Assembly: GCA_902521155.1 (NCBI GenBank)
Contig: CABYQR010000001.1
Coordinates: 180,279 to 244,278 of the forward strand
Direction of reading: 5' to 3'
DNA length: 64,000 nucleotides
From: an uncultured Alphaproteobacteria bacterium
Lineage (GTDB): Bacteria > Pseudomonadota > Alphaproteobacteria > HIMB59
Shown here in pieces: positions 1 through 64,000 of the stretch; positions within the stretch are counted from its first letter, which is position 1, and every line of letters begins with the position of its first letter. The position numbers and the translations under genes were made by a program. The notes beneath the pieces are model-generated. The model worked only from the letters and a program-made list of their open reading frames with translations, ran no database searches and was not told the DNA's origin.

Positions 1-1
1 A

Positions 2-964
2 GTTGCTATTGTGGGCAAAGTACATCAAAAAGGTTTAGAATTTTTAAAAGATAATGAATTTGAGGTGTTAGAGGTCTCAAACTTTGATGATCAAATCTTA
101 AAGAATGAGTTAAAATTTGTAGATGGGATTTTATTAAGAACTACCAAACTGAGTAAAAGTGTTCTTAGTCATTGCACTAATTTAAAAATTATATCAAGAC
201 ACGGGGTTGGATATGATAATGTTGATATTGATTATCTTAATAGGAATAAAATTGCTCTTGGAATAACTTCGACTTCTAATGCTGTAAGTGTAGCTGAGCA
301 CGTAATGTCATTTTTCATATATTTGACCAAGAATTTATCTTTATCAGACAGCTTAGTAAAAAAGGGTGATTTTGAGAGAAAATCAGAATTGCCTAACTTT
401 TTTGAATTATTTGAAAAAAAGGTACTAATTGTTGGTTTTGGCAGAATAGGAAAGGAAGTAGCAAAAAGGTGTCAAGGATTTGATATGAAGGTATATGTTT
501 TCGATTCTTTTTTGGATAGCAATATAATCAAAAAATATAATTGCATTCCCATTGATAAAAATGAAGGTCTCGCCTTAGCTGATTTTGTGACAGTTCATCT
601 GCCACTAAATGATAAAACAAAAAACTTCATATCTAAAACAGAGCTAGATTTAATGAAAAAAAATTCTGTTATCGTAAATACTTCTAGGGGAGGAATAGTA
701 GACGAAAATTCTCTCTACGAAGCTTTGAACTCTAAATTAATTAAAGGTGCTGGTATGGATGTTTTTGAAACTGAACCACCAAGCTCTAATCACCCTTTTT
801 TTAATTTGGATAATATTTTGCTTACCCCTCACAATGCAGCGTTAACATTAGAATGTAGAGAGAGAATGTCGTTAGAGGCATCTGAAAATATTGCTTATTA
901 TTTAAAAGATATGTCTAAGTTAAATAAAGATAATTTAGTAAATAAAAGTTTTTTAAAAGATTAA
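2..964 (+). CDS. D-isomer-specific 2-hydroxyacid dehydrogenase (SerA-like), 5' end probably cut by the window
   Basis: Rossmann motif VLIVGFGRIGKEVAKR, NTSRGGIVDE and TPHNAALT signatures; the reading frame stays open to the window edge (VAIVGKVHQ...), so the track's GTG at 11 may not be the true start. Confidence 0.85.
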   Translation, partial: VAIVGKVHQKGLEFLKDNEFEVLEVSNFDDQILKNELKFVDGILLRTTKLSKSVLSHCTNLKIISRHGVGYDNVDIDYLNRNKIALGITSTSNAVSVAEHVMSFFIYLTKNLSLSDSLVKKGDFERKSELPNFFELFEKKVLIVGFGRIGKEVAKRCQGFDMKVYVFDSFLDSNIIKKYNCIPIDKNEGLALADFVTVHLPLNDKTKNFISKTELDLMKKNSVIVNTSRGGIVDENSLYEALNSKLIKGAGMDVFETEPPSSNHPFFNLDNILLTPHNAALTLECRERMSLEASENIAYYLKDMSKLNKDNLVNKSFLKD

Positions 965-1833
965 ATTTCACTTAATAATTGTTTTGATCCTTTAGTTTTT
1001 GTTTCAACTTTATATAAATTTCCATCTGTACTATCGTTAATGGGCTCTGCTCTTAATGAGGTCACAAACAAGTTCGATGAGTCTGGACCTCCAAATGTTA
1101 GACAAGTGGGGGTGTTAGTTGGTAAGTTAATTTTTTTTAAAATCTTTTCTTTTTTCATATCAATACAAATTATACAATTGCCTCTCACCCTGGCAGACCA
1201 GTAATTATTTTGGCTATCGATGGTAGCTCCATCTGGAACTCCCACATCATTGAAGATAAGATTAGAGTCTAGTTCGTGTAATTTTTTAAAATCTTGAGAA
1301 TATTCAAATTTTTGAATACGTGCAGTTGGTGTATCAGCAAAATACATAATATTTTCTTCTTGTGAAAAGGCTATCCCATTAGAAACAGTGATATTAGATA
1401 AAAGTTGAGTTAAGGAGAGATCAGGAGCAAGTCTATAGAGACTAGCTATTGGTTTTCTATTTTGTCTGTCTGGGTGTTCATTATATGTTCCAAATACTAT
1501 TCCACCATAAGGATCTACTTTTGCATCATTGATGCGTGTTTCTTTTATTTCAGTTTCGACATCGCATATTTTTTGAAAAGTTGTCAGGGCTTGATTGGAA
1601 ATAGCAATATATTTAGGAAAACCAATAATAAAACCATCTTTTTTTCTGGGAAGAATAAAGCCTGCTCTATCAGGTAAGTTAAATTCAAAACTTTGATTTT
1701 CTTGATCAAGCTTCCAGATTTTTTTACCTTCTATGTCTGTCCACCATATACATTTATCTCTAGGGTCCCAGAAACAACTCTCACCCAGTATGTTTTTACA
1801 TTGAACAACTGTTGAAACTTGAGCACTATTCAT
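961..1833 (-). CDS. SMP-30/gluconolactonase/LRE family protein (sugar lactonase)
   Basis: GESCFWDPRDKCIWWTDIEGKKIW, NDAKVDPYGGIVFGT, SNGIAFSQEENIMYFADTPTARI motifs. Confidence 0.88.
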   Translation of the reverse strand: MNSAQVSTVVQCKNILGESCFWDPRDKCIWWTDIEGKKIWKLDQENQSFEFNLPDRAGFILPRKKDGFIIGFPKYIAISNQALTTFQKICDVETEIKETRINDAKVDPYGGIVFGTYNEHPDRQNRKPIASLYRLAPDLSLTQLLSNITVSNGIAFSQEENIMYFADTPTARIQKFEYSQDFKKLHELDSNLIFNDVGVPDGATIDSQNNYWSARVRGNCIICIDMKKEKILKKINLPTNTPTCLTFGGPDSSNLFVTSLRAEPINDSTDGNLYKVETKTKGSKQLLSEI

Positions 1834-1834
1834 T

Positions 1835-2920
1835 TTAGTTAGATTTATTCTTTCGAGTAATATTTGTAACCAGATAAGAGTTAGGACAATTACTTAATAT
1901 TTTTTCTGTTACAAATTCTCTTTCAGCATTTGATGTCAAGATTACAGTACAACCACCAAAACCGGCTCCAGTAAGCCTTGCTCCCAATGCTCCAAAAGTC
2001 TGAGCTGTTTTAACGATATGATTTAGTTCAGGACTAGAAATTTCGTAATCTTCATTCATGGATTGGTGACTTTCATTCATTAAGCTACCAAAAGATTTGG
2101 CATTATTTGATTTTAAATATTCAGCTGCTTTTTGTACTCTCTCATTTTCAGTAATGATATGTCTTGCCCTTCTATGAATAAGGGGATTTTTTATTTCTTT
2201 TAAGTTATTGATATCCCCTTGACGCAGTGAGCTTATTCCAAGATCTTTTGCTGCCGCTTCTGTCTCTTTTTTTCTTTCATTATATTTTCCCTCTGAGAGT
2301 TTGCGTCTACTTCCAGAATGAATTATAACAAAAGTATGGTCTGAAAAGATTGGAATAATTTCTGATTTAAGATTTTCACAGTCCAAATATAAAGCTTGGC
2401 CAAACTCTGATCTAGCAGAGACCATTTGATCCATTATTCCACATTGAGTTCCAATAAAATGATGCTCCACAAGCTGTCCTATTTGTGCCATTTTGTTAGA
2501 ATTTAATAAAAATCCGGTTGATTGACTAAGGGCTCTTAATAAAGAAATTTCTAATGCTGCCGACGAAGACAAACCTGATCCTGAAGGGATATTGGATGTG
2601 ACGGCCACATCGAGCCCTGTAATAGGATGGCCTTCTTTGCCTATATAATAAGATAAACCTTTAACAAAATCTAACCACGTACCATCAGTTTTTGAGTTTA
2701 AGTCATCAGTATTTTCACCAAATTCTTCAGAAATTCCAACGATTTTTGAGTCTGATCGAAGCTTAAGACTCACTTCAATTTTCTGTTCAATTAAGGTTGG
2801 GAGAACAAAGCCGTTATTATAATCAGTATGTTCCCCAATTAAATTCACACGCCCATGCGCATCAGAAGAAGACGAGGGTGAATATTGGAAGTAGTTTTGA
2901 AATAAGGTTTGACTATTCAT
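1835..2920 (-). CDS. galK: Galactokinase
   Basis: GRVNLIGEHTDYNNGFVLP, SNIPSGSGLSSSAALE, TGAGFGGCTVIL; ATG at 2920 preferred over GTG at 2935. Confidence 0.95.
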   Translation of the reverse strand: MNSQTLFQNYFQYSPSSSSDAHGRVNLIGEHTDYNNGFVLPTLIEQKIEVSLKLRSDSKIVGISEEFGENTDDLNSKTDGTWLDFVKGLSYYIGKEGHPITGLDVAVTSNIPSGSGLSSSAALEISLLRALSQSTGFLLNSNKMAQIGQLVEHHFIGTQCGIMDQMVSARSEFGQALYLDCENLKSEIIPIFSDHTFVIIHSGSRRKLSEGKYNERKKETEAAAKDLGISSLRQGDINNLKEIKNPLIHRRARHIITENERVQKAAEYLKSNNAKSFGSLMNESHQSMNEDYEISSPELNHIVKTAQTFGALGARLTGAGFGGCTVILTSNAEREFVTEKILSNCPNSYLVTNITRKNKSN

Positions 2921-3968
2921 CAGGTTGTTCTTCACCTCGCAAAATACATGCTGATCTCTCTGGTGGAAGATCTACTAAAAAAAATCCTGTAATTTGCTCT
3001 ACTCCAGCTAGATATTTTAATTTAGTTTTAGATCTTCTGATAGGTTGAAAACAAAGATGAAAATGATGAGAATCCTCATAGCCTCTAGGTGAAAGTTGCC
3101 AAGCAAGGGTGTAGGGCATTGGTGTGTCAAATACACCATCTAATCTTTTGGAAGCATCATGCATTAGTTCTGCAAGATCTTTTTTCTCGTCATCTGATAA
3201 TGAATATATATCTGGTACTCTTCGATAGGGAACAATCCAAATTTCAAAAGGATACCTCGCCCATCTGGGAACAAAACATATGCCAGTAGAGTTTTTTTTA
3301 AGAATTAATTCTTCAGGTATCTTAGATAAATAATTTTCAAGAGGCTTGCCTTGTTGAGCAATAGATTGCCTCTTGATTATTTCTGGAATATGTCCAAAAC
3401 TATAAATTTGTCCATGAGGATGGTCTAAGGTTACCCCTATTTCTTTTCCTTTATTTTCAAAAGGTAATATGTATTTGATATTAGGGTTTTCAAGTAATTC
3501 ATGGGTTCGATTAGATAATGCATGAATGATTAATTCAATTCTTTCTTGAGGTAAATTAGAAAACTGGTCTTGGTGGTTGGAGCTGTAAGAGACTACGTCG
3601 CAAGTACCTGTTGCCTGATTTGTCTCTAATTCTAGGGATGGTATTTTGGAGTCATGTAATTGAAGAGAGCTAAATCGATTAGTAAAGATAGCTACTTCAT
3701 ATTGATCAACTGGAATGTCACTTAGTTCTTTATCATTTGTCATTGGGCAAAGAGGACACTCCATGGTATTTGGAAGGAAAGTCCTGTTTTGACGTGTAGT
3801 GGAATATCCTACCCACTCTGAGCGGGTTGGATGAAATCTTAGATGAGTTTGGTTTCCAGAGACAGGGGGTAATCCCTCAAAAACTTTGTAATTCAGCTTT
3901 TTTTTACTGAATAAAATGAGCTCTTTCCCCTCCCCTCTATTTATCCTTTTAATAAATACATCTATCAT
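2913..3968 (-). CDS. galT: Galactose-1-phosphate uridylyltransferase
   Basis: CPLC zinc motif, FENKGKEIGVTLDHPHGQIYSF active-site region, HFHLCFQP. Confidence 0.95.
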   Translation of the reverse strand: MIDVFIKRINRGEGKELILFSKKKLNYKVFEGLPPVSGNQTHLRFHPTRSEWVGYSTTRQNRTFLPNTMECPLCPMTNDKELSDIPVDQYEVAIFTNRFSSLQLHDSKIPSLELETNQATGTCDVVSYSSNHQDQFSNLPQERIELIIHALSNRTHELLENPNIKYILPFENKGKEIGVTLDHPHGQIYSFGHIPEIIKRQSIAQQGKPLENYLSKIPEELILKKNSTGICFVPRWARYPFEIWIVPYRRVPDIYSLSDDEKKDLAELMHDASKRLDGVFDTPMPYTLAWQLSPRGYEDSHHFHLCFQPIRRSKTKLKYLAGVEQITGFFLVDLPPERSACILRGEEQPDE

Positions 3969-5296
3969 TATTTAAAGTGCGGCAGCATAGAACCATGAGC
4001 ATCAACTAATTCATCTACCATTTTCCAAATTTGATCTAAGTTTAATTCTGCTGCTGTGTGAGGGTCGAGCATAGCTGCATGATAAATCGTTTCTTTTTTT
4101 TGAGTCTTGAGTGCTTCCACTGTAAGTTGCTGAACATTAATATTAGTTTGAATGAGATTTGCTAAATGCATAGGGAGGGGGGCTACTGTTTGAGGAATTA
4201 TCCCATTTTTTTGAACAATACAAGGAACCTCGACACAACTATTGTGAGGCAAGTTAGGGATAAAATTTTGATTAAGAACATTGCCATAAATCAAATCTTT
4301 TGAACCAGTCACCATACTTAAAATTATCCTAGAAGCAAACTCCACTGATTTAGTATGTTCTAATTGGGAATTATTTAATAACTCTTTTTCTTGATCTTCC
4401 CAATCTACAATTTGTTTTTCACAGCGACGAAGGTATTCATTAATGGGAATATCAAATTTTTTAACTAAATCTTTTTGATGGTTTTTTATAAACCATGGGG
4501 TGTACTCTGCAAAATGTTCTGAGGACTCAGTAACAAAATAACCAAGACGTTTTAAAATTTCAAATCGCACATAATTAGTACAACCATCCCAATTAGTTCC
4601 AAATGCTCCTGACTCACCCACTTCATGAATTTTAGGATAAAGGTCTTCTGTTAAACCATTTTCTAATTTCTTTTCGAACTTAGTATAAAAAGCCATATGG
4701 TTGATACCAGAACACTCATAATCAATTTGATTTATATCTTCACCTATATCCCTAGCTAGATCAGCTGCTGTTCCTTGAACAGAATGACAAAGTCCAACAT
4801 ATCGAAGATTAGGCACAAAGTGAGAAAGAGCTAAACAATTAATTGCCATGGGATTTGCGTATTGAAGCATCACAGCCTGAGGACATAACTCCATCATGTC
4901 CTGGGCAATTTTAATCAAAATAGGGGCCGTTCTCAATCCGCGCATGATACCCCCAATACCTAATGTATCGGCGATTGTTTGTTGAAGACCATATTTAGCA
5001 GGGATCTTAAAATCAATAACAGTAGAAGGTTTATAGCCACCTACTTGAATCATAACAATAACAAAATCACTATTTTTAAGGGCTTTTTGGCGATCTTCGG
5101 TTATTTCAACAGATGCATTTACTCGAAGAGAGCTTATAATTTTATTTGCAACCACTTGAGATGTCTTAAGCCTTTTAGAGTCGATATCTTGTAAAATAAT
5201 TTCAGATGAGCATAGATCTGGCTCTAGCAAAATATCGGTTAGAATATTTTTCATAAAAACAGTGCTTCCTGCTCCTATAAAAGTAATTTTTGTCAA
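3968..5296 (-). CDS. melA: Alpha-galactosidase, glycoside hydrolase family 4 (NAD/Mn dependent)
   Basis: KITFIGAGSTVFMKNILTDIL N-terminus, LQYANPMAINC, GLCHSVQGTA, GINHMAFY; stop overlaps the galT ATG (TAATG). Confidence 0.9.
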   Translation of the reverse strand: MTKITFIGAGSTVFMKNILTDILLEPDLCSSEIILQDIDSKRLKTSQVVANKIISSLRVNASVEITEDRQKALKNSDFVIVMIQVGGYKPSTVIDFKIPAKYGLQQTIADTLGIGGIMRGLRTAPILIKIAQDMMELCPQAVMLQYANPMAINCLALSHFVPNLRYVGLCHSVQGTAADLARDIGEDINQIDYECSGINHMAFYTKFEKKLENGLTEDLYPKIHEVGESGAFGTNWDGCTNYVRFEILKRLGYFVTESSEHFAEYTPWFIKNHQKDLVKKFDIPINEYLRRCEKQIVDWEDQEKELLNNSQLEHTKSVEFASRIILSMVTGSKDLIYGNVLNQNFIPNLPHNSCVEVPCIVQKNGIIPQTVAPLPMHLANLIQTNINVQQLTVEALKTQKKETIYHAAMLDPHTAAELNLDQIWKMVDELVDAHGSMLPHFK

Positions 5297-5297
5297 T

Positions 5298-6149
5298 TTA
5301 TCCCTTGCTGGCCCCTAATGTTAATCCAGCAATAAAATGTTTTTGCATCAAGAAGAACATAATCACAGGAGGGATGGCTGCCATGATAGATCCCGCAGAT
5401 AGAAGATGGTATACTGTTACCCACTGACCATTGAGAGATTTTAAACCTGCTGTGATAGGCATCGCATGTTGTCCTTGAATTAAAACTGTCGCCCAAAAAA
5501 AATCATTCCAGATAAAAGTAAAAATTAAAACTGATAAAGCAGCTATGGCAGGTCTTGTTAGAGGAAGAACTATCTTAAAAAATATATTAAACTCTGAAGT
5601 ACCGTCTATTCTTGCTGCTTCAAATAATTCATGGGGTAGAGCTTTTATAAAATTTCTCATGAATAAAGTGCAAAAGCCTGTTTGAAAAGCAACATGAAAT
5701 AAAACTAAACCTGTGACCGTATCATATAGACCCATTTGGTAAGTTAAGTCTCTAACGGGTATCATTAAAATTTGAAAAGGGACAAAATTCCCTGCAATAA
5801 ATGTAAAAAATATAAATAGGTTTGCTTTAAATTTATATGAAGCTAGAGCAAAGCCTGTCATACAGCTCACAGCTACAGCACCTATCACAGTTGGAATAGT
5901 AATTTTAAAGCTATTCATAATATAAGACAGCATCGGTGTATTTTGAAATACATCCTTAATATTGCTAAATAATAAAAATTCACTTGGCATGCCCCAATAA
6001 TTCCCAGCAGTAATATCTCCTAATCCTCTGATGGAAGTAAGCATGATGCCAATTAAAGGAATTAGCCAAATAAACAAAGAGATAGGAATAAGGATTTTAT
6101 ATGAGATCTGGTTGATAAGCGGTCTTTTTTGGATAGGAATTGGAAACAT
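5298..6149 (-). CDS. Carbohydrate ABC transporter permease (MalG/CUT1 type)
   Basis: EAARIDGTSEFNIFFKIVLPLTRPAIAALSVLIF EAA loop, multiple TM segments. Confidence 0.93.
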   Translation of the reverse strand: MFPIPIQKRPLINQISYKILIPISLFIWLIPLIGIMLTSIRGLGDITAGNYWGMPSEFLLFSNIKDVFQNTPMLSYIMNSFKITIPTVIGAVAVSCMTGFALASYKFKANLFIFFTFIAGNFVPFQILMIPVRDLTYQMGLYDTVTGLVLFHVAFQTGFCTLFMRNFIKALPHELFEAARIDGTSEFNIFFKIVLPLTRPAIAALSVLIFTFIWNDFFWATVLIQGQHAMPITAGLKSLNGQWVTVYHLLSAGSIMAAIPPVIMFFLMQKHFIAGLTLGASKG

Positions 6150-7094
6150 TTAAAGCCCTTTTTTCTCGCTTTGATACATTCGATAAATAAAAAATAAGAT
6201 ATAAAACATCATGATAGTAAACAAAACAGCTGCTATAGCAGATCCATATCCCATTCTATATCCATACTCACTCAAAGCAGTTTCAAACATATAATAAGCC
6301 AATACGTTAGTAGAGCCCCAAGGTCCTCCTTGGGTCATGATGGCAACCATGTCAAAGCTCCTCAAAGATCCAATGACAGTGACAACAATTGCTAAGAATG
6401 TTGCTGGCTTCAATTGAGGTAAGATAATATTTTTAAATAAAGAAAGTCCTTTAGCTCCATCCATTCTTCCAGCCTCAATTTGATCCATATTGAGATTGTT
6501 TAGACCTGTTAAATACAAAATCATACAGTAAGCAATTTGTGGATATATACCCGCAAAAATAATTCCATAAGTGGCAAAATTCTCATCTGCTAAAATTGCA
6601 TAGTTACCGAGTCCAATCGTTTCTAAAAAAGGTCCGATAACCCCTCGAGGATTGTAAAACCAGGCAAAAATAATTCCGATAACTACTTGGGAAATCACAA
6701 ATGGAAAAAAGAAAAGCGATTTAATTAACCTGATACCAAAAATAGTTTGATTTAGAAAAATTGCTAAACCCAGTCCTATAGGAACAGCTAGCATAAAAAA
6801 TATTAACCACTTTAGATTATTCGCCAACGAGATATAAAAATATTCATCATCTAATAATTCAATATAATTTGAAAATCCTACATAAATAGCAGGTGATAGC
6901 CCATCCCATTGCAAAAGAGAAATATATAAAGAATTAAAAATTGGCCAAATTACATATACTAGAAATAATAACAGACCTGGGAATAGGAATATCCAAGGTG
7001 TTAATCTCTGTTGATTTCGCTTCCACCAAGAAGATTTTCTATAAATGGGTTGGGTTGGATTAGGCAAAGTAAATATGGGGTGGCACGAGACCAC
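6150..7094 (-). CDS. Carbohydrate ABC transporter permease (MalF/CUT1 type)
   Basis: EAGRMDGAKGLSLFKNIILPQLKPATFLAIVVTVI EAA loop; start uncertain (GTG 7094 lies inside a GC hairpin; TTG downstream possible). Confidence 0.92.
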   Translation of the reverse strand: MVSCHPIFTLPNPTQPIYRKSSWWKRNQQRLTPWIFLFPGLLLFLVYVIWPIFNSLYISLLQWDGLSPAIYVGFSNYIELLDDEYFYISLANNLKWLIFFMLAVPIGLGLAIFLNQTIFGIRLIKSLFFFPFVISQVVIGIIFAWFYNPRGVIGPFLETIGLGNYAILADENFATYGIIFAGIYPQIAYCMILYLTGLNNLNMDQIEAGRMDGAKGLSLFKNIILPQLKPATFLAIVVTVIGSLRSFDMVAIMTQGGPWGSTNVLAYYMFETALSEYGYRMGYGSAIAAVLFTIMMFYILFFIYRMYQSEKKGL

Positions 7095-7097
7095 CCC
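7077..7097 (-). promoter_or_regulatory. GC-rich hairpin between the substrate-binding-protein gene and the first permease
   Basis: GGGGTGG-CACGAGA-CCACCCC perfect 7-bp inverted repeat. Confidence 0.65.
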
Positions 7098-7109
7098 AAA
7101 TTAAATTAG

Positions 7110-8351
7110 TTATTTGTATACTCTTTGACGTACTTTTTCTAAACGCTCAAGAATTTTATTTCTTCGATCTGGGTTAACCATGTATTCTTGGAATCCCTTC
7201 ATTCCCTCTGAAGCCATTTCAGCTGGAGCATCTCTATCGTAGAATTGAGCCATAGCATATGCATTGTTGAGCATATCTAAACCTGCTTCAAGAAATGGAT
7301 CTGGATTAACTTTAGAACCACTATTAACTGGAAGCTGTCCTAATGTCTTGTTCATTTCTTCTTGAACATCGGCTCTACTTAAAAAGATCAAAAATCTCTT
7401 TGCGTCGATCTTATTTTTAGCTCCTGAAGCAATGTGCATTGTATCAGTAGGTGCCTCTTCTGCCATTGGAATACCTGGTGTTATTTCTGGGAATTGGAAG
7501 AAACCAAGATTAGAGTCTCTTAATCCTCCCTCTTTCATAACAGCAACTGAAAAGTTACCCATGACATACATTGCGGCTTCACCGTTGACCATAGGGGCAA
7601 TTGCTTCCTGCCATGCAAGAGCAGCATGATTTTCTAAAAAGTAACCTGGTTTTACTAGTTCATCCCATTTATCAAAAACAGCATGAACTCTGGGGTCGGT
7701 ATAAGGAATTTCCCCTTTAGTTAAAGCCATATGGAATTCATAACCATTAGTTCTTAGGTTTAGGTAATCGAAAACGCCAGCTGTTGTCCAAAGATATTTT
7801 GATCCAATGGTGATTGGAGTAATGCCTGCAGCTTTTAATGTTGCACAAGCAGCTACAAACTCATCCCAAGTAGTTGGAACTGAAATACCATTAGCGGTGA
7901 ATAAGTCTTTTCTATAATAAACACCCCACTGATAATACGTATAAGGAATTCCCCATTGCTTTCCACCAATGGTCATTGGTTTTTTTGCATGAGACATGCC
8001 CTCAGTTAAATTTCCATCAACCCAGCCTGTATCAGACCAAATATCGGATACGTCCTCAACAAGTCCTGCTCTTACGAAAGGCAACATTCTGTTACCAGCA
8101 TACCAATTGAACACATCGGGTGGATTAGTTGTTAAAAAATTTCTGATTGCTTGTTTGTAACCCTCGTGATCAAAGTTGTTAACTTCAATGGTTACATCGG
8201 GATTCTCTTCTTGGAACTTTGTAAAAGCCCAGTCAAATGCGGCCTTAGGAGCTGAGTCAGTTAAGTCGGTATTAATGACCAGCGTGCCTGCAAAAGCAGA
8301 AGAATAACCCAAGCTTGCTATAGCAATTAATGTAGCTAAGATTTTTCTCAT
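7110..8351 (-). CDS. Sugar ABC transporter substrate-binding protein (CUT1)
   Basis: Signal peptide MRKILATLIAIASLGYSSAFAG, extracellular solute-binding family 1 pattern; SD AGGAGG. Confidence 0.93.
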   Translation of the reverse strand: MRKILATLIAIASLGYSSAFAGTLVINTDLTDSAPKAAFDWAFTKFQEENPDVTIEVNNFDHEGYKQAIRNFLTTNPPDVFNWYAGNRMLPFVRAGLVEDVSDIWSDTGWVDGNLTEGMSHAKKPMTIGGKQWGIPYTYYQWGVYYRKDLFTANGISVPTTWDEFVAACATLKAAGITPITIGSKYLWTTAGVFDYLNLRTNGYEFHMALTKGEIPYTDPRVHAVFDKWDELVKPGYFLENHAALAWQEAIAPMVNGEAAMYVMGNFSVAVMKEGGLRDSNLGFFQFPEITPGIPMAEEAPTDTMHIASGAKNKIDAKRFLIFLSRADVQEEMNKTLGQLPVNSGSKVNPDPFLEAGLDMLNNAYAMAQFYDRDAPAEMASEGMKGFQEYMVNPDRRNKILERLEKVRQRVYK

Positions 8352-8369
8352 TTTTAGTCCTCCTAAATT

Positions 8370-8390
8370 ACCTAATTGAGATAATTAGGT
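8370..8390. promoter_or_regulatory. Inverted repeat ACCTAATT-GAGAT-AATTAGGT in the leader of the binding-protein gene
   Basis: Perfect 8-bp arms, 5-nt spacer, just upstream of the SD. Confidence 0.5.
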
Positions 8391-8503
8391 ATTATTTTTT
8401 GTTATATAACCAGAGTAATATACTAGTAATTATCTTCTATTAAAATTAAAAATGAGGGGATTCAATGATATTTGAATGCTAATAACGCATGTAAATAACA
8501 ATT

Positions 8504-9484
8504 CTAATTAGATCTAGAGAGCAGCTTTTCCCATTCCCAAGCAGTTTCTAAAATAGTCTTGAGATCAGAGTAATTTGCAGACCAGTTTAATTTTTCAGAG
8601 ATTTTTTTATTGTCAGCAATCAATTCTGATGGATCTCCTTTTCTTCTGGAGGTAATCTCATAAGGTATTTTGCTTTGTGTAACTTTCTCAGCCATTCTAA
8701 TTATTTCCTTCACACTAAAACCTTTATTATTCCCAATATTGAAAATATCTGATTTCTGGTTTTTAATTAATTTTTCCAATGATAAAAGGTGTGCTTCAGC
8801 TAAGTCCATGACATGAATATAATCACGAACACAAGTTCCATCTTTAGTGTCATAGTCATCACCGTATACCTTGAAGTCTTTTCTTCGACCTGAGGCTGAT
8901 TGTAGAATAAGAGGAATGAGATGTGTCTCAGGATCATGCCTCTCGCCAATCGTTCCATCAATATGAGCTCCACAAGCATTAAAATACCTTAAAGAAATAT
9001 ATTTGAGTCCATAAGCTAGATCGTAATCTTTTAAAATTTTTTCTACTATAGCTTTAGTATTTCCATAAGGGTTAACAGGAGCTATATTTTGATCTTCTTT
9101 TATTGGAGTTAAACTAGGCTCACCATAAACTGCAGCTGTAGATGAAAAAATAAAATTAGAAATTTTTAAATCTACCATGCAGTCAAGTAAGTTTAGGGTG
9201 TTGATGACATTATTATCATAATATTTTTTAGGGTGTATGTAAGACTCTCCAACATTTATAAACGAAGCAAAGTGCATAATACTTTCATAATTATTATCTT
9301 TTAAAATTTGATGTAATTGGTCTTTATTAGACAAGTCACATACATGGAGCTTATAATTCTGGGCATTTACTTCAAAGCCGGTGGATAAATTATCAAGGAT
9401 TTCTATTTGGTGTTCAGTATCTTGAAATCTCTTAATCATGTGGGAACCTATGTATCCCACTCCTCCAACAACTAAGATTTTCAT
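8504..9484 (-). CDS. galE: UDP-glucose 4-epimerase
   Basis: MKILVVGGVGYIGSHMIK, SSTAAVYGEP, NPYGNTK, SLRYFNACGA. Confidence 0.96.
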   Translation of the reverse strand: MKILVVGGVGYIGSHMIKRFQDTEHQIEILDNLSTGFEVNAQNYKLHVCDLSNKDQLHQILKDNNYESIMHFASFINVGESYIHPKKYYDNNVINTLNLLDCMVDLKISNFIFSSTAAVYGEPSLTPIKEDQNIAPVNPYGNTKAIVEKILKDYDLAYGLKYISLRYFNACGAHIDGTIGERHDPETHLIPLILQSASGRRKDFKVYGDDYDTKDGTCVRDYIHVMDLAEAHLLSLEKLIKNQKSDIFNIGNNKGFSVKEIIRMAEKVTQSKIPYEITSRRKGDPSELIADNKKISEKLNWSANYSDLKTILETAWEWEKLLSRSN

Positions 9485-9602
9485 GAATTAACCTTATAAT
9501 GCTTCCATAAAAAAATTCATAGAAATAATTTTATTGTCAAATATAGCTAATTTATATTAGGTTTGATGTTGTGAGAAAGCCTTTACTTTTAGGAAGAATT
9601 TT

Positions 9603-10670
9603 GTGAAAGAAGTAGATAAAAATACTGATGAATATAGATTATTTATCAAATACTCTAAAGAAATAGGCATGGATCCAAGCATGGTACAAGCTGCTGGGGG
9701 AAACACTTCCCTTAAGCAAGGTAATACTATGTGGGTTAAAGCATCTGGTAAATGGCTACTCGATGCTCAATCAAATGAATTGATGGTTCCAATGAGTGTT
9801 TCTAAAATTAAAGAAGCTCTTGAAAATAAAAGTTGTAACGACACTGATATTTCAAATTGTATCAATTTAGAAATTACTCCAATGGATCTTCGTCCTTCAG
9901 TTGAGGCTCCCATGCACGCAGTTCTTGATTTTAAATTTGTTTTTCACACACATGACATAAATATAAATGCTTTGGCCGTTCAAAAGAATTCTAAACTTCA
10001 GTTTGAGAATGTGCTATCAGGACTTAACTGGAAGTTTATACCCTATATCAAACCAGGAATTGAACTTTGCCGTGAATTGATACGGCAAAAAACTAAAAAT
10101 GATAATGTGTTTATTTTAGAAAATCATGGTCTTATAGTTTGTGGTCAAAGTTTAGAGGAAGTTCAAAAATTAAACCATGAAGTTCGATTTCGTTTAAAAA
10201 AACTTCAAGGAAAAATCTTACATGGGATTAACCAAGAGATTGATGAAGAGGTTAATCTAAAAAATACAGGGTATAAATATTGTAGAGATAATTTTATCAA
10301 TAACATAGCCTTTCAAAAACCATGGATTGATAAAATTTCGAAAGGAGTGCTTCTCCCAGACTTCTTAGTTTTTCTTGGACCAAAGATTTCAATTCTTAAT
10401 CCTAAAGATGAGGGCTTGCAAGATAGGCTTAAGAAACTATCTCAAACGCCTTTGCCCTTTAACTCTTGTATAATTCTTGCCGAAAATGGCGTTCTCATTC
10501 GCGATGATGCCTTAAAAGGGACATTAGAAATAATTCGTTGCGCATATGATTTATTATCCTTAATGCCAGATAGTCTAGATTTAAAATATTTAAACGAAAA
10601 TGAAATTAAAGATCTTTTAAATTGGGAAGCAGAACATTATCGCCAAAAACAAAATATATCTAATCAATGA
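9603..10670 (+). CDS. Class II aldolase/adducin family protein (ketose-1-phosphate aldolase-like)
   Basis: QAAGGNTSLKQGNTMWVKASGKWL, FHTHDININAL, ENHGLIVCG. Confidence 0.87.
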   Translation: MKEVDKNTDEYRLFIKYSKEIGMDPSMVQAAGGNTSLKQGNTMWVKASGKWLLDAQSNELMVPMSVSKIKEALENKSCNDTDISNCINLEITPMDLRPSVEAPMHAVLDFKFVFHTHDININALAVQKNSKLQFENVLSGLNWKFIPYIKPGIELCRELIRQKTKNDNVFILENHGLIVCGQSLEEVQKLNHEVRFRLKKLQGKILHGINQEIDEEVNLKNTGYKYCRDNFINNIAFQKPWIDKISKGVLLPDFLVFLGPKISILNPKDEGLQDRLKKLSQTPLPFNSCIILAENGVLIRDDALKGTLEIIRCAYDLLSLMPDSLDLKYLNENEIKDLLNWEAEHYRQKQNISNQ

Positions 10671-11953
10671 AAACCAAGAATTCCCGAAATAATATAGCTG
10701 TGTTAGATATTGGTAAAACTCATGCCAAAGTAATCCTCTTTGATGCCATTGAGTTGAAGGAATTGGCTATTTTTCAATCAAATAATAATATCCTTGAGGA
10801 CTCTTTATACCCACATTTCGATGTTGAGTTGCTAAAAGCCTTTATTATCAGGTCATTAAGCGAGCTATCAAAAAATTTCTCTGTGGACTCAATATTTACC
10901 TCAACTCACGGGGCATGTATGGCATTGATGTCAAAAGGTAAGCTTGCCCTTCCCGTTCTTGATTATGAATTCCAAGGCCCAAATCAAATCAAACAAGAAT
11001 ACGACGAGATACGGCCTTCTTTTTCACAAACGGGTACTCCTCGCATGGACGCGGGTCTCAACTTAGGGGCGCAACTATATTGGCAAAATAAGTTTTTTTC
11101 AGATGATTTTGCAAAAGTGGATCAAATTTTATTTTGGCCACAATTTTGGAGTTACTGGTTATCTGGTATTGCTGCAAGTGAAATTAGTTATGCTAGCTCC
11201 CATTCAGATTTGTGGGATATAAGAAAAGAAAAATTTATTGATCTTTTTACTTATGGTATCGACACAAATATAAAATATCCACCTTTAAGATCAGCCGCTA
11301 CGATACTCGGTCCTCTAAGAAAAGATCTCGCGCATGAAACTGGACTACCTAAAAATGTCCCCGTCTATTGTGGTGCTCATGACTCAAGTTTGGCTTTAGT
11401 TTCAGCCTCCTTGAATCAACCCTTGCCCTGTACTATTTTATCTACAGGGACATGGGTGACTCTCTTTGCACTTGGATCTAATAAAACTGATATTCTAGAA
11501 CAACCAGGTTTGATGATTAGTTGTGATTGTTTTGGAAGTTTAGTTCCAAACTTCCGCTTTCCTGCTGGTAAAATTTACGAAAATCTAATGCAAAAGCAAA
11601 ATAAGAATGTTGTCGAAGGGTCAACCATAGAAGCTTCAGATGTTAGCTTGATTAATTTTGAAAATGCAGAGAAAGCTCAACTTATCTATAAGCGCTCCAA
11701 CCTAGAAATTAATTTTCAAGATATAAATACTTTAGAACAAGAAAGAGTTATCTCTCAAATATTGGCCAATCAAACATTAATTGGTTCAGAAATGATAGGG
11801 GCAGAGGGACCAATGATTTGTTCTGGACCATTCGTTAACAATCAGGTTTATTTGAATACAATCAAACAAAATTGGTCATTCAATATATTTTGTGAAGATG
11901 ACCATCTAGGTCTATGTAAAGGCATTGCCAGCCTTGTTAAAAATAAAATATAA
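10667..11953 (+). CDS. FGGY-family carbohydrate kinase (rhamnulokinase-like)
   Basis: AVLDIGKTHAKVILFD, YCGAHDSSLALV, ILSTGTWVTLFALG; ATGA overlap with the aldolase. Confidence 0.88.
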   Translation: MKTKNSRNNIAVLDIGKTHAKVILFDAIELKELAIFQSNNNILEDSLYPHFDVELLKAFIIRSLSELSKNFSVDSIFTSTHGACMALMSKGKLALPVLDYEFQGPNQIKQEYDEIRPSFSQTGTPRMDAGLNLGAQLYWQNKFFSDDFAKVDQILFWPQFWSYWLSGIAASEISYASSHSDLWDIRKEKFIDLFTYGIDTNIKYPPLRSAATILGPLRKDLAHETGLPKNVPVYCGAHDSSLALVSASLNQPLPCTILSTGTWVTLFALGSNKTDILEQPGLMISCDCFGSLVPNFRFPAGKIYENLMQKQNKNVVEGSTIEASDVSLINFENAEKAQLIYKRSNLEINFQDINTLEQERVISQILANQTLIGSEMIGAEGPMICSGPFVNNQVYLNTIKQNWSFNIFCEDDHLGLCKGIASLVKNKI

Positions 11954-11960
11954 AATCAAA

Positions 11961-13028
11961 CTAAGGTTTTAGAATATATAAATATGAGTCGAACTCATCA
12001 GCAATAAGATAAATTTCCCCTTTATCATTGATCTCCATATCTCTTACTCTGCCAATATGGTCTTGAAATATAATTTCTTCTTTTACGAACTGATTATCCT
12101 GTCTATGAAGAACCGAAAGATACTGAAATTTTAAAGACCCAACCAATAAAGAATTTTGCCATTCAGGAAAAGCCTCTCCTTGATAAAATTTAATACCTCC
12201 CACTGCAATGGATGGAACCCAAATAAAGTCTGGTTTTAATAAACCTGGCTCCCAAGCATTACCATCACCAACCTTAGTTCCAGAATAATTTGTTCCACCC
12301 CATCCTACTTTTTTCCAACCATAGTTAGATCCTGATATGACAGGTCCAATAAAATCTCCACCCTTTGGACCATGATTTGAAATAAAAATAGTATTTGTTA
12401 ATGGATCTAAACTCATGCCTTGAGGGTTCCTCACTCCGATTTGATAAAGTTCGGGCAACCAGTCATCCTTATCTTGATAAGGATTGTCTTTCGGAATGTC
12501 TCCATTTTTATGTAACCTTATAATTGATCCTATAGAGTTAGAAGTATCTTGGGCAATCATGCCTTTTCCTCTCTCGCCGATACTCACGTACAAATAGTCT
12601 CCCATAATTTCTATTCTGGATCCAAAATGCTTAGAGCTACTCATATAAGGTAAAGCCTCATAGATTAATTTTGTATTAATTAAATTATTCCCATCAAGCT
12701 CTCCCTGGAAAACAGCAGTAGTATATTTACCTTTTTTCTTGATAGAGCATGTAACCCAAACCTTATTTCCTTCACTAGTAATATCTAGCAATCCTCCTTG
12801 GCCAAATTGAACTGAGGGAATGTCATGATTAATTTCAGTTTGAGCAAAGCCATTTGTATCAACTAGAAAAATTTCACCAGATTTTTGGGTGATTAGTAGT
12901 TGATTGGAATCTATCCAGGTCAAGCCCCAAGGGGCATTTAAGATAACTGTCGTTTTTTCTAATTTGGCAGCAAATATATCTGCCTGAAAATAGATTAGCG
13001 CTGTTAAAAGAAAAAGAATTTTTTTCAT
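11961..13028 (-). CDS. PQQ-dependent sugar dehydrogenase (soluble aldose dehydrogenase/YliI type)
   Basis: LNAPWGLTWID, GVRNPQGMSLDP, NHGPKGGDFI, GWKKVGWGG; start taken at MKKILFLL (signal peptide) rather than the longer ORF. Confidence 0.85.
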   Translation of the reverse strand: MKKILFLLTALIYFQADIFAAKLEKTTVILNAPWGLTWIDSNQLLITQKSGEIFLVDTNGFAQTEINHDIPSVQFGQGGLLDITSEGNKVWVTCSIKKKGKYTTAVFQGELDGNNLINTKLIYEALPYMSSSKHFGSRIEIMGDYLYVSIGERGKGMIAQDTSNSIGSIIRLHKNGDIPKDNPYQDKDDWLPELYQIGVRNPQGMSLDPLTNTIFISNHGPKGGDFIGPVISGSNYGWKKVGWGGTNYSGTKVGDGNAWEPGLLKPDFIWVPSIAVGGIKFYQGEAFPEWQNSLLVGSLKFQYLSVLHRQDNQFVKEEIIFQDHIGRVRDMEINDKGEIYLIADEFDSYLYILKP

Positions 13029-13063
13029 GTGATCTGATAAACAATATAGCCGAATTACTAAGT

Positions 13064-13321
13064 GTGGAAAATGAAAATACAAAAGCAACTATAGCTAAAA
13101 AAGGCTCCTATATTGTTGAAGTAGAAGAGGGTAAAAAATATTTTTGGTGTGCATGTGGGCTAAGTCAAAGGCAGCCCTTTTGTGATGGTTCTCATAAGGC
13201 AACAGGTTTTTCAACTATTCCCTATATTGCTACAAAGTCTGGGAAAGTTTACTTTTGTGGTTGCAAGCAAAGCAGCGAGAAACCTTTATGTGACGGTACC
13301 CACAATAGACTTATAGATTAA
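13064..13321 (+). CDS. Tandem CDGSH iron-sulfur domain protein
   Basis: Two CxCx2Sx3PxCDG[ST]H motifs: CACGLSQRQPFCDGSH and CGCKQSSEKPLCDGTH. Confidence 0.92.
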   Translation: MENENTKATIAKKGSYIVEVEEGKKYFWCACGLSQRQPFCDGSHKATGFSTIPYIATKSGKVYFCGCKQSSEKPLCDGTHNRLID

Positions 13322-13323
13322 CT

Positions 13324-14358
13324 TTACTTGACACCTAATTTTTCTTGAAGATCTTTGGAAGAGGTAGTGTATCTGAAAACATACTTTTTATCATCATAGC
13401 AATAAGTAAACATTTTTTTTGCAGCCAGAGCTGCTTCATGAAAACCACTTAATATCAGTTTTAATTTTCCTGGGTAAGTACAGATATCTCCCACAGCGAA
13501 AATTCGAGGAACTGATGTTTCAAAATTTTCTGTATTAACGGCTATTAAATTATTATCTAAATTAAGACCCCAATCTGCAATAGGACCCAGTTCAATCTTT
13601 AGTCCAAAAAATGGAAATACAGCATCGACTCCTACTATGTAGGTCTCATCATCTAATGTAATATCCACTTGACCCTTGCCGTTATCAGTCATTTTTTTTA
13701 TTGTCCCCATATTGAAGCTCACTTCTTTTTGATCAACTAAATTCATGACTTTGTTTACTGAGTCTTGGACACCTTTAAATTCTTTTCGACGATGAATAAG
13801 TGTAATGTCTGAGGCAATCTTATGAAACCCTAATACGTAGTCCAGAGCAGAGTCTCCTCCTCCAGCTATTAAAATTTTCTTCCCTTTAAAATCAGACCTT
13901 TTTTTCACAGAATAAAAAATATTTTTATTTTCAAATTCCTCTAACCCTGGGGTAGGTAGTTTTCTAGGAACAAAACACCCAGAGCCAGCAGCAATAACTA
14001 AAGACTTACATTTGATAGTAGTGTCTAAGTTAGTTGTAACTATAATGTGATCGGCTTGCATATCTATTTTGGAAGTTAATTGATTGAGATGGTAGCTAGG
14101 AGCAAAGGGTTCTGCCTGTTTAATAAGATCATCCGTTAAACCTTGGCCCGTAATTGCTGGGCGAGAGGGAATATCATAGAGATTTTTATCAGGATAGAGT
14201 TCAGCACACTGACCTCCAATTTTATCCAGATTATCAATGAGGTGAGCTTTCATATCTAGGAGACCTAGTTCAAATACTTGAAATAATCCGCAGGGACCTG
14301 CTCCAATGATAACGACATCAGTTTCATGCTCTAAACCTGGGTTGATAGTATTTGGCAT
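13324..14358 (-). CDS. Ferredoxin--NADP+ reductase, thioredoxin-reductase-like type
   Basis: VVIIGAGPCGLFQVFELGLL, GGQCAELYPDKNLYDIP, AGGGDSALDY, FAVGDI. Confidence 0.9.
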   Translation of the reverse strand: MPNTINPGLEHETDVVIIGAGPCGLFQVFELGLLDMKAHLIDNLDKIGGQCAELYPDKNLYDIPSRPAITGQGLTDDLIKQAEPFAPSYHLNQLTSKIDMQADHIIVTTNLDTTIKCKSLVIAAGSGCFVPRKLPTPGLEEFENKNIFYSVKKRSDFKGKKILIAGGGDSALDYVLGFHKIASDITLIHRRKEFKGVQDSVNKVMNLVDQKEVSFNMGTIKKMTDNGKGQVDITLDDETYIVGVDAVFPFFGLKIELGPIADWGLNLDNNLIAVNTENFETSVPRIFAVGDICTYPGKLKLILSGFHEAALAAKKMFTYCYDDKKYVFRYTTSSKDLQEKLGVK

Positions 14359-14405
14359 ATGTTTTTATACTAAAAAAAAATGAAAAAGTTTTATTTAATT
14401 TTAAA

Positions 14406-15293
14406 TTAAATTTTACTGAGAACTTCTTTGACAGTATCACCAATAACAGAGGGGTTTTTAGCCACAGTTACGCCAGCTTCTTGGAGTATTTCAACTTTTT
14501 CAGATGCAGCCTCACCGTAAGCTGTAACGATAGCACCTGCATGACCCATTTTTCTCCCCTTCGGTGCAGTCAAACCTGCAATATAAGAAACTATTGGTTT
14601 TGACATATTCTCTTTTGCAAATTGTGCTGCTTCTGCTTCTTGGGGGCCGCCAATTTCACCAATCATTAAAACAACTTTAGTTTGATCATCTTTTTCGAAT
14701 AATTCTAAAATATCTTTAAATGAACTCCCATTAATTGGGTCACCACCAATTCCCACACTTGTAGAAATACCTATTCCCAAGCTTTTCATTTGTTGAGCTG
14801 ACTCGTAACCTAATGTTCCTGAACGTCCAATTACGCCAACTTCTCCGTCTTTATATATATGACCTGGCATAATACCTAATAATGATTTTCCTGGGCTAAT
14901 AATTCCAGAACAATTAGGTCCAACTAAAGTCATTTTTTCTGACTTTGGGTACCTCTTCATATATCTTTTAACTTTGATCATATCATGGGATGGTATGCCA
15001 TCAGTAATAGCAACACAGACTTTTATACCAGCGTCAGCCGCCTCCATGGCAGAGTCTGCAGCAAATTGAGGAGGGACAAATAAAATACTACTGTCAGCTC
15101 CAGTCTTCTCTACTGCTTCTTTTACAGTATTAAAGACGGGTCTTTCTAGGTGTGTGCTTCCACCCTTACCAGGTGTTACACCACCTACAACGTTAGTTCC
15201 ATAATCAATCATTTCTTGAGCATGGAAAGAACCAATTTTTCCTGTAAATCCTTGAATAATAATTTTGGAGTTTTGGTCAATTAAAACTGTCAT
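14406..15293 (-). CDS. mtkB: Malate--CoA ligase alpha subunit (malate thiokinase; SucD homolog)
   Basis: VGGVTPGKGGSTH, VKRYMKRYPKSEKMTLVGPNCSGIISPGKSLLGIMPGHIY; resembles recalled MtkB more than SucD. Confidence 0.85.
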   Translation of the reverse strand: MTVLIDQNSKIIIQGFTGKIGSFHAQEMIDYGTNVVGGVTPGKGGSTHLERPVFNTVKEAVEKTGADSSILFVPPQFAADSAMEAADAGIKVCVAITDGIPSHDMIKVKRYMKRYPKSEKMTLVGPNCSGIISPGKSLLGIMPGHIYKDGEVGVIGRSGTLGYESAQQMKSLGIGISTSVGIGGDPINGSSFKDILELFEKDDQTKVVLMIGEIGGPQEAEAAQFAKENMSKPIVSYIAGLTAPKGRKMGHAGAIVTAYGEAASEKVEILQEAGVTVAKNPSVIGDTVKEVLSKI

Positions 15294-16466
15294 TTAATTT
15301 ACCCCTTTATTAAGAATTGATACTGCTTTGGTAGCTGCATCTTGAAGGGAAGAGGCCTCTTCATATTTGATTCCACTAGATCTTAGAAGTTCTTGTCCTT
15401 TTTCTACATTGGTTCCAGCAAGTCTGACGACAAGTGGTTGTTCAACTTTGACCTCATTAATAGCTTTAATAATTCCCTCTGCAATCCAGTCACATCTATT
15501 AATACCCGCAAAAATATTTACTAAGATTACTTTTACATTCGGATCGTTGGATACTAACTTAAATGCTTTGACAATTTTTTCTGGAGTGGCGCCACCTCCA
15601 ACATCTAGAAAATTTGCAGGCTCTCCTCCTGCTAACTTGATCATATCCATTGATGCCATTGCTAGCCCTGCACCATTAATTATATTCCCAATATTTCCAT
15701 CAAGTCCTACATAATTAAGATCTCTGTCAGCTGCATAAGTTTCTTGGGGATCTTCTTGAGATTTGTCTCTCAATTCAGATATTTCAGGGATTCTAAAAAG
15801 TGCATTATCATCAAAAGACATTTTACAATCTAGGGCTACTATATGGTCATCTGCAGTTAAGACTAAAGGATTAATTTCAACCATTGTAGCGTCATATTTA
15901 CTAAACACTTTTGAACAAGCCATAATAGCTTCAGCACACCTATTAATAGATTTTGAGTCAAGACCTAAGCCAAAAGCTATTTCCCTTGCTTGAAATTCTT
16001 GCATTCCTACAGAAGCTTCAATCTTTGCTCGGATGATAGTCTCAGGTTTGTTATTTGAAATTTCTTCAACGCTCATGCCACCTTCAGAAGAAACAACGAC
16101 CATAATACACTCAGAACTTCTATCAAAAACCAAGCCCAGATAAAATTCTTCTTTAATATCTGTTGCTTCCTCCACATAAACTCTTTGAACAACTTTGCCC
16201 TTGGGTCCAGTTTGATGGGTAACTAAACTTTTTCCTAGCAGTTTATTTGTGGCTTCTGATACTTCTTCAAAACTACTACAAACTATTATACCTCCAGCTT
16301 TGCCTCTTGCTCCAGAATGAATCTGAGCCTTCACAACCCATTTATTTCCTCCAATATCTCTGGCTATATACTCAGCGTGCTCAGGTCCATAGGCGACTCT
16401 GCCTTTTGGGATGGAAATATTAAAACCTTTTAAAAGCCGTTTTGCTTGATATTCATGTATATCCAT
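15294..16466 (-). CDS. mtkA: Malate--CoA ligase beta subunit (malate thiokinase; SucC homolog)
   Basis: MDIHEYQAKRLL, GPKGKVVQRVYVEEA, VNIFAGINRCDWIAEGI (MtkA-like; SucC usually NIFGGIMRCDVIA). Confidence 0.86.
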   Translation of the reverse strand: MDIHEYQAKRLLKGFNISIPKGRVAYGPEHAEYIARDIGGNKWVVKAQIHSGARGKAGGIIVCSSFEEVSEATNKLLGKSLVTHQTGPKGKVVQRVYVEEATDIKEEFYLGLVFDRSSECIMVVVSSEGGMSVEEISNNKPETIIRAKIEASVGMQEFQAREIAFGLGLDSKSINRCAEAIMACSKVFSKYDATMVEINPLVLTADDHIVALDCKMSFDDNALFRIPEISELRDKSQEDPQETYAADRDLNYVGLDGNIGNIINGAGLAMASMDMIKLAGGEPANFLDVGGGATPEKIVKAFKLVSNDPNVKVILVNIFAGINRCDWIAEGIIKAINEVKVEQPLVVRLAGTNVEKGQELLRSSGIKYEEASSLQDAATKAVSILNKGVN

Positions 16467-16469
16467 AAT

Positions 16470-17435
16470 TTAAATATCCTTATCTATTTTTTTTGAAATT
16501 AAGTTGTCTATGTTTACAATATTATTTGCCATTCTCTCAGATGCAGCGTCTATCATTCTTCCATCAATTTGAGCTGCTCCCTTTCCCATTGATGCAGCCT
16601 TTTCTAATTCGGTAATAATTCTTTTTGCCCTCTCAACTTCGCTAGAGGGAGGAGAGAAAACATCGTTTGCTAATTTTATTTGGGATGGATGAATAGCCCA
16701 TTTCCCCTCATATCCAATAGCAGCGGCTCTCTTGGCTGCATTTATATATCCGTCTGGATCGTTAAAGTCGCCATAAGGTCCATCCACCGCTCTGAGTCCG
16801 TAAGCTCTACAAGTAGCAACCATTTTTGAGAGTCCATGATGCCATTGATCACCCGGATAGTCAGGATTAAGTCCTCCGATAACAACAGTTCTTGCTCTAA
16901 GGCTTGCTGCATAATCCGCTACCCCAAAATGTAATGCTTCAAGTCTTTGAGATGACTGTGCAATTTTTTCAACATTGACCATTCCAAGAGCAGTTTCAAT
17001 TAAACACTCTAATCCAATTTTTTTTTCTAATTTAAACTCATCTTCTAATTGTGAAAGTAGACAATCAACCATATAGACGTCATCTCTAACGCCTACTTTG
17101 GGAATTAAAACTGTGTCAATATATTTTCCAGAGTGAGTAATGATATCTACTACATCTTTATACATATAGTGAGTATCTAAACCATTAATTCTGATAGAAA
17201 CTGTTTTACCATGGCCTTTCCAGTCAAACTCTTTGAGACCTTTAATAATATTTTCTCTAGCAAGAACTTTATCATTTGGTGAAACGGCGTCCTCCAAATC
17301 AAGAAAAATATAATCTGCATCAGAGTTTAGTGCTTTTTCAAACATTTTATAATTTGAACCAGGTACTGCTAGTTCGCTTCTCTGAAGTCTTGTGTTTTTA
17401 TTAGAGTATAAAGTGAAGCTCATTTTAAATTCCAA
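16470..17435 (-). CDS. mcl: L-malyl-CoA lyase (HpcH/HpaI, CitE-like)
   Basis: RLQRSELAVPGSN, FLDLEDAVSPNDK, GLECLIETALGM, GKWAIHPSQI; adjacent to mtkAB. Confidence 0.86.
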   Translation of the reverse strand: MEFKMSFTLYSNKNTRLQRSELAVPGSNYKMFEKALNSDADYIFLDLEDAVSPNDKVLARENIIKGLKEFDWKGHGKTVSIRINGLDTHYMYKDVVDIITHSGKYIDTVLIPKVGVRDDVYMVDCLLSQLEDEFKLEKKIGLECLIETALGMVNVEKIAQSSQRLEALHFGVADYAASLRARTVVIGGLNPDYPGDQWHHGLSKMVATCRAYGLRAVDGPYGDFNDPDGYINAAKRAAAIGYEGKWAIHPSQIKLANDVFSPPSSEVERAKRIITELEKAASMGKGAAQIDGRMIDAASERMANNIVNIDNLISKKIDKDI

Positions 17436-17572
17436 TTAATTTATTCAATTTTTTTGAAAGTGAAATAAAAAAAAATTTGCTGGTATATTTTATACAATAA
17501 ATATTGCATATAACTATTGATTAACAGTGTTTAAAACACGAATTTTTAAAATAAAATTTAGAGTAATTCTAT

Positions 17573-18766
17573 TTAAATGAATGTTAATATTTTTCTCGCA
17601 TACCAATCATGAAAGACATGAGTGGGCTCGTCCATTACAGGAGAAAAGCGACCTCCGTCAAAACCTTTGGCATATCGACCTTTTTGCATTCCCTCGACAA
17701 CAAAAATATCCTCCTCGAATACTGTTTTCCAAAGCTTCGCATTTTCTTGTCGAGTTTCTTGATATTCATCTGATAACATAGATTGATCAGAGTAATAAAT
17801 TTCAATATTTTCTCTTATTTTGCCAACTTCTAAAGGTTCAATAATAAGACTAAAAACATGGTCTTTTTGAACTCCTAATATTAAATTGGGAAACAAAACA
17901 ATATATTCTCCTTTTGTATCCCACTCAGAACCTAGATTTTGAAACTCTGTAAAATATTTTCCTGTTGAGTATTGAGGAATATATTTAGTACTAATCTGGC
18001 CTGAATAGTGTCCATACTCAACTATATTTTCATGGTCTTCCAATTTGGAGTAGCTATTAAGACCTGGATGAATCCAAGGGAGGTGATAGGACTCTAAATA
18101 ATTCTCTACAGCTAATTTCCAATTTGTATGAACATCAAGTTTGAAAGATGAATCGCTCATATCTGAATACATGGGTTGATCAAAAACCGTCCATCGATCT
18201 AACAAGGGTTTGTGAACTTCTTCAAATGGTGGCGCCATTCCATTGGGGTTGACGAAAATAATATCTCTCCAGATATGAGAGCGAACTTCAATTAATGATA
18301 ATTCACTTTTATCTATCTTGGAGTGGTAATTATAACCTGGCCCACCGATATGGGGAGTGGCTAGGACTTCTCCTGTTTGCTTGTAACACCACGAATGGTA
18401 AGGACATCGAATTGCGCCTTTTAAAATTGCAGGCTCTTCAATAAGTGTCATCCCTCGGTGACGACAAACATTTTGAAAAACACGAATTTTTTTATCTTGT
18501 GTGCTTCGAATTAATAAAAGAGGATTTTTAAAATAATTAACTGGCTTAACTGATCCAGGTTGGGGAAAATCTTTAACAAAACCTATAGCAAACCACCCTT
18601 TATTAAATAGATGTTCACCCTCCATCTCGAAGCACTCTTGCCTAATATAATAATCATTAGGTATGCCACGCGCTTCATGGATAGGCTTAAGACATTTTTT
18701 TAATTGATTTTTTTTAGGTATTAGAAATCTATCAATTTCAGTATTTGAATAACTGATTTTCTCCAT
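17573..18766 (-). CDS. Rieske (2Fe-2S) ring-hydroxylating-type oxygenase alpha subunit (choline/betaine/carnitine monooxygenase-like)
   Basis: Rieske CRHRG-x16-CPYHSW; mononuclear Fe site NWKLAVENYLESYHLPWIHP. Confidence 0.9.
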   Translation of the reverse strand: MEKISYSNTEIDRFLIPKKNQLKKCLKPIHEARGIPNDYYIRQECFEMEGEHLFNKGWFAIGFVKDFPQPGSVKPVNYFKNPLLLIRSTQDKKIRVFQNVCRHRGMTLIEEPAILKGAIRCPYHSWCYKQTGEVLATPHIGGPGYNYHSKIDKSELSLIEVRSHIWRDIIFVNPNGMAPPFEEVHKPLLDRWTVFDQPMYSDMSDSSFKLDVHTNWKLAVENYLESYHLPWIHPGLNSYSKLEDHENIVEYGHYSGQISTKYIPQYSTGKYFTEFQNLGSEWDTKGEYIVLFPNLILGVQKDHVFSLIIEPLEVGKIRENIEIYYSDQSMLSDEYQETRQENAKLWKTVFEEDIFVVEGMQKGRYAKGFDGGRFSPVMDEPTHVFHDWYARKILTFI

Positions 18767-18941
18767 AAGAAATCCTTATTTACTTCCTATTTCTATTTCA
18801 GATAAGCAACAATCAGCACATAAAATTATATATTTATCAAGATTTTTGACAAAATTCATAGAGATTTTCTCCAAATTATAGAAAAACTCTAATATAGAAT
18901 TTTATGGGTTTCTAGTTTAAAAAAACTGTAGGGAGAAATAA

Positions 18942-20036
18942 GTGGGGAAGAAAAAATTAAATTTTTTTGATTCAAGAGATAAATACTTATCTTTTATAAA
19001 CTCAACAAATGAGAAAAGTAAAATTGCTTTTGAAATTGCAACTTATTTAAAAAAGACAAAAATAAAAGGAGATGCTTTTAAGATCTTCGATGCAGGCACA
19101 GGAGATGGCACTATCATTTCAACCCTCTTATCAGCTGTTCATGATAAATTTCCAGAAGATCCCATAATAGTTGTTGGAAAAGAAATTAGTATAGATGATA
19201 TAAATGCCCTATTAAGCTACTTAGGATATAGATTTTATGAGCATAAAAATTTAGTTTTTTGTGTTACGAATGTTTCTTACCAAGATATCTACAACCAAAA
19301 TTTTGATGACTGTAATTTTTTAAAGAAAGAGTTAACTGGAAATTCTAGCTTTAGCTTCAATCAACAACTAATGAGTATGAGTGAAGTTATTAAGAAAAAT
19401 TGGGAATTAAAAGAAGATAGCACTTCAACAGTTTTAAGACCTAAACAAAAAAGTTTTATGGCTATTTATCGAAAAGATCAAAAAATATCATTAAATCATC
19501 TAATACCCAAAAATTTGAAGGACATACCAAAATTGTATGACTTTGTTATTGCCTCTCAAGCATTTCGTTTGCGATCACCCTACCAAAGGACTTTAAATTT
19601 AGTTCTATTACCCTTATTAAAAATGCTAGACAAGAAAGGTCAATTATTTTTTATTTATTCTTCTGGCAACGACTTTACTAAAAAAATTTTAAATCAATTT
19701 TTCCCTAAAATAACTCCATATCAATATAATGATCCTAGGGCCTTTATCTCCCATATTTCAAATAGTATTCCTAGTTTTAGGAAAAAATATAAAGTATCTG
19801 TATCGAGTTTTTTATTTTCATTTCTCAATATTTCTTTGTCATCAAAAAGGAAGTTTTCTCCCATGAATTCATTGGGGCTTTGGAATGCAATTACTTATGT
19901 TGGTCAAATATCTGAAGATGAGCAAAAAAAAATATCTATTAATGTAAATTTTCTAGATAAAATAAGCAATATCGCCAAGAAATTAAACTTAAAGTTTAAA
20001 GATAATATTTTGCATTTTCAAAAAAATAGTGAGTAG
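18942..20036 (+). CDS. Uncharacterised protein with SAM-methyltransferase-like nucleotide-binding motif
   Basis: GTG start with SD gggag; FKIFDAGTGDGTIISTLL motif I-like; no family recognised. Confidence 0.6.
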   Translation: MGKKKLNFFDSRDKYLSFINSTNEKSKIAFEIATYLKKTKIKGDAFKIFDAGTGDGTIISTLLSAVHDKFPEDPIIVVGKEISIDDINALLSYLGYRFYEHKNLVFCVTNVSYQDIYNQNFDDCNFLKKELTGNSSFSFNQQLMSMSEVIKKNWELKEDSTSTVLRPKQKSFMAIYRKDQKISLNHLIPKNLKDIPKLYDFVIASQAFRLRSPYQRTLNLVLLPLLKMLDKKGQLFFIYSSGNDFTKKILNQFFPKITPYQYNDPRAFISHISNSIPSFRKKYKVSVSSFLFSFLNISLSSKRKFSPMNSLGLWNAITYVGQISEDEQKKISINVNFLDKISNIAKKLNLKFKDNILHFQKNSE

Positions 20037-20039
20037 CCT

Positions 20040-20366
20040 TTAAAGGTGACTACTGACCCAGTTTTTTAAATCCTCTTCAGAGCTTAATCCAATTTTTGTG
20101 TCAGCTACAGATCCATTTTTAAATAACATAATGGTTGGAATACTTCTTATTCCAAAATTAGCTGGTGCTTGAGGATTTTCATCAATATTGATTTTTTTGA
20201 CTGCAACTTTTCCATCTAACTGGGATGCTACATTTTCTAAAATAGGACCCAAAGCTTTACAAGGACCGCACCATTCTGCCCAAAAATCCACTAAAATTGG
20301 TTGTTTATTTGAATCTTCAAGGACACTTTGCTGAAAATCAGCATCTTTAATTTGTTCAATAGCCAT
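20040..20366 (-). CDS. trxA: Thioredoxin
   Basis: VDFWAEWCGPCKALGPILE. Confidence 0.97.
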   Translation of the reverse strand: MAIEQIKDADFQQSVLEDSNKQPILVDFWAEWCGPCKALGPILENVASQLDGKVAVKKINIDENPQAPANFGIRSIPTIMLFKNGSVADTKIGLSSEEDLKNWVSSHL

Positions 20367-20382
20367 AGTTTTAATATGGGAT

Positions 20383-21027
20383 TTATTTTTGATATTTCAA
20401 ATATAATTCCTTAGTACCTATATGTGGATTAAATGTCGATGTTTCATATCCGTATAGTTTATTTCTCTGAGAGCAATCTTTCCAATATTTTGGTATATCA
20501 AATATTTCTATATAGGAGTTTAGAGCGCCGTGTCTTAGAAAATGACAACCTTGGAATTGTGTATTCTTCTTTATGGGTGGGAAATTTATTGTGGAGTTAT
20601 TAGAAATATCTAGATCAAGAAAATTACTTTTTGAATTAATTAACAAAAGATTCTCAACTAAATTATTTTTTTGGAAAAAGCTCATAGCATTTTTAATTTC
20701 TAATTTAAATTCAGGTTGCCAAAGATTATCAGTATTTAAAATAAAAATATCTTGATTTTGGATTTTTTTTATTCCTCCTCCAGTGCCAAGTATCTTTACC
20801 TCATGAGAGATTTTAATATGAGGATGATTTTGTTTTAAAAATCTATCAAGAATATGAGCTTGGTAGTGTGTATTGACGAAAATATTATTAAACGATAAAC
20901 CCTCTATAAGTTCAATTGCATATTTTATTAAAGGTTTCTGATTTACACTTAGCAAAGGTTTTGGAGTTTTTTCAGTTAAGTTGCCCATCCGTGAACCAAA
21001 GCCTGCAGCAAGAATAAGAGCATCCAT
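20383..21027 (-). CDS. murU: Nucleotidyltransferase (MurNAc-1-phosphate uridylyltransferase-like)
   Basis: DALILAAGFGSRMGNLTEKTPKPLLSVNQKPLI; adjacent to the APH-family kinase. Confidence 0.8.
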   Translation of the reverse strand: MDALILAAGFGSRMGNLTEKTPKPLLSVNQKPLIKYAIELIEGLSFNNIFVNTHYQAHILDRFLKQNHPHIKISHEVKILGTGGGIKKIQNQDIFILNTDNLWQPEFKLEIKNAMSFFQKNNLVENLLLINSKSNFLDLDISNNSTINFPPIKKNTQFQGCHFLRHGALNSYIEIFDIPKYWKDCSQRNKLYGYETSTFNPHIGTKELYLKYQK

Positions 21028-21996
21028 TTATTTCGTTTTTTTGTAAACTTCCTCAAAGAGCTCACGAAGATCCCAAAATCTGAGATATTCCACATGCTTG
21101 AAAATTTGAGTCCATGTAGCTTTTCGGTATTTTTTTAAATATTGGGGTTTGCCACTTCTATAAAGATTGATCCAATTTCCCAGTATTCTCAAATTTCTAG
21201 CTAAGCTAACGAGATGAATATCATAAATAGTTTGTTTAAGGGGTTGATTACATTTTTTAGCGTATTCTTTAATACATCTATTCTCTACTTTTGATGAGTA
21301 TTGTCGACGTGCATCGAAGATTAGTGAGGCAATATCAAGGCAAGGGTGATTGTAGTGAAGGTCTTGATGATCGATGACAAATATTTTTCTTTTATAATAA
21401 ATGAGGTTCTCAAGAAAAAAATCACCATGCGCTAACCTTGGCTTATATTTAGTAATCTTTTCGAGGTTTTTTTTTAGGGATAACTGTATGAGCCGATTCA
21501 AATAATATCCTATTTGGATCTTATGATCAAAATATCCAATATATGTTTCTATTCCTTTTAAGGCATCTTTCATTAAATTAGTATGGGTCTTCTCAGGGAT
21601 ACCTGAAAATTTTTTTCTTGGCTTTTGAAGATGAATGATGTTTTGAAGTGCCCTAGGAAGAATAGTTTTTATTTCTTCTCTTTTAAAATATTTTGAGGAG
21701 TTATTTGTTGGGTAGTAATCCATTAATAAATACTTTAGAGATTTATTTTCTTCTAGGATCCTAGGTGTCAATAATCCTTGGGACTCGAGAACTTTATCTG
21801 CTCTGAGATATCTTAAAAACTCAGAGGGGTTATTTTGAAAAGATAACATTAAAAACTTTTGATTAGCAGTTTTACAAAGTTGAAATATTTTATTAGATGC
21901 ATCTTTGTTAAAAATGAGTTTTCCACCTGTTCGAATATTTTTTCGAGCTAATTGTTTTTTGATCTTAGATAAGTTTATTGGATTTGTTGAAGCCAT
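21028..21996 (-). CDS. Aminoglycoside phosphotransferase family kinase (AmgK-like sugar kinase)
   Basis: LAHGDFFLENLIYYKRKIFVIDHQDLHYNHPCLDIASL catalytic motif. Confidence 0.8.
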   Translation of the reverse strand: MASTNPINLSKIKKQLARKNIRTGGKLIFNKDASNKIFQLCKTANQKFLMLSFQNNPSEFLRYLRADKVLESQGLLTPRILEENKSLKYLLMDYYPTNNSSKYFKREEIKTILPRALQNIIHLQKPRKKFSGIPEKTHTNLMKDALKGIETYIGYFDHKIQIGYYLNRLIQLSLKKNLEKITKYKPRLAHGDFFLENLIYYKRKIFVIDHQDLHYNHPCLDIASLIFDARRQYSSKVENRCIKEYAKKCNQPLKQTIYDIHLVSLARNLRILGNWINLYRSGKPQYLKKYRKATWTQIFKHVEYLRFWDLRELFEEVYKKTK

Positions 21997-22427
21997 TTTG
22001 TATTTTGAGATTGTATATCAATAATTCTTTTTGTTTTTTCTATTTCAATCTTAATAAACAAGGCCTCTTGATAGTATCTTTTTTTGAGACTATTGAGAGG
22101 CCATTCTATTATGAGGCAGTGATCCATCATATAATCCTCTAAATCAATATTAATGTTATTTTCGACTTGATAAAAATCAAAATGAACTAAGTTTACTTGT
22201 TTTAAATGATAGTGATTTTCTCTTTGATATGTAGGGCTGCCCTGAAAATGAAAATTTACTTCATTAATATCTGATAGTGTCTTAATCAAGTGTCGCGTAA
22301 ATGTCGTTTTGCCAGAGCCCATCTCTCCTTCAACAAAGATTATTTGTTTGGAGGCCAATGTAGGTGCCAACTTCTGCGTTATAGCAGAGAGTTGTTCTTC
22401 TCGTTGAACTAAAAAGTGAAGATTCAA
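21975..22427 (-). CDS. tsaE: tRNA threonylcarbamoyladenosine biosynthesis ATPase TsaE
   Basis: FVEGEMGSGKTTFTRHL Walker A, HFDFYQV, IIEWP. Confidence 0.9.
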   Translation of the reverse strand: MNLHFLVQREEQLSAITQKLAPTLASKQIIFVEGEMGSGKTTFTRHLIKTLSDINEVNFHFQGSPTYQRENHYHLKQVNLVHFDFYQVENNINIDLEDYMMDHCLIIEWPLNSLKKRYYQEALFIKIEIEKTKRIIDIQSQNTKWLQQIQ

Positions 22428-23600
22428 TTATGCCAATGACTTGAAGTCAGAGACAAGATCTAACGCTTCCCATGAAAAAGCACCCGTACTACTATTATGA
22501 GATCTTCCAAAGTGTCCATAAGCTGCTGTCTGTTCGTAAATAGGCTTATTTAATTGAAGTTTTTCTCTTATTCCTTTTGGAGAAAGGTTCATTATCTCAG
22601 GGATAGCTGCTTCAATTTTTGCCTCATCAATAGTATTGGTTCCTTGAGTATTTACATAAATAGACAAAGGTTTTGCAACTCCGATGGCATAGGATAGCTG
22701 GATAGTGCACTGAGTACTTAAACCTGCAGCTACAATGTTTTTAGCTAGGTATCGAGATGCGTAAGCTGCCGAACGATCAACCTTGGTAGGGTCTTTACCT
22801 GAGAAGGCTCCACCCCCATGAGGGGCTGCGCCACCATATGTATCGACAATAATTTTCCTTCCCGTTAAGCCTGTGTCTCCATCTGGTCCACCAATAACGA
22901 AGTTACCCGTTGGGTTAACATAATACTCTTTGTCATCTAGATCTTTTAATAACTCTTCAGGGATAGAATTTTTTAGAGCAGGGTTGACGATTTCTTTTAC
23001 ATCACTTGGGGAAAGTCCCTCTGCATGTTGTGTAGATATCACCACTGATGTGACAGCATTGGGTTTGCCATCAACATACTTCAGGGTAACTTGACTTTTT
23101 GAGTCAGGTTCCAAGCCCTTCATGCTACCATTTTTTCTTCCCTTAGCCATTAGCTCTAAAATTTTATGAGAATAGTAAATAGGGGCTGGCATTAATTCTG
23201 GTGTTTCAGTACAAGCATACCCAAACATAATTCCTTGATCTCCCGCGCCTTCGTCCTTGTCAGATGAAGAGTCTACACCCATAGCTATGTCAGCTGACTG
23301 TCCATGAAGAAGATATTGAACATCTGCAGTTTGCCAATGAAATCCCTCTTGTTCATAACCTATATCTTTAATACAATTTCTAACTTTTGAGATTATCTCT
23401 TCTTTATCTTCTTGAACAGGGCCTCTAATTTCACCTGATAAAACTACTTTGTTAGTCGTAGTGAGTGTTTCACAAGCTACTCTTGCGAAAGGATCTTTTG
23501 CAATAAAATGATCCACCACTGCATCAGAAATACGATCAGAAACCTTATCAGGGTGGCCTTCAGAAACAGACTCAGATGTAAAAATAAAATCTTTTCTCAT
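22428..23600 (-). CDS. metK: S-adenosylmethionine synthetase
   Basis: [50 protein letters not shown]. Confidence 0.98.
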
Positions 23601-23602
23601 GA

Positions 23603-24883
23603 TTAATACCTATATGTATCTTTCTTGAATGGTCCTTGATTTTCAATACCTAAATAATCACTTTGATCTTTGGACATTTGGGTCAGCTTAGCACCAACTT
23701 TTTCTAAATGAAACATTGCAACCATTTCATCTAATTTTTTTGGTAAAACATAAACTTTATTTTCATAATTTTTATAATTTTCCCACAGCTCTATTTGAGC
23801 TAATACCTGATTAGAAAATGATGCGCTCATAACAAAACTTGGGTGTCCGGTTGCGTTACCAAGATTTACTAATCTTCCTTTTGAAAGAATAATCAGCTTC
23901 TTACCATCTGGAAAGGTTACCTGATCTACTTGAGGCTTAATTTCTTCCCATTTGTAATTTTGTAAATCATCAATTTGGATTTCGTTATCAAAGTGTCCAA
24001 TATTACAAACTATTGCGCGATCTTTCATTTTTCTCATATGGTCTTGAGTAATAATATCTTTGTTACCCGTAGCAGTAACAAAAATATCTGCATATTGGCA
24101 TGCATCATCCATAGTTACAACTTCGTAACCTTCCATTGCTGCTTGTAGGGCACAAATTGGATCAACTTCAGTTACTTGAACTCTGGCACCAGCCCCTCGA
24201 AGACTTGCAGCGCTTCCTTTGCCTACATCTCCGAAGCCGCAAACGACTGCAACCTTACCTGCCATCATTACATCAGTACCTCTACGAATACCATCAACTA
24301 AACTTTCTTTACATCCATATAGATTATCAAACTTACTTTTCGTTACAGAGTCATTTACATTAATGGCAGGAACCTGAAGAGACCCTTTTGATGCCATTTG
24401 CTCTAATCGAAGAACACCTGTCGTGGTTTCCTCTGAGAGTCCTTTTACATTCTTTAAAAGTTCCGGATATTTTTCGTGCATACGAAGAGTCAAATCTCCA
24501 CCATCATCTAAAATCATATTGGGCACCCAACCGTCAGCCTCAATTGTTTGGTCAATGCACCACCAAAATTCTTCTTCATCCATTCCCTTCCAAGCAAAAA
24601 CTGGAGTTCCTGATTGTGCAACCGCAGCAGCGGCATGGTCTTGGGTTGAATAAATATTACACGAGCTCCATCGACATTTAGCACCAAGTGCTACGAGTGT
24701 TTCGATTAGAACAGCTGTTTGAATAGTCATATGCAAACAGCCCATAATATTTGCTCCAGCTAAAGGTTTTGATTCACCATATTGCTCGCGAATTGCCATT
24801 AATCCTGGCATTTCCGTCTCAGCTATTTCTATTTCTTGTCTCCCAAATGCGTGTTGAGATATGTCTTTTACTTTGTAATCCAT
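23603..24883 (-). CDS. ahcY: Adenosylhomocysteinase
   Basis: [52 protein letters not shown]. Confidence 0.98.
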
Positions 24884-24938
24884 TAAATCCTCCTTTTAGC
24901 TAGATTGTTAAAAATAAAATATTTTTTATTGAATGTCT

Positions 24939-25907
24939 TCATGATCTTTTAACTCTGGGTCCAAGCTGTTGAATAACCTCAACTGCTCTCGTATTACCAT
25001 TTTTCAAAGCCTCATCGATAGTCTTTCCTGATAGATAAAAGTCTAAAAAACCTGCCGCAAAATTATCACCTGCTCCGGTTGTATCTAAAACATTTTCTAC
25101 TTTCTCAACAGATTGGTGATTTACCTCTTCATTAAAAAAATAAAAAGCTCCCTCAGCCCCTGAAGTCATTACTACTTTTTTTCCAAAGGCTTTAAAAAAT
25201 AAGCCAACATCTGCCATAGTCTCACATTGACAAAACATCTTTGCTTCATCAAAGTTACAAAATACTAAGTCTACATTTTTAGCAATGAAGTCTTTTAGCT
25301 CATCTCTATGTCTATCTACACAAAAAGGGTCAGAAAGAGAAAGGGATGTTTCTATATTTTTATTTTTAGCCATATCGCCAAATTTTCGTAAAGTTTTTTT
25401 AGTTAAGTCGTGATCCCAAAGATATGACTCCATATAAATGTGATCAATGTCTTTTAAAATTTCTTCATTGATTTCTTCTGGATTTAATTGTGAACCTATG
25501 CCGATGTGAGTTGCCATAGTTCTTTCACCATCAGGTGATACTAAAATATTACAACACCCAGTGGGTAATTCATTTTTTTTCATAATACCTTGAAATAATA
25601 TATTTGCTTTTTGTAAATCTTTAATAAAGGCATTGCCATACTCATCATCATTAACTTTCCCATAAAAGCTTGCTTCATGAGAACCAAAGTTAAGCTCGTG
25701 AACTGTATTACAAACCGACCCCCCAGAGGTCATTAGTGGGGTACTAAAGCTAGATCTAATTTTTTGAATCTGAGACTCTTCTATCAAAGTCATTGAGCCT
25801 TTTGATAGCTCTAATTTACTTATTACGTCGTCATCTACTTGACAAATAACATCTACAAGCGCTGTTCCTACACCTAGAATTTTTTTCACTAGATGAAAAT
25901 AAGGCAT
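24939..25907 (-). CDS. Adenosine kinase / PfkB-family kinase
   Basis: ILGVGTALVDVICQV, VLDTTGAGDNFAAGFL; start taken at MPYFHLVKK rather than the longer ORF start. Confidence 0.88.
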   Translation of the reverse strand: MPYFHLVKKILGVGTALVDVICQVDDDVISKLELSKGSMTLIEESQIQKIRSSFSTPLMTSGGSVCNTVHELNFGSHEASFYGKVNDDEYGNAFIKDLQKANILFQGIMKKNELPTGCCNILVSPDGERTMATHIGIGSQLNPEEINEEILKDIDHIYMESYLWDHDLTKKTLRKFGDMAKNKNIETSLSLSDPFCVDRHRDELKDFIAKNVDLVFCNFDEAKMFCQCETMADVGLFFKAFGKKVVMTSGAEGAFYFFNEEVNHQSVEKVENVLDTTGAGDNFAAGFLDFYLSGKTIDEALKNGNTRAVEVIQQLGPRVKRS

Positions 25908-26102
25908 TTTATTGTGAGATCTATTAAAAAATGGTTTTTTGATATGAAAGTTATACATAAATGGAGATGGGTTTTTTCAATCGGTTTAATCGAATCTAGG
26001 CTTTGAGAAAGAACCACGAAAGTAATGTGAATTAAAGGTTTTAGGAACATATTCGCATATAAAAAAAAATTATTAGAAACCTGTGTATATTTCCAAATAA
26101 AT

Positions 26103-26118
26103 TGTGAATTGAATCACA
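26103..26118. promoter_or_regulatory. CRP-type palindrome TGTGA-N6-TCACA
   Basis: TGTGAATTGAATCACA in the adoK/nrdA divergent region. Confidence 0.45.
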
Positions 26119-26165
26119 AAATTCTATTTGAATTTATTGGGTTTTAAGAATTTAATAAAAATAAT

Positions 26166-26195
26166 TTGACTAGCTTTGTCTATAGATTGTATAGT
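26166..26195 (+). promoter_or_regulatory. Candidate sigma70-type promoter for nrdA
   Basis: TTGACT - 18 nt - TATAGT. Confidence 0.55.
26177..26192. promoter_or_regulatory. NrdR box 1
   Basis: TGTCTATAGATTGTAT against consensus acaCwAtATaTwGtgt. Confidence 0.7.
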
Positions 26196-26208
26196 CACTA
26201 GGCAAAAG

Positions 26209-26224
26209 ACACTAGATCTAGTAT
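26209..26224. promoter_or_regulatory. NrdR box 2
   Basis: ACACTAGATCTAGTAT, 32 bp from box 1. Confidence 0.75.
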
Positions 26225-26259
26225 TTTTTGCAGATATACACAGTAACTTGGTAGGTAGA

Positions 26260-28998
26260 ATGGAAAAAAATAACGCAGAATTACTAGATAATTCAACAAA
26301 AAATACAGTCACAAATAAGCAAAACGAAGAAATAAATTTACTAAGTTTAAGTGTGGTTCGTCGAGACGGCTCAATTACACCTTTTAAATCAGATAAAATA
26401 GCTAGCGCTATAAGAAAAGCTTTTTTAGCTCAAACTGATGTTAGAAATAGCCAAAAAATTGATGATTCTGTCGTTTCTATTACAGAAACAATTACAACTG
26501 CCTTAACTAGACGTATCGCCAATGGCGATATGATACATATTGAAGATATTCAAGATCAGGTTGAGTTAGCCCTCATGAGGGGAGAGCACCATAAAGTTGC
26601 TCGTGCGTATGTCCTCTACCGAGAACAAAGAGCTAAACAAAGATATAAGACTGCCCAACTTAAAGAGCAAGTAGGCGCCAAAGTCTCCACCATGGCTGTC
26701 ACAAAAAGAGATGGTCAAAAAGAAGACATCTCTCTTGAAAAAATTACAAATCGAATATCCGTTTTATCTAATGGACTAGAAATTGACTCTATCACTATTG
26801 CTCAAAAAGCCATCCAAGGCCTATATGATGGTATTACCACAAATGAAATTGATACTTATTTAGCAGAAACAGCTGCTGCCTTAACAGTTGAACATCCTGA
26901 TTACTCCTACTTAGCTGGACGAATAAAAGCAAATGCTTTACATAAAGAAACTCCAGGTTTTATTATTTCAACAAAAAATCTATACGAGGACGGGCTTCTT
27001 CGTGATGAGTATTATCAAAAAGTAAATGCTCATGCTGAAGAAATTGAAAAAATCATTGACTATGATCGTGATTACTACTTTGACTATTTCGCTTTAACCA
27101 CTCTCTTTAGAGCTTACCTCCTTCAATCAAACGGTAAAACAGTAGAACGTCCACAAGATTTATGGATGAGAGTAGCGCTATGTGTTTCAGGAGATAAATT
27201 TGATTTTTATCATGTAAAAAAAACTTACGACAGCCTCTCACAGGGTTATTACACGCACGCCACACCTACTTTGTTTAACAGTGGATTAAAAATGCAACAG
27301 CTCTCCTCTTGTTTTTTAATTGGGATGGAAGATGACTCGATTGAAGGAATTTTTAACACTGTCAAAGATTGCGCATTAATTTCAAAAACTGCTGGGGGCA
27401 TTGGACTTCATGCACATAATATTAGAGGTGGTGGAAGTCGCATTAAATCCACAAATGGTAAATCTAATGGCCTCATCCCTTTCTTGAAAATTTTTAATGA
27501 GACTGCAAGATCCGTTGATCAAGGTGGTGGTAAAAGAAAGGGCTCATTTGCTGTTTATTTAGAGCCCTGGCACGCAGACATCGAATCTTTTTTAGAACTA
27601 AGAAAAAATACAGGTGCTGAAGAATTCAGGGCAAGAGATTTGTTCTATGCCCTTTGGATCCCAGATTTATTCATGCAACGTGTTGAAGAAGATGGGGAAT
27701 GGACACTGATGAGCGAACATGAATGCCCGGGTCTTTCTGATACTTATGGCAATGAATTTGTTGAACTCTACATGAGATACGAAAAAGAGTTTCCTGATCT
27801 TAAAAGAATTAAAGCGAGAGCTTTAATGTCAAAAATTATTGAAGCTCAAATTGAAACTGGGCAGCCCTACATGCTATACAAAGATGCAGTGAATAACAAA
27901 TCTAATCAGAAAAATATTGGTGTTATTAAATCCTCTAATTTGTGTGCTGAGATCGTGGAATATTCTGAAAAAGACGAAACGGCTGTTTGTAACTTAGCAT
28001 CTATCGCTCTTCCTAAATTTGTAACCGAAGAGGGTAAGTACGATTACCAAGACTTGTATCAGGTTGCCAAACTGGCAACTAAAAATCTTGATCAAGTTAT
28101 CGATATTAATTTTTATCCAACTGACAAGACTGAAAATTCTAACAGTCGACATCGACCAATTGGCTTGGGCATTCAAGGATTAGCCGATGTGTATTTCAAA
28201 ATGAATATTGCCTACGACTCTGTTCAAGCTCAAATGATTAATAAACAAATTTTTGAAACTATTTATTTTGGAGCTCTAGAAGCATCTATGGAGTTAGCAT
28301 CCGATAAAGGTGCCTACTCTACTTTTAAAGGATCTCCTTTATCTCAGGGAGAGTTTCAATTTGACCTTTGGGGAGTAAAACCTTCTAGTATGTGGGATTG
28401 GAAAGGCTTGATGGAAAAAATTCAAAAACATGGTGTTCGTAATTCTCTAACAACTGCCTGCATGCCAACTGCTTCCACCGGTATTATTTTAGGAAATACA
28501 GAAACCTTCCAAGTTCAAACTTCTAATATATATAAAAGGCAAACTCTTTCTGGGGAATTTTTACTTGTTAATCGTCATTTAGTTAAAGAGCTAATGAAGA
28601 GAGACCTTTGGAGTAAAGAGCTTCGTGATCAGATTATTTTAGAGAATGGCTCTGTTCAAAATATTGAGGGATTTCCTGAGGACCTTAAAGATGTTTATAA
28701 GACTGTTTGGGAAACTTCCCAAAAAACAGTTATTGATATGTCGGCTGACAGAGCACCATTTATTGACCAAACCCAGTCAATGAATTTGTGGCTCTCTACC
28801 CCCACTTTTGGAAAAGTGAATTCAATGCATATGTATGCTTGGAAAAAAGGCTTAAAAACTGGAATGTACTATCTTAGAAGTCGATCAGCTGTCGATGCAG
28901 TAAAGGTTACTGTATCTTCAGAAAAGAAAGCCAAAGAATCTTATGTTAAGGAGACGCAATCTAATGAGCCAGAAGATTGTATAACATGTAGTGCGTAA
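26260..28998 (+). CDS. nrdA: Class I ribonucleoside-diphosphate reductase alpha subunit with duplicated N-terminal ATP-cone-like regions
   Basis: VVRRDGSITPFKSDKIASAIRKAF, NLCAEIVEYS, PTASTGIILGNTE; ATG 26260 preferred over TTG 26176, which overlaps the NrdR box. Confidence 0.96.
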   Translation: MEKNNAELLDNSTKNTVTNKQNEEINLLSLSVVRRDGSITPFKSDKIASAIRKAFLAQTDVRNSQKIDDSVVSITETITTALTRRIANGDMIHIEDIQDQVELALMRGEHHKVARAYVLYREQRAKQRYKTAQLKEQVGAKVSTMAVTKRDGQKEDISLEKITNRISVLSNGLEIDSITIAQKAIQGLYDGITTNEIDTYLAETAAALTVEHPDYSYLAGRIKANALHKETPGFIISTKNLYEDGLLRDEYYQKVNAHAEEIEKIIDYDRDYYFDYFALTTLFRAYLLQSNGKTVERPQDLWMRVALCVSGDKFDFYHVKKTYDSLSQGYYTHATPTLFNSGLKMQQLSSCFLIGMEDDSIEGIFNTVKDCALISKTAGGIGLHAHNIRGGGSRIKSTNGKSNGLIPFLKIFNETARSVDQGGGKRKGSFAVYLEPWHADIESFLELRKNTGAEEFRARDLFYALWIPDLFMQRVEEDGEWTLMSEHECPGLSDTYGNEFVELYMRYEKEFPDLKRIKARALMSKIIEAQIETGQPYMLYKDAVNNKSNQKNIGVIKSSNLCAEIVEYSEKDETAVCNLASIALPKFVTEEGKYDYQDLYQVAKLATKNLDQVIDINFYPTDKTENSNSRHRPIGLGIQGLADVYFKMNIAYDSVQAQMINKQIFETIYFGALEASMELASDKGAYSTFKGSPLSQGEFQFDLWGVKPSSMWDWKGLMEKIQKHGVRNSLTTACMPTASTGIILGNTETFQVQTSNIYKRQTLSGEFLLVNRHLVKELMKRDLWSKELRDQIILENGSVQNIEGFPEDLKDVYKTVWETSQKTVIDMSADRAPFIDQTQSMNLWLSTPTFGKVNSMHMYAWKKGLKTGMYYLRSRSAVDAVKVTVSSEKKAKESYVKETQSNEPEDCITCSA

Positions 28999-29031
28999 AA
29001 AATTTTATAAATATATTTTAAGGAGTAAAAA

Positions 29032-30021
29032 ATGATATCTAAGGGATGTAAATCTATTTTTCCAATTCAGCATCAAGAAATATTTGATCGCTATAAACAA
29101 CACGTTCAATCATTTTGGACACCTGAGGAAGTCTCGCTTCAAGATGATTTGAGAGATCTTAAGACACTAACTGAAGGTGAGAGGCACTTTATCAAACATG
29201 TTTTAGCGTTCTTTGCAAATTCAGAGGCAATGATAAATGAGAATCTAGCTTCTAGGTTTTACAATGAAATTTTAATTCCTGAGTCTCGACTATTTATTAC
29301 TATGCAAATGCTTAATGAGTCAATCCATGCTGAAATGTATGGTCTCCAAATTGAAGCTTATGTCGAAGACCCTGATGAGAAAGATAAATTATTTTCTGCC
29401 ATTCAAAACGTTCCGTGTATTAATAAAAAAGCGCAGTGGGTTGCTAAATGGCTAAATGGTAAACAAAATCTTCTAACACGACTAATAGCTTTTGGATTGG
29501 TGGAGGGATTATTTTTTGCAGGATCCTTTTGTGCAATTTATTATTTTAGAAAAAGAGGATTACTACCAGGCTTAGCTCTCTCTAACGATTGGATCGCCAG
29601 AGACGAAGGAATGCACTTTAGCTTTTCTGCTTTAATGTTTAAAACTCTGAGCACGAAGTTCAATAATGGAACGTTATCCGATGGCGATATTAAATCTATG
29701 GACTTAATAACAGAGCTTGTGTCTCAGTCAGAGTTTGAAGAAATAGTCAGAGAAGCCGTGGAATTTGAAAAAGAATTTGTAACTGATGCTCTTCCTGTTG
29801 ATTTAATAGGTATGAATAAAGATATGATGTGTATGTACATTGAAGCTGTATCAGACCGTATTGCTGATTTATTTGGATTTGATCGTGTCTATAATACAGA
29901 AAACCCTTTTGATTTTATGCGAGCTCTTGACGTTCAAAATGTTACTAATTTCTTTGAGAAAAGAGTTTCTGAATACCAGCGTCCAACTGATCGCTCATTG
30001 TCTTTTGATGAATCTTTCTAA
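29032..30021 (+). CDS. nrdB: Class I ribonucleotide reductase beta subunit
   Basis: LTEGERHFIKHVLAFFANSEAMINENL, NESIHAEMY, RDEGMHFSF; SD aaggag. Confidence 0.97.
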   Translation: MISKGCKSIFPIQHQEIFDRYKQHVQSFWTPEEVSLQDDLRDLKTLTEGERHFIKHVLAFFANSEAMINENLASRFYNEILIPESRLFITMQMLNESIHAEMYGLQIEAYVEDPDEKDKLFSAIQNVPCINKKAQWVAKWLNGKQNLLTRLIAFGLVEGLFFAGSFCAIYYFRKRGLLPGLALSNDWIARDEGMHFSFSALMFKTLSTKFNNGTLSDGDIKSMDLITELVSQSEFEEIVREAVEFEKEFVTDALPVDLIGMNKDMMCMYIEAVSDRIADLFGFDRVYNTENPFDFMRALDVQNVTNFFEKRVSEYQRPTDRSLSFDESF

Positions 30022-30261
30022 GTGCAAGTAAAAATATACAGTAAAGAAAATTGTGTTTTTTGTGTTAAAGCCAAAGCTGTTTTAGAGAAACATAACCCCG
30101 AGGTACTGATGTTAGACGAAGATTATAATCGTGACCAATTCTTTGAAATATTTCCTACTGCAAAAACTTTTCCTCAAATAATTATTAACGAAGAAAAAAT
30201 TGGTGGATATCACGAATTAGAACGTTGGATGGCATTTAACAAACCAGACGATAACTTCTAG
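30022..30261 (+). CDS. Glutaredoxin-like protein
   Basis: VKIYSKENCVFCVKAK; TFPQIIINEEKIGGYHEL. Confidence 0.88.
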   Translation: MQVKIYSKENCVFCVKAKAVLEKHNPEVLMLDEDYNRDQFFEIFPTAKTFPQIIINEEKIGGYHELERWMAFNKPDDNF

Positions 30262-30824
30262 TGCCCTCATATAAGTACCAAGAAATATTAAATTTTTGGT
30301 TTGAAGAGTCGTCTTCAAAGGATCACTGGGCTAAAAACAAGGAATATGATCAGAAAATAAGAGAGCGTTTTTTAGATGATGTTGAAAAAGCTATTCGGAA
30401 TGAATATGATTATTGGCAAGATGAGGCTAAGAGTAGTTTAGCACTTGTTATTCTCTTAGACCAATTCTCTAGAAACCTTTATAGGGAAGATCCAAAGTCC
30501 TACACACAAGACACAAAGGCAAGATTATTAGTGACAGAGGGTGTTGACCGACAGTATTTAGATGAATTAGATGTATCAGAAAGACTATTTTATCTATTAC
30601 CCCTCATACATAGCGAAGATCTTCAAGATCATATTTATGTTCATCAGTTGGGCGAAGTTTTTTTAAAAGAAAATCCTAACTATGAAAATATAAAAAAGTC
30701 TTGGGGTGATCACATGGTTGTTATTAAAAAATTTGGTAGGTATCCTCATCGAAATAAAATACTCAATCGAAAATCAACACCAGGGGAAATTGAATTTCTT
30801 AAAGGACCTAATTCCTCTTGGTGA
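30261..30824 (+). CDS. DUF924 family protein
   Basis: EILNFWFEES, VILLDQFSRNLYREDPKSY, GRYPHRNKILNR. Confidence 0.88.
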   Translation: MPSYKYQEILNFWFEESSSKDHWAKNKEYDQKIRERFLDDVEKAIRNEYDYWQDEAKSSLALVILLDQFSRNLYREDPKSYTQDTKARLLVTEGVDRQYLDELDVSERLFYLLPLIHSEDLQDHIYVHQLGEVFLKENPNYENIKKSWGDHMVVIKKFGRYPHRNKILNRKSTPGEIEFLKGPNSSW

Positions 30825-30829
30825 TTTAT

Positions 30830-31465
30830 TCAAATATCTTGTATTGGGCCCTTGATAAAACTCAATTTTACAATTTTCTCTAATCCACCCTGATCGCATA
30901 TCACGGCTTCCGTGATGGTTAAGTCTTGATAGTTAAGGTTATCAAATTCTATATTTAAGCAATTTTCATTTGAGTTATTGATGAATTTAGATTTTATGGA
31001 ATAGGTAATTTGCTTTTCAAAAATTCCACTTAAAATAATAAAATCATCAGACTCCCCAGTAATTTTTTGAATCTCTTGAACTATTAAATTTTTAGACTGA
31101 TCTTCTAACATAAACTCAGGTCTATTGTCTTCTATAGATGCAAATTGCATAGTGTTGAAAGTTAATACTGATCCTAAAGAAGCAGCTAAGATAGAGCCAA
31201 TGGTTGGGATAATTCCAATTTTTAATTTTGAAAATTTTTTCCAAATACTCTCCTCTTCAACAAGTAGATTTTTAATTGAAGGAGGGACTTCATCTTTGAT
31301 GATTTTCGCATAAAATGCTTTCACATCTTGATTGATCTTTCTTAAATCTTCAACTTTTTTTCTAATCTCTGGATCAACATTCATGATTGTTTCAAATTCT
31401 TTGAGCTCTTGTTCCTTTAACTCTCCATCAATATAAGAATTAATTTTCAGATCATCAATTTTCAT
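30830..31465 (-). CDS. Membrane anti-sigma factor-like protein
   Basis: KINSYIDGELKEQELKEFE N-terminal anti-sigma-like segment, single TM segment, overlaps the ECF sigma gene. Confidence 0.75.
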   Translation of the reverse strand: MKIDDLKINSYIDGELKEQELKEFETIMNVDPEIRKKVEDLRKINQDVKAFYAKIIKDEVPPSIKNLLVEEESIWKKFSKLKIGIIPTIGSILAASLGSVLTFNTMQFASIEDNRPEFMLEDQSKNLIVQEIQKITGESDDFIILSGIFEKQITYSIKSKFINNSNENCLNIEFDNLNYQDLTITEAVICDQGGLEKIVKLSFIKGPIQDI

Positions 31466-31961
31466 TTAATCCATCCTTACTTATCAAAGCTTTTAATTTT
31501 TTCCTTGATTCATTAATTCTACTCATAACTGTGCCTATAGGAATATCTAGTATTTCAGAGATCTCTTTATAAGATCTTTCTTCAATTGTAGCTAAAAGAA
31601 AAGTTGATTTTAAATTTTCTGATAATTCATTTATCAATTTATGTATTTTTTTGTGTTTTCTTTTTGAGTCTATTGCTTCGTTAAGATCAATATCATTAGT
31701 AGAAAAGGTATTAGAAAAATCCTCAATATTGTATGTTTCAACTTTTCTTTTTTTTAGTTTATCTTTCCAATCATTAGAAATGATTTTATAAAAATAAGCA
31801 TTTAAATTATCAATATGATTTATATCTTTATTCATTGACAAAATTTTGATTATAGAATCTTGGAGAAGATCATCACCTTTATCAATACTTCCGGTCAGTC
31901 CGTATGAATATCTTCTAAGTTGTGGCACCATCTCTAATAACTTTTTTTTTACTAAACTCAT
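31455..31961 (-). CDS. ECF-family RNA polymerase sigma factor
   Basis: Region 2 GDDLLQDSIIKIL; region 4 RSYKEISEILDIPIGTVMSRINESRKKL. Confidence 0.92.
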   Translation of the reverse strand: MSLVKKKLLEMVPQLRRYSYGLTGSIDKGDDLLQDSIIKILSMNKDINHIDNLNAYFYKIISNDWKDKLKKRKVETYNIEDFSNTFSTNDIDLNEAIDSKRKHKKIHKLINELSENLKSTFLLATIEERSYKEISEILDIPIGTVMSRINESRKKLKALISKDGLNEN

Positions 31962-32011
31962 ATCTCTTACTTATAGGAGTTTTATCTTAAAGTATAAGAC
32001 GAGAGACCACT

Positions 32012-32037
32012 AAATTTATTCGATATCGAATAAATTT
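32012..32037. promoter_or_regulatory. 26-bp perfect palindrome AAATTTATTCGATATCGAATAAATTT
   Basis: Read directly; central in the 120-bp divergent region. Confidence 0.7.
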
Positions 32038-32081
32038 TATTTTTATTCGTCATAGTTAGTATGATAAAAAAGGAGGTTAAA

Positions 32082-33473
32082 ATGGGAATAAATTCAATAA
32101 AAAAAAAGATAATTTCGATAAAACTAGTATCATTTCTGATTATTGCTAATTTTTTTTTGATAGGTAGCAATTTAGAATTAAATAGATTAAACAATAGTTT
32201 TACTAAATTTGATATTTTTCCATCTGCTTTAGCTAAAGAGGATAAAAAAGCTGAAAAGGCATCAAAAAAAGAGACGAAATCTGCTGAAAAGGCATCAAAA
32301 AAAGAGACGAAATCTGCTGAAAAGGCATCAAAAAAAGAGACGAAATCTGCTGAAAAGGCATCAAAAAAAGAACCTAAGAAACTAGATAAAGGTGCCAAAA
32401 AAGAAGATAAAGATCAACAAAAGAAGGTTGATAAGGAGCTTAAAAAACTACTAAAAAAAGCAGAAAAAGATAAGCAAAAAGAAATAAAAGAGTCTCAAAA
32501 ACTTACAGCATGGTCAGATAAAAAATTTGATCAAGCTTTTGAAGGCTATGCAAAAAAAGTTCAACAAGCTCAACTAAAATATCAAGAAAAGATAGCTACG
32601 CTTGTAGAAGGAGATAGTGCCAAAGCAGCCTTTAAAATAGAACAGCAAGAAGACAAACTAGCTAATCGATTAGCTAAGTCTGATAACCAATTTATTGAAA
32701 AAATAAATAATGTATCAAAAAAATTGGAAAAAAGTGAATCTACTTCTTTAGTTCAAAGTGGTTGGGTAAAAGAAGAATTGTTTGCTAAAGATTTCACTAA
32801 TCATGGGCAACGAGTAAAAACTTATGTGGAAATTGCTAAGGCCCAAGGCCTACCTGCATATGTTGGGGCTCTTCAAGCAAACTTTGGTAATCCCTACGAA
32901 ACAGGAATAGATGATCTAAATAAACAAATTGATAGTCTTAATAGTTTCATTGAAGAGGCCAATTTAGAAATTGTTACTAATCAAAATACTATTTCAGATC
33001 TATCAACACAATTAGGTTTGGCTGAAAGTGAAGTTGTTAATTTAATTGGAGAACTAAATTTAAATAACGAAAATCTTGATACTATTACAAATCAAATAGC
33101 TAAAATTAATAGTTCATTAATTGATGAGACATTATCTGAGGATGAAGTATCAATTCTTCAAGAGCAGAAGAATAACTTAAACTTACAACTACTAGAGTTA
33201 TCTGACAATACAGATGAATTAAACCAGCAGATCTCCATTGTTACCAAAGAAGTAAAGAGTTTTGAATCTAGTATTCAAAACCTAGACGTTAAAATCAATG
33301 ATTTAGAGACAAAAATAATTGTAAGTGAGCGAGAAATAGTAACAACTGAAATAGAAGTTGTTGAAACCATTGAAAACGTTAAACCTGGCGTTGGTCAAGA
33401 ATTTGAATGGGAAACTGTCAATCTAGATATTAATCAAGATGGAGTCGTAGATGAAAGTGATATTCAGACATAA
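32082..33473 (+). CDS. Secreted Lys-rich repeat/coiled-coil protein with C-terminal EF-hand/dockerin-like loop
   Basis: ATG after SD AAGGAGG; N-terminal hydrophobic signal; AEKASKKETKS repeats; heptad-rich middle; C-terminal DINQDGVVDESD. Confidence 0.8.
   Translation: MGINSIKKKIISIKLVSFLIIANFFLIGSNLELNRLNNSFTKFDIFPSALAKEDKKAEKASKKETKSAEKASKKETKSAEKASKKETKSAEKASKKEPKKLDKGAKKEDKDQQKKVDKELKKLLKKAEKDKQKEIKESQKLTAWSDKKFDQAFEGYAKKVQQAQLKYQEKIATLVEGDSAKAAFKIEQQEDKLANRLAKSDNQFIEKINNVSKKLEKSESTSLVQSGWVKEELFAKDFTNHGQRVKTYVEIAKAQGLPAYVGALQANFGNPYETGIDDLNKQIDSLNSFIEEANLEIVTNQNTISDLSTQLGLAESEVVNLIGELNLNNENLDTITNQIAKINSSLIDETLSEDEVSILQEQKNNLNLQLLELSDNTDELNQQISIVTKEVKSFESSIQNLDVKINDLETKIIVSEREIVTTEIEVVETIENVKPGVGQEFEWETVNLDINQDGVVDESDIQT
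32250..32370 (+). repeat. 33-bp in-frame tandem repeat, three identical copies plus a partial fourth
   Basis: gctgaaaaggcatcaaaaaaagagacgaaatct at 32250, 32283 and 32316, partial from 32349. Confidence 0.95.
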
Positions 33474-33852
33474 ATTCATCAAAGCGAATATTGGAAGCTG
33501 GCCATTAATTTTAGGGCTAGCTTTTTTTTTTCTCACCCATATAAGCTCTGCTGAAGAAATTATAGACGAACAAGTATACAGTAATTTAACAGAGCAAGAG
33601 CTTGAGGCTGCCACTGTTAATTTAGTATTGGCCTTAGAAACTCTTCCAGATGGTGATCAAGTTGAGTGGAAAGCAGGCCAATACTCAGGTTACGTAATCC
33701 CATCGTCAACTTTTATTAATGAGGAGGGATATTTTTGTAGAGAGTATCTTGAAGTTTTTCAAAAATTCTCAGAATACAACATGTATCAAAACAAAGCTTG
33801 TAGAGACCATGATGGGGAATGGGTATGGTTTGAAACTATTTTTACTGAATAA
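33451..33852 (+). CDS. Surface antigen-like secreted protein (RT0821/Lpp0805 type)
   Basis: Signal peptide; LPDGDQVEWKAGQYSGYVIPSSTF...CREYLEVF...ACRDHDGEWVW. Confidence 0.65.
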   Translation: MKVIFRHKFIKANIGSWPLILGLAFFFLTHISSAEEIIDEQVYSNLTEQELEAATVNLVLALETLPDGDQVEWKAGQYSGYVIPSSTFINEEGYFCREYLEVFQKFSEYNMYQNKACRDHDGEWVWFETIFTE

Positions 33853-33885
33853 TACTTAAAATTTATTTTTTATACTCATTTAAAT

Positions 33886-36564
33886 TTAATGAGCTTCGCC
33901 CCAATTTAAGCCACCACCGAAGTCAACTTTAATAGGAGTTTTAAAAGATTTATATCTTTGATGAGACTCCTCCATTAATTGTGTAATTTTAGGGATAATA
34001 TCTTTTTCATCTTTATGTATCTCAAACAATAATTCATCGTGAACCTGTGATGTCATTTTTGATTTAAAATTATTTTTATTTAAGTATTGATGAATTTCTA
34101 GCATTGCTATTTTTATTAACTCTGATGCTGTTCCCTGAATGGGTGCATTGATCGCTTGTCTTTCAGCGAAGGAACGAAGCATAAAATTTTTAGCATTGAT
34201 ATCTTTAATATGAGACTTTCTTCCAAAAAGATTTTCTACGTAACCTAATTTCTTCGCCTTATCAGTTGTTGCTTTCATGAAATCATTGATGTTTGGGAAT
34301 TTCTGAAAATAGTTATCAATGAAAAGCTTTGCTTCAGCATTACTGACGCCTAATTGTTTTGCTAATCCATACTGGCTGATACCATAAATAATTCCAAAGT
34401 TAATAATTTTGGCCATTCTTCTGTCATTATCATTGATTTCTTTTTTATTGAATACTAACTGACCGGTACTTTGATGAATATCTTGATCTTCTTGAAAAGC
34501 ATTTAATAGATTTGGGTCCTCACAGGCCTCACAAAGGACACGAAGCTCGATTTGAGAGTAGTCAAAACTATATAATTCATGATCTTTTTCAGCAATAAAT
34601 GCCGTTCTAATTTTTTTACCTATTTCGGTCCTAATTGGAATATTTTGTAAATTAGGCTCTGAAGAGCTCAATCTGCCTGTAATAGTAGCTGCGATATTGA
34701 AGGTACTGTGAACTCTATCATTAGCATCAGCGCGTTCCGCCAGAGATGAGGTATAAGTAGAAACTAGCTTAGAGTACTGGCGCCATTTTAGGATATGAGA
34801 GGCAATTTCTATACCTTCTGACTCTAGTTGTTCTAAAACTTTAACATTTGTTTGAAAATCTCCAGCTTTAGTTTTTTTAGTCACTTTGACATCGAGTTTT
34901 TTAAGAATTTCAGTTAGCTGTTTTGGCGAACCTATATTGAATTCTTCCCCAGCAATTTTAAATATTTTGCTTTCTATTTTTTCAATTTCTTTATTGAGGT
35001 CTTTTTCTAATTTAGTCAAAAATTTTAAATCAATCTTACAGCCATTTCTTTCAACCTCCTGTAAGACAAGACTGAGTTTTTTATCAATATCATAATAAAT
35101 ATAACTGTCTGGGTTTTGAGATATTTGCTCTTGCAATGCTTCGTATAACTGGTGAGTAGCATACGCATCGTGAGCTGCATAATTAGTTGCTGACTCTAAT
35201 GGGACTTCAGAAAAATCTTTATATTTTCTTTTTGACTCATTTTTAATGACATCCTTAAATTTTTCTTTTTCTTCACCAAAATAATAATAGTACAAGTCCT
35301 CTAGGTTGTGCTTTGTTAAACCATTGTTGACAAAAAAAGACATGAGTAGTGTGTCTTGAAAAGAAACTGTATTAACTTTAAAACGCTTTAGAATAACACA
35401 ATCATATTTGGCATTATGAAATATTTTTAGAATAGACTCATCCATACATAATTCATTAAGTGCTTTTAAGACTTTATTTTGATCTATTAGAGATAATTCA
35501 TTATCGGGTGATTTAAAAGGTAAGTAGTAAGCTTGATTTGAATTAGACAATGAAATACCAATTATATTTGCTTCATTAACATCTAAGCTGTCCGTTTCTA
35601 GGTCAATAGCTAGGGTTTTTTCTAAATTAAGTGAATTAAGATATTCGATCATCTCCTTAGACTTAATTATGGATTTAAATTCAATTTTTGATTTGGAGAC
35701 ATGGGGCTTTGTTTCGTTTGCACTGGTGCGAATTAGTGATTTAAATTCATATTTTTTAAAAAAATCATTTAGCTTTATTGAGTCATCAAACTCTTTTAAC
35801 TTTTCAATTTTGATTGGTAGCTCCAAATCATTTTTTAAAATCACTAATTGATGGCTGATTTTGGCTGACTCTTCATGGTCATGAATAAGATTTTTGATAC
35901 GAACATTTGAGATTTGCTCTTTTTTTTCTAAAAGCTCCTCAAAAGTACCAAATTCATTGATAAGTTTTGCTGCCGTCTTAGGTCCAATACCAGGTACTCC
36001 TGGAATATTATCGACACTATCTCCAATAAGGGCCTGGACATCAGTGATCCTATCTGAGCCTACGCCAAATTTTTCCATAACCTTTGCTTCATCTATCTCT
36101 ACATTTTTCATGGGATCCATAATGCGTGTATTAGGAGATAGTAACTGAAATAAATCTTTATCAGAGCTAAAGACTGTCGTAGGAATTTTATTATCTTCTC
36201 CGTATTTCACATAGCTTGCAATAACATCATCTGCCTCAAAATCTTTTTTCTCTATTACGTCTAAACCAAATGCTTCGATAGCCTCTCTAATAATTCCAAA
36301 TTGGGGAATAAGATCTTCTGGTGCTTCACCTCTATTAGCTTTGTATTCAGGGTACAGAGTATTTCGAAAAGTATTTTTACCTGCATCAAGAATTAGTAAA
36401 ATTTTATCCTGGGGGTGCTCTTCAATTAAGCGTAGCATCATATTACAAAAACCATAGACAGCATTTGTAGGAATGCCTTTTGAATTATTCATGGGAGGTA
36501 GGGCGTAATAGGCACGAAAGATATACCCAGAGCCATCGACAAGAATTAAACGAGACTCAGACAT
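33886..36564 (-). CDS. polA: DNA polymerase I
   Basis: 5' nuclease LVDGSGYIFRAYYALP, 3' exo DLETDSLD, pol motifs DYSQIELRVLCEAC and QVHDELLFEI. Confidence 0.98.
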   Translation of the reverse strand: MSESRLILVDGSGYIFRAYYALPPMNNSKGIPTNAVYGFCNMMLRLIEEHPQDKILLILDAGKNTFRNTLYPEYKANRGEAPEDLIPQFGIIREAIEAFGLDVIEKKDFEADDVIASYVKYGEDNKIPTTVFSSDKDLFQLLSPNTRIMDPMKNVEIDEAKVMEKFGVGSDRITDVQALIGDSVDNIPGVPGIGPKTAAKLINEFGTFEELLEKKEQISNVRIKNLIHDHEESAKISHQLVILKNDLELPIKIEKLKEFDDSIKLNDFFKKYEFKSLIRTSANETKPHVSKSKIEFKSIIKSKEMIEYLNSLNLEKTLAIDLETDSLDVNEANIIGISLSNSNQAYYLPFKSPDNELSLIDQNKVLKALNELCMDESILKIFHNAKYDCVILKRFKVNTVSFQDTLLMSFFVNNGLTKHNLEDLYYYYFGEEKEKFKDVIKNESKRKYKDFSEVPLESATNYAAHDAYATHQLYEALQEQISQNPDSYIYYDIDKKLSLVLQEVERNGCKIDLKFLTKLEKDLNKEIEKIESKIFKIAGEEFNIGSPKQLTEILKKLDVKVTKKTKAGDFQTNVKVLEQLESEGIEIASHILKWRQYSKLVSTYTSSLAERADANDRVHSTFNIAATITGRLSSSEPNLQNIPIRTEIGKKIRTAFIAEKDHELYSFDYSQIELRVLCEACEDPNLLNAFQEDQDIHQSTGQLVFNKKEINDNDRRMAKIINFGIIYGISQYGLAKQLGVSNAEAKLFIDNYFQKFPNINDFMKATTDKAKKLGYVENLFGRKSHIKDINAKNFMLRSFAERQAINAPIQGTASELIKIAMLEIHQYLNKNNFKSKMTSQVHDELLFEIHKDEKDIIPKITQLMEESHQRYKSFKTPIKVDFGGGLNWGEAH

Positions 36565-36596
36565 CTAATGAGACTACCAAAGATTGCGGAGAGATA

Positions 36597-37154
36597 CTAT
36601 TCTTTCGGGGCGTGTTTATTAAGAATTCTTTGTAGTGTACGACGATGCATTTTTAGTCTTCTTGCAGTCTCAGAAACATTGCGATTACATTGAGTGAATA
36701 CTCTTTGGATATGTTCCCATCGAATTCTATCAGCTGACATAGGGTTTTCAGGTGGTGGAGGTAGTGAAGATGCAGTTGCAGACATAAGAGATTTTTCAAT
36801 ATCATCTATATTAGCAGGCTTAGTTAAATAATCATCAGCACCTAGTTTTACAGAAGAGACAGCAGTTGCAATATTTCCATAACTGGTAAGCATTACTGTA
36901 CGACATTCAGGGTTTTTATCTTTAATAACCTTTATAACGTCTAATCCTGATCCATCCCCTAATCGAAGATCAACAATTGCATAATTAAAGTCATTATTGG
37001 TTAAAACATCTAAGGCTTCTTTTTTGGAAGCTGCAGCCGTGACGGTAAAATCTTTTCTTTGAAAAGAGGTTGTTAGACGCTCCCTAAAAGGTTTGTCATC
37101 TTCTATGATAAATAAGGTTTTTTCTTGTTCTATGTTTGTATCTATTTCTGCCAT
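36597..37154 (-). CDS. regA: Response regulator RegA/ActR/PrrA
   Basis: LFIIEDDKPFRERL receiver; C-terminal HTH RNVSETARRLKMHRRTLQRILNKHAP. Confidence 0.92.
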   Translation of the reverse strand: MAEIDTNIEQEKTLFIIEDDKPFRERLTTSFQRKDFTVTAAASKKEALDVLTNNDFNYAIVDLRLGDGSGLDVIKVIKDKNPECRTVMLTSYGNIATAVSSVKLGADDYLTKPANIDDIEKSLMSATASSLPPPPENPMSADRIRWEHIQRVFTQCNRNVSETARRLKMHRRTLQRILNKHAPKE

Positions 37155-38389
37155 GTTAAAGTTACTTCCGCTCCATTGTTATTTTGTACTAAAATTTCAC
37201 CATTTAGATTTTCGATCATTTGTTTTGTTATAAATAGGCCAAGACCCATATTTACCCCTGTTTCGGGCCTAGTAGAATAGAATGGTTTACCAAAATTAGC
37301 TATAAACTTTTTATCAAAGCCAGGCCCATCATCGCGTATTGTAATACTATATTCTGGGCCTTTAGAGCCTACTATGATGAGAATTTCATGATTTGCAAAA
37401 CTAATTGAATTTTTGATAATATTATTCATTGCTATATTAAGCTCTGGGGTAATTTTGATATTAATATTTTTAGATTCCTCATCTGAGCGGTAGTCTAATT
37501 TAATATTCTTGTAGTTGTTATCAAACTGAGCGCAAAGTGATTGTGCGTATGCATCCAAAGACATATTACTAATTTCTTGAGTTAATTCTTTAGACTCAGG
37601 ATTAGTCGATAGGTCTTTGAGGATTGCTTTACAACGATCTAGTTCTAGTTTGAGGGTTTGAATATCTTCATTATATTTTTTATTTAATTGTTCATCTTGA
37701 TCAAAATCTCCAACAATAAGATTAATGGTGTTTAAGGGCGTTCCCAATTCATGAACTGCGGCAGCTGCTAGGCCTCCTACTTTCAAAAGCTCTCTTTCAT
37801 TTTGTAATTGTTCTCTGGAAAGCTCGTAGGCATTTTGAGTGCTTTTATAATTTAGAGAGAAATAGTAGAGATAAAATACTAAAAAGATACTACTTATAAA
37901 TAATGATATCATTATTCCTAAACTATAATTAATGTTAATTTCAGGTCTTACTTCGAGAGGGAGATCTAAATAAAAATTAAAAATTAAAGCAAAGCATACA
38001 AGTGACAAACTTAAGATAGCCATAATTTTTTCTATTGTGAGGTAGGAAGCAGCAATAGCGATGGGTGCTAAAATAATAAAGATAAAGGGATTAGTGTACC
38101 CTCCATTTAATGCAATCAATAAAGAAATTTGTAAGATATCAAAACATAAAAAAATAAAAATTTGTTTTTCAGATAAAACTTTGTCTCCTTTTTTTAAGAG
38201 GTAATAGGATATTCCCACACTCAATAATAAACAGAAGGCGACTAACCAAGATAAGTAGGTAACTTTTAAAGAAAATTCAAAAAAATATTGTGATACTATT
38301 AGAGTTATTGCTTGCCCCGCAAAGGCTATAATCCTTATAAGTAAAAAGTCTGAGGAATTAACAAATAAAAGTTTGTTTTTGTTTTCCAA
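37142..38389 (-). CDS. regB: Redox sensor histidine kinase RegB/ActS/PrrB
   Basis: GGYTNPF quinone-site motif, HELGTPLNTI H-box, ELDRCKAILKDLS redox-Cys region. Confidence 0.9.
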   Translation of the reverse strand: MENKNKLLFVNSSDFLLIRIIAFAGQAITLIVSQYFFEFSLKVTYLSWLVAFCLLLSVGISYYLLKKGDKVLSEKQIFIFLCFDILQISLLIALNGGYTNPFIFIILAPIAIAASYLTIEKIMAILSLSLVCFALIFNFYLDLPLEVRPEININYSLGIMISLFISSIFLVFYLYYFSLNYKSTQNAYELSREQLQNERELLKVGGLAAAAVHELGTPLNTINLIVGDFDQDEQLNKKYNEDIQTLKLELDRCKAILKDLSTNPESKELTQEISNMSLDAYAQSLCAQFDNNYKNIKLDYRSDEESKNINIKITPELNIAMNNIIKNSISFANHEILIIVGSKGPEYSITIRDDGPGFDKKFIANFGKPFYSTRPETGVNMGLGLFITKQMIENLNGEILVQNNNGAEVTLTWQK

Positions 38390-38390
38390 C

Positions 38391-41926
<3,536 letters not shown>

Positions 41927-43036
41927 TTAAATTCTCATTGGCATCAAAATATACAAACTAGATGTATCTTTGGGGTCTTTGACGATGACTGGCGAGGATT
42001 GATTAAGAAGTTCTAAAATCATTGTTTCTCCTTCAACTACATCTTGTAAATCTAAAATATATTTAGAGTTAAAAAGTATTTCCAAAGACTCAGCTGCATA
42101 GCTTGCAGCAACTTCTTCATCTCCTTTATTACTGTCAGTGCTAGTGGCCATAATTTTAATATTATTATTTTCAAATTGAAGTTTTACGGTTGGGGCTTTA
42201 TCTTGATTGACTGTTGAGACTCTATCAATAGCATTGAAGAAAGGCTCAGCCTCTACTTGTAATAATTTATCATTTGAAACAGGTATAACCTTTTCATAAT
42301 CAGGAAATGTTCCATCTATGAGCTTACTAATGATTATAAAATTATCAGCTTCTAAGCTTACCTGGGATTCAGAGCATATGAATTTTACCTTACCCTCAAA
42401 ATCTCCCAATATTCGATCTAATTGCAGAATAAATTTTCGAGGTAATATTATTCCAGGTATATTTATGTTATTGCTTAGATCTAACTCTGTTTTTGCTAGT
42501 CGGTGTCCATCGGTTGCTACGCATCGAAGTGTGGTATTGGTACCATTAGCTATTGTGTGAAAATAGATTCCATTTAGGTAGTATCTGGTCTCCTCTGCAG
42601 ATATAGCAAACTTAGTTTTATTAAATAATCTTTTTACTTGCTGAATTGAAAGTTCAAAAGCATTACTGGGGTCTAAGGTTATAAATTTAGGAAATTCATC
42701 AGCAGACAAGGCGTTCAACTCAAAAACTGAATTATCTGAGTTAATGATTAATCGACTGCCTTCCAATTTACATTTAACAATCGAGTTTTTTTTTGTTTTA
42801 CGAATAATATCTGTAAGAATTCTAGAATTAACAGTAGCTTCACCATTTTTTGTAGAATCAGCAGATACAAATTCTCTGATAGAGATATCCATATCAGTAG
42901 ACCGAATTTCAATCTGACTATTTTCACATTTAATATAAATGTTTGATAAAATTGGTATTGTAGATCTACTATCTACAATAGAACTTACATGAGTTAAGAC
43001 TCTTAAGAAGGCTTCGCGACTAACTCTAAAATCCAT
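41927..43036 (-). CDS. dnaN: DNA polymerase III beta clamp
   Basis: Clamp domain pattern, YYLNGIYFH, VATDGHRLAKTEL, YILMPMRI C-terminus. Confidence 0.97.
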   Translation of the reverse strand: MDFRVSREAFLRVLTHVSSIVDSRSTIPILSNIYIKCENSQIEIRSTDMDISIREFVSADSTKNGEATVNSRILTDIIRKTKKNSIVKCKLEGSRLIINSDNSVFELNALSADEFPKFITLDPSNAFELSIQQVKRLFNKTKFAISAEETRYYLNGIYFHTIANGTNTTLRCVATDGHRLAKTELDLSNNINIPGIILPRKFILQLDRILGDFEGKVKFICSESQVSLEADNFIIISKLIDGTFPDYEKVIPVSNDKLLQVEAEPFFNAIDRVSTVNQDKAPTVKLQFENNNIKIMATSTDSNKGDEEVAASYAAESLEILFNSKYILDLQDVVEGETMILELLNQSSPVIVKDPKDTSSLYILMPMRI

Positions 43037-44401
43037 CTAGGAAGTTTGCAATATTCTAGTCAAAAGTTCAATATCTTCTGCTAGGTTTGGGTCATTTACC
43101 ATTATTTCTTCAATAGTTTTTATAGCATGTATAACTGTAGTGTGGTCTCTTCCTCCAAATTTTCTTCCTATTTCAGGCAAAGATCTTGTTGTAATCGACT
43201 TAGCTAAATACATTGCTACTTGCCTAGGTCTAGCAACTGAACGAGATCTTCTTGGAGAATGCATGTCAGAAAGCTTAATATTATAATGTTCAACGACTTT
43301 CTTTTGAATTTCATCAATAGTAATTTTCCTAGAATTTGTTCTTAAGAGATCTTTTAGAACATCTTTTACTAGGTCAACTGTTATATCTGAGTCTTGCAAA
43401 GAAGCATGAACGGCTAATCGGTTGAGTGCACCTTCCATTTCACGAACATTATTTGTGATTTTATCTGCAAGAAACTCTAAAACATCTGTTGTTAACTTCA
43501 TAGATTTTTGTTCTGCTTTTGCTTGGATAATGCCTAGACGAAGTTCATAAGTCAAAGGATGAATATCTGCAACAAGACCCCAGCCTAAACGAGATTTTAA
43601 TCGATCCTCAAGACCTTCGAGGTCAGCAGGAGATTTATCAGCTGAAATAATGATTTGTCTTTTTTTATCAATTAAAGTATTGAAAGTGTGAAAGAATTCT
43701 TCTTGGGTATTATCTTTACCAATAATAAACTGAACATCATCAATCATTAAAACATCAACAGAACGAAACTGCTCTTTGAAGCTCATAATATTTTTAAATC
43801 GAAGAGCTTTAATAAACTGATACATAAATTTTTCTGCAGTTAGATAGACAACATTTTTTTTAGGATTTCTTTTTTTTATGTTCCATGCAACTGCATGCAT
43901 TAGGTGAGTTTTACCTAACCCAACACCTCCATAAAGAAAGAGGGGATTAAAGCTTACAACTTCAGATTGAGCTACTCGTTGAGCTGCTGCGTAAGCTAAC
44001 TCATTAGGTTTGCCAACAATAAAGTTATCAAAAGTGAATTGAGGATCTAAAGGTGCAGAGATATCATCGTAATACTGGTCGTCTTCATCTTCTTTATCTT
44101 GAAATACTACTTCAGTTCCTGGAATGATACGGTTATTGTTTTCTTTAACTAATATCGATAATTTTTCAACCGTAACACCCAGGTCTAAATAAGATCTTTT
44201 TATCACAGAGGCATAGTTCTTGATAATCCAGTCTCTTAAAAATCTAGTGTGAACAGATAAAGTTAAAGAGGCCCCTATTTGACTTTCAAAATGGATAGGC
44301 TTAATCCAATTTTGGTAGGTGTCTTTATCAAGTGATTTTTTTAACTCAGATCTAATTAAATCCCAAGAAATATCAATGTCTTGATCAGTGTCGTCTTTCA
44401 A
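43037..44401 (-). CDS. dnaA: Chromosomal replication initiator DnaA
   Basis: FLYGGVGLGKTHLMHAVAW, VDVLMIDDVQFI, GGRDHTTVIHAIKTIE. Confidence 0.98.
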   Translation of the reverse strand: MKDDTDQDIDISWDLIRSELKKSLDKDTYQNWIKPIHFESQIGASLTLSVHTRFLRDWIIKNYASVIKRSYLDLGVTVEKLSILVKENNNRIIPGTEVVFQDKEDEDDQYYDDISAPLDPQFTFDNFIVGKPNELAYAAAQRVAQSEVVSFNPLFLYGGVGLGKTHLMHAVAWNIKKRNPKKNVVYLTAEKFMYQFIKALRFKNIMSFKEQFRSVDVLMIDDVQFIIGKDNTQEEFFHTFNTLIDKKRQIIISADKSPADLEGLEDRLKSRLGWGLVADIHPLTYELRLGIIQAKAEQKSMKLTTDVLEFLADKITNNVREMEGALNRLAVHASLQDSDITVDLVKDVLKDLLRTNSRKITIDEIQKKVVEHYNIKLSDMHSPRRSRSVARPRQVAMYLAKSITTRSLPEIGRKFGGRDHTTVIHAIKTIEEIMVNDPNLAEDIELLTRILQTS

Positions 44402-44464
44402 TTTTTAAGCCCTTCCTCTATAAGATCCGGTATTAAAGCATGAAAATAAAAAATTAAGAATAAA

Positions 44465-44495
44465 AAAAAGATTTATTTTTATAAATAAATTTCTT
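44465..44495 (-). terminator. Candidate AT-rich intrinsic terminator downstream of rpsT
   Basis: Minus strand AAGAAATTTATTTATAAAAATAAATCTTTTTTTT. Confidence 0.45.
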
Positions 44496-44506
44496 GTAAA
44501 ATTTTT

Positions 44507-44773
44507 TTATTTAGAAATTGCAGAAATATCTTTTTGAAGTTTAGAAATAGTTCGTGATGCTTTATTTAGATGCATGATTTTTTTTTTGGTAGACTTATGC
44601 AGTATAGACATAACTTGCTTTAATTTTGCCATTGATTCATCTACCTTTTTATCTTTTATAAGCTTATCTATTGCTTTAAGCTGAGTAGAGACATTGGACT
44701 TAACACTTTTATTTACAGCATTTCTACTCTCAGATTGACGTAATCTTTTTTTAGCTGATTTATGTTGTGGCAT
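44507..44773 (-). CDS. rpsT: 30S ribosomal protein S20
   Basis: MPQHKSAKKRLRQSESRNAVNKSVKS. Confidence 0.96.
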   Translation of the reverse strand: MPQHKSAKKRLRQSESRNAVNKSVKSNVSTQLKAIDKLIKDKKVDESMAKLKQVMSILHKSTKKKIMHLNKASRTISKLQKDISAISK

Positions 44774-44831
44774 ATTATAATTTATTAACAGGTTGTTCTT
44801 TTAATTGCGTTAATAACTTATATAGATTTTT

Positions 44832-45647
44832 TTATTTTTGTAAAGTGGGTGAAAAAAAAGTGGAACGACCACTCTGAATTATTTTCTTGATTGAAAATGA
44901 TTGTTTTTTGAAAATAACTTCAGATTTTTGATATACCTCGAACATATTTTGGAAGCTTCCTAAAGTTCCATCTGGGGATTTATAATCGTTAATAGAAGAT
45001 CCCCCATTTTTTAAAGATAATTTTAAAACATACCGACAAGATTTGATTAATTTAAATATTTCCTCGCGATTAAGAGAATTAGTCAATCTTAAAGGACTAA
45101 GCCTACAATGAAATAGTGCTTCATTGGCATATATATTGCCTAGGCCTACAAAAATACTTTGATCTAATAGAGCCTGTTTTATGGAAACAGATTTTTTTTT
45201 AAATTTATTAGATATTTCAGAAATATTTATTTTATCTACTAATAAATCTTGACCATAATTATTAAAAAAAGATTTTAATTCTTTGTTATTTAATTTGAAA
45301 AACATCCCGAACCGTCGAGGGTCATTGAAAACAACATAAAACTTATCAAATTCTAAAACTACGTGGTCATGTTTTTCTTTTTGGTAATTTTCTTTCAAGT
45401 AGAATTTTAATCTACCGCTCATTCCTAAATGAATAATAAGAAATGACTGAGAGTTTAACTTTACAAGAATATATTTTGCAAACCTTTTAACTTCTATTAT
45501 TCTTTTTCCTTTAATTGAGTTAAAATCATCTAGATTAAGGTTTTTTCTTAATCTTTTATTTGATTTTTTTATAGAAACAATTTTTTTTCCATTAACTTTC
45601 TTACCTAAATATCTTATTGTGGTTTCTACTTCTGGAAGTTCTGGCAT
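44832..45647 (-). CDS. mutM: Formamidopyrimidine-DNA glycosylase, zinc-ligand cysteines absent
   Basis: MPELPEVETTIRYL, GLGNIYANEALF, QSGRSTFF; C-terminus lacks CxxC...CxxC. Confidence 0.93.
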   Translation of the reverse strand: MPELPEVETTIRYLGKKVNGKKIVSIKKSNKRLRKNLNLDDFNSIKGKRIIEVKRFAKYILVKLNSQSFLIIHLGMSGRLKFYLKENYQKEKHDHVVLEFDKFYVVFNDPRRFGMFFKLNNKELKSFFNNYGQDLLVDKINISEISNKFKKKSVSIKQALLDQSIFVGLGNIYANEALFHCRLSPLRLTNSLNREEIFKLIKSCRYVLKLSLKNGGSSINDYKSPDGTLGSFQNMFEVYQKSEVIFKKQSFSIKKIIQSGRSTFFSPTLQK

Positions 45648-46347
45648 GGATAATAAAAATAGTTCAAATCAATATAATATTACAGATATTTTTGAAAATG
45701 TATCCAAGGCAAAATATGACTTAATGAATGATATTATGAGTTTTGGAGTCCATCGTTTATGGAAAAAATATTATGCAGATTTAATAATTGATAAATTTAG
45801 GAATAATCAAAAAATTCTAGATATTGCCAGCGGAACTGGAGATATTTTTAATCTTTTACCGTTTTCTGAAAACCTTTATGCCATTGATCCTATTGATCAT
45901 ATGCACAAAATTTCTATGAAAAAAAATAAGAAAAAAAAAATAAATTATGAAATTGGATATGTAGAAAATCTTCCTTATAAAAAAAACTTTTTTCAAGTTG
46001 TCTCATGCACTTATGGAGTTAGAAATTTCCAGGATAGGATTAAAGGTTTTAGAGAAATTTATCGATGTGTAAAGAAGAATGGGTATTTTTTTTTTATGGA
46101 ATTTGGCATTCCAAAAGCCACCTTAATTCAAAAACCATATGAATATTTTTTAGATTATTTTCTTCCTTTTAGCGGGAGCATTGTAGCAAAGGATAGACAC
46201 AGTTATAAGTATCTTGCGGATAGTATTAAAGAGTTTCCTAACACGCATCAAATTCAAAAAGAGCTTGAAAAAATTGGCTTTTCCCACATTGAAACAATTG
46301 ATTTCATTTCAGGTGCGAACAGCATATATATATTGCAGAAAAAATGA
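45646..46347 (+). CDS. ubiE: Ubiquinone/menaquinone C-methyltransferase UbiE
   Basis: KAKYDLMNDIMSFGVHRLWKK, ILDIASGTGDIF, ANSIYILQKK. Confidence 0.94.
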   Translation: MDNKNSSNQYNITDIFENVSKAKYDLMNDIMSFGVHRLWKKYYADLIIDKFRNNQKILDIASGTGDIFNLLPFSENLYAIDPIDHMHKISMKKNKKKKINYEIGYVENLPYKKNFFQVVSCTYGVRNFQDRIKGFREIYRCVKKNGYFFFMEFGIPKATLIQKPYEYFLDYFLPFSGSIVAKDRHSYKYLADSIKEFPNTHQIQKELEKIGFSHIETIDFISGANSIYILQKK

Positions 46348-46862
46348 AAATTTTACTAATAATAACGAGTAGCGTAGGATGCTATAAGGCGCTAGATTTA
46401 ATAAGAGAGTTTCAAAAAAAATCTATTAATTTTGAAATAATAGCTACAAAAAATACATTTGAATTTATCTCACCCCTTTTACTAGAAACTATCAGTCACA
46501 AAAAAGTTTACAGCGAACTCTTTGATCTAGATATGGAAAAAAATATTGGTCATATTCAATTAGCAAGAGATAATACTCATATAGTAGTATATCCAGCCAC
46601 AGCAAATATTATTTCAAAATTTGCTCAGGGGTTGTGTAGTGATCTGGCTTTGACGTGTATGATAGCTGCTAATAAACCTATTTATATTGCTCCTGCTATG
46701 AATAAAGAAATGTGGGCTAATTCTTTAATTCAAAATAATGTAAAATTACTTAAAGAACACGGACATCATTTTATAGGACCAGAAGATGGTTCGCTTGCAT
46801 GTGGTGAATATGGAAGTGGTCGTCTAGTGAACCCAGGAGAAATCCTAAATCAGTTAAAATAA
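46344..46862 (+). CDS. coaC: Phosphopantothenoylcysteine decarboxylase (CoaC domain only)
   Basis: IITSSVGCYKALDLIRE, APAMNKEMW, GSLACGEYGSGRLVNP. Confidence 0.9.
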   Translation: MKILLIITSSVGCYKALDLIREFQKKSINFEIIATKNTFEFISPLLLETISHKKVYSELFDLDMEKNIGHIQLARDNTHIVVYPATANIISKFAQGLCSDLALTCMIAANKPIYIAPAMNKEMWANSLIQNNVKLLKEHGHHFIGPEDGSLACGEYGSGRLVNPGEILNQLK

Positions 46863-47495
46863 TTGAAAACAGCTTTAATTACTATTGGATCAACAAGGGA
46901 ATACATAGATCCTGTTAGATACATATCAAATGAATCTTCAGGAAAACAAGGTATTTCTCTTATAAAGGGATTACTAAAAAAAAATTACAAAATTATTTGT
47001 TTACATGGCTACCTTAAAGTTAAACCAATCATCTCAAGGAAAATAAAATATATATTTACGCCAAATGCTAAAAGTATGCTTCAAGAGGCAAAAAAGAATT
47101 ATAAAGTCGATATAGCAATCTTCAATGCCGCTGTATCAGACTTCTATGTTAAGAGTTTTAGTAAAAATAAAATTAAAAGCAAAAAAGGTTTAACACTTCA
47201 ATTGATAAATAATCCCGATATCTTAAAATCTATTTGTTCCTCTCAAAAAAAACCTTTAATTACAGTTGGCTTTGCCTATGAAACTAATAACTATTTAGAT
47301 AATGCTAAAAAAAAATTAGAAAATAAAAAATGTGATTTTATTGTTCTCAACTATCCTTTGAAAAATGATTTTATATTTAATAATAATTTTAATAATGGCG
47401 GCATACTTGACAAACAGGGTAACTACTATGAAATTGGCAATGTCTCAAAAACTGTTTTTGCTAATAAAATAATCAAACATATATTAGAGATCTAA
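46863..47495 (+). CDS. coaB: Phosphopantothenate--cysteine ligase (CoaB domain only, TTG start)
   Basis: ALITIGSTREYIDPVRYISNESSGKQG, FNAAVSDFYVK, KIKSKKGLTLQLINNPDIL; same frame as coaC after TAA. Confidence 0.88.
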   Translation: MKTALITIGSTREYIDPVRYISNESSGKQGISLIKGLLKKNYKIICLHGYLKVKPIISRKIKYIFTPNAKSMLQEAKKNYKVDIAIFNAAVSDFYVKSFSKNKIKSKKGLTLQLINNPDILKSICSSQKKPLITVGFAYETNNYLDNAKKKLENKKCDFIVLNYPLKNDFIFNNNFNNGGILDKQGNYYEIGNVSKTVFANKIIKHILEI

Positions 47496-47496
47496 A

Positions 47497-47949
47497 ATGA
47501 CTAAAAATCCAAAAATAAAGATAAAATCTAAAAATAATGATATCTCAATCCCCTCATATGAAACGAAATCCAGCGCAGGATTAGACTTAAGAGCATATCT
47601 TCCAGAAGGAAATATTAAACTCAACCCCAAAGAGACAAAACTTATTGGAACAGGGCTTTATTTTGAAATACCAGAGGGGTTTGAAGTTCAAATTAGACCT
47701 CGCAGTGGATTAGCTCTTAAAAATAGAGTGAGTGTTCTTAATAGCCCTGGAACTATTGATGCTGACTATCGAGGAGAGATAAAAATTTTATTAATTAATC
47801 ACGGGTCTGAACCCTTTATAGTAGAACATGAAATGAGGGTTGCTCAAATGGTAGTGGCAAGGTACGAGAGAATAAAATTTGAAGTAGTTAAGAGCTTATC
47901 TGACTCAAAAAGAGGAAGTGGTGGATTTGGATCAACTGGAACCAACTGA
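47497..47949 (+). CDS. dut: dUTP diphosphatase
   Basis: SSAGLDLRAYLP, RPRSGLALKNRVSVLNSPGTIDADYRGE, KRGSGGFGSTG. Confidence 0.97.
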   Translation: MTKNPKIKIKSKNNDISIPSYETKSSAGLDLRAYLPEGNIKLNPKETKLIGTGLYFEIPEGFEVQIRPRSGLALKNRVSVLNSPGTIDADYRGEIKILLINHGSEPFIVEHEMRVAQMVVARYERIKFEVVKSLSDSKRGSGGFGSTGTN

Positions 47950-48673
47950 TAAAATAATAGAACAGTTTGGAAGACAAATCTTGGTTCCTGGCATTAATGA
48001 AGAGGGGCAGATCATTCTTGCGAACAGAAAAGTTTGTATTATAGGCTTAGGTGCATTAGGTACGATTGCATCTCAATACTTGGTTAGATCTGGTATTGGT
48101 GAAATATCTCTAATTGACCCAGATACTATTGAGGAATCTAACCTTCACCGACAAATTAATTATGACCTTAACGATATAGGTGAATTGAAATCAGAAGTAT
48201 CTAAAAAAAAACTTCAAGAAATTAATAATACAACAAATATTTTTAGCTATAGCGAAACATTTCAAAGCTATCTTCAAAAAAACCTAAAATATAAATTTGA
48301 TATAATTTTTGATTGTACAGATAGTCATCAAAATAAAATTTTATCTTCAAAATTTTCAAAAAAACAACAAGTACCTTTTATTTCTATATCTATTAACTCC
48401 TCTGAAGGTATTTATTTTTCTCAAAATTATAAAAAAAATTCATCTCTACCTTGCTTTGAATGTTTATTTCCCCAAACAGATCAAGACCATCGATGTTTAA
48501 ATAGTGCAATGATAGGTCCTGTTGCAGGTATGGTTACTAGCTTAGCATGCACAAAAATTATTTTTGCTCTTGCAAGTAATTCTTTGAGTTTAGAAAATGA
48601 AATCAGTTTGATTGATCTTTTGACATCAGATATAAACAAACTACAATTATCTAAAATTAATTGCCCGCATTAA
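47918..48673 (+). CDS. ThiF/MoeB/HesA-family adenylyltransferase
   Basis: FGRQILVPGINEEGQ, CIIGLGALGTIASQYLVRSGIGEISLIDPDTIEESNLHRQ, CFEC; GTG start overlaps dut. Confidence 0.88.
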   Translation: MVDLDQLEPTDKIIEQFGRQILVPGINEEGQIILANRKVCIIGLGALGTIASQYLVRSGIGEISLIDPDTIEESNLHRQINYDLNDIGELKSEVSKKKLQEINNTTNIFSYSETFQSYLQKNLKYKFDIIFDCTDSHQNKILSSKFSKKQQVPFISISINSSEGIYFSQNYKKNSSLPCFECLFPQTDQDHRCLNSAMIGPVAGMVTSLACTKIIFALASNSLSLENEISLIDLLTSDINKLQLSKINCPH

Positions 48674-48674
48674 A

Positions 48675-49190
48675 ATGAATTCTTTTACTCCACAATCCAG
48701 CTATTCCTATGAAGAAATTATCGAATGTGGAAAAGGAAATCTTTTTGGTGCTGGAAATGCGCAATTACCAGCCCCTCCTATGTTGATGTTTGATCGAATT
48801 ACTCAAGTAGATAAAGATGGTGGGGTAAATGGGAAAGGCCAAATTATTGCTGAATTAGATATCAAGCCTGAGTTATGGTTTTTTGAATGTCACTTTTTAG
48901 GAGATCCAGTTATGCCTGGTTGTCTTGGCTTAGATGCATTGTGGCAAATGTTAGGTTTTTATCTTGGATGGTTGGGATATCCAGGTAAAGGAAGAGCTTT
49001 GGGTGTTGGAGAAATAAAGTTTGTAGAAGAAATTAAGCCCGATAAAGAATTAATACAATATAAGGTTAGTTTAAAAAAGTCTCTAAGCAAAAAAGGTTTT
49101 TCAATTGGTTATGGTGATGGTCATATAATTCACAAAGATAAAATTATTTATCATGCAAATGATTTGAAGGTAGGATTATTTAATGAATAA
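48675..49190 (+). CDS. fabA: 3-hydroxydecanoyl-ACP dehydratase/isomerase
   Basis: [31 protein letters not shown]. Confidence 0.97.
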
Positions 49191-50400
49191 TAAAAGAGTA
49201 GTTATTACAGGATATGGAATTGTTTCTTGTATTGGAAATAATAAAGAAGAAGTTTTATTAAGCCTTCAAGAAGTTAAATCTGGAATAAGTCATTGCCAAG
49301 AATACGAAGAGCTTGGTATGCGCAGTCATGTTCATGGTAAGCCTTCTATCAATATTCAAGAAAATGTAGATAGAAAGATACTTCGTTTTATGGGAGAGGG
49401 TGCTGCCTATAATTATATTGCTATGCAAGAAGCAATTCACCACTCCGGACTGGATGACAGTCTGGTTTCTAATGTTAACACTGGTCTTGTCATGGGTTCA
49501 GGTGGGCCTTCAACATATCAATTACAACAAGCTTTTGATATTGCAAGAGAAAAAGGCGTAAAAAAAATTGGCCCTTATATGGTAACTCGTACAATGGCAT
49601 CTGGTAATTCAGCAACCTTAGCGACACCCTTTAAAATTAAAGGTGTGAATTATTCTATTAGTTCAGCCTGTTCTACAAGCTTGCACTGTATTGGCAACGC
49701 ATATGATCTTATCAGACACGGTCAGCAAGAAATAGTTTTTGCAGGTGGTGGAGAAGAAACTCATTGGACAATGTCTATTTTATTTGATGCGATGGGTGCC
49801 TTATCAAGTAAATATAATGATAACCCCACTAAAGCATCAAGAGCTTATGACTCCGACCGAGATGGATTTGTCATTGGAGGTGGTGCAGGAGTTCTTGTAG
49901 TCGAAAGCCTTGATAGCGCCAAATCTAGAGGGGCTAACATACTTGCTGAAATTCAAGGGTTTGGACAAACATCAGATGGCTACGATATGGTTCAACCTTC
50001 TGGAGAAGGTGCGGTTAGATGCATGCAAATGGCTACAGAAGGTAGACCAGTAGATTATATTAACTCCCACGGAACTTCCACACCCGTTGGGGATATGATT
50101 GAATTGAAAGGAATTAGAGAAGTATTTGGTGATAATGTCCCCCCTACTAGTTCGACCAAATCTCTTACTGGTCATTCACTAGGAGCAACCGGTGTTCAGG
50201 AAGCAGTTTATTCATTATTAATGATGGAAAATAATTTCATGGTGGAGTCGGCAAATATCTCTAAACTTGATGATCAAGCCGAGGGGATGAATATTCTTCG
50301 TGAAAGTAAAAAGGACTTAGAAATTAATTCTATTTTGTCTAATAGTTTTGGCTTTGGGGGTACAAATGCCTCAATTTATATAACCCGCTATAATGACTAA
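49183..50400 (+). CDS. fabB: 3-oxoacyl-ACP synthase I
   Basis: [42 protein letters not shown]. Confidence 0.97.
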
Positions 50401-51178
50401 AGTTTTAGAGGGCAAAAGAGGTCTTATTGTTGGAATAGCAAATGACCATTCTATTGCATGGGGTATTGCTAAATGTTTGAGTGAGGAAGGTGCAAGTATG
50501 TATCTTACCTACCAAAATGAATCTATTAAAAAAAGAGTAGAGCCCCTTTCTCAAAAGATAAATTGCCTAGGAATTATGCCTTGCGATGTTTCAGAAACCT
50601 CATCACTAGAAAATGTATGTGATGGCATTGAGGGTAATATTGATTTTTTTGTTCATGCTGTTGCCTATTCTGATAAAAATGAACTAGCAGGTAAATACTT
50701 AAATACTTCAAAAGAGAACTTTTTAAAAACTTTGCATATTTCCGCATACTCCCTTACTGAGATGACAAGATTGCTTTCTCCAAAAATGAATAATGGTTCA
50801 TCTATCTTGGCTCTTACGTATTATGGGTCAACTCGATATATGCAAAGTTATAATGTCATGGGAGTTGCAAAAGCAGCATTAGAGACATCTATAAGATATC
50901 TTGCTGTAGATATGGGAGATAGAGGAATTAGGGTTAATGCTATTTCTGCTGGACCAATGAGAACTCTAGCTGGAGCTGTAATTAATAAATCAAGGCAGAT
51001 TTATAATTATACCATTAACAACTCACCAATTAAAAAACCATTATCGCTAGACGATATTGGTAAATCCTCTGTGTACCTCATGAGCAATCTATCTAAAGGT
51101 GTTACTGGTGAAATTCTCTACGTTGATAATGGCTACAACAAAGTAGGTATGAGCATTCAAGATTTATCTAGCATTTAA
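50393..51178 (+). CDS. fabI: Enoyl-ACP reductase
   Basis: [34 protein letters not shown]. Confidence 0.95.
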
Positions 51179-52366
51179 GTTCTTTTTCGTTTTTTTCCTA
51201 CCAGATTTAAAAGTCATCTTATGAAACTTTCTAAAAGATTTTTTTACTTTCTTTCTGCGTGAGTCTGTCTTTTTTTTTGGTGGTTCTGCATTTGGATTAA
51301 TTAATTTTTCAATTAGATACCAATTCTTGGTGTCAGCAGATGTTAAAAAAGTTAAAGCTCTTCCTTTAGCACCTGCCCTTGCAGTTCTGCCAATGCGGTG
51401 AATATAGTCTTCAGGATTTTGGGGAATGTCATAATTAATGACATGTTCGATATGAGGAATATCTAAGCCTCGCGCAGCTACATCCGTAGCTACAAGTACT
51501 TGAAACATATTTTTCCTAAATTTGAGGAGGACTTTTTCTCTTTTACTTTGCCTGAGGTCTCCATGGATAGCTTCTGCATTAAATTTGTCTTTTCTAAGTT
51601 GAAGAGCGATTTTATCAGCACTTCTTTTTGTTTTAACGAAAAGGACAACAGACCCGTTTCTTTCAAGTAATTCTAATTTTAGTTGCTGAAATTTTTCTTT
51701 TTGATTTACGTTTTTAACTTCTTGCTTAACATCAATAATAGGAGTGTTTTCTTTGCCTACATTGACTCTTTGTGGATCAACCATAAATTTTTTGGCCATA
51801 TCAGCTATTTTTTTGGGGAGAGTAGCAGAAAATAGTAGTGTTTGATGAGTAGGTAATTTCTCAATAATTGATTTTATATCATCAACAAAACCCATATCTA
51901 ACATGCGATCAGTTTCATCTAAAACTAGAAAATCAAACTTATTTAATTTTAAGCTTTTTCTCCTTAGATGATCTTGCATACGCCCTGGCGTACCTACAAC
52001 TAATCTTGCTCTTTTTAATTGTCTTAATTGTTTTTGGATAGAGTCACCTCCTATAATTAAGGCAGAGTCTAAATTATTTTTATTTGAGGTTAAGTCTTTA
52101 AGTGCTTTTAAAACCTGCAAAGCCAGCTCTCTAGTCGGTGTAAGAATTAAAGCGCAACTATCTTTATTCAATGTAAGGTGATTGACTAAAGGAATACCAA
52201 AGGCATAGGTTTTACCCGTACCAGTTTGAGCAGTACCTAATAAATCTTTACCATTTAGCGCCAATGGTATTGAAAGGTTTTGAATAGGGGTTGGTTTGAT
52301 AAGATTGAGTTTTTTTAGAGCGCTTAAAACCAAAGGTGTAATAGCTAGATCAGAAAATTGTTGCAT
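51164..52366 (-). CDS. DEAD-box RNA helicase (RhlE-like)
   Basis: AQTGTGKTYAF, PTRELALQ, DETDRMLDMGF, SATLP, HRIGRTARAG. Confidence 0.94.
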   Translation of the reverse strand: MQQFSDLAITPLVLSALKKLNLIKPTPIQNLSIPLALNGKDLLGTAQTGTGKTYAFGIPLVNHLTLNKDSCALILTPTRELALQVLKALKDLTSNKNNLDSALIIGGDSIQKQLRQLKRARLVVGTPGRMQDHLRRKSLKLNKFDFLVLDETDRMLDMGFVDDIKSIIEKLPTHQTLLFSATLPKKIADMAKKFMVDPQRVNVGKENTPIIDVKQEVKNVNQKEKFQQLKLELLERNGSVVLFVKTKRSADKIALQLRKDKFNAEAIHGDLRQSKREKVLLKFRKNMFQVLVATDVAARGLDIPHIEHVINYDIPQNPEDYIHRIGRTARAGAKGRALTFLTSADTKNWYLIEKLINPNAEPPKKKTDSRRKKVKKSFRKFHKMTFKSGRKKTKKNLNAR

Positions 52367-52485
52367 GATTATTTGAAAAAAATATTGGTAAAACCTATTA
52401 GGTTGGATCTAGTATCACGAAATAAGAATATAACCTAATTAATAATAAATGTGATTATTAGCTATTGTGATATGAAACTGAAAGC

Positions 52486-52518
52486 AATAGCACAAATTTC
52501 TTAACCATTTGTGCTATT
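52486..52518 (-). terminator. 12-bp-stem hairpin downstream of pnp
   Basis: AATAGCACAAAT-9 nt-ATTTGTGCTATT perfect inverted repeat. Confidence 0.6.
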
Positions 52519-52531
52519 ACAAAAATATAAA

Positions 52532-54595
52532 TTAAACTTCTTTCATGCTGAGTTTTACTTTACCCGCACGATCGACATCGAGAACTTTTACTTGAACTTC
52601 TTGTCCTTCTGATAAAACATCAGTTACATTCTCAACTCTTTTTTGAGAAATTTGAGATACATGAAGTAAGCCATCTCTGGCACCCATAAAATTAACAAAA
52701 GCACCAAATTCAACGATTTTAACAACTTTACCATTATAGATTTTTCCTATTTCTGGCTCTGCTACGATGTCTTCCACCATTTGTTTGGCAGTATTAATAG
52801 ACTCTTCATTGCTAGAGGCAATTTTGACAATTCCATCATCATTGACTTCAAGTTTAGCACCTGAAACTTCAACAATATTTCTGATCACTTTACCACCAGA
52901 ACCAATAACATCTTTGATCTTGGCTTTATCAATTGAAATAGAAATTACTTGAGGGGCATGTTTGGAGAATTTTGTTCGAGCTTCTGGTAAGGCTTCCGAC
53001 ATTACTTCAATTATATGTTTTCTGCCTCCTGAAGCTTGGTTCAATGCTATCTCCATAATTTCCTTCGTAATACTTGTAATCTTTATATCCATTTGAAGAG
53101 AAGTAATACCATCCATGGTACCTGCTACTTTAAAATCCATATCTCCTAAATGATCTTCATCACCCAAAATATCGCTTAAAACAACAAAGTCGTCTCCATC
53201 TTTTATAAGACCCATCGCTATGCCGCCAATATGTTTTTTAATAGGCACACCTGCTGACATTAAAGCCAGAGAAGATCCACAAACTGTAGCCATAGAGCTT
53301 GAACCATTAGATTCAGTAATTTCTGAAACTAATCGGAGCGTGTAAGGAAAATCTTCTTTTGAAGGGAGCATAGGATTGACAGCTCTCCATGCAAGCTTAC
53401 CGTGTCCTATTTCTCTTCTACTTGTAAAACCTGATCTTCCTACTTCTCCAACTGAGTAGGGAGGGAAGTTATAATGAAGCATAAAATGCTGTTTATGCAT
53501 AGGATCTAGGGAGTCAATCATTTGCTCATCATCACCTGTACCAAGTGTCATTACAACAAGAGCTTGGGTTTCTCCTCTAGTAAACAAGCTAGAGCCGTGA
53601 GCACGAGGAAGAATATCTAATTCACATGTAATTTTTCTTACCTCATCAAGTTTTCGTCCATCAATACGACTTTTGTTTTTAATGATATCTCCACGAACAA
53701 CATCTTTTTCAATATCTTTAATAATTGTTGTTGCTGAAAGTACCTGATCATCTTCCACATTTTCTATGATTGAAGATCTAATTTCGCCGAGCTTTTGGCT
53801 TCTTTCTTGCTTATCAGTCAGACCATAAGCCTCTCTAATAGGATCGGCTATTTTAGAAGAAATATCCTTTTGCAGTCCTTCATAAAATTCAGGAAGAGTT
53901 GGTACTTCAAATTTCTTGATTTCAGTTTTTCCTGCAAATGTCTGAATTTCTTTAATAAACGTTTGATAAAAATCATGTCCAAACATTACTGCTTCGAGCA
54001 TAGTGCTCTCGGGAAGTTCTTTGGCTTCTGACTCAACCATCAAAACACCCTCTTCTGTTCCAGCCACAACTAAATCTAGAGTTGAATTTTCTAGTTCTTC
54101 AATGGTTGGGTTTGCAACTAACTTTCCATCTATATGCCCTACTCTAGCAGCACCTAGTGTTCCTGCTACAGGTAAGCCTGATACTGCAAGCGCAGCTCCC
54201 GTGGCATACATCGCAATAATATCTGGGTCTACAATTCCATCATAGGAAAGTACTGTGAGAGTTACTTGTGTTTCGTTTTTAAAATTTTTATGAAAAAGGG
54301 GTCTAATAGGTCTATCAATTAAACGGCAAATTAAAGTTTCTCTTTCCGTTGGCCTTGCCTCTCTTTTAAAAAATCCACCAGGAATTTTTCCTGATGCATA
54401 ATATTTTTCCTGATAATTAACTGTTAATGGAAAAAAATCGATATCAGGTTTTTGTGTTTTGGCAGCACAAATGTTTGCCATAACCATGGTTTCACCACAA
54501 GTTACTACAACAGATGCATCTGCTTGTTTTGCAATTCGATTTGTTTCTAGTTTGATTTGTTGGTTTCCCAACGTAAAAGTATGTTCTATTTTCAT
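52532..54595 (-). CDS. pnp: Polyribonucleotide nucleotidyltransferase
   Basis: PNPase core, KH and S1 (GKIYNGKVVKIVEFGAFVNFMGARDGLLHVSQIS). Confidence 0.98.
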   Translation of the reverse strand: MKIEHTFTLGNQQIKLETNRIAKQADASVVVTCGETMVMANICAAKTQKPDIDFFPLTVNYQEKYYASGKIPGGFFKREARPTERETLICRLIDRPIRPLFHKNFKNETQVTLTVLSYDGIVDPDIIAMYATGAALAVSGLPVAGTLGAARVGHIDGKLVANPTIEELENSTLDLVVAGTEEGVLMVESEAKELPESTMLEAVMFGHDFYQTFIKEIQTFAGKTEIKKFEVPTLPEFYEGLQKDISSKIADPIREAYGLTDKQERSQKLGEIRSSIIENVEDDQVLSATTIIKDIEKDVVRGDIIKNKSRIDGRKLDEVRKITCELDILPRAHGSSLFTRGETQALVVMTLGTGDDEQMIDSLDPMHKQHFMLHYNFPPYSVGEVGRSGFTSRREIGHGKLAWRAVNPMLPSKEDFPYTLRLVSEITESNGSSSMATVCGSSLALMSAGVPIKKHIGGIAMGLIKDGDDFVVLSDILGDEDHLGDMDFKVAGTMDGITSLQMDIKITSITKEIMEIALNQASGGRKHIIEVMSEALPEARTKFSKHAPQVISISIDKAKIKDVIGSGGKVIRNIVEVSGAKLEVNDDGIVKIASSNEESINTAKQMVEDIVAEPEIGKIYNGKVVKIVEFGAFVNFMGARDGLLHVSQISQKRVENVTDVLSEGQEVQVKVLDVDRAGKVKLSMKEV

Positions 54596-54633
54596 CTTCC
54601 TCTTTTCTACTTAATAGACTAATTAAAAAGTCT

Positions 54634-54888
54634 TTACTTTTTTCTTAGCTTTAGTTTGTCTGCTACTTCTGTATATTTTCCTGCATTCCTCTTCTTTAAA
54701 TACGCCATCAATCTATTTCTTTTACCAACCATCATCAGCAGACCTCTTCGAGAATGAAAATCTTTCTTATGTATTTTGATATGTTCTGTTAACAGATTAA
54801 TTTTCTTTGTGAGAAAAAAAATTTGGGACTCTGGCGAGCCAGTGTCATTATCAGCACGTGCTATATCGTTTATTTGTATTTCCGACAT
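54634..54888 (-). CDS. rpsO: 30S ribosomal protein S15
   Basis: [43 protein letters not shown]. Confidence 0.97.
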
Positions 54889-54938
54889 CGGTACTCCTTT
54901 TCAAATTAAAACATCATCTGACCAGGATGTCGCCCAGT

Positions 54939-55634
54939 TCAAATGGCAATTAGATGGCTATGTAAATCATTTATGCTTGAGAAATCAAGGATTTTCTCAT
55001 AAGGAATAGCCTGATTTAGTGTAAAAGCACCAATTTTCAATCTTTTTATCATGCTCGCGTAACCAATATCTCCTAAAGATATTGCCAGATCTTGAGCAAA
55101 AGCTCTTACATAGAAGCCAGTTTGGCAATTTAATTCCAACCCCATATGGGTGTTATTAGAATATAAAATTTTGAGACTGCTAACAGATACCTCTTTATAG
55201 CGCTCTTCGATTATTTCGTTTCTTCTTGCTAGTTCATAAAAATTTTTACCTTTTGATTTATGGGCTGAAAAGTTTGGAATTTTTTGTTGGTAGGTGCCTA
55301 TAAAATTTTTTAAATAATGAGTTCTTTCACTAATGCTATGAGAAATTGGCTTCATCTTTGAAAATCTTCCCTCTGAATCCAAAGTATTGGTTGTTGCTCC
55401 AAAACGAATTTCAACTATATAGCTTTTTTTTTCATTATGGACATTTGGAATTTTTTTAGTGGCTTTATTGATTCCAATCAATAACAAGCCCGAGGCAAGT
55501 GGGTCAAGGGTTCCTGCAAATCCAATTTTATGAAAAGAATAACGAAACTTTAACTTTCTTATAACACCAAAAGACTCTATACCTTCTGGTTTATCTATTA
55601 ATAACCATCCATTACTTGAAATCTTTTCTTTCAT
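54939..55634 (-). CDS. truB: tRNA pseudouridine(55) synthase
   Basis: GWLLIDKPEGIESF, GFAGTLDPLASGLLLIGI. Confidence 0.95.
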   Translation of the reverse strand: MKEKISSNGWLLIDKPEGIESFGVIRKLKFRYSFHKIGFAGTLDPLASGLLLIGINKATKKIPNVHNEKKSYIVEIRFGATTNTLDSEGRFSKMKPISHSISERTHYLKNFIGTYQQKIPNFSAHKSKGKNFYELARRNEIIEERYKEVSVSSLKILYSNNTHMGLELNCQTGFYVRAFAQDLAISLGDIGYASMIKRLKIGAFTLNQAIPYEKILDFSSINDLHSHLIAI

Positions 55635-55640
55635 AAAGAA

Positions 55641-55985
55641 TTATAAATTATCTAGAAGTGATTGTACTTTTAGTGAGTCTTGAAAAGATTGGTCAAAGAT
55701 AAAAGAGACTTTTGGAGTATATTTACTAGTAAGCGTTCTAGCAATTAAGTTTTGTATTTCTCTCAAGTAAAGCTTATTAAATTCTTTAAATTGTTCGTCT
55801 GTTATATTATGAACAAGAAAAACCTTTGCAAACCTTAAATCTTTGCTGACTTTTACTTCGGTAATTTCAAATCGAGCAGAGGGAAATCTTGTCAGATAGT
55901 CTCTATGAGTAACAAGATATTCGGATACTAGTCTTTTAATGGAGAGTTCAAATTTTTTGGTTCGAAAACTTGGCTTATTGTCCAC
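55641..55985 (-). CDS. rbfA: Ribosome-binding factor A
   Basis: Position in operon; ITEVKVSKDLRFAKVFL, TPKVSFIFDQS. Confidence 0.9.
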   Translation of the reverse strand: MDNKPSFRTKKFELSIKRLVSEYLVTHRDYLTRFPSARFEITEVKVSKDLRFAKVFLVHNITDEQFKEFNKLYLREIQNLIARTLTSKYTPKVSFIFDQSFQDSLKVQSLLDNL

Positions 55986-55986
55986 A

Positions 55987-58002
55987 CTATAATTCTTTTT
56001 GAACTTCCTTAGTTATATAAAATTCAATTTCATCTTTGACTAAAATATCAGAGTAATCTTTGAACGAAATACCGCATTCGTAATTTTCTCGAACCTCTTT
56101 AACATCATCTTTAAATCGTTTTAGTGTTCCCACTTCACCACCATGAATAATTTTACCTTCTCTGACCAATCTGATTTTAGCAGAGTTGGAGACAAATCCA
56201 TTAGTTACAAAACACCCAGCAATAGTGCCGAATTTTGATGAATTAAAGGTATCTCTGACTTCTGCGTGACCAATAATTTCCTCTTTGGTATCAGGAGTAA
56301 GAAGTCCTGATAGCATTTTTTTCATATCATCAATTAATTCATAGATAATAGAGTAATACCTAATATCAACTTTATCTCTTTTTGCGATTGTTCGGGCTTG
56401 GGGGATAGCGCGGATATTAAATCCAATAACTACTCCTTGAGCAGAATTAGCTAAACTCACATCACTCTCGTTAATGGCTCCGATCGCATTATGAATAACG
56501 TTCATTTTTACTTCATCATTGCCCACTTTTTCAAGAGAGGAGACGATAGCTTCAAGGGAGCCTTGAACATCTGCTTTAACAATAATAGGTAATTTTTTTA
56601 CATCGCCTTTAGAAACATTTGCCATCATTTCTTCTAGAGAAGATTTTTTAATGGCAGAAGTGTCTTCTAATTTCTTTTGATCCTTTGCCTTTTCAGTTAT
56701 GTCTTTGGCTATTTCTTCATTAGGCATGACAAAAACTGTTTCACCTGCTTGAGGAACTGAGTCAAAACCCAAAACTTCAACCGGCATTCCAGGGGGTGCA
56801 GTCTTAACTCTTTTACCTGATTCATCAAATAAAGCTTTCACTCTGCCAAAAGAGGAACCACATGTAAAATGATCTCCCTCATTCAGAGTTCCATTCTTGA
56901 TAATTACTGTCGCAACAGATCCCTTACCCGTTTCAATTTTAGATTCTACCACAATGGCTTCTGCTAACTTGTCGTGTTCTACGTTCAAATTTAATATTTC
57001 TATTTGTAATAAGATATTATCTAAAAGTTTATCTAAGTTTGTTTTTTTTATGGCAGAAATTTCTGTTTCTAAAACATCGCCGCTAAAGCTCTCTACGACT
57101 ACTTCATGGCTTAACAAATCATTTCTAACTACATTGGGGTCTACATCGGGCAGGTCAATTTTATTGATGGCTAAAACAATAGGAACTTTTGCTGTTTTAG
57201 CATGGGAAATTGCCTCTATAGTTTGAGGTTTCACACTATCGTTTGCAGCAACAACTAAGACTACTACATCAGTTAAATTTGCACCACGGGAACGAATATT
57301 TGAGAATGCTGCATGACCAGGGGTATCTAAAAAAGTAATAGGTTGGTTTTTATGCTTGATTTGATAAGCGCCGATATGCTGAGTAATTCCGCCTGACTCC
57401 CGTGCTGTAACGTTAGTGTTTCTCAGTGAATCTAGTAAAGAAGTCTTTCCATGATCAACGTGACCCATCACAGTTACAATAGGTGGTCGTGGCTGTATAT
57501 TAGATTTTGTTGTTTTTTGGAAATTTGCAATTTCATCGTTGAGACTAATTGCTGTTTCTCTTTTAGGAGTGTGACCTAATTCTGTTACAATTAACTCCGC
57601 TGTATCTCCATCAATGAATTGGTTTGCAGTGGCCATGATACCATTTTTCATTAATGCTTTTACAACATCACCTGTTTTTTCTGACATACGACTTGCAAGT
57701 TCTTGAATTGATATTTTGATAGGAATATCTACTTCTCTAACAATTTTTTGTGAGCTTGTTAAATTAGGTTTATATTTTGTTTTTTGCTTTTCTCGATTTC
57801 TTTTTGTTTGGGCTAAGCTCGGCATTTTTTCATAATCTGGTTCTTCGTCTAAAATATTGTTAACAGATATTGATGATAGTTTTTTTTGAAAAGCAGTCGT
57901 ATTTAGAGTCAATTTTTTTCGAGGCGCCGCAGCACCTGCTGCTTTAGGAGGCGTGCTTTTAGCTTTAGAGCTTGGTGTAGGAGTCTTATTGTCTTTTGTC
58001 AT
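55987..58002 (-). CDS. infB: Translation initiation factor IF-2
   Basis: PIVTVMGHVDHGKTSLLDSLR, FLDTPGHAAFSNIRSRGA. Confidence 0.98.
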   Translation of the reverse strand: MTKDNKTPTPSSKAKSTPPKAAGAAAPRKKLTLNTTAFQKKLSSISVNNILDEEPDYEKMPSLAQTKRNREKQKTKYKPNLTSSQKIVREVDIPIKISIQELASRMSEKTGDVVKALMKNGIMATANQFIDGDTAELIVTELGHTPKRETAISLNDEIANFQKTTKSNIQPRPPIVTVMGHVDHGKTSLLDSLRNTNVTARESGGITQHIGAYQIKHKNQPITFLDTPGHAAFSNIRSRGANLTDVVVLVVAANDSVKPQTIEAISHAKTAKVPIVLAINKIDLPDVDPNVVRNDLLSHEVVVESFSGDVLETEISAIKKTNLDKLLDNILLQIEILNLNVEHDKLAEAIVVESKIETGKGSVATVIIKNGTLNEGDHFTCGSSFGRVKALFDESGKRVKTAPPGMPVEVLGFDSVPQAGETVFVMPNEEIAKDITEKAKDQKKLEDTSAIKKSSLEEMMANVSKGDVKKLPIIVKADVQGSLEAIVSSLEKVGNDEVKMNVIHNAIGAINESDVSLANSAQGVVIGFNIRAIPQARTIAKRDKVDIRYYSIIYELIDDMKKMLSGLLTPDTKEEIIGHAEVRDTFNSSKFGTIAGCFVTNGFVSNSAKIRLVREGKIIHGGEVGTLKRFKDDVKEVRENYECGISFKDYSDILVKDEIEFYITKEVQKEL

Positions 58003-58012
58003 TGATTAATTC

Positions 58013-59515
58013 TTAACTATTAAGATATATCTCCCTTGCATCCATAATAATTTTTTCAGCAATATTTTTTTCTACTCTTTTTTGAAGAATCCCCTCTTTG
58101 CCTACTAGTTCATCTGTAGCTAAATCTGCTAAGTCTTGTCGGGTGAATATTTTATTATCAATTAGTGTTGAAAGCATTTTATTATCTAATTCTTTAATAT
58201 TTTTTAGATAGTCATCTAGGCTAGACTCTTGAATAAGTTTTTCTAGTTCAGCTTTTTCATTTTCCATAAATTGTGAAGCACGGGCATAAATTTCGGTAGC
58301 AAGTTCAGTATCAAAGCCTTCAATTTTTTCAATATCGTTGACTGTGGCATTAACAATTTTTTCAATGCTGTTATATCCCTCTACAGCCAGTAACTGGGCA
58401 ATCATATCCTCTAAGTCTAGTTTTTCGGCAAAGAGTGCTGTTACTTGTTTGAATTCCTCTTGACGCCTATCCGCATCTTCTTTTTCCGTTAAAATATCAA
58501 TCTCTAAACCCGTTAAAATAGAGGCTAATTTAACATTTTGACCTCTTCTACCTATTGCAATACTTAATTGATCTTCTGGTAAAACAATTTCTACACGATT
58601 GGAATCTTCAAACTCGTTAACTTTAGCTACTTGAGCAGGTGATATGGCGCGTTGAACAAAAAGGGATTTTAGCTCAGACCAATTCACAATATCAATTTTT
58701 TCACCTTGCAATTCGTTCACAATTGCTTGAACCCTAGATCCTCTCATTCCAACACAAGCTCCAACAGGGTCTATAGACTTATCATTGGCTCGAACAGTTA
58801 TTTTACCTCTACTGCCTGGGTCTCTTGCAACTGATAAAATTTCAATTTGACCTTCGTATATTTCTGGAACTTCTTGGACAAAAAGTTTTGCCATAAATTG
58901 AGGATGGGTTCTTGAAAGAAAAATTTGATGTCCTTTAGATTCTTCTTTGATATCAAAAAAATAAGCTCTAATACGATCACCTGTCTTAAAATTTTCTCTT
59001 GGTATTAATTCGTCTTTGCGAAGGAAGCCTTCGGCCTTTCCTAGATCAACAATAATATTATTAAACTCAATTCTTTTAACTATTCCAGAAAGGATTTCAC
59101 CTACGCGATCTTTGAAGTCATTAAACTGTCTTCGTTTTTCTGCTTCACGCACACGGGAGTATATTACTTGTCGTGCCATATTAGCAGTGACTCTTCCAAA
59201 ATTTACTGCAGGAAGAGGGATATGTACTTGGCCTCCGATTTCTACATTTTCATCATACTTTTTAGCATGATCTAGAAGAATTTGATTAGCTTGGAGAACA
59301 GGGTCTATAGTCTCTACTACATCTTTAATATGTGAGAGGGTAATGTTTCCAGTGAAACGATCAATAACGGCTTTAATGTTATTATCCATTCCATATTTTG
59401 ATTTTCCAATTATTTCAAAAGACTCTTCAAGAGCCTCCATTACTATGTCTTGTTCTATGCCTTTCTCTTGAGAGACAATTTCTGCAACTTTTAAAATTTC
59501 TGTGTTATTTAGCAT
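58013..59515 (-). CDS. nusA: Transcription termination/antitermination factor NusA
   Basis: S1 and KH domains, DPVGACVGMRGSRVQAIVNELQGEKIDIV, SIAIGRRGQNVKLA. Confidence 0.97.
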   Translation of the reverse strand: MLNNTEILKVAEIVSQEKGIEQDIVMEALEESFEIIGKSKYGMDNNIKAVIDRFTGNITLSHIKDVVETIDPVLQANQILLDHAKKYDENVEIGGQVHIPLPAVNFGRVTANMARQVIYSRVREAEKRRQFNDFKDRVGEILSGIVKRIEFNNIIVDLGKAEGFLRKDELIPRENFKTGDRIRAYFFDIKEESKGHQIFLSRTHPQFMAKLFVQEVPEIYEGQIEILSVARDPGSRGKITVRANDKSIDPVGACVGMRGSRVQAIVNELQGEKIDIVNWSELKSLFVQRAISPAQVAKVNEFEDSNRVEIVLPEDQLSIAIGRRGQNVKLASILTGLEIDILTEKEDADRRQEEFKQVTALFAEKLDLEDMIAQLLAVEGYNSIEKIVNATVNDIEKIEGFDTELATEIYARASQFMENEKAELEKLIQESSLDDYLKNIKELDNKMLSTLIDNKIFTRQDLADLATDELVGKEGILQKRVEKNIAEKIIMDAREIYLNS

Positions 59516-59529
59516 TATGTTTTCTGGTT

Positions 59530-59554
59530 AAAAAAAAAGGCGGGACAACCCACC
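59530..59554 (-). terminator. Intrinsic terminator/attenuator between trmB and nusA
   Basis: Minus strand GGTGGG-TTGT-CCCGCC followed by nine T; ends 14 nt before the nusA ATG. Confidence 0.75.
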
Positions 59555-59567
59555 TCCTCCTTGTTGG

Positions 59568-60212
59568 TTAATAATTTTTAAGAACGCTAAAATAGAATAG
59601 TTTATGATTTTTGTCTAAGGCTTTTTTTTCAAATTTCGTATTTAAAGCATTGAATTCATTATATTTCCAAGAATCTGGGCCTATATCTTTAATTATATAG
59701 TTAAATTGATTCATTAATATTAGTGCTTCAAGAAAATAATCTGAGTGGTCCGTGGCGAAATGAATAAAGCCTTTTTTTTTCAATTTCTTTGAAAGGTCCT
59801 CTACCAGTAAGGCATTAAAAGTTCTTCTTTTTTTATGTCTATTTTTAGGCCAAGGGTCTGGGAAAAAAACCCTGATACCATTAAAATAATTATTTGGGAT
59901 AAAAGGAAGGATGTCTTGTATATTTAAATGAAAAACTAATAAATTTTTTAATTTATTATCAATAGAGTTTCTAATAGCTCTCAAGACACCATCAGCAAAA
60001 ATATCACATCCTATAAAATTAGTTTGAGGATTATTTTTGGCATCTTCACTGATCTTCTCTCCATCGCCAATGCCTATTTCTAATACTCGAGGTGTTTTGA
60101 TATTTTTAAATATAGAAGTTGAGGGAAGAAGTAATTTATCTTGGAGATGCTCCAATCTGGCAAAAGATTTTCCTTTTTTTCTTCCAAAGTATTTATTTTT
60201 TGATTCGAACAT
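59568..60212 (-). CDS. trmB: tRNA (guanine-N7-)-methyltransferase
   Basis: VLEIGIGDGEKI, NGIRVFFPDPWPKNRHKKRR; start taken at MFESKNK. Confidence 0.93.
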   Translation of the reverse strand: MFESKNKYFGRKKGKSFARLEHLQDKLLLPSTSIFKNIKTPRVLEIGIGDGEKISEDAKNNPQTNFIGCDIFADGVLRAIRNSIDNKLKNLLVFHLNIQDILPFIPNNYFNGIRVFFPDPWPKNRHKKRRTFNALLVEDLSKKLKKKGFIHFATDHSDYFLEALILMNQFNYIIKDIGPDSWKYNEFNALNTKFEKKALDKNHKLFYFSVLKNY

Positions 60213-61671
60213 AAAGAAAGCTACCTCCAAAGATTAAAAATAGAAGAAGCATAATAATATTTAGAGTTGATGGACAGAAAGGGGGTGATTGATTGAGTGG
60301 ATAATTGTAATAAAGAAAATCTTTTTTATCATTTGAAATACTTTCAATAATATTTCCCTTTTTGTCAATGATTGCAGAAATTCCTGAAGGTGTAGATCTG
60401 ACTAAAGTTTTACCAAACTCAACGCTTCTTAATAAGGAATTAGCTAAATGCTGTTGTGGTCCGTACCACTTACCAAACCATGAATCATTAGATATTTGTA
60501 AAACTAAGTTAGATTGACATATGTTTTTATTAATATGCTTATAGTAAAAAATGGACTCAAAACAAATCATAGGTACTGCCTTAATATTTTTTGGTAAGTT
60601 TATAAGAGATTGGTCATCTCCTGGGATATAATTCATACCTAAGTTTAGAAAACGACTCAAAAGTGGTTTAACCCAAGGTACATACTCACCAAATAAAACG
60701 AGTTTTTGTTTATCATAATGTTGATTAATTTTGCCTTGATGGTCTATGACAAAAAAACGATTAAATAATTGATTATTTTCAATAGCACTGGAGCCTACTA
60801 TCAATTTTTGATCTTTATCTAAAATACCCCCCAATCTGCTTAAAAGGCCGGGTCTATTATTCAAATCAATAGGCAAAGATCCTTCAGGCCAAATAATTAA
60901 ATCAACATTGGAGGTTTTGCTAAGAGCAAGAAGTGTTAGCTCTTCATATTTTTGAAAGTTGTCAAGAACATCAAAATCGGTCAAGGACTCATATATGTTT
61001 GGTTGAATTAATAAAATGTCTAAAGAATTTTCTATATTTTTGACATTAGGTTCTTTTCCAAAAAATCCTGATAAAAAGATTATCAAAACAAGGGAACTAA
61101 TACTCAACGATAATTTTTTTTTAAGTCTTATTAGTGAATAGAGCATTAAACCAATACCTAAATGAATAATTACTCCAAGACCATAGACTCCCACGAAGGG
61201 AAGAGATTTTAAGACCCATAGGTTTTTATAATAAATTATAGCAGAGGGATTCCAAGGAAAGCCGCCCATTAGAAATTCTTTTAAAAGTTCTACAATGCTT
61301 AAACTTAAAGGAAGCAAGAAAAATTTTAATTGTGAGTTATGAAATATTTTTAAAACAATATTAATTACAGAAAAGCTTAAAAAAGAGATAAATGAAGCCA
61401 ACAATAATATTAAGATAATGCCTAAAAATAAATAGCCTAGTCCCCCTGAATAAAAGGATTGAATTATCCAGCTTAAGCTAATGAAATTAATTATGAAAAA
61501 AAAAGTAAATATAATCTTCTTGGAAAAATTTACTTTAGTTGTGAGAGAAAATAAAAATAAGCTTAATCCTGCCCAATAAAATATAGAAACACCAAATGGA
61601 GGGAGAGAGAATAAAATTAAAATAGAACAGAATGATATTAAGAAAAAAGGTCTTTGAATTAAAAAATTCAA
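60193..61671 (-). CDS. lnt: Apolipoprotein N-acyltransferase
   Basis: IIWPEGSLP, KQKLVLFGEYVPW, PMICFESIF, NDSWFGKWYGPQQHLANSLLRSVE. Confidence 0.93.
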   Translation of the reverse strand: MNFLIQRPFFLISFCSILILFSLPPFGVSIFYWAGLSLFLFSLTTKVNFSKKIIFTFFFIINFISLSWIIQSFYSGGLGYLFLGIILILLLASFISFLSFSVINIVLKIFHNSQLKFFLLPLSLSIVELLKEFLMGGFPWNPSAIIYYKNLWVLKSLPFVGVYGLGVIIHLGIGLMLYSLIRLKKKLSLSISSLVLIIFLSGFFGKEPNVKNIENSLDILLIQPNIYESLTDFDVLDNFQKYEELTLLALSKTSNVDLIIWPEGSLPIDLNNRPGLLSRLGGILDKDQKLIVGSSAIENNQLFNRFFVIDHQGKINQHYDKQKLVLFGEYVPWVKPLLSRFLNLGMNYIPGDDQSLINLPKNIKAVPMICFESIFYYKHINKNICQSNLVLQISNDSWFGKWYGPQQHLANSLLRSVEFGKTLVRSTPSGISAIIDKKGNIIESISNDKKDFLYYNYPLNQSPPFCPSTLNIIMLLLFLIFGGSFLYVRIKK

Positions 61672-61672
61672 A

Positions 61673-62500
61673 CTATTGGGGTTTTAGTCCATGAACAACT
61701 ACTTCAAGAATTTTTCTAGAAGAAACTTTGTGTATGGTAAAAGAAAGTTTTTTATTAATTGTAAATTTTTCTTTTTTCTTAGGGATGCGCCCTGCTAAAT
61801 TAAAGATAATTCCACCTATTGTTCCTACATCTTCTTTTAAATCTTCAGGAATGAGTACATCAAACTCTCTCTCAAAATCATCTACGAGCATTGCTGCATC
61901 CATAATTAAATTTTTATTACTCTGGCGATAAAGAGGAGCTTCCTCTGAGTCATGCTCGTCTTCTATCTCACCCACTATTTCCTCAACAAGATCTTCAATG
62001 GTCACTAAACCTGCTACACTATTAAATTCATCCATGACAATGGCTAGGTGGATATTTTGTTTTTTCATTTTCTGTAGGAGGTTAAAGACAGGAGTTGCAG
62101 AGGGAATATAGATAACCTCTCTTAAAAGACTCTTAATATTGAGTGATTTATTATTGATTTTCTTGAAGATATCCTTGATATGGACCATACCCAGACAGTT
62201 TTCTAAATCTTCATTTACAACAGGCATTCTAGAATGAGCCTCTTTATTAATTATTTTTATAAGGTTAACTTTATCAATTTTTTGATCAAGGTAGATAATC
62301 TCACCTCTTGGGATCATGACATCATCCACAGTCTTTTTATGTACTTTTAAAAGATTATTAAATATTTTCTTTTCTTCATTCTTAGCAATTCCAGAGCTGT
62401 CCGAATTAGAAGATATTAAGTCAATAATTTGTTTTTTGAACTTGTCTTCTTGAATTAAGTCTTTGACAAGTTTGATCGCAAGATTTTTTTTAATCTTCAT
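61673..62500 (-). CDS. HlyC/CorC-family CBS-domain protein
   Basis: VDDVMIPRGEIIYLD, SRMPVVNEDLENCLGMVHIKDIF, GLVTIEDLVEEIVGEIEDEHD. Confidence 0.93.
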   Translation of the reverse strand: MKIKKNLAIKLVKDLIQEDKFKKQIIDLISSNSDSSGIAKNEEKKIFNNLLKVHKKTVDDVMIPRGEIIYLDQKIDKVNLIKIINKEAHSRMPVVNEDLENCLGMVHIKDIFKKINNKSLNIKSLLREVIYIPSATPVFNLLQKMKKQNIHLAIVMDEFNSVAGLVTIEDLVEEIVGEIEDEHDSEEAPLYRQSNKNLIMDAAMLVDDFEREFDVLIPEDLKEDVGTIGGIIFNLAGRIPKKKEKFTINKKLSFTIHKVSSRKILEVVVHGLKPQ

Positions 62501-62939
62501 GTACGGGTTTTAATCCTATAAATTTCATAAACATATTTTCTAGAAATCTCATATTACTTCTTGATTGTCTATCATAGTGCGAATATCCAAATAAGTGAAG
62601 TAAACCGTGGCTCACTAACATAAAAAAACTTTGTGAATTAATAGTATTATTTTTGTTAAGAATGTAGCTATCGGCAATAGCAATATCACCTGAGGCTATT
62701 TCATCAGAAAAGGATAATACATCTGTGACCTTATTTTTTTTTCTAAATTCTTTATTCAAAGATTTTATTTCATCATTAGAGACAATTTTAATTGTAATTG
62801 AGGTTTGGTTTTCATTTAAATGAAGTGGTTGAAAATATTCAGATAGTTTTTTTAGTCTTCCTTTCGAATTATTGAGGAATTTTTTAAGTTGGCTGTTACC
62901 AATAAATTCTATAACAAATTTTTTATTTTTAATTTTCAA
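62490..62939 (-). CDS. ybeY: Endoribonuclease YbeY
   Basis: KVTDVLSFS, GDIAIA, HGLLHLFGYSH metal motif. Confidence 0.94.
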   Translation of the reverse strand: MKIKNKKFVIEFIGNSQLKKFLNNSKGRLKKLSEYFQPLHLNENQTSITIKIVSNDEIKSLNKEFRKKNKVTDVLSFSDEIASGDIAIADSYILNKNNTINSQSFFMLVSHGLLHLFGYSHYDRQSRSNMRFLENMFMKFIGLKPVHED

Positions 62940-62941
62940 AT

Positions 62942-63898
62942 TTACTTATCGTATGCGTTTATAATTTTTTCCACTAAAGTATGACGGCAGACATCACTAC
63001 TATTTAAATGAACAAAGCCAATATCTTTTACTTTTTCTAATTTTTCCATGGCATCTTGCATGCCACTCTTAGCATTATGAGGTAAATCTTTTTGGCTCAG
63101 GTCTCCTGTAATAACCATTTTAGAATTTTGTCCTAATCTTGTAAGAAACATTTTCATTTGAGTAGAAAGAGTATTTTGTGCTTCATCAAGAATGATGAAA
63201 GATTTATTTAATGTTCTTCCTCTCATAAATGCTAAAGGAGCTATTTCTATTAAATTATTCATCATTTTTCGGTCTATTTCCTCTACAGGCATCATTTCAT
63301 AGAGCGCGTCATATAAAGGACGAAGATAAGGATCAATTTTTTCTTTCATATCTCCAGGAAGGAAACCTAATCTCTCCCCTGCCTCCACTGCTGGTCTTGA
63401 TAGAATTAATCTATTAATTTTGCCCTCTACAAAAAGACTTACGGCATAAGCCACTGCTAAATAAGTTTTTCCAGTACCGGCAGGTCCTACAGCAAAAACA
63501 ATATCCTTAGATCTCATCAGTTTGAGGAAAATTTCTTGGTTCTTGGTTTTAGGGTAAATTGTTTTTAATTTAGTGGTAATTTGATATTTCTGATCTTGTT
63601 CAATTTGTTCTTTAATATAAGCAGGCTTAGCCAAATCAATATTATTTTCAATTTCTTCTGCAGAGATGTCTTTGTTTTTTAACTTCACGTATAAACCTTG
63701 AATAACATAATAGGCTTTTTCAACAGGATCTCTACTTCCTTTAATAGAGAGAAAGTTTCCTCGAGTATAAAGCTTTACCTTAAATTTATCCTCTAAGACT
63801 TTTAAATTTTTATCATGGTAGCCAAATAAGCTTGATAGAAATTGATTGTCATCAAACTCTAATTGTTTTTGATGGGAAGAAATATTAGCCGTAGCCAT
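62942..63898 (-). CDS. PhoH-family ATPase
   Basis: FAVGPAGTGKTYLAVAYAV, LSRPAVEAGERLGFLPGD, FIILDEAQNT. Confidence 0.95.
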   Translation of the reverse strand: MATANISSHQKQLEFDDNQFLSSLFGYHDKNLKVLEDKFKVKLYTRGNFLSIKGSRDPVEKAYYVIQGLYVKLKNKDISAEEIENNIDLAKPAYIKEQIEQDQKYQITTKLKTIYPKTKNQEIFLKLMRSKDIVFAVGPAGTGKTYLAVAYAVSLFVEGKINRLILSRPAVEAGERLGFLPGDMKEKIDPYLRPLYDALYEMMPVEEIDRKMMNNLIEIAPLAFMRGRTLNKSFIILDEAQNTLSTQMKMFLTRLGQNSKMVITGDLSQKDLPHNAKSGMQDAMEKLEKVKDIGFVHLNSSDVCRHTLVEKIINAYDK

Positions 63899-64000
63899 TA
63901 AGCTCTTTCACCTATAAGTGAATGCATTTTAACATCTTTGATTTGAACTGGAATAATTTGGCCAATATGATTTTCTTCTCCTTCAAGAGCAACGCTTTGG
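63899..64000 (-). CDS. miaB: tRNA-2-methylthio-N6-dimethylallyladenosine synthase, C-terminal TRAM tail (partial)
   Basis: Reverse translation ...QSVALEGEENHIGQIIPVQIKDVKMHSLIGERA*; upstream of phoH. Confidence 0.65.

Follow-up and report, generated by a model that had tools for sequence, protein, structure and literature searches.

A 64,000-nucleotide stretch of DNA from an uncultured alphaproteobacterium (the window) carries a complete mutM/fpg gene whose product lacks all four cysteines of the zinc finger of bacterial Fpg. With a probability of roughly 85 %, this gene is the fpg/mutM ortholog of a HIMB59-clade member, the only such gene detected there, and encodes a working, metal-free Fpg with a zincless finger. 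The clade, HIMB59/AEGEAN-169, is also known as SAR11 subclade V (PMC10308909).

Identity of the window Fpg and its former zinc ligands

The ORF, its strand and its C-terminal reading (EVIFKKQSFSIKKIIQSGRSTFFSPTLQK) were exactly as claimed in the first-pass annotation (Table 1). Profile searches gave a match to TIGR00577 of 240 bits over residues 1–270 (cut-off 203.3) and a full-length match to NF002211 of 260.5 bits (cut-off 212). In the Pfam search, the N-terminal and H2TH domains were matched, while PF06827 (zf-FPG_IleRS) gave no match in the window Fpg. The nearest named relatives were AG-325-G13, with 97 % identity, and MED-G104, a MAG of 'alpha proteobacterium HIMB59', with 73 %, which places the host in the HIMB59/AEGEAN-169 clade. 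The window's own genome (1.11 Mb, 78 % complete) contained one PF01149 gene. Neither there nor in the congener G030, a 99 %-complete, single-contig genome with one Fpg match, was a second Fpg/Nei gene found. A MutY-like partner is also present, with matches that score below the family cut-off.

Table 1. Features of the mutM locus, in window coordinates
Feature	Position	Strand	Basis or variation
mutM/fpg, 271 aa, complete CDS including stop	44832..45647	-	ORF list; TIGR00577 and NF002211 over cut-off; Pfam domains
Catalytic N-terminus P2-E3	45639..45644	-	Invariant in two alignments; codons read
Lesion-recognition loop region, residues 215-233 (GGSSINDYKSPDGTLGSFQ), full bacterial length	44949..45005	-	Ungapped against 1k82 and 6tc6
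Zincless finger, residues 240-271	44835..44930	-	No PF06827 match; AlphaFold2 pLDDT 94-96 for residues 241-270
F246, former Cys1, codon TTC	44910..44912	-	Y/F/W/L/I in genus; ungapped alignment, column counts
Q249, former Cys2, codon CAA	44901..44903	-	K or Q in genus; alignment, column counts
R261, codon CGT, finger Arg clamping lesion-flanking phosphates	44865..44867	-	Invariant in alignments A1 and A3; role per PMC9266487
S266, former Cys3, codon TCA	44850..44852	-	S 27/29, C 1/29, A 1/29 in genus
L269, former Cys4, codon TTA	44841..44843	-	Leu 29/29 in genus; column counts
S20-like 88-aa ORF (rpsT), downstream of mutM	44507..44773	-	Named by sequence and position, no family search
ubiE-type methyltransferase, divergent from mutM	45646..46347	+	Named by sequence and position

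The alignment columns of P2, E3, E6, K58, R111, F113, N171 and R261 were invariant, and those of the functional set as a whole (the catalytic PE N-terminus, Lys58, H2TH Asn171, finger Arg261 and the intercalating M76, R111 and F113) were invariant or nearly so, which bears out the earlier statement that the catalytic N-terminus and the finger arginine are intact. P2, E3 and K58 would support glycosylase/beta-elimination chemistry. The lesion loop aligned without gaps to those of E. coli (1k82) and Neisseria (6tc6) Fpg and is thus a full-length alphaF-beta10 8-oxoG loop, which may read 8-oxoG/FapyG.

Gap-free alignment with 6tc6 (Neisseria Fpg) and with Cys4 relatives places the former ligands of the finger at F246, Q249, S266 and L269. 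A full-length Fpg without any of the four finger cysteines was therefore present, as first annotated; of the residues originally assigned to these positions (I, K, S and L), the serine and leucine were correct, while the isoleucine and lysine lay one residue off. The absence of a PF06827 match and the F/Q/S/L replacements indicate that the window Fpg is a variant and not a zinc-type Fpg.

Distribution of the loss

Fpg matches were found in 132 of the 162 genomes of the order, including all 20 of good quality. A survey of these relatives, suggested with the original observation, found no CxxC pair in any of the approximately 60 genes whose finger was read, a result far beyond chance. Frameshift or sequencing error was rejected as the cause of the cysteine loss because it is shared by all of these genes; no close relative had intact CxxC pairs. 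Within the window's genus (29 members), the only finger-ligand cysteine was a third Cys in one member. In the sister family, Cys1, Cys2 and Cys4 were gone, Cys3 was kept in nearly all members ('STFYCP') and the hairpin was two residues shorter; one gene of this family (L304) had lost the third Cys too. Stray cysteines occurred elsewhere in the finger of a few members of the order (e.g. L028, L035 and L307). Taken together, the gene sequences indicate that loss of the Cys4 site is a fixed, inherited trait of the order. The mutM frame was intact in the large majority of the genomes. In two sister-family members (L038 in G041 and L313 in G676) it was broken, by either pseudogene formation or an assembly fault.

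For comparison, 120 Fpg genes from other alphaproteobacterial families were inspected, including the lowest-scoring ones, among which zincless members would be most expected. A strict regular expression labelled 83 genes 'no Cys4', mostly owing to CxxxC, CxC or other variants, and cysteines were counted instead. All 120 fingers had at least three (four, n=90; three, n=17; five or six, n=12; the remaining gene, L073, was Cys4 by eye). Small-genome groups placed near HIMB59 in the tree (f99, f25 and f95) kept three to four finger cysteines, and at least four were present in 49 of 49 beta- and gammaproteobacterial genes (four of them read by eye). The suspicion that a zincless finger is unusual for a bacterium was thus upheld within the Pseudomonadota, the phylum to which the survey was confined. 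Many alphaproteobacterial fingers deviated in other ways, with either a CxxCxC...C arrangement and Arg or His at the fourth place or a CxxxC pair (L080, L087, L101, L133, L152 and similar genes). The finger cysteines are therefore not 'perfectly conserved', contrary to their description in bacterial Fpg clades (PMC3188539).

Ancestry and gene neighbourhood

A phylogenetic tree was reconstructed from 99 Pseudomonadota Fpg sequences using the whole protein, finger included. The order formed one clade (support 99/94) containing the two families (100/100 and 100/93), while the deeper branches were rough due to unsettled bootstrap values and uneven base composition. The ubiE gene adjoined mutM in all 29 genus loci and in 45 of 60 other alphaproteobacterial loci, and rpsT adjoined it in 28 of the 29 genus loci. 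The phylogeny indicates that the zinc site was lost once, in the ancestor of the order, and that this state was then inherited vertically; the distribution of Cys3 indicates a later loss of the third Cys, at least in the window's genus and in L304. Horizontal transfer from a plant, virus or phage is unlikely given the tree within the Pseudomonadota, the mutM-ubiE synteny and the profile scores.

Constraint and predicted structure of the finger

Pooled dN/dS within the genus was approximately 0.10 for the finger and 0.14 for the rest of Fpg (from non-independent pairs), and R261, G260, Q258 and L269 were invariant in all 29 members. These values indicate that the finger is under purifying selection, with a constraint at least equal to that on the rest of the protein. 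A structure model, also suggested at the outset, was generated with AlphaFold2 from a shallow alignment (22 rows) and had a mean pLDDT of 88.9. The finger was predicted as an ordered beta-hairpin with strands at residues 243–246, 249–252, 254–258 and 261–265. The model supports the fold, but AlphaFold2 tends toward holo-like folds for zinc domains even without zinc, and so the confidently predicted finger is weak evidence of stability. The nearest solved structures were bacterial Fpg-DNA complexes (TM approximately 0.9), with plant FPG at 0.77–0.81 and mimivirus MvNei1 at 0.77–0.79.

The one conserved arginine that the finger provides in this superfamily grips the phosphates surrounding the lesion (PMC9266487). 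Of the four cysteines in Lactococcus lactis Fpg, Cys1 and Cys3 are buried most deeply and Cys2 and Cys4 are the most exposed; the enzyme no longer binds DNA once 2-thioxanthine has removed its zinc (PMC4176347). Compensation must therefore be real if the window finger works. Here, the buried first cysteine was replaced by aromatic or aliphatic residues and the buried third by Ser (or was kept), while the exposed second became Lys or Gln and the fourth Leu. The retention of Cys3 for longest fits with its burial, alongside Cys1, in the L. lactis enzyme. Packing in place of a metal ion probably holds the hairpin and R261 in position; the finger would then be a metal-free beta-hairpin that nevertheless positions R261 to clamp the phosphates next to the lesion.

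Comparison with known Fpg/Nei enzymes

The window Fpg shares orthology and a full-length profile match with bacterial Fpg/MutM (TIGR00577; the BaFpg1 clade of PMC3188539; structures 1k82, 1r2y, 1pm5 and 6tc6), as well as the catalytic and DNA-gripping residues, full-length lesion loop, mutM-ubiE neighbourhood and fold. It differs from them in the absence of their Cys4 zinc site, which is usual in this clade but missing from some other clades of the superfamily. Plant and fungal FPG (Arabidopsis thaliana 3twk and 3twl; the PFNei clade) have a zincless finger that presents the conserved arginine, as does the predicted hairpin of the window Fpg. However, plant FPG matched the window Fpg at approximately 85 bits, against 147.7 bits for bacterial Fpg, and the lesion loop of the plant and fungal clade is short (12 residues versus 23; PMC3188539, Table 4), whereas that of the window Fpg is of full length. 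Why plant FPG does not excise 8-oxoG is the subject of Duclos et al. 2012, going by the title as cited in PMC9266487. Human NEIL1 (1tdh) also has a zincless finger, which is required for its activity, but its alignment to the window Fpg was weak and limited to the middle part, leaving the finger unaligned; its substrate range also differs, being mainly oxidised pyrimidines (PMC4982613). Mimivirus MvNei1 (3a42 and 3vk7) shares the zincless finger but is viral and distant (approximately 49 bits). The likeness to NEIL1 and plant FPG drawn in the first-pass annotation thus holds for the type of finger, while the protein itself is a bacterial Fpg with a full-length loop. The finger is read as a convergent zincless finger. 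No report of a zincless bacterial Fpg was found in the open-access literature searched, most subscription papers being outside its scope; the zincless fingers described there were from plants and fungi, NEIL1 and mimivirus only (PMC3188539, PMC9266487).

Separately, IMG/VR viral contigs, some longer than 300 kb, contained an Fpg/Nei group with a single finger Cys, e.g. CENGFEVVRELTRDGRTTHWVPEIQ (members L227-L236, L238-L242, L245, L248, L249 and L253). The nearest solved structure to one member, L228, was mimivirus MvNei1 (124 bits, versus 84 for L. lactis Fpg). This group may represent a zincless finger in prokaryotic viruses. Another viral-contig Fpg (L223) had lost the first CxxC pair and kept the second, near the C-terminus (VYGKKEDSLGHAVTRIKQGGRGTYYCPICQ), and is possibly a case of a half-lost zinc site.

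Possible causes of the loss

The explanation that was somewhat favoured is drift in a streamlined, AT-rich lineage, in which the metal site decayed without benefit once packing had stabilised the hairpin. Three observations are consistent with this: the loss arose once, at the root of the order; the two families have fixed different residues and different hairpin lengths; and, of the zinc proteins tested, Fpg alone is affected. However, purifying selection now acts on the finger, which is therefore no longer drifting.

Resistance to oxidation is possible but doubtful. A repair enzyme free of thiolates would be safe from oxidative ejection of zinc, which could be useful under sunlight and reactive oxygen. 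Thiolate oxidation by a compound that zincless NEIL1 withstands ejects zinc from L. lactis Fpg and abolishes its DNA binding (PMC4176347), and the cysteine kept longest in the order is a buried one. Such protection sits less well with the cysteines retained by UvrA and LigA and by the finger in the other small-genome groups sampled. A fuller version, in which the zincless finger arose independently in cellular bacteria, in an Fpg that still excises 8-oxoG, and was kept as an unoxidisable finger in the sunlit surface ocean, is unlikely.

The first-pass annotation had raised a Zn-sparing adaptation. In such a scenario, selection would have removed the cysteines in response to the scarcity of zinc in surface waters. 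The host clade is marine and oligotrophic (PMC10308909) and zinc in the surface ocean is extremely low (PMC4771312), but this proposal was not supported by comparison with other zinc proteins and is improbable. In the same genome, IleRS retains the PF06827 finger, LigA all four zinc-site cysteines and UvrA its CxxC pairs. The loss is thus specific to Fpg among the proteins tested. This speaks against an economy of zinc; drift with compensation and protection against oxidation of the thiols are the more likely causes. There was also no pair of Cys+ and Cys- Fpg paralogues, a single Fpg gene being found in the own genome and in G030, and one Zn saved per molecule of a low-copy repair enzyme would be a small gain. 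Furthermore, an iron/zinc chelator gene is reported in AEGEAN-169 genomes (PMC10308909) and other small-genome alphaproteobacterial groups sampled keep the finger (e.g. f99: L090, L116 and L130).

An apparent loss of the LigA zinc domain (PF03119 missed in G000 and G030) was rejected as all four cysteines are present, with CxC spacing. In LigA of the window's genus and of the f99 genome G156 (among L264-L283), CxC replaces CxxC in the first pair, which is enough for the Pfam ZBD model to miss the domain in both of the genus genomes tested. Ribosomal protein L31 was Cys-less; this was left out as evidence since we take it to be the ordinary alphaproteobacterial form.

Also improbable is a dying, non-functional finger or pseudogene: zinc loss inactivates a bacterial Fpg in which it was tested (PMC4176347) and the frames in G041 and G676 are broken, but the low finger dN/dS, the four invariant finger residues and the predominance of intact frames across the order argue against this.

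Implications

These findings mean that bacterial Fpg cannot be recognised or modelled by the criterion of 'four cysteines'. Within the order, the two families, one with no finger-ligand Cys and the other with one Cys and a shorter turn, form a natural series for the replacement of a structural metal site. The zinc and 8-oxoG traits have so far been confounded, since, of the zincless enzymes described, plant FPG has no 8-oxoG loop and NEIL1 prefers other lesions. If active, the window Fpg would be a natural example, from a bacterium, of an Fpg in which 8-oxoG excision is uncoupled from zinc.
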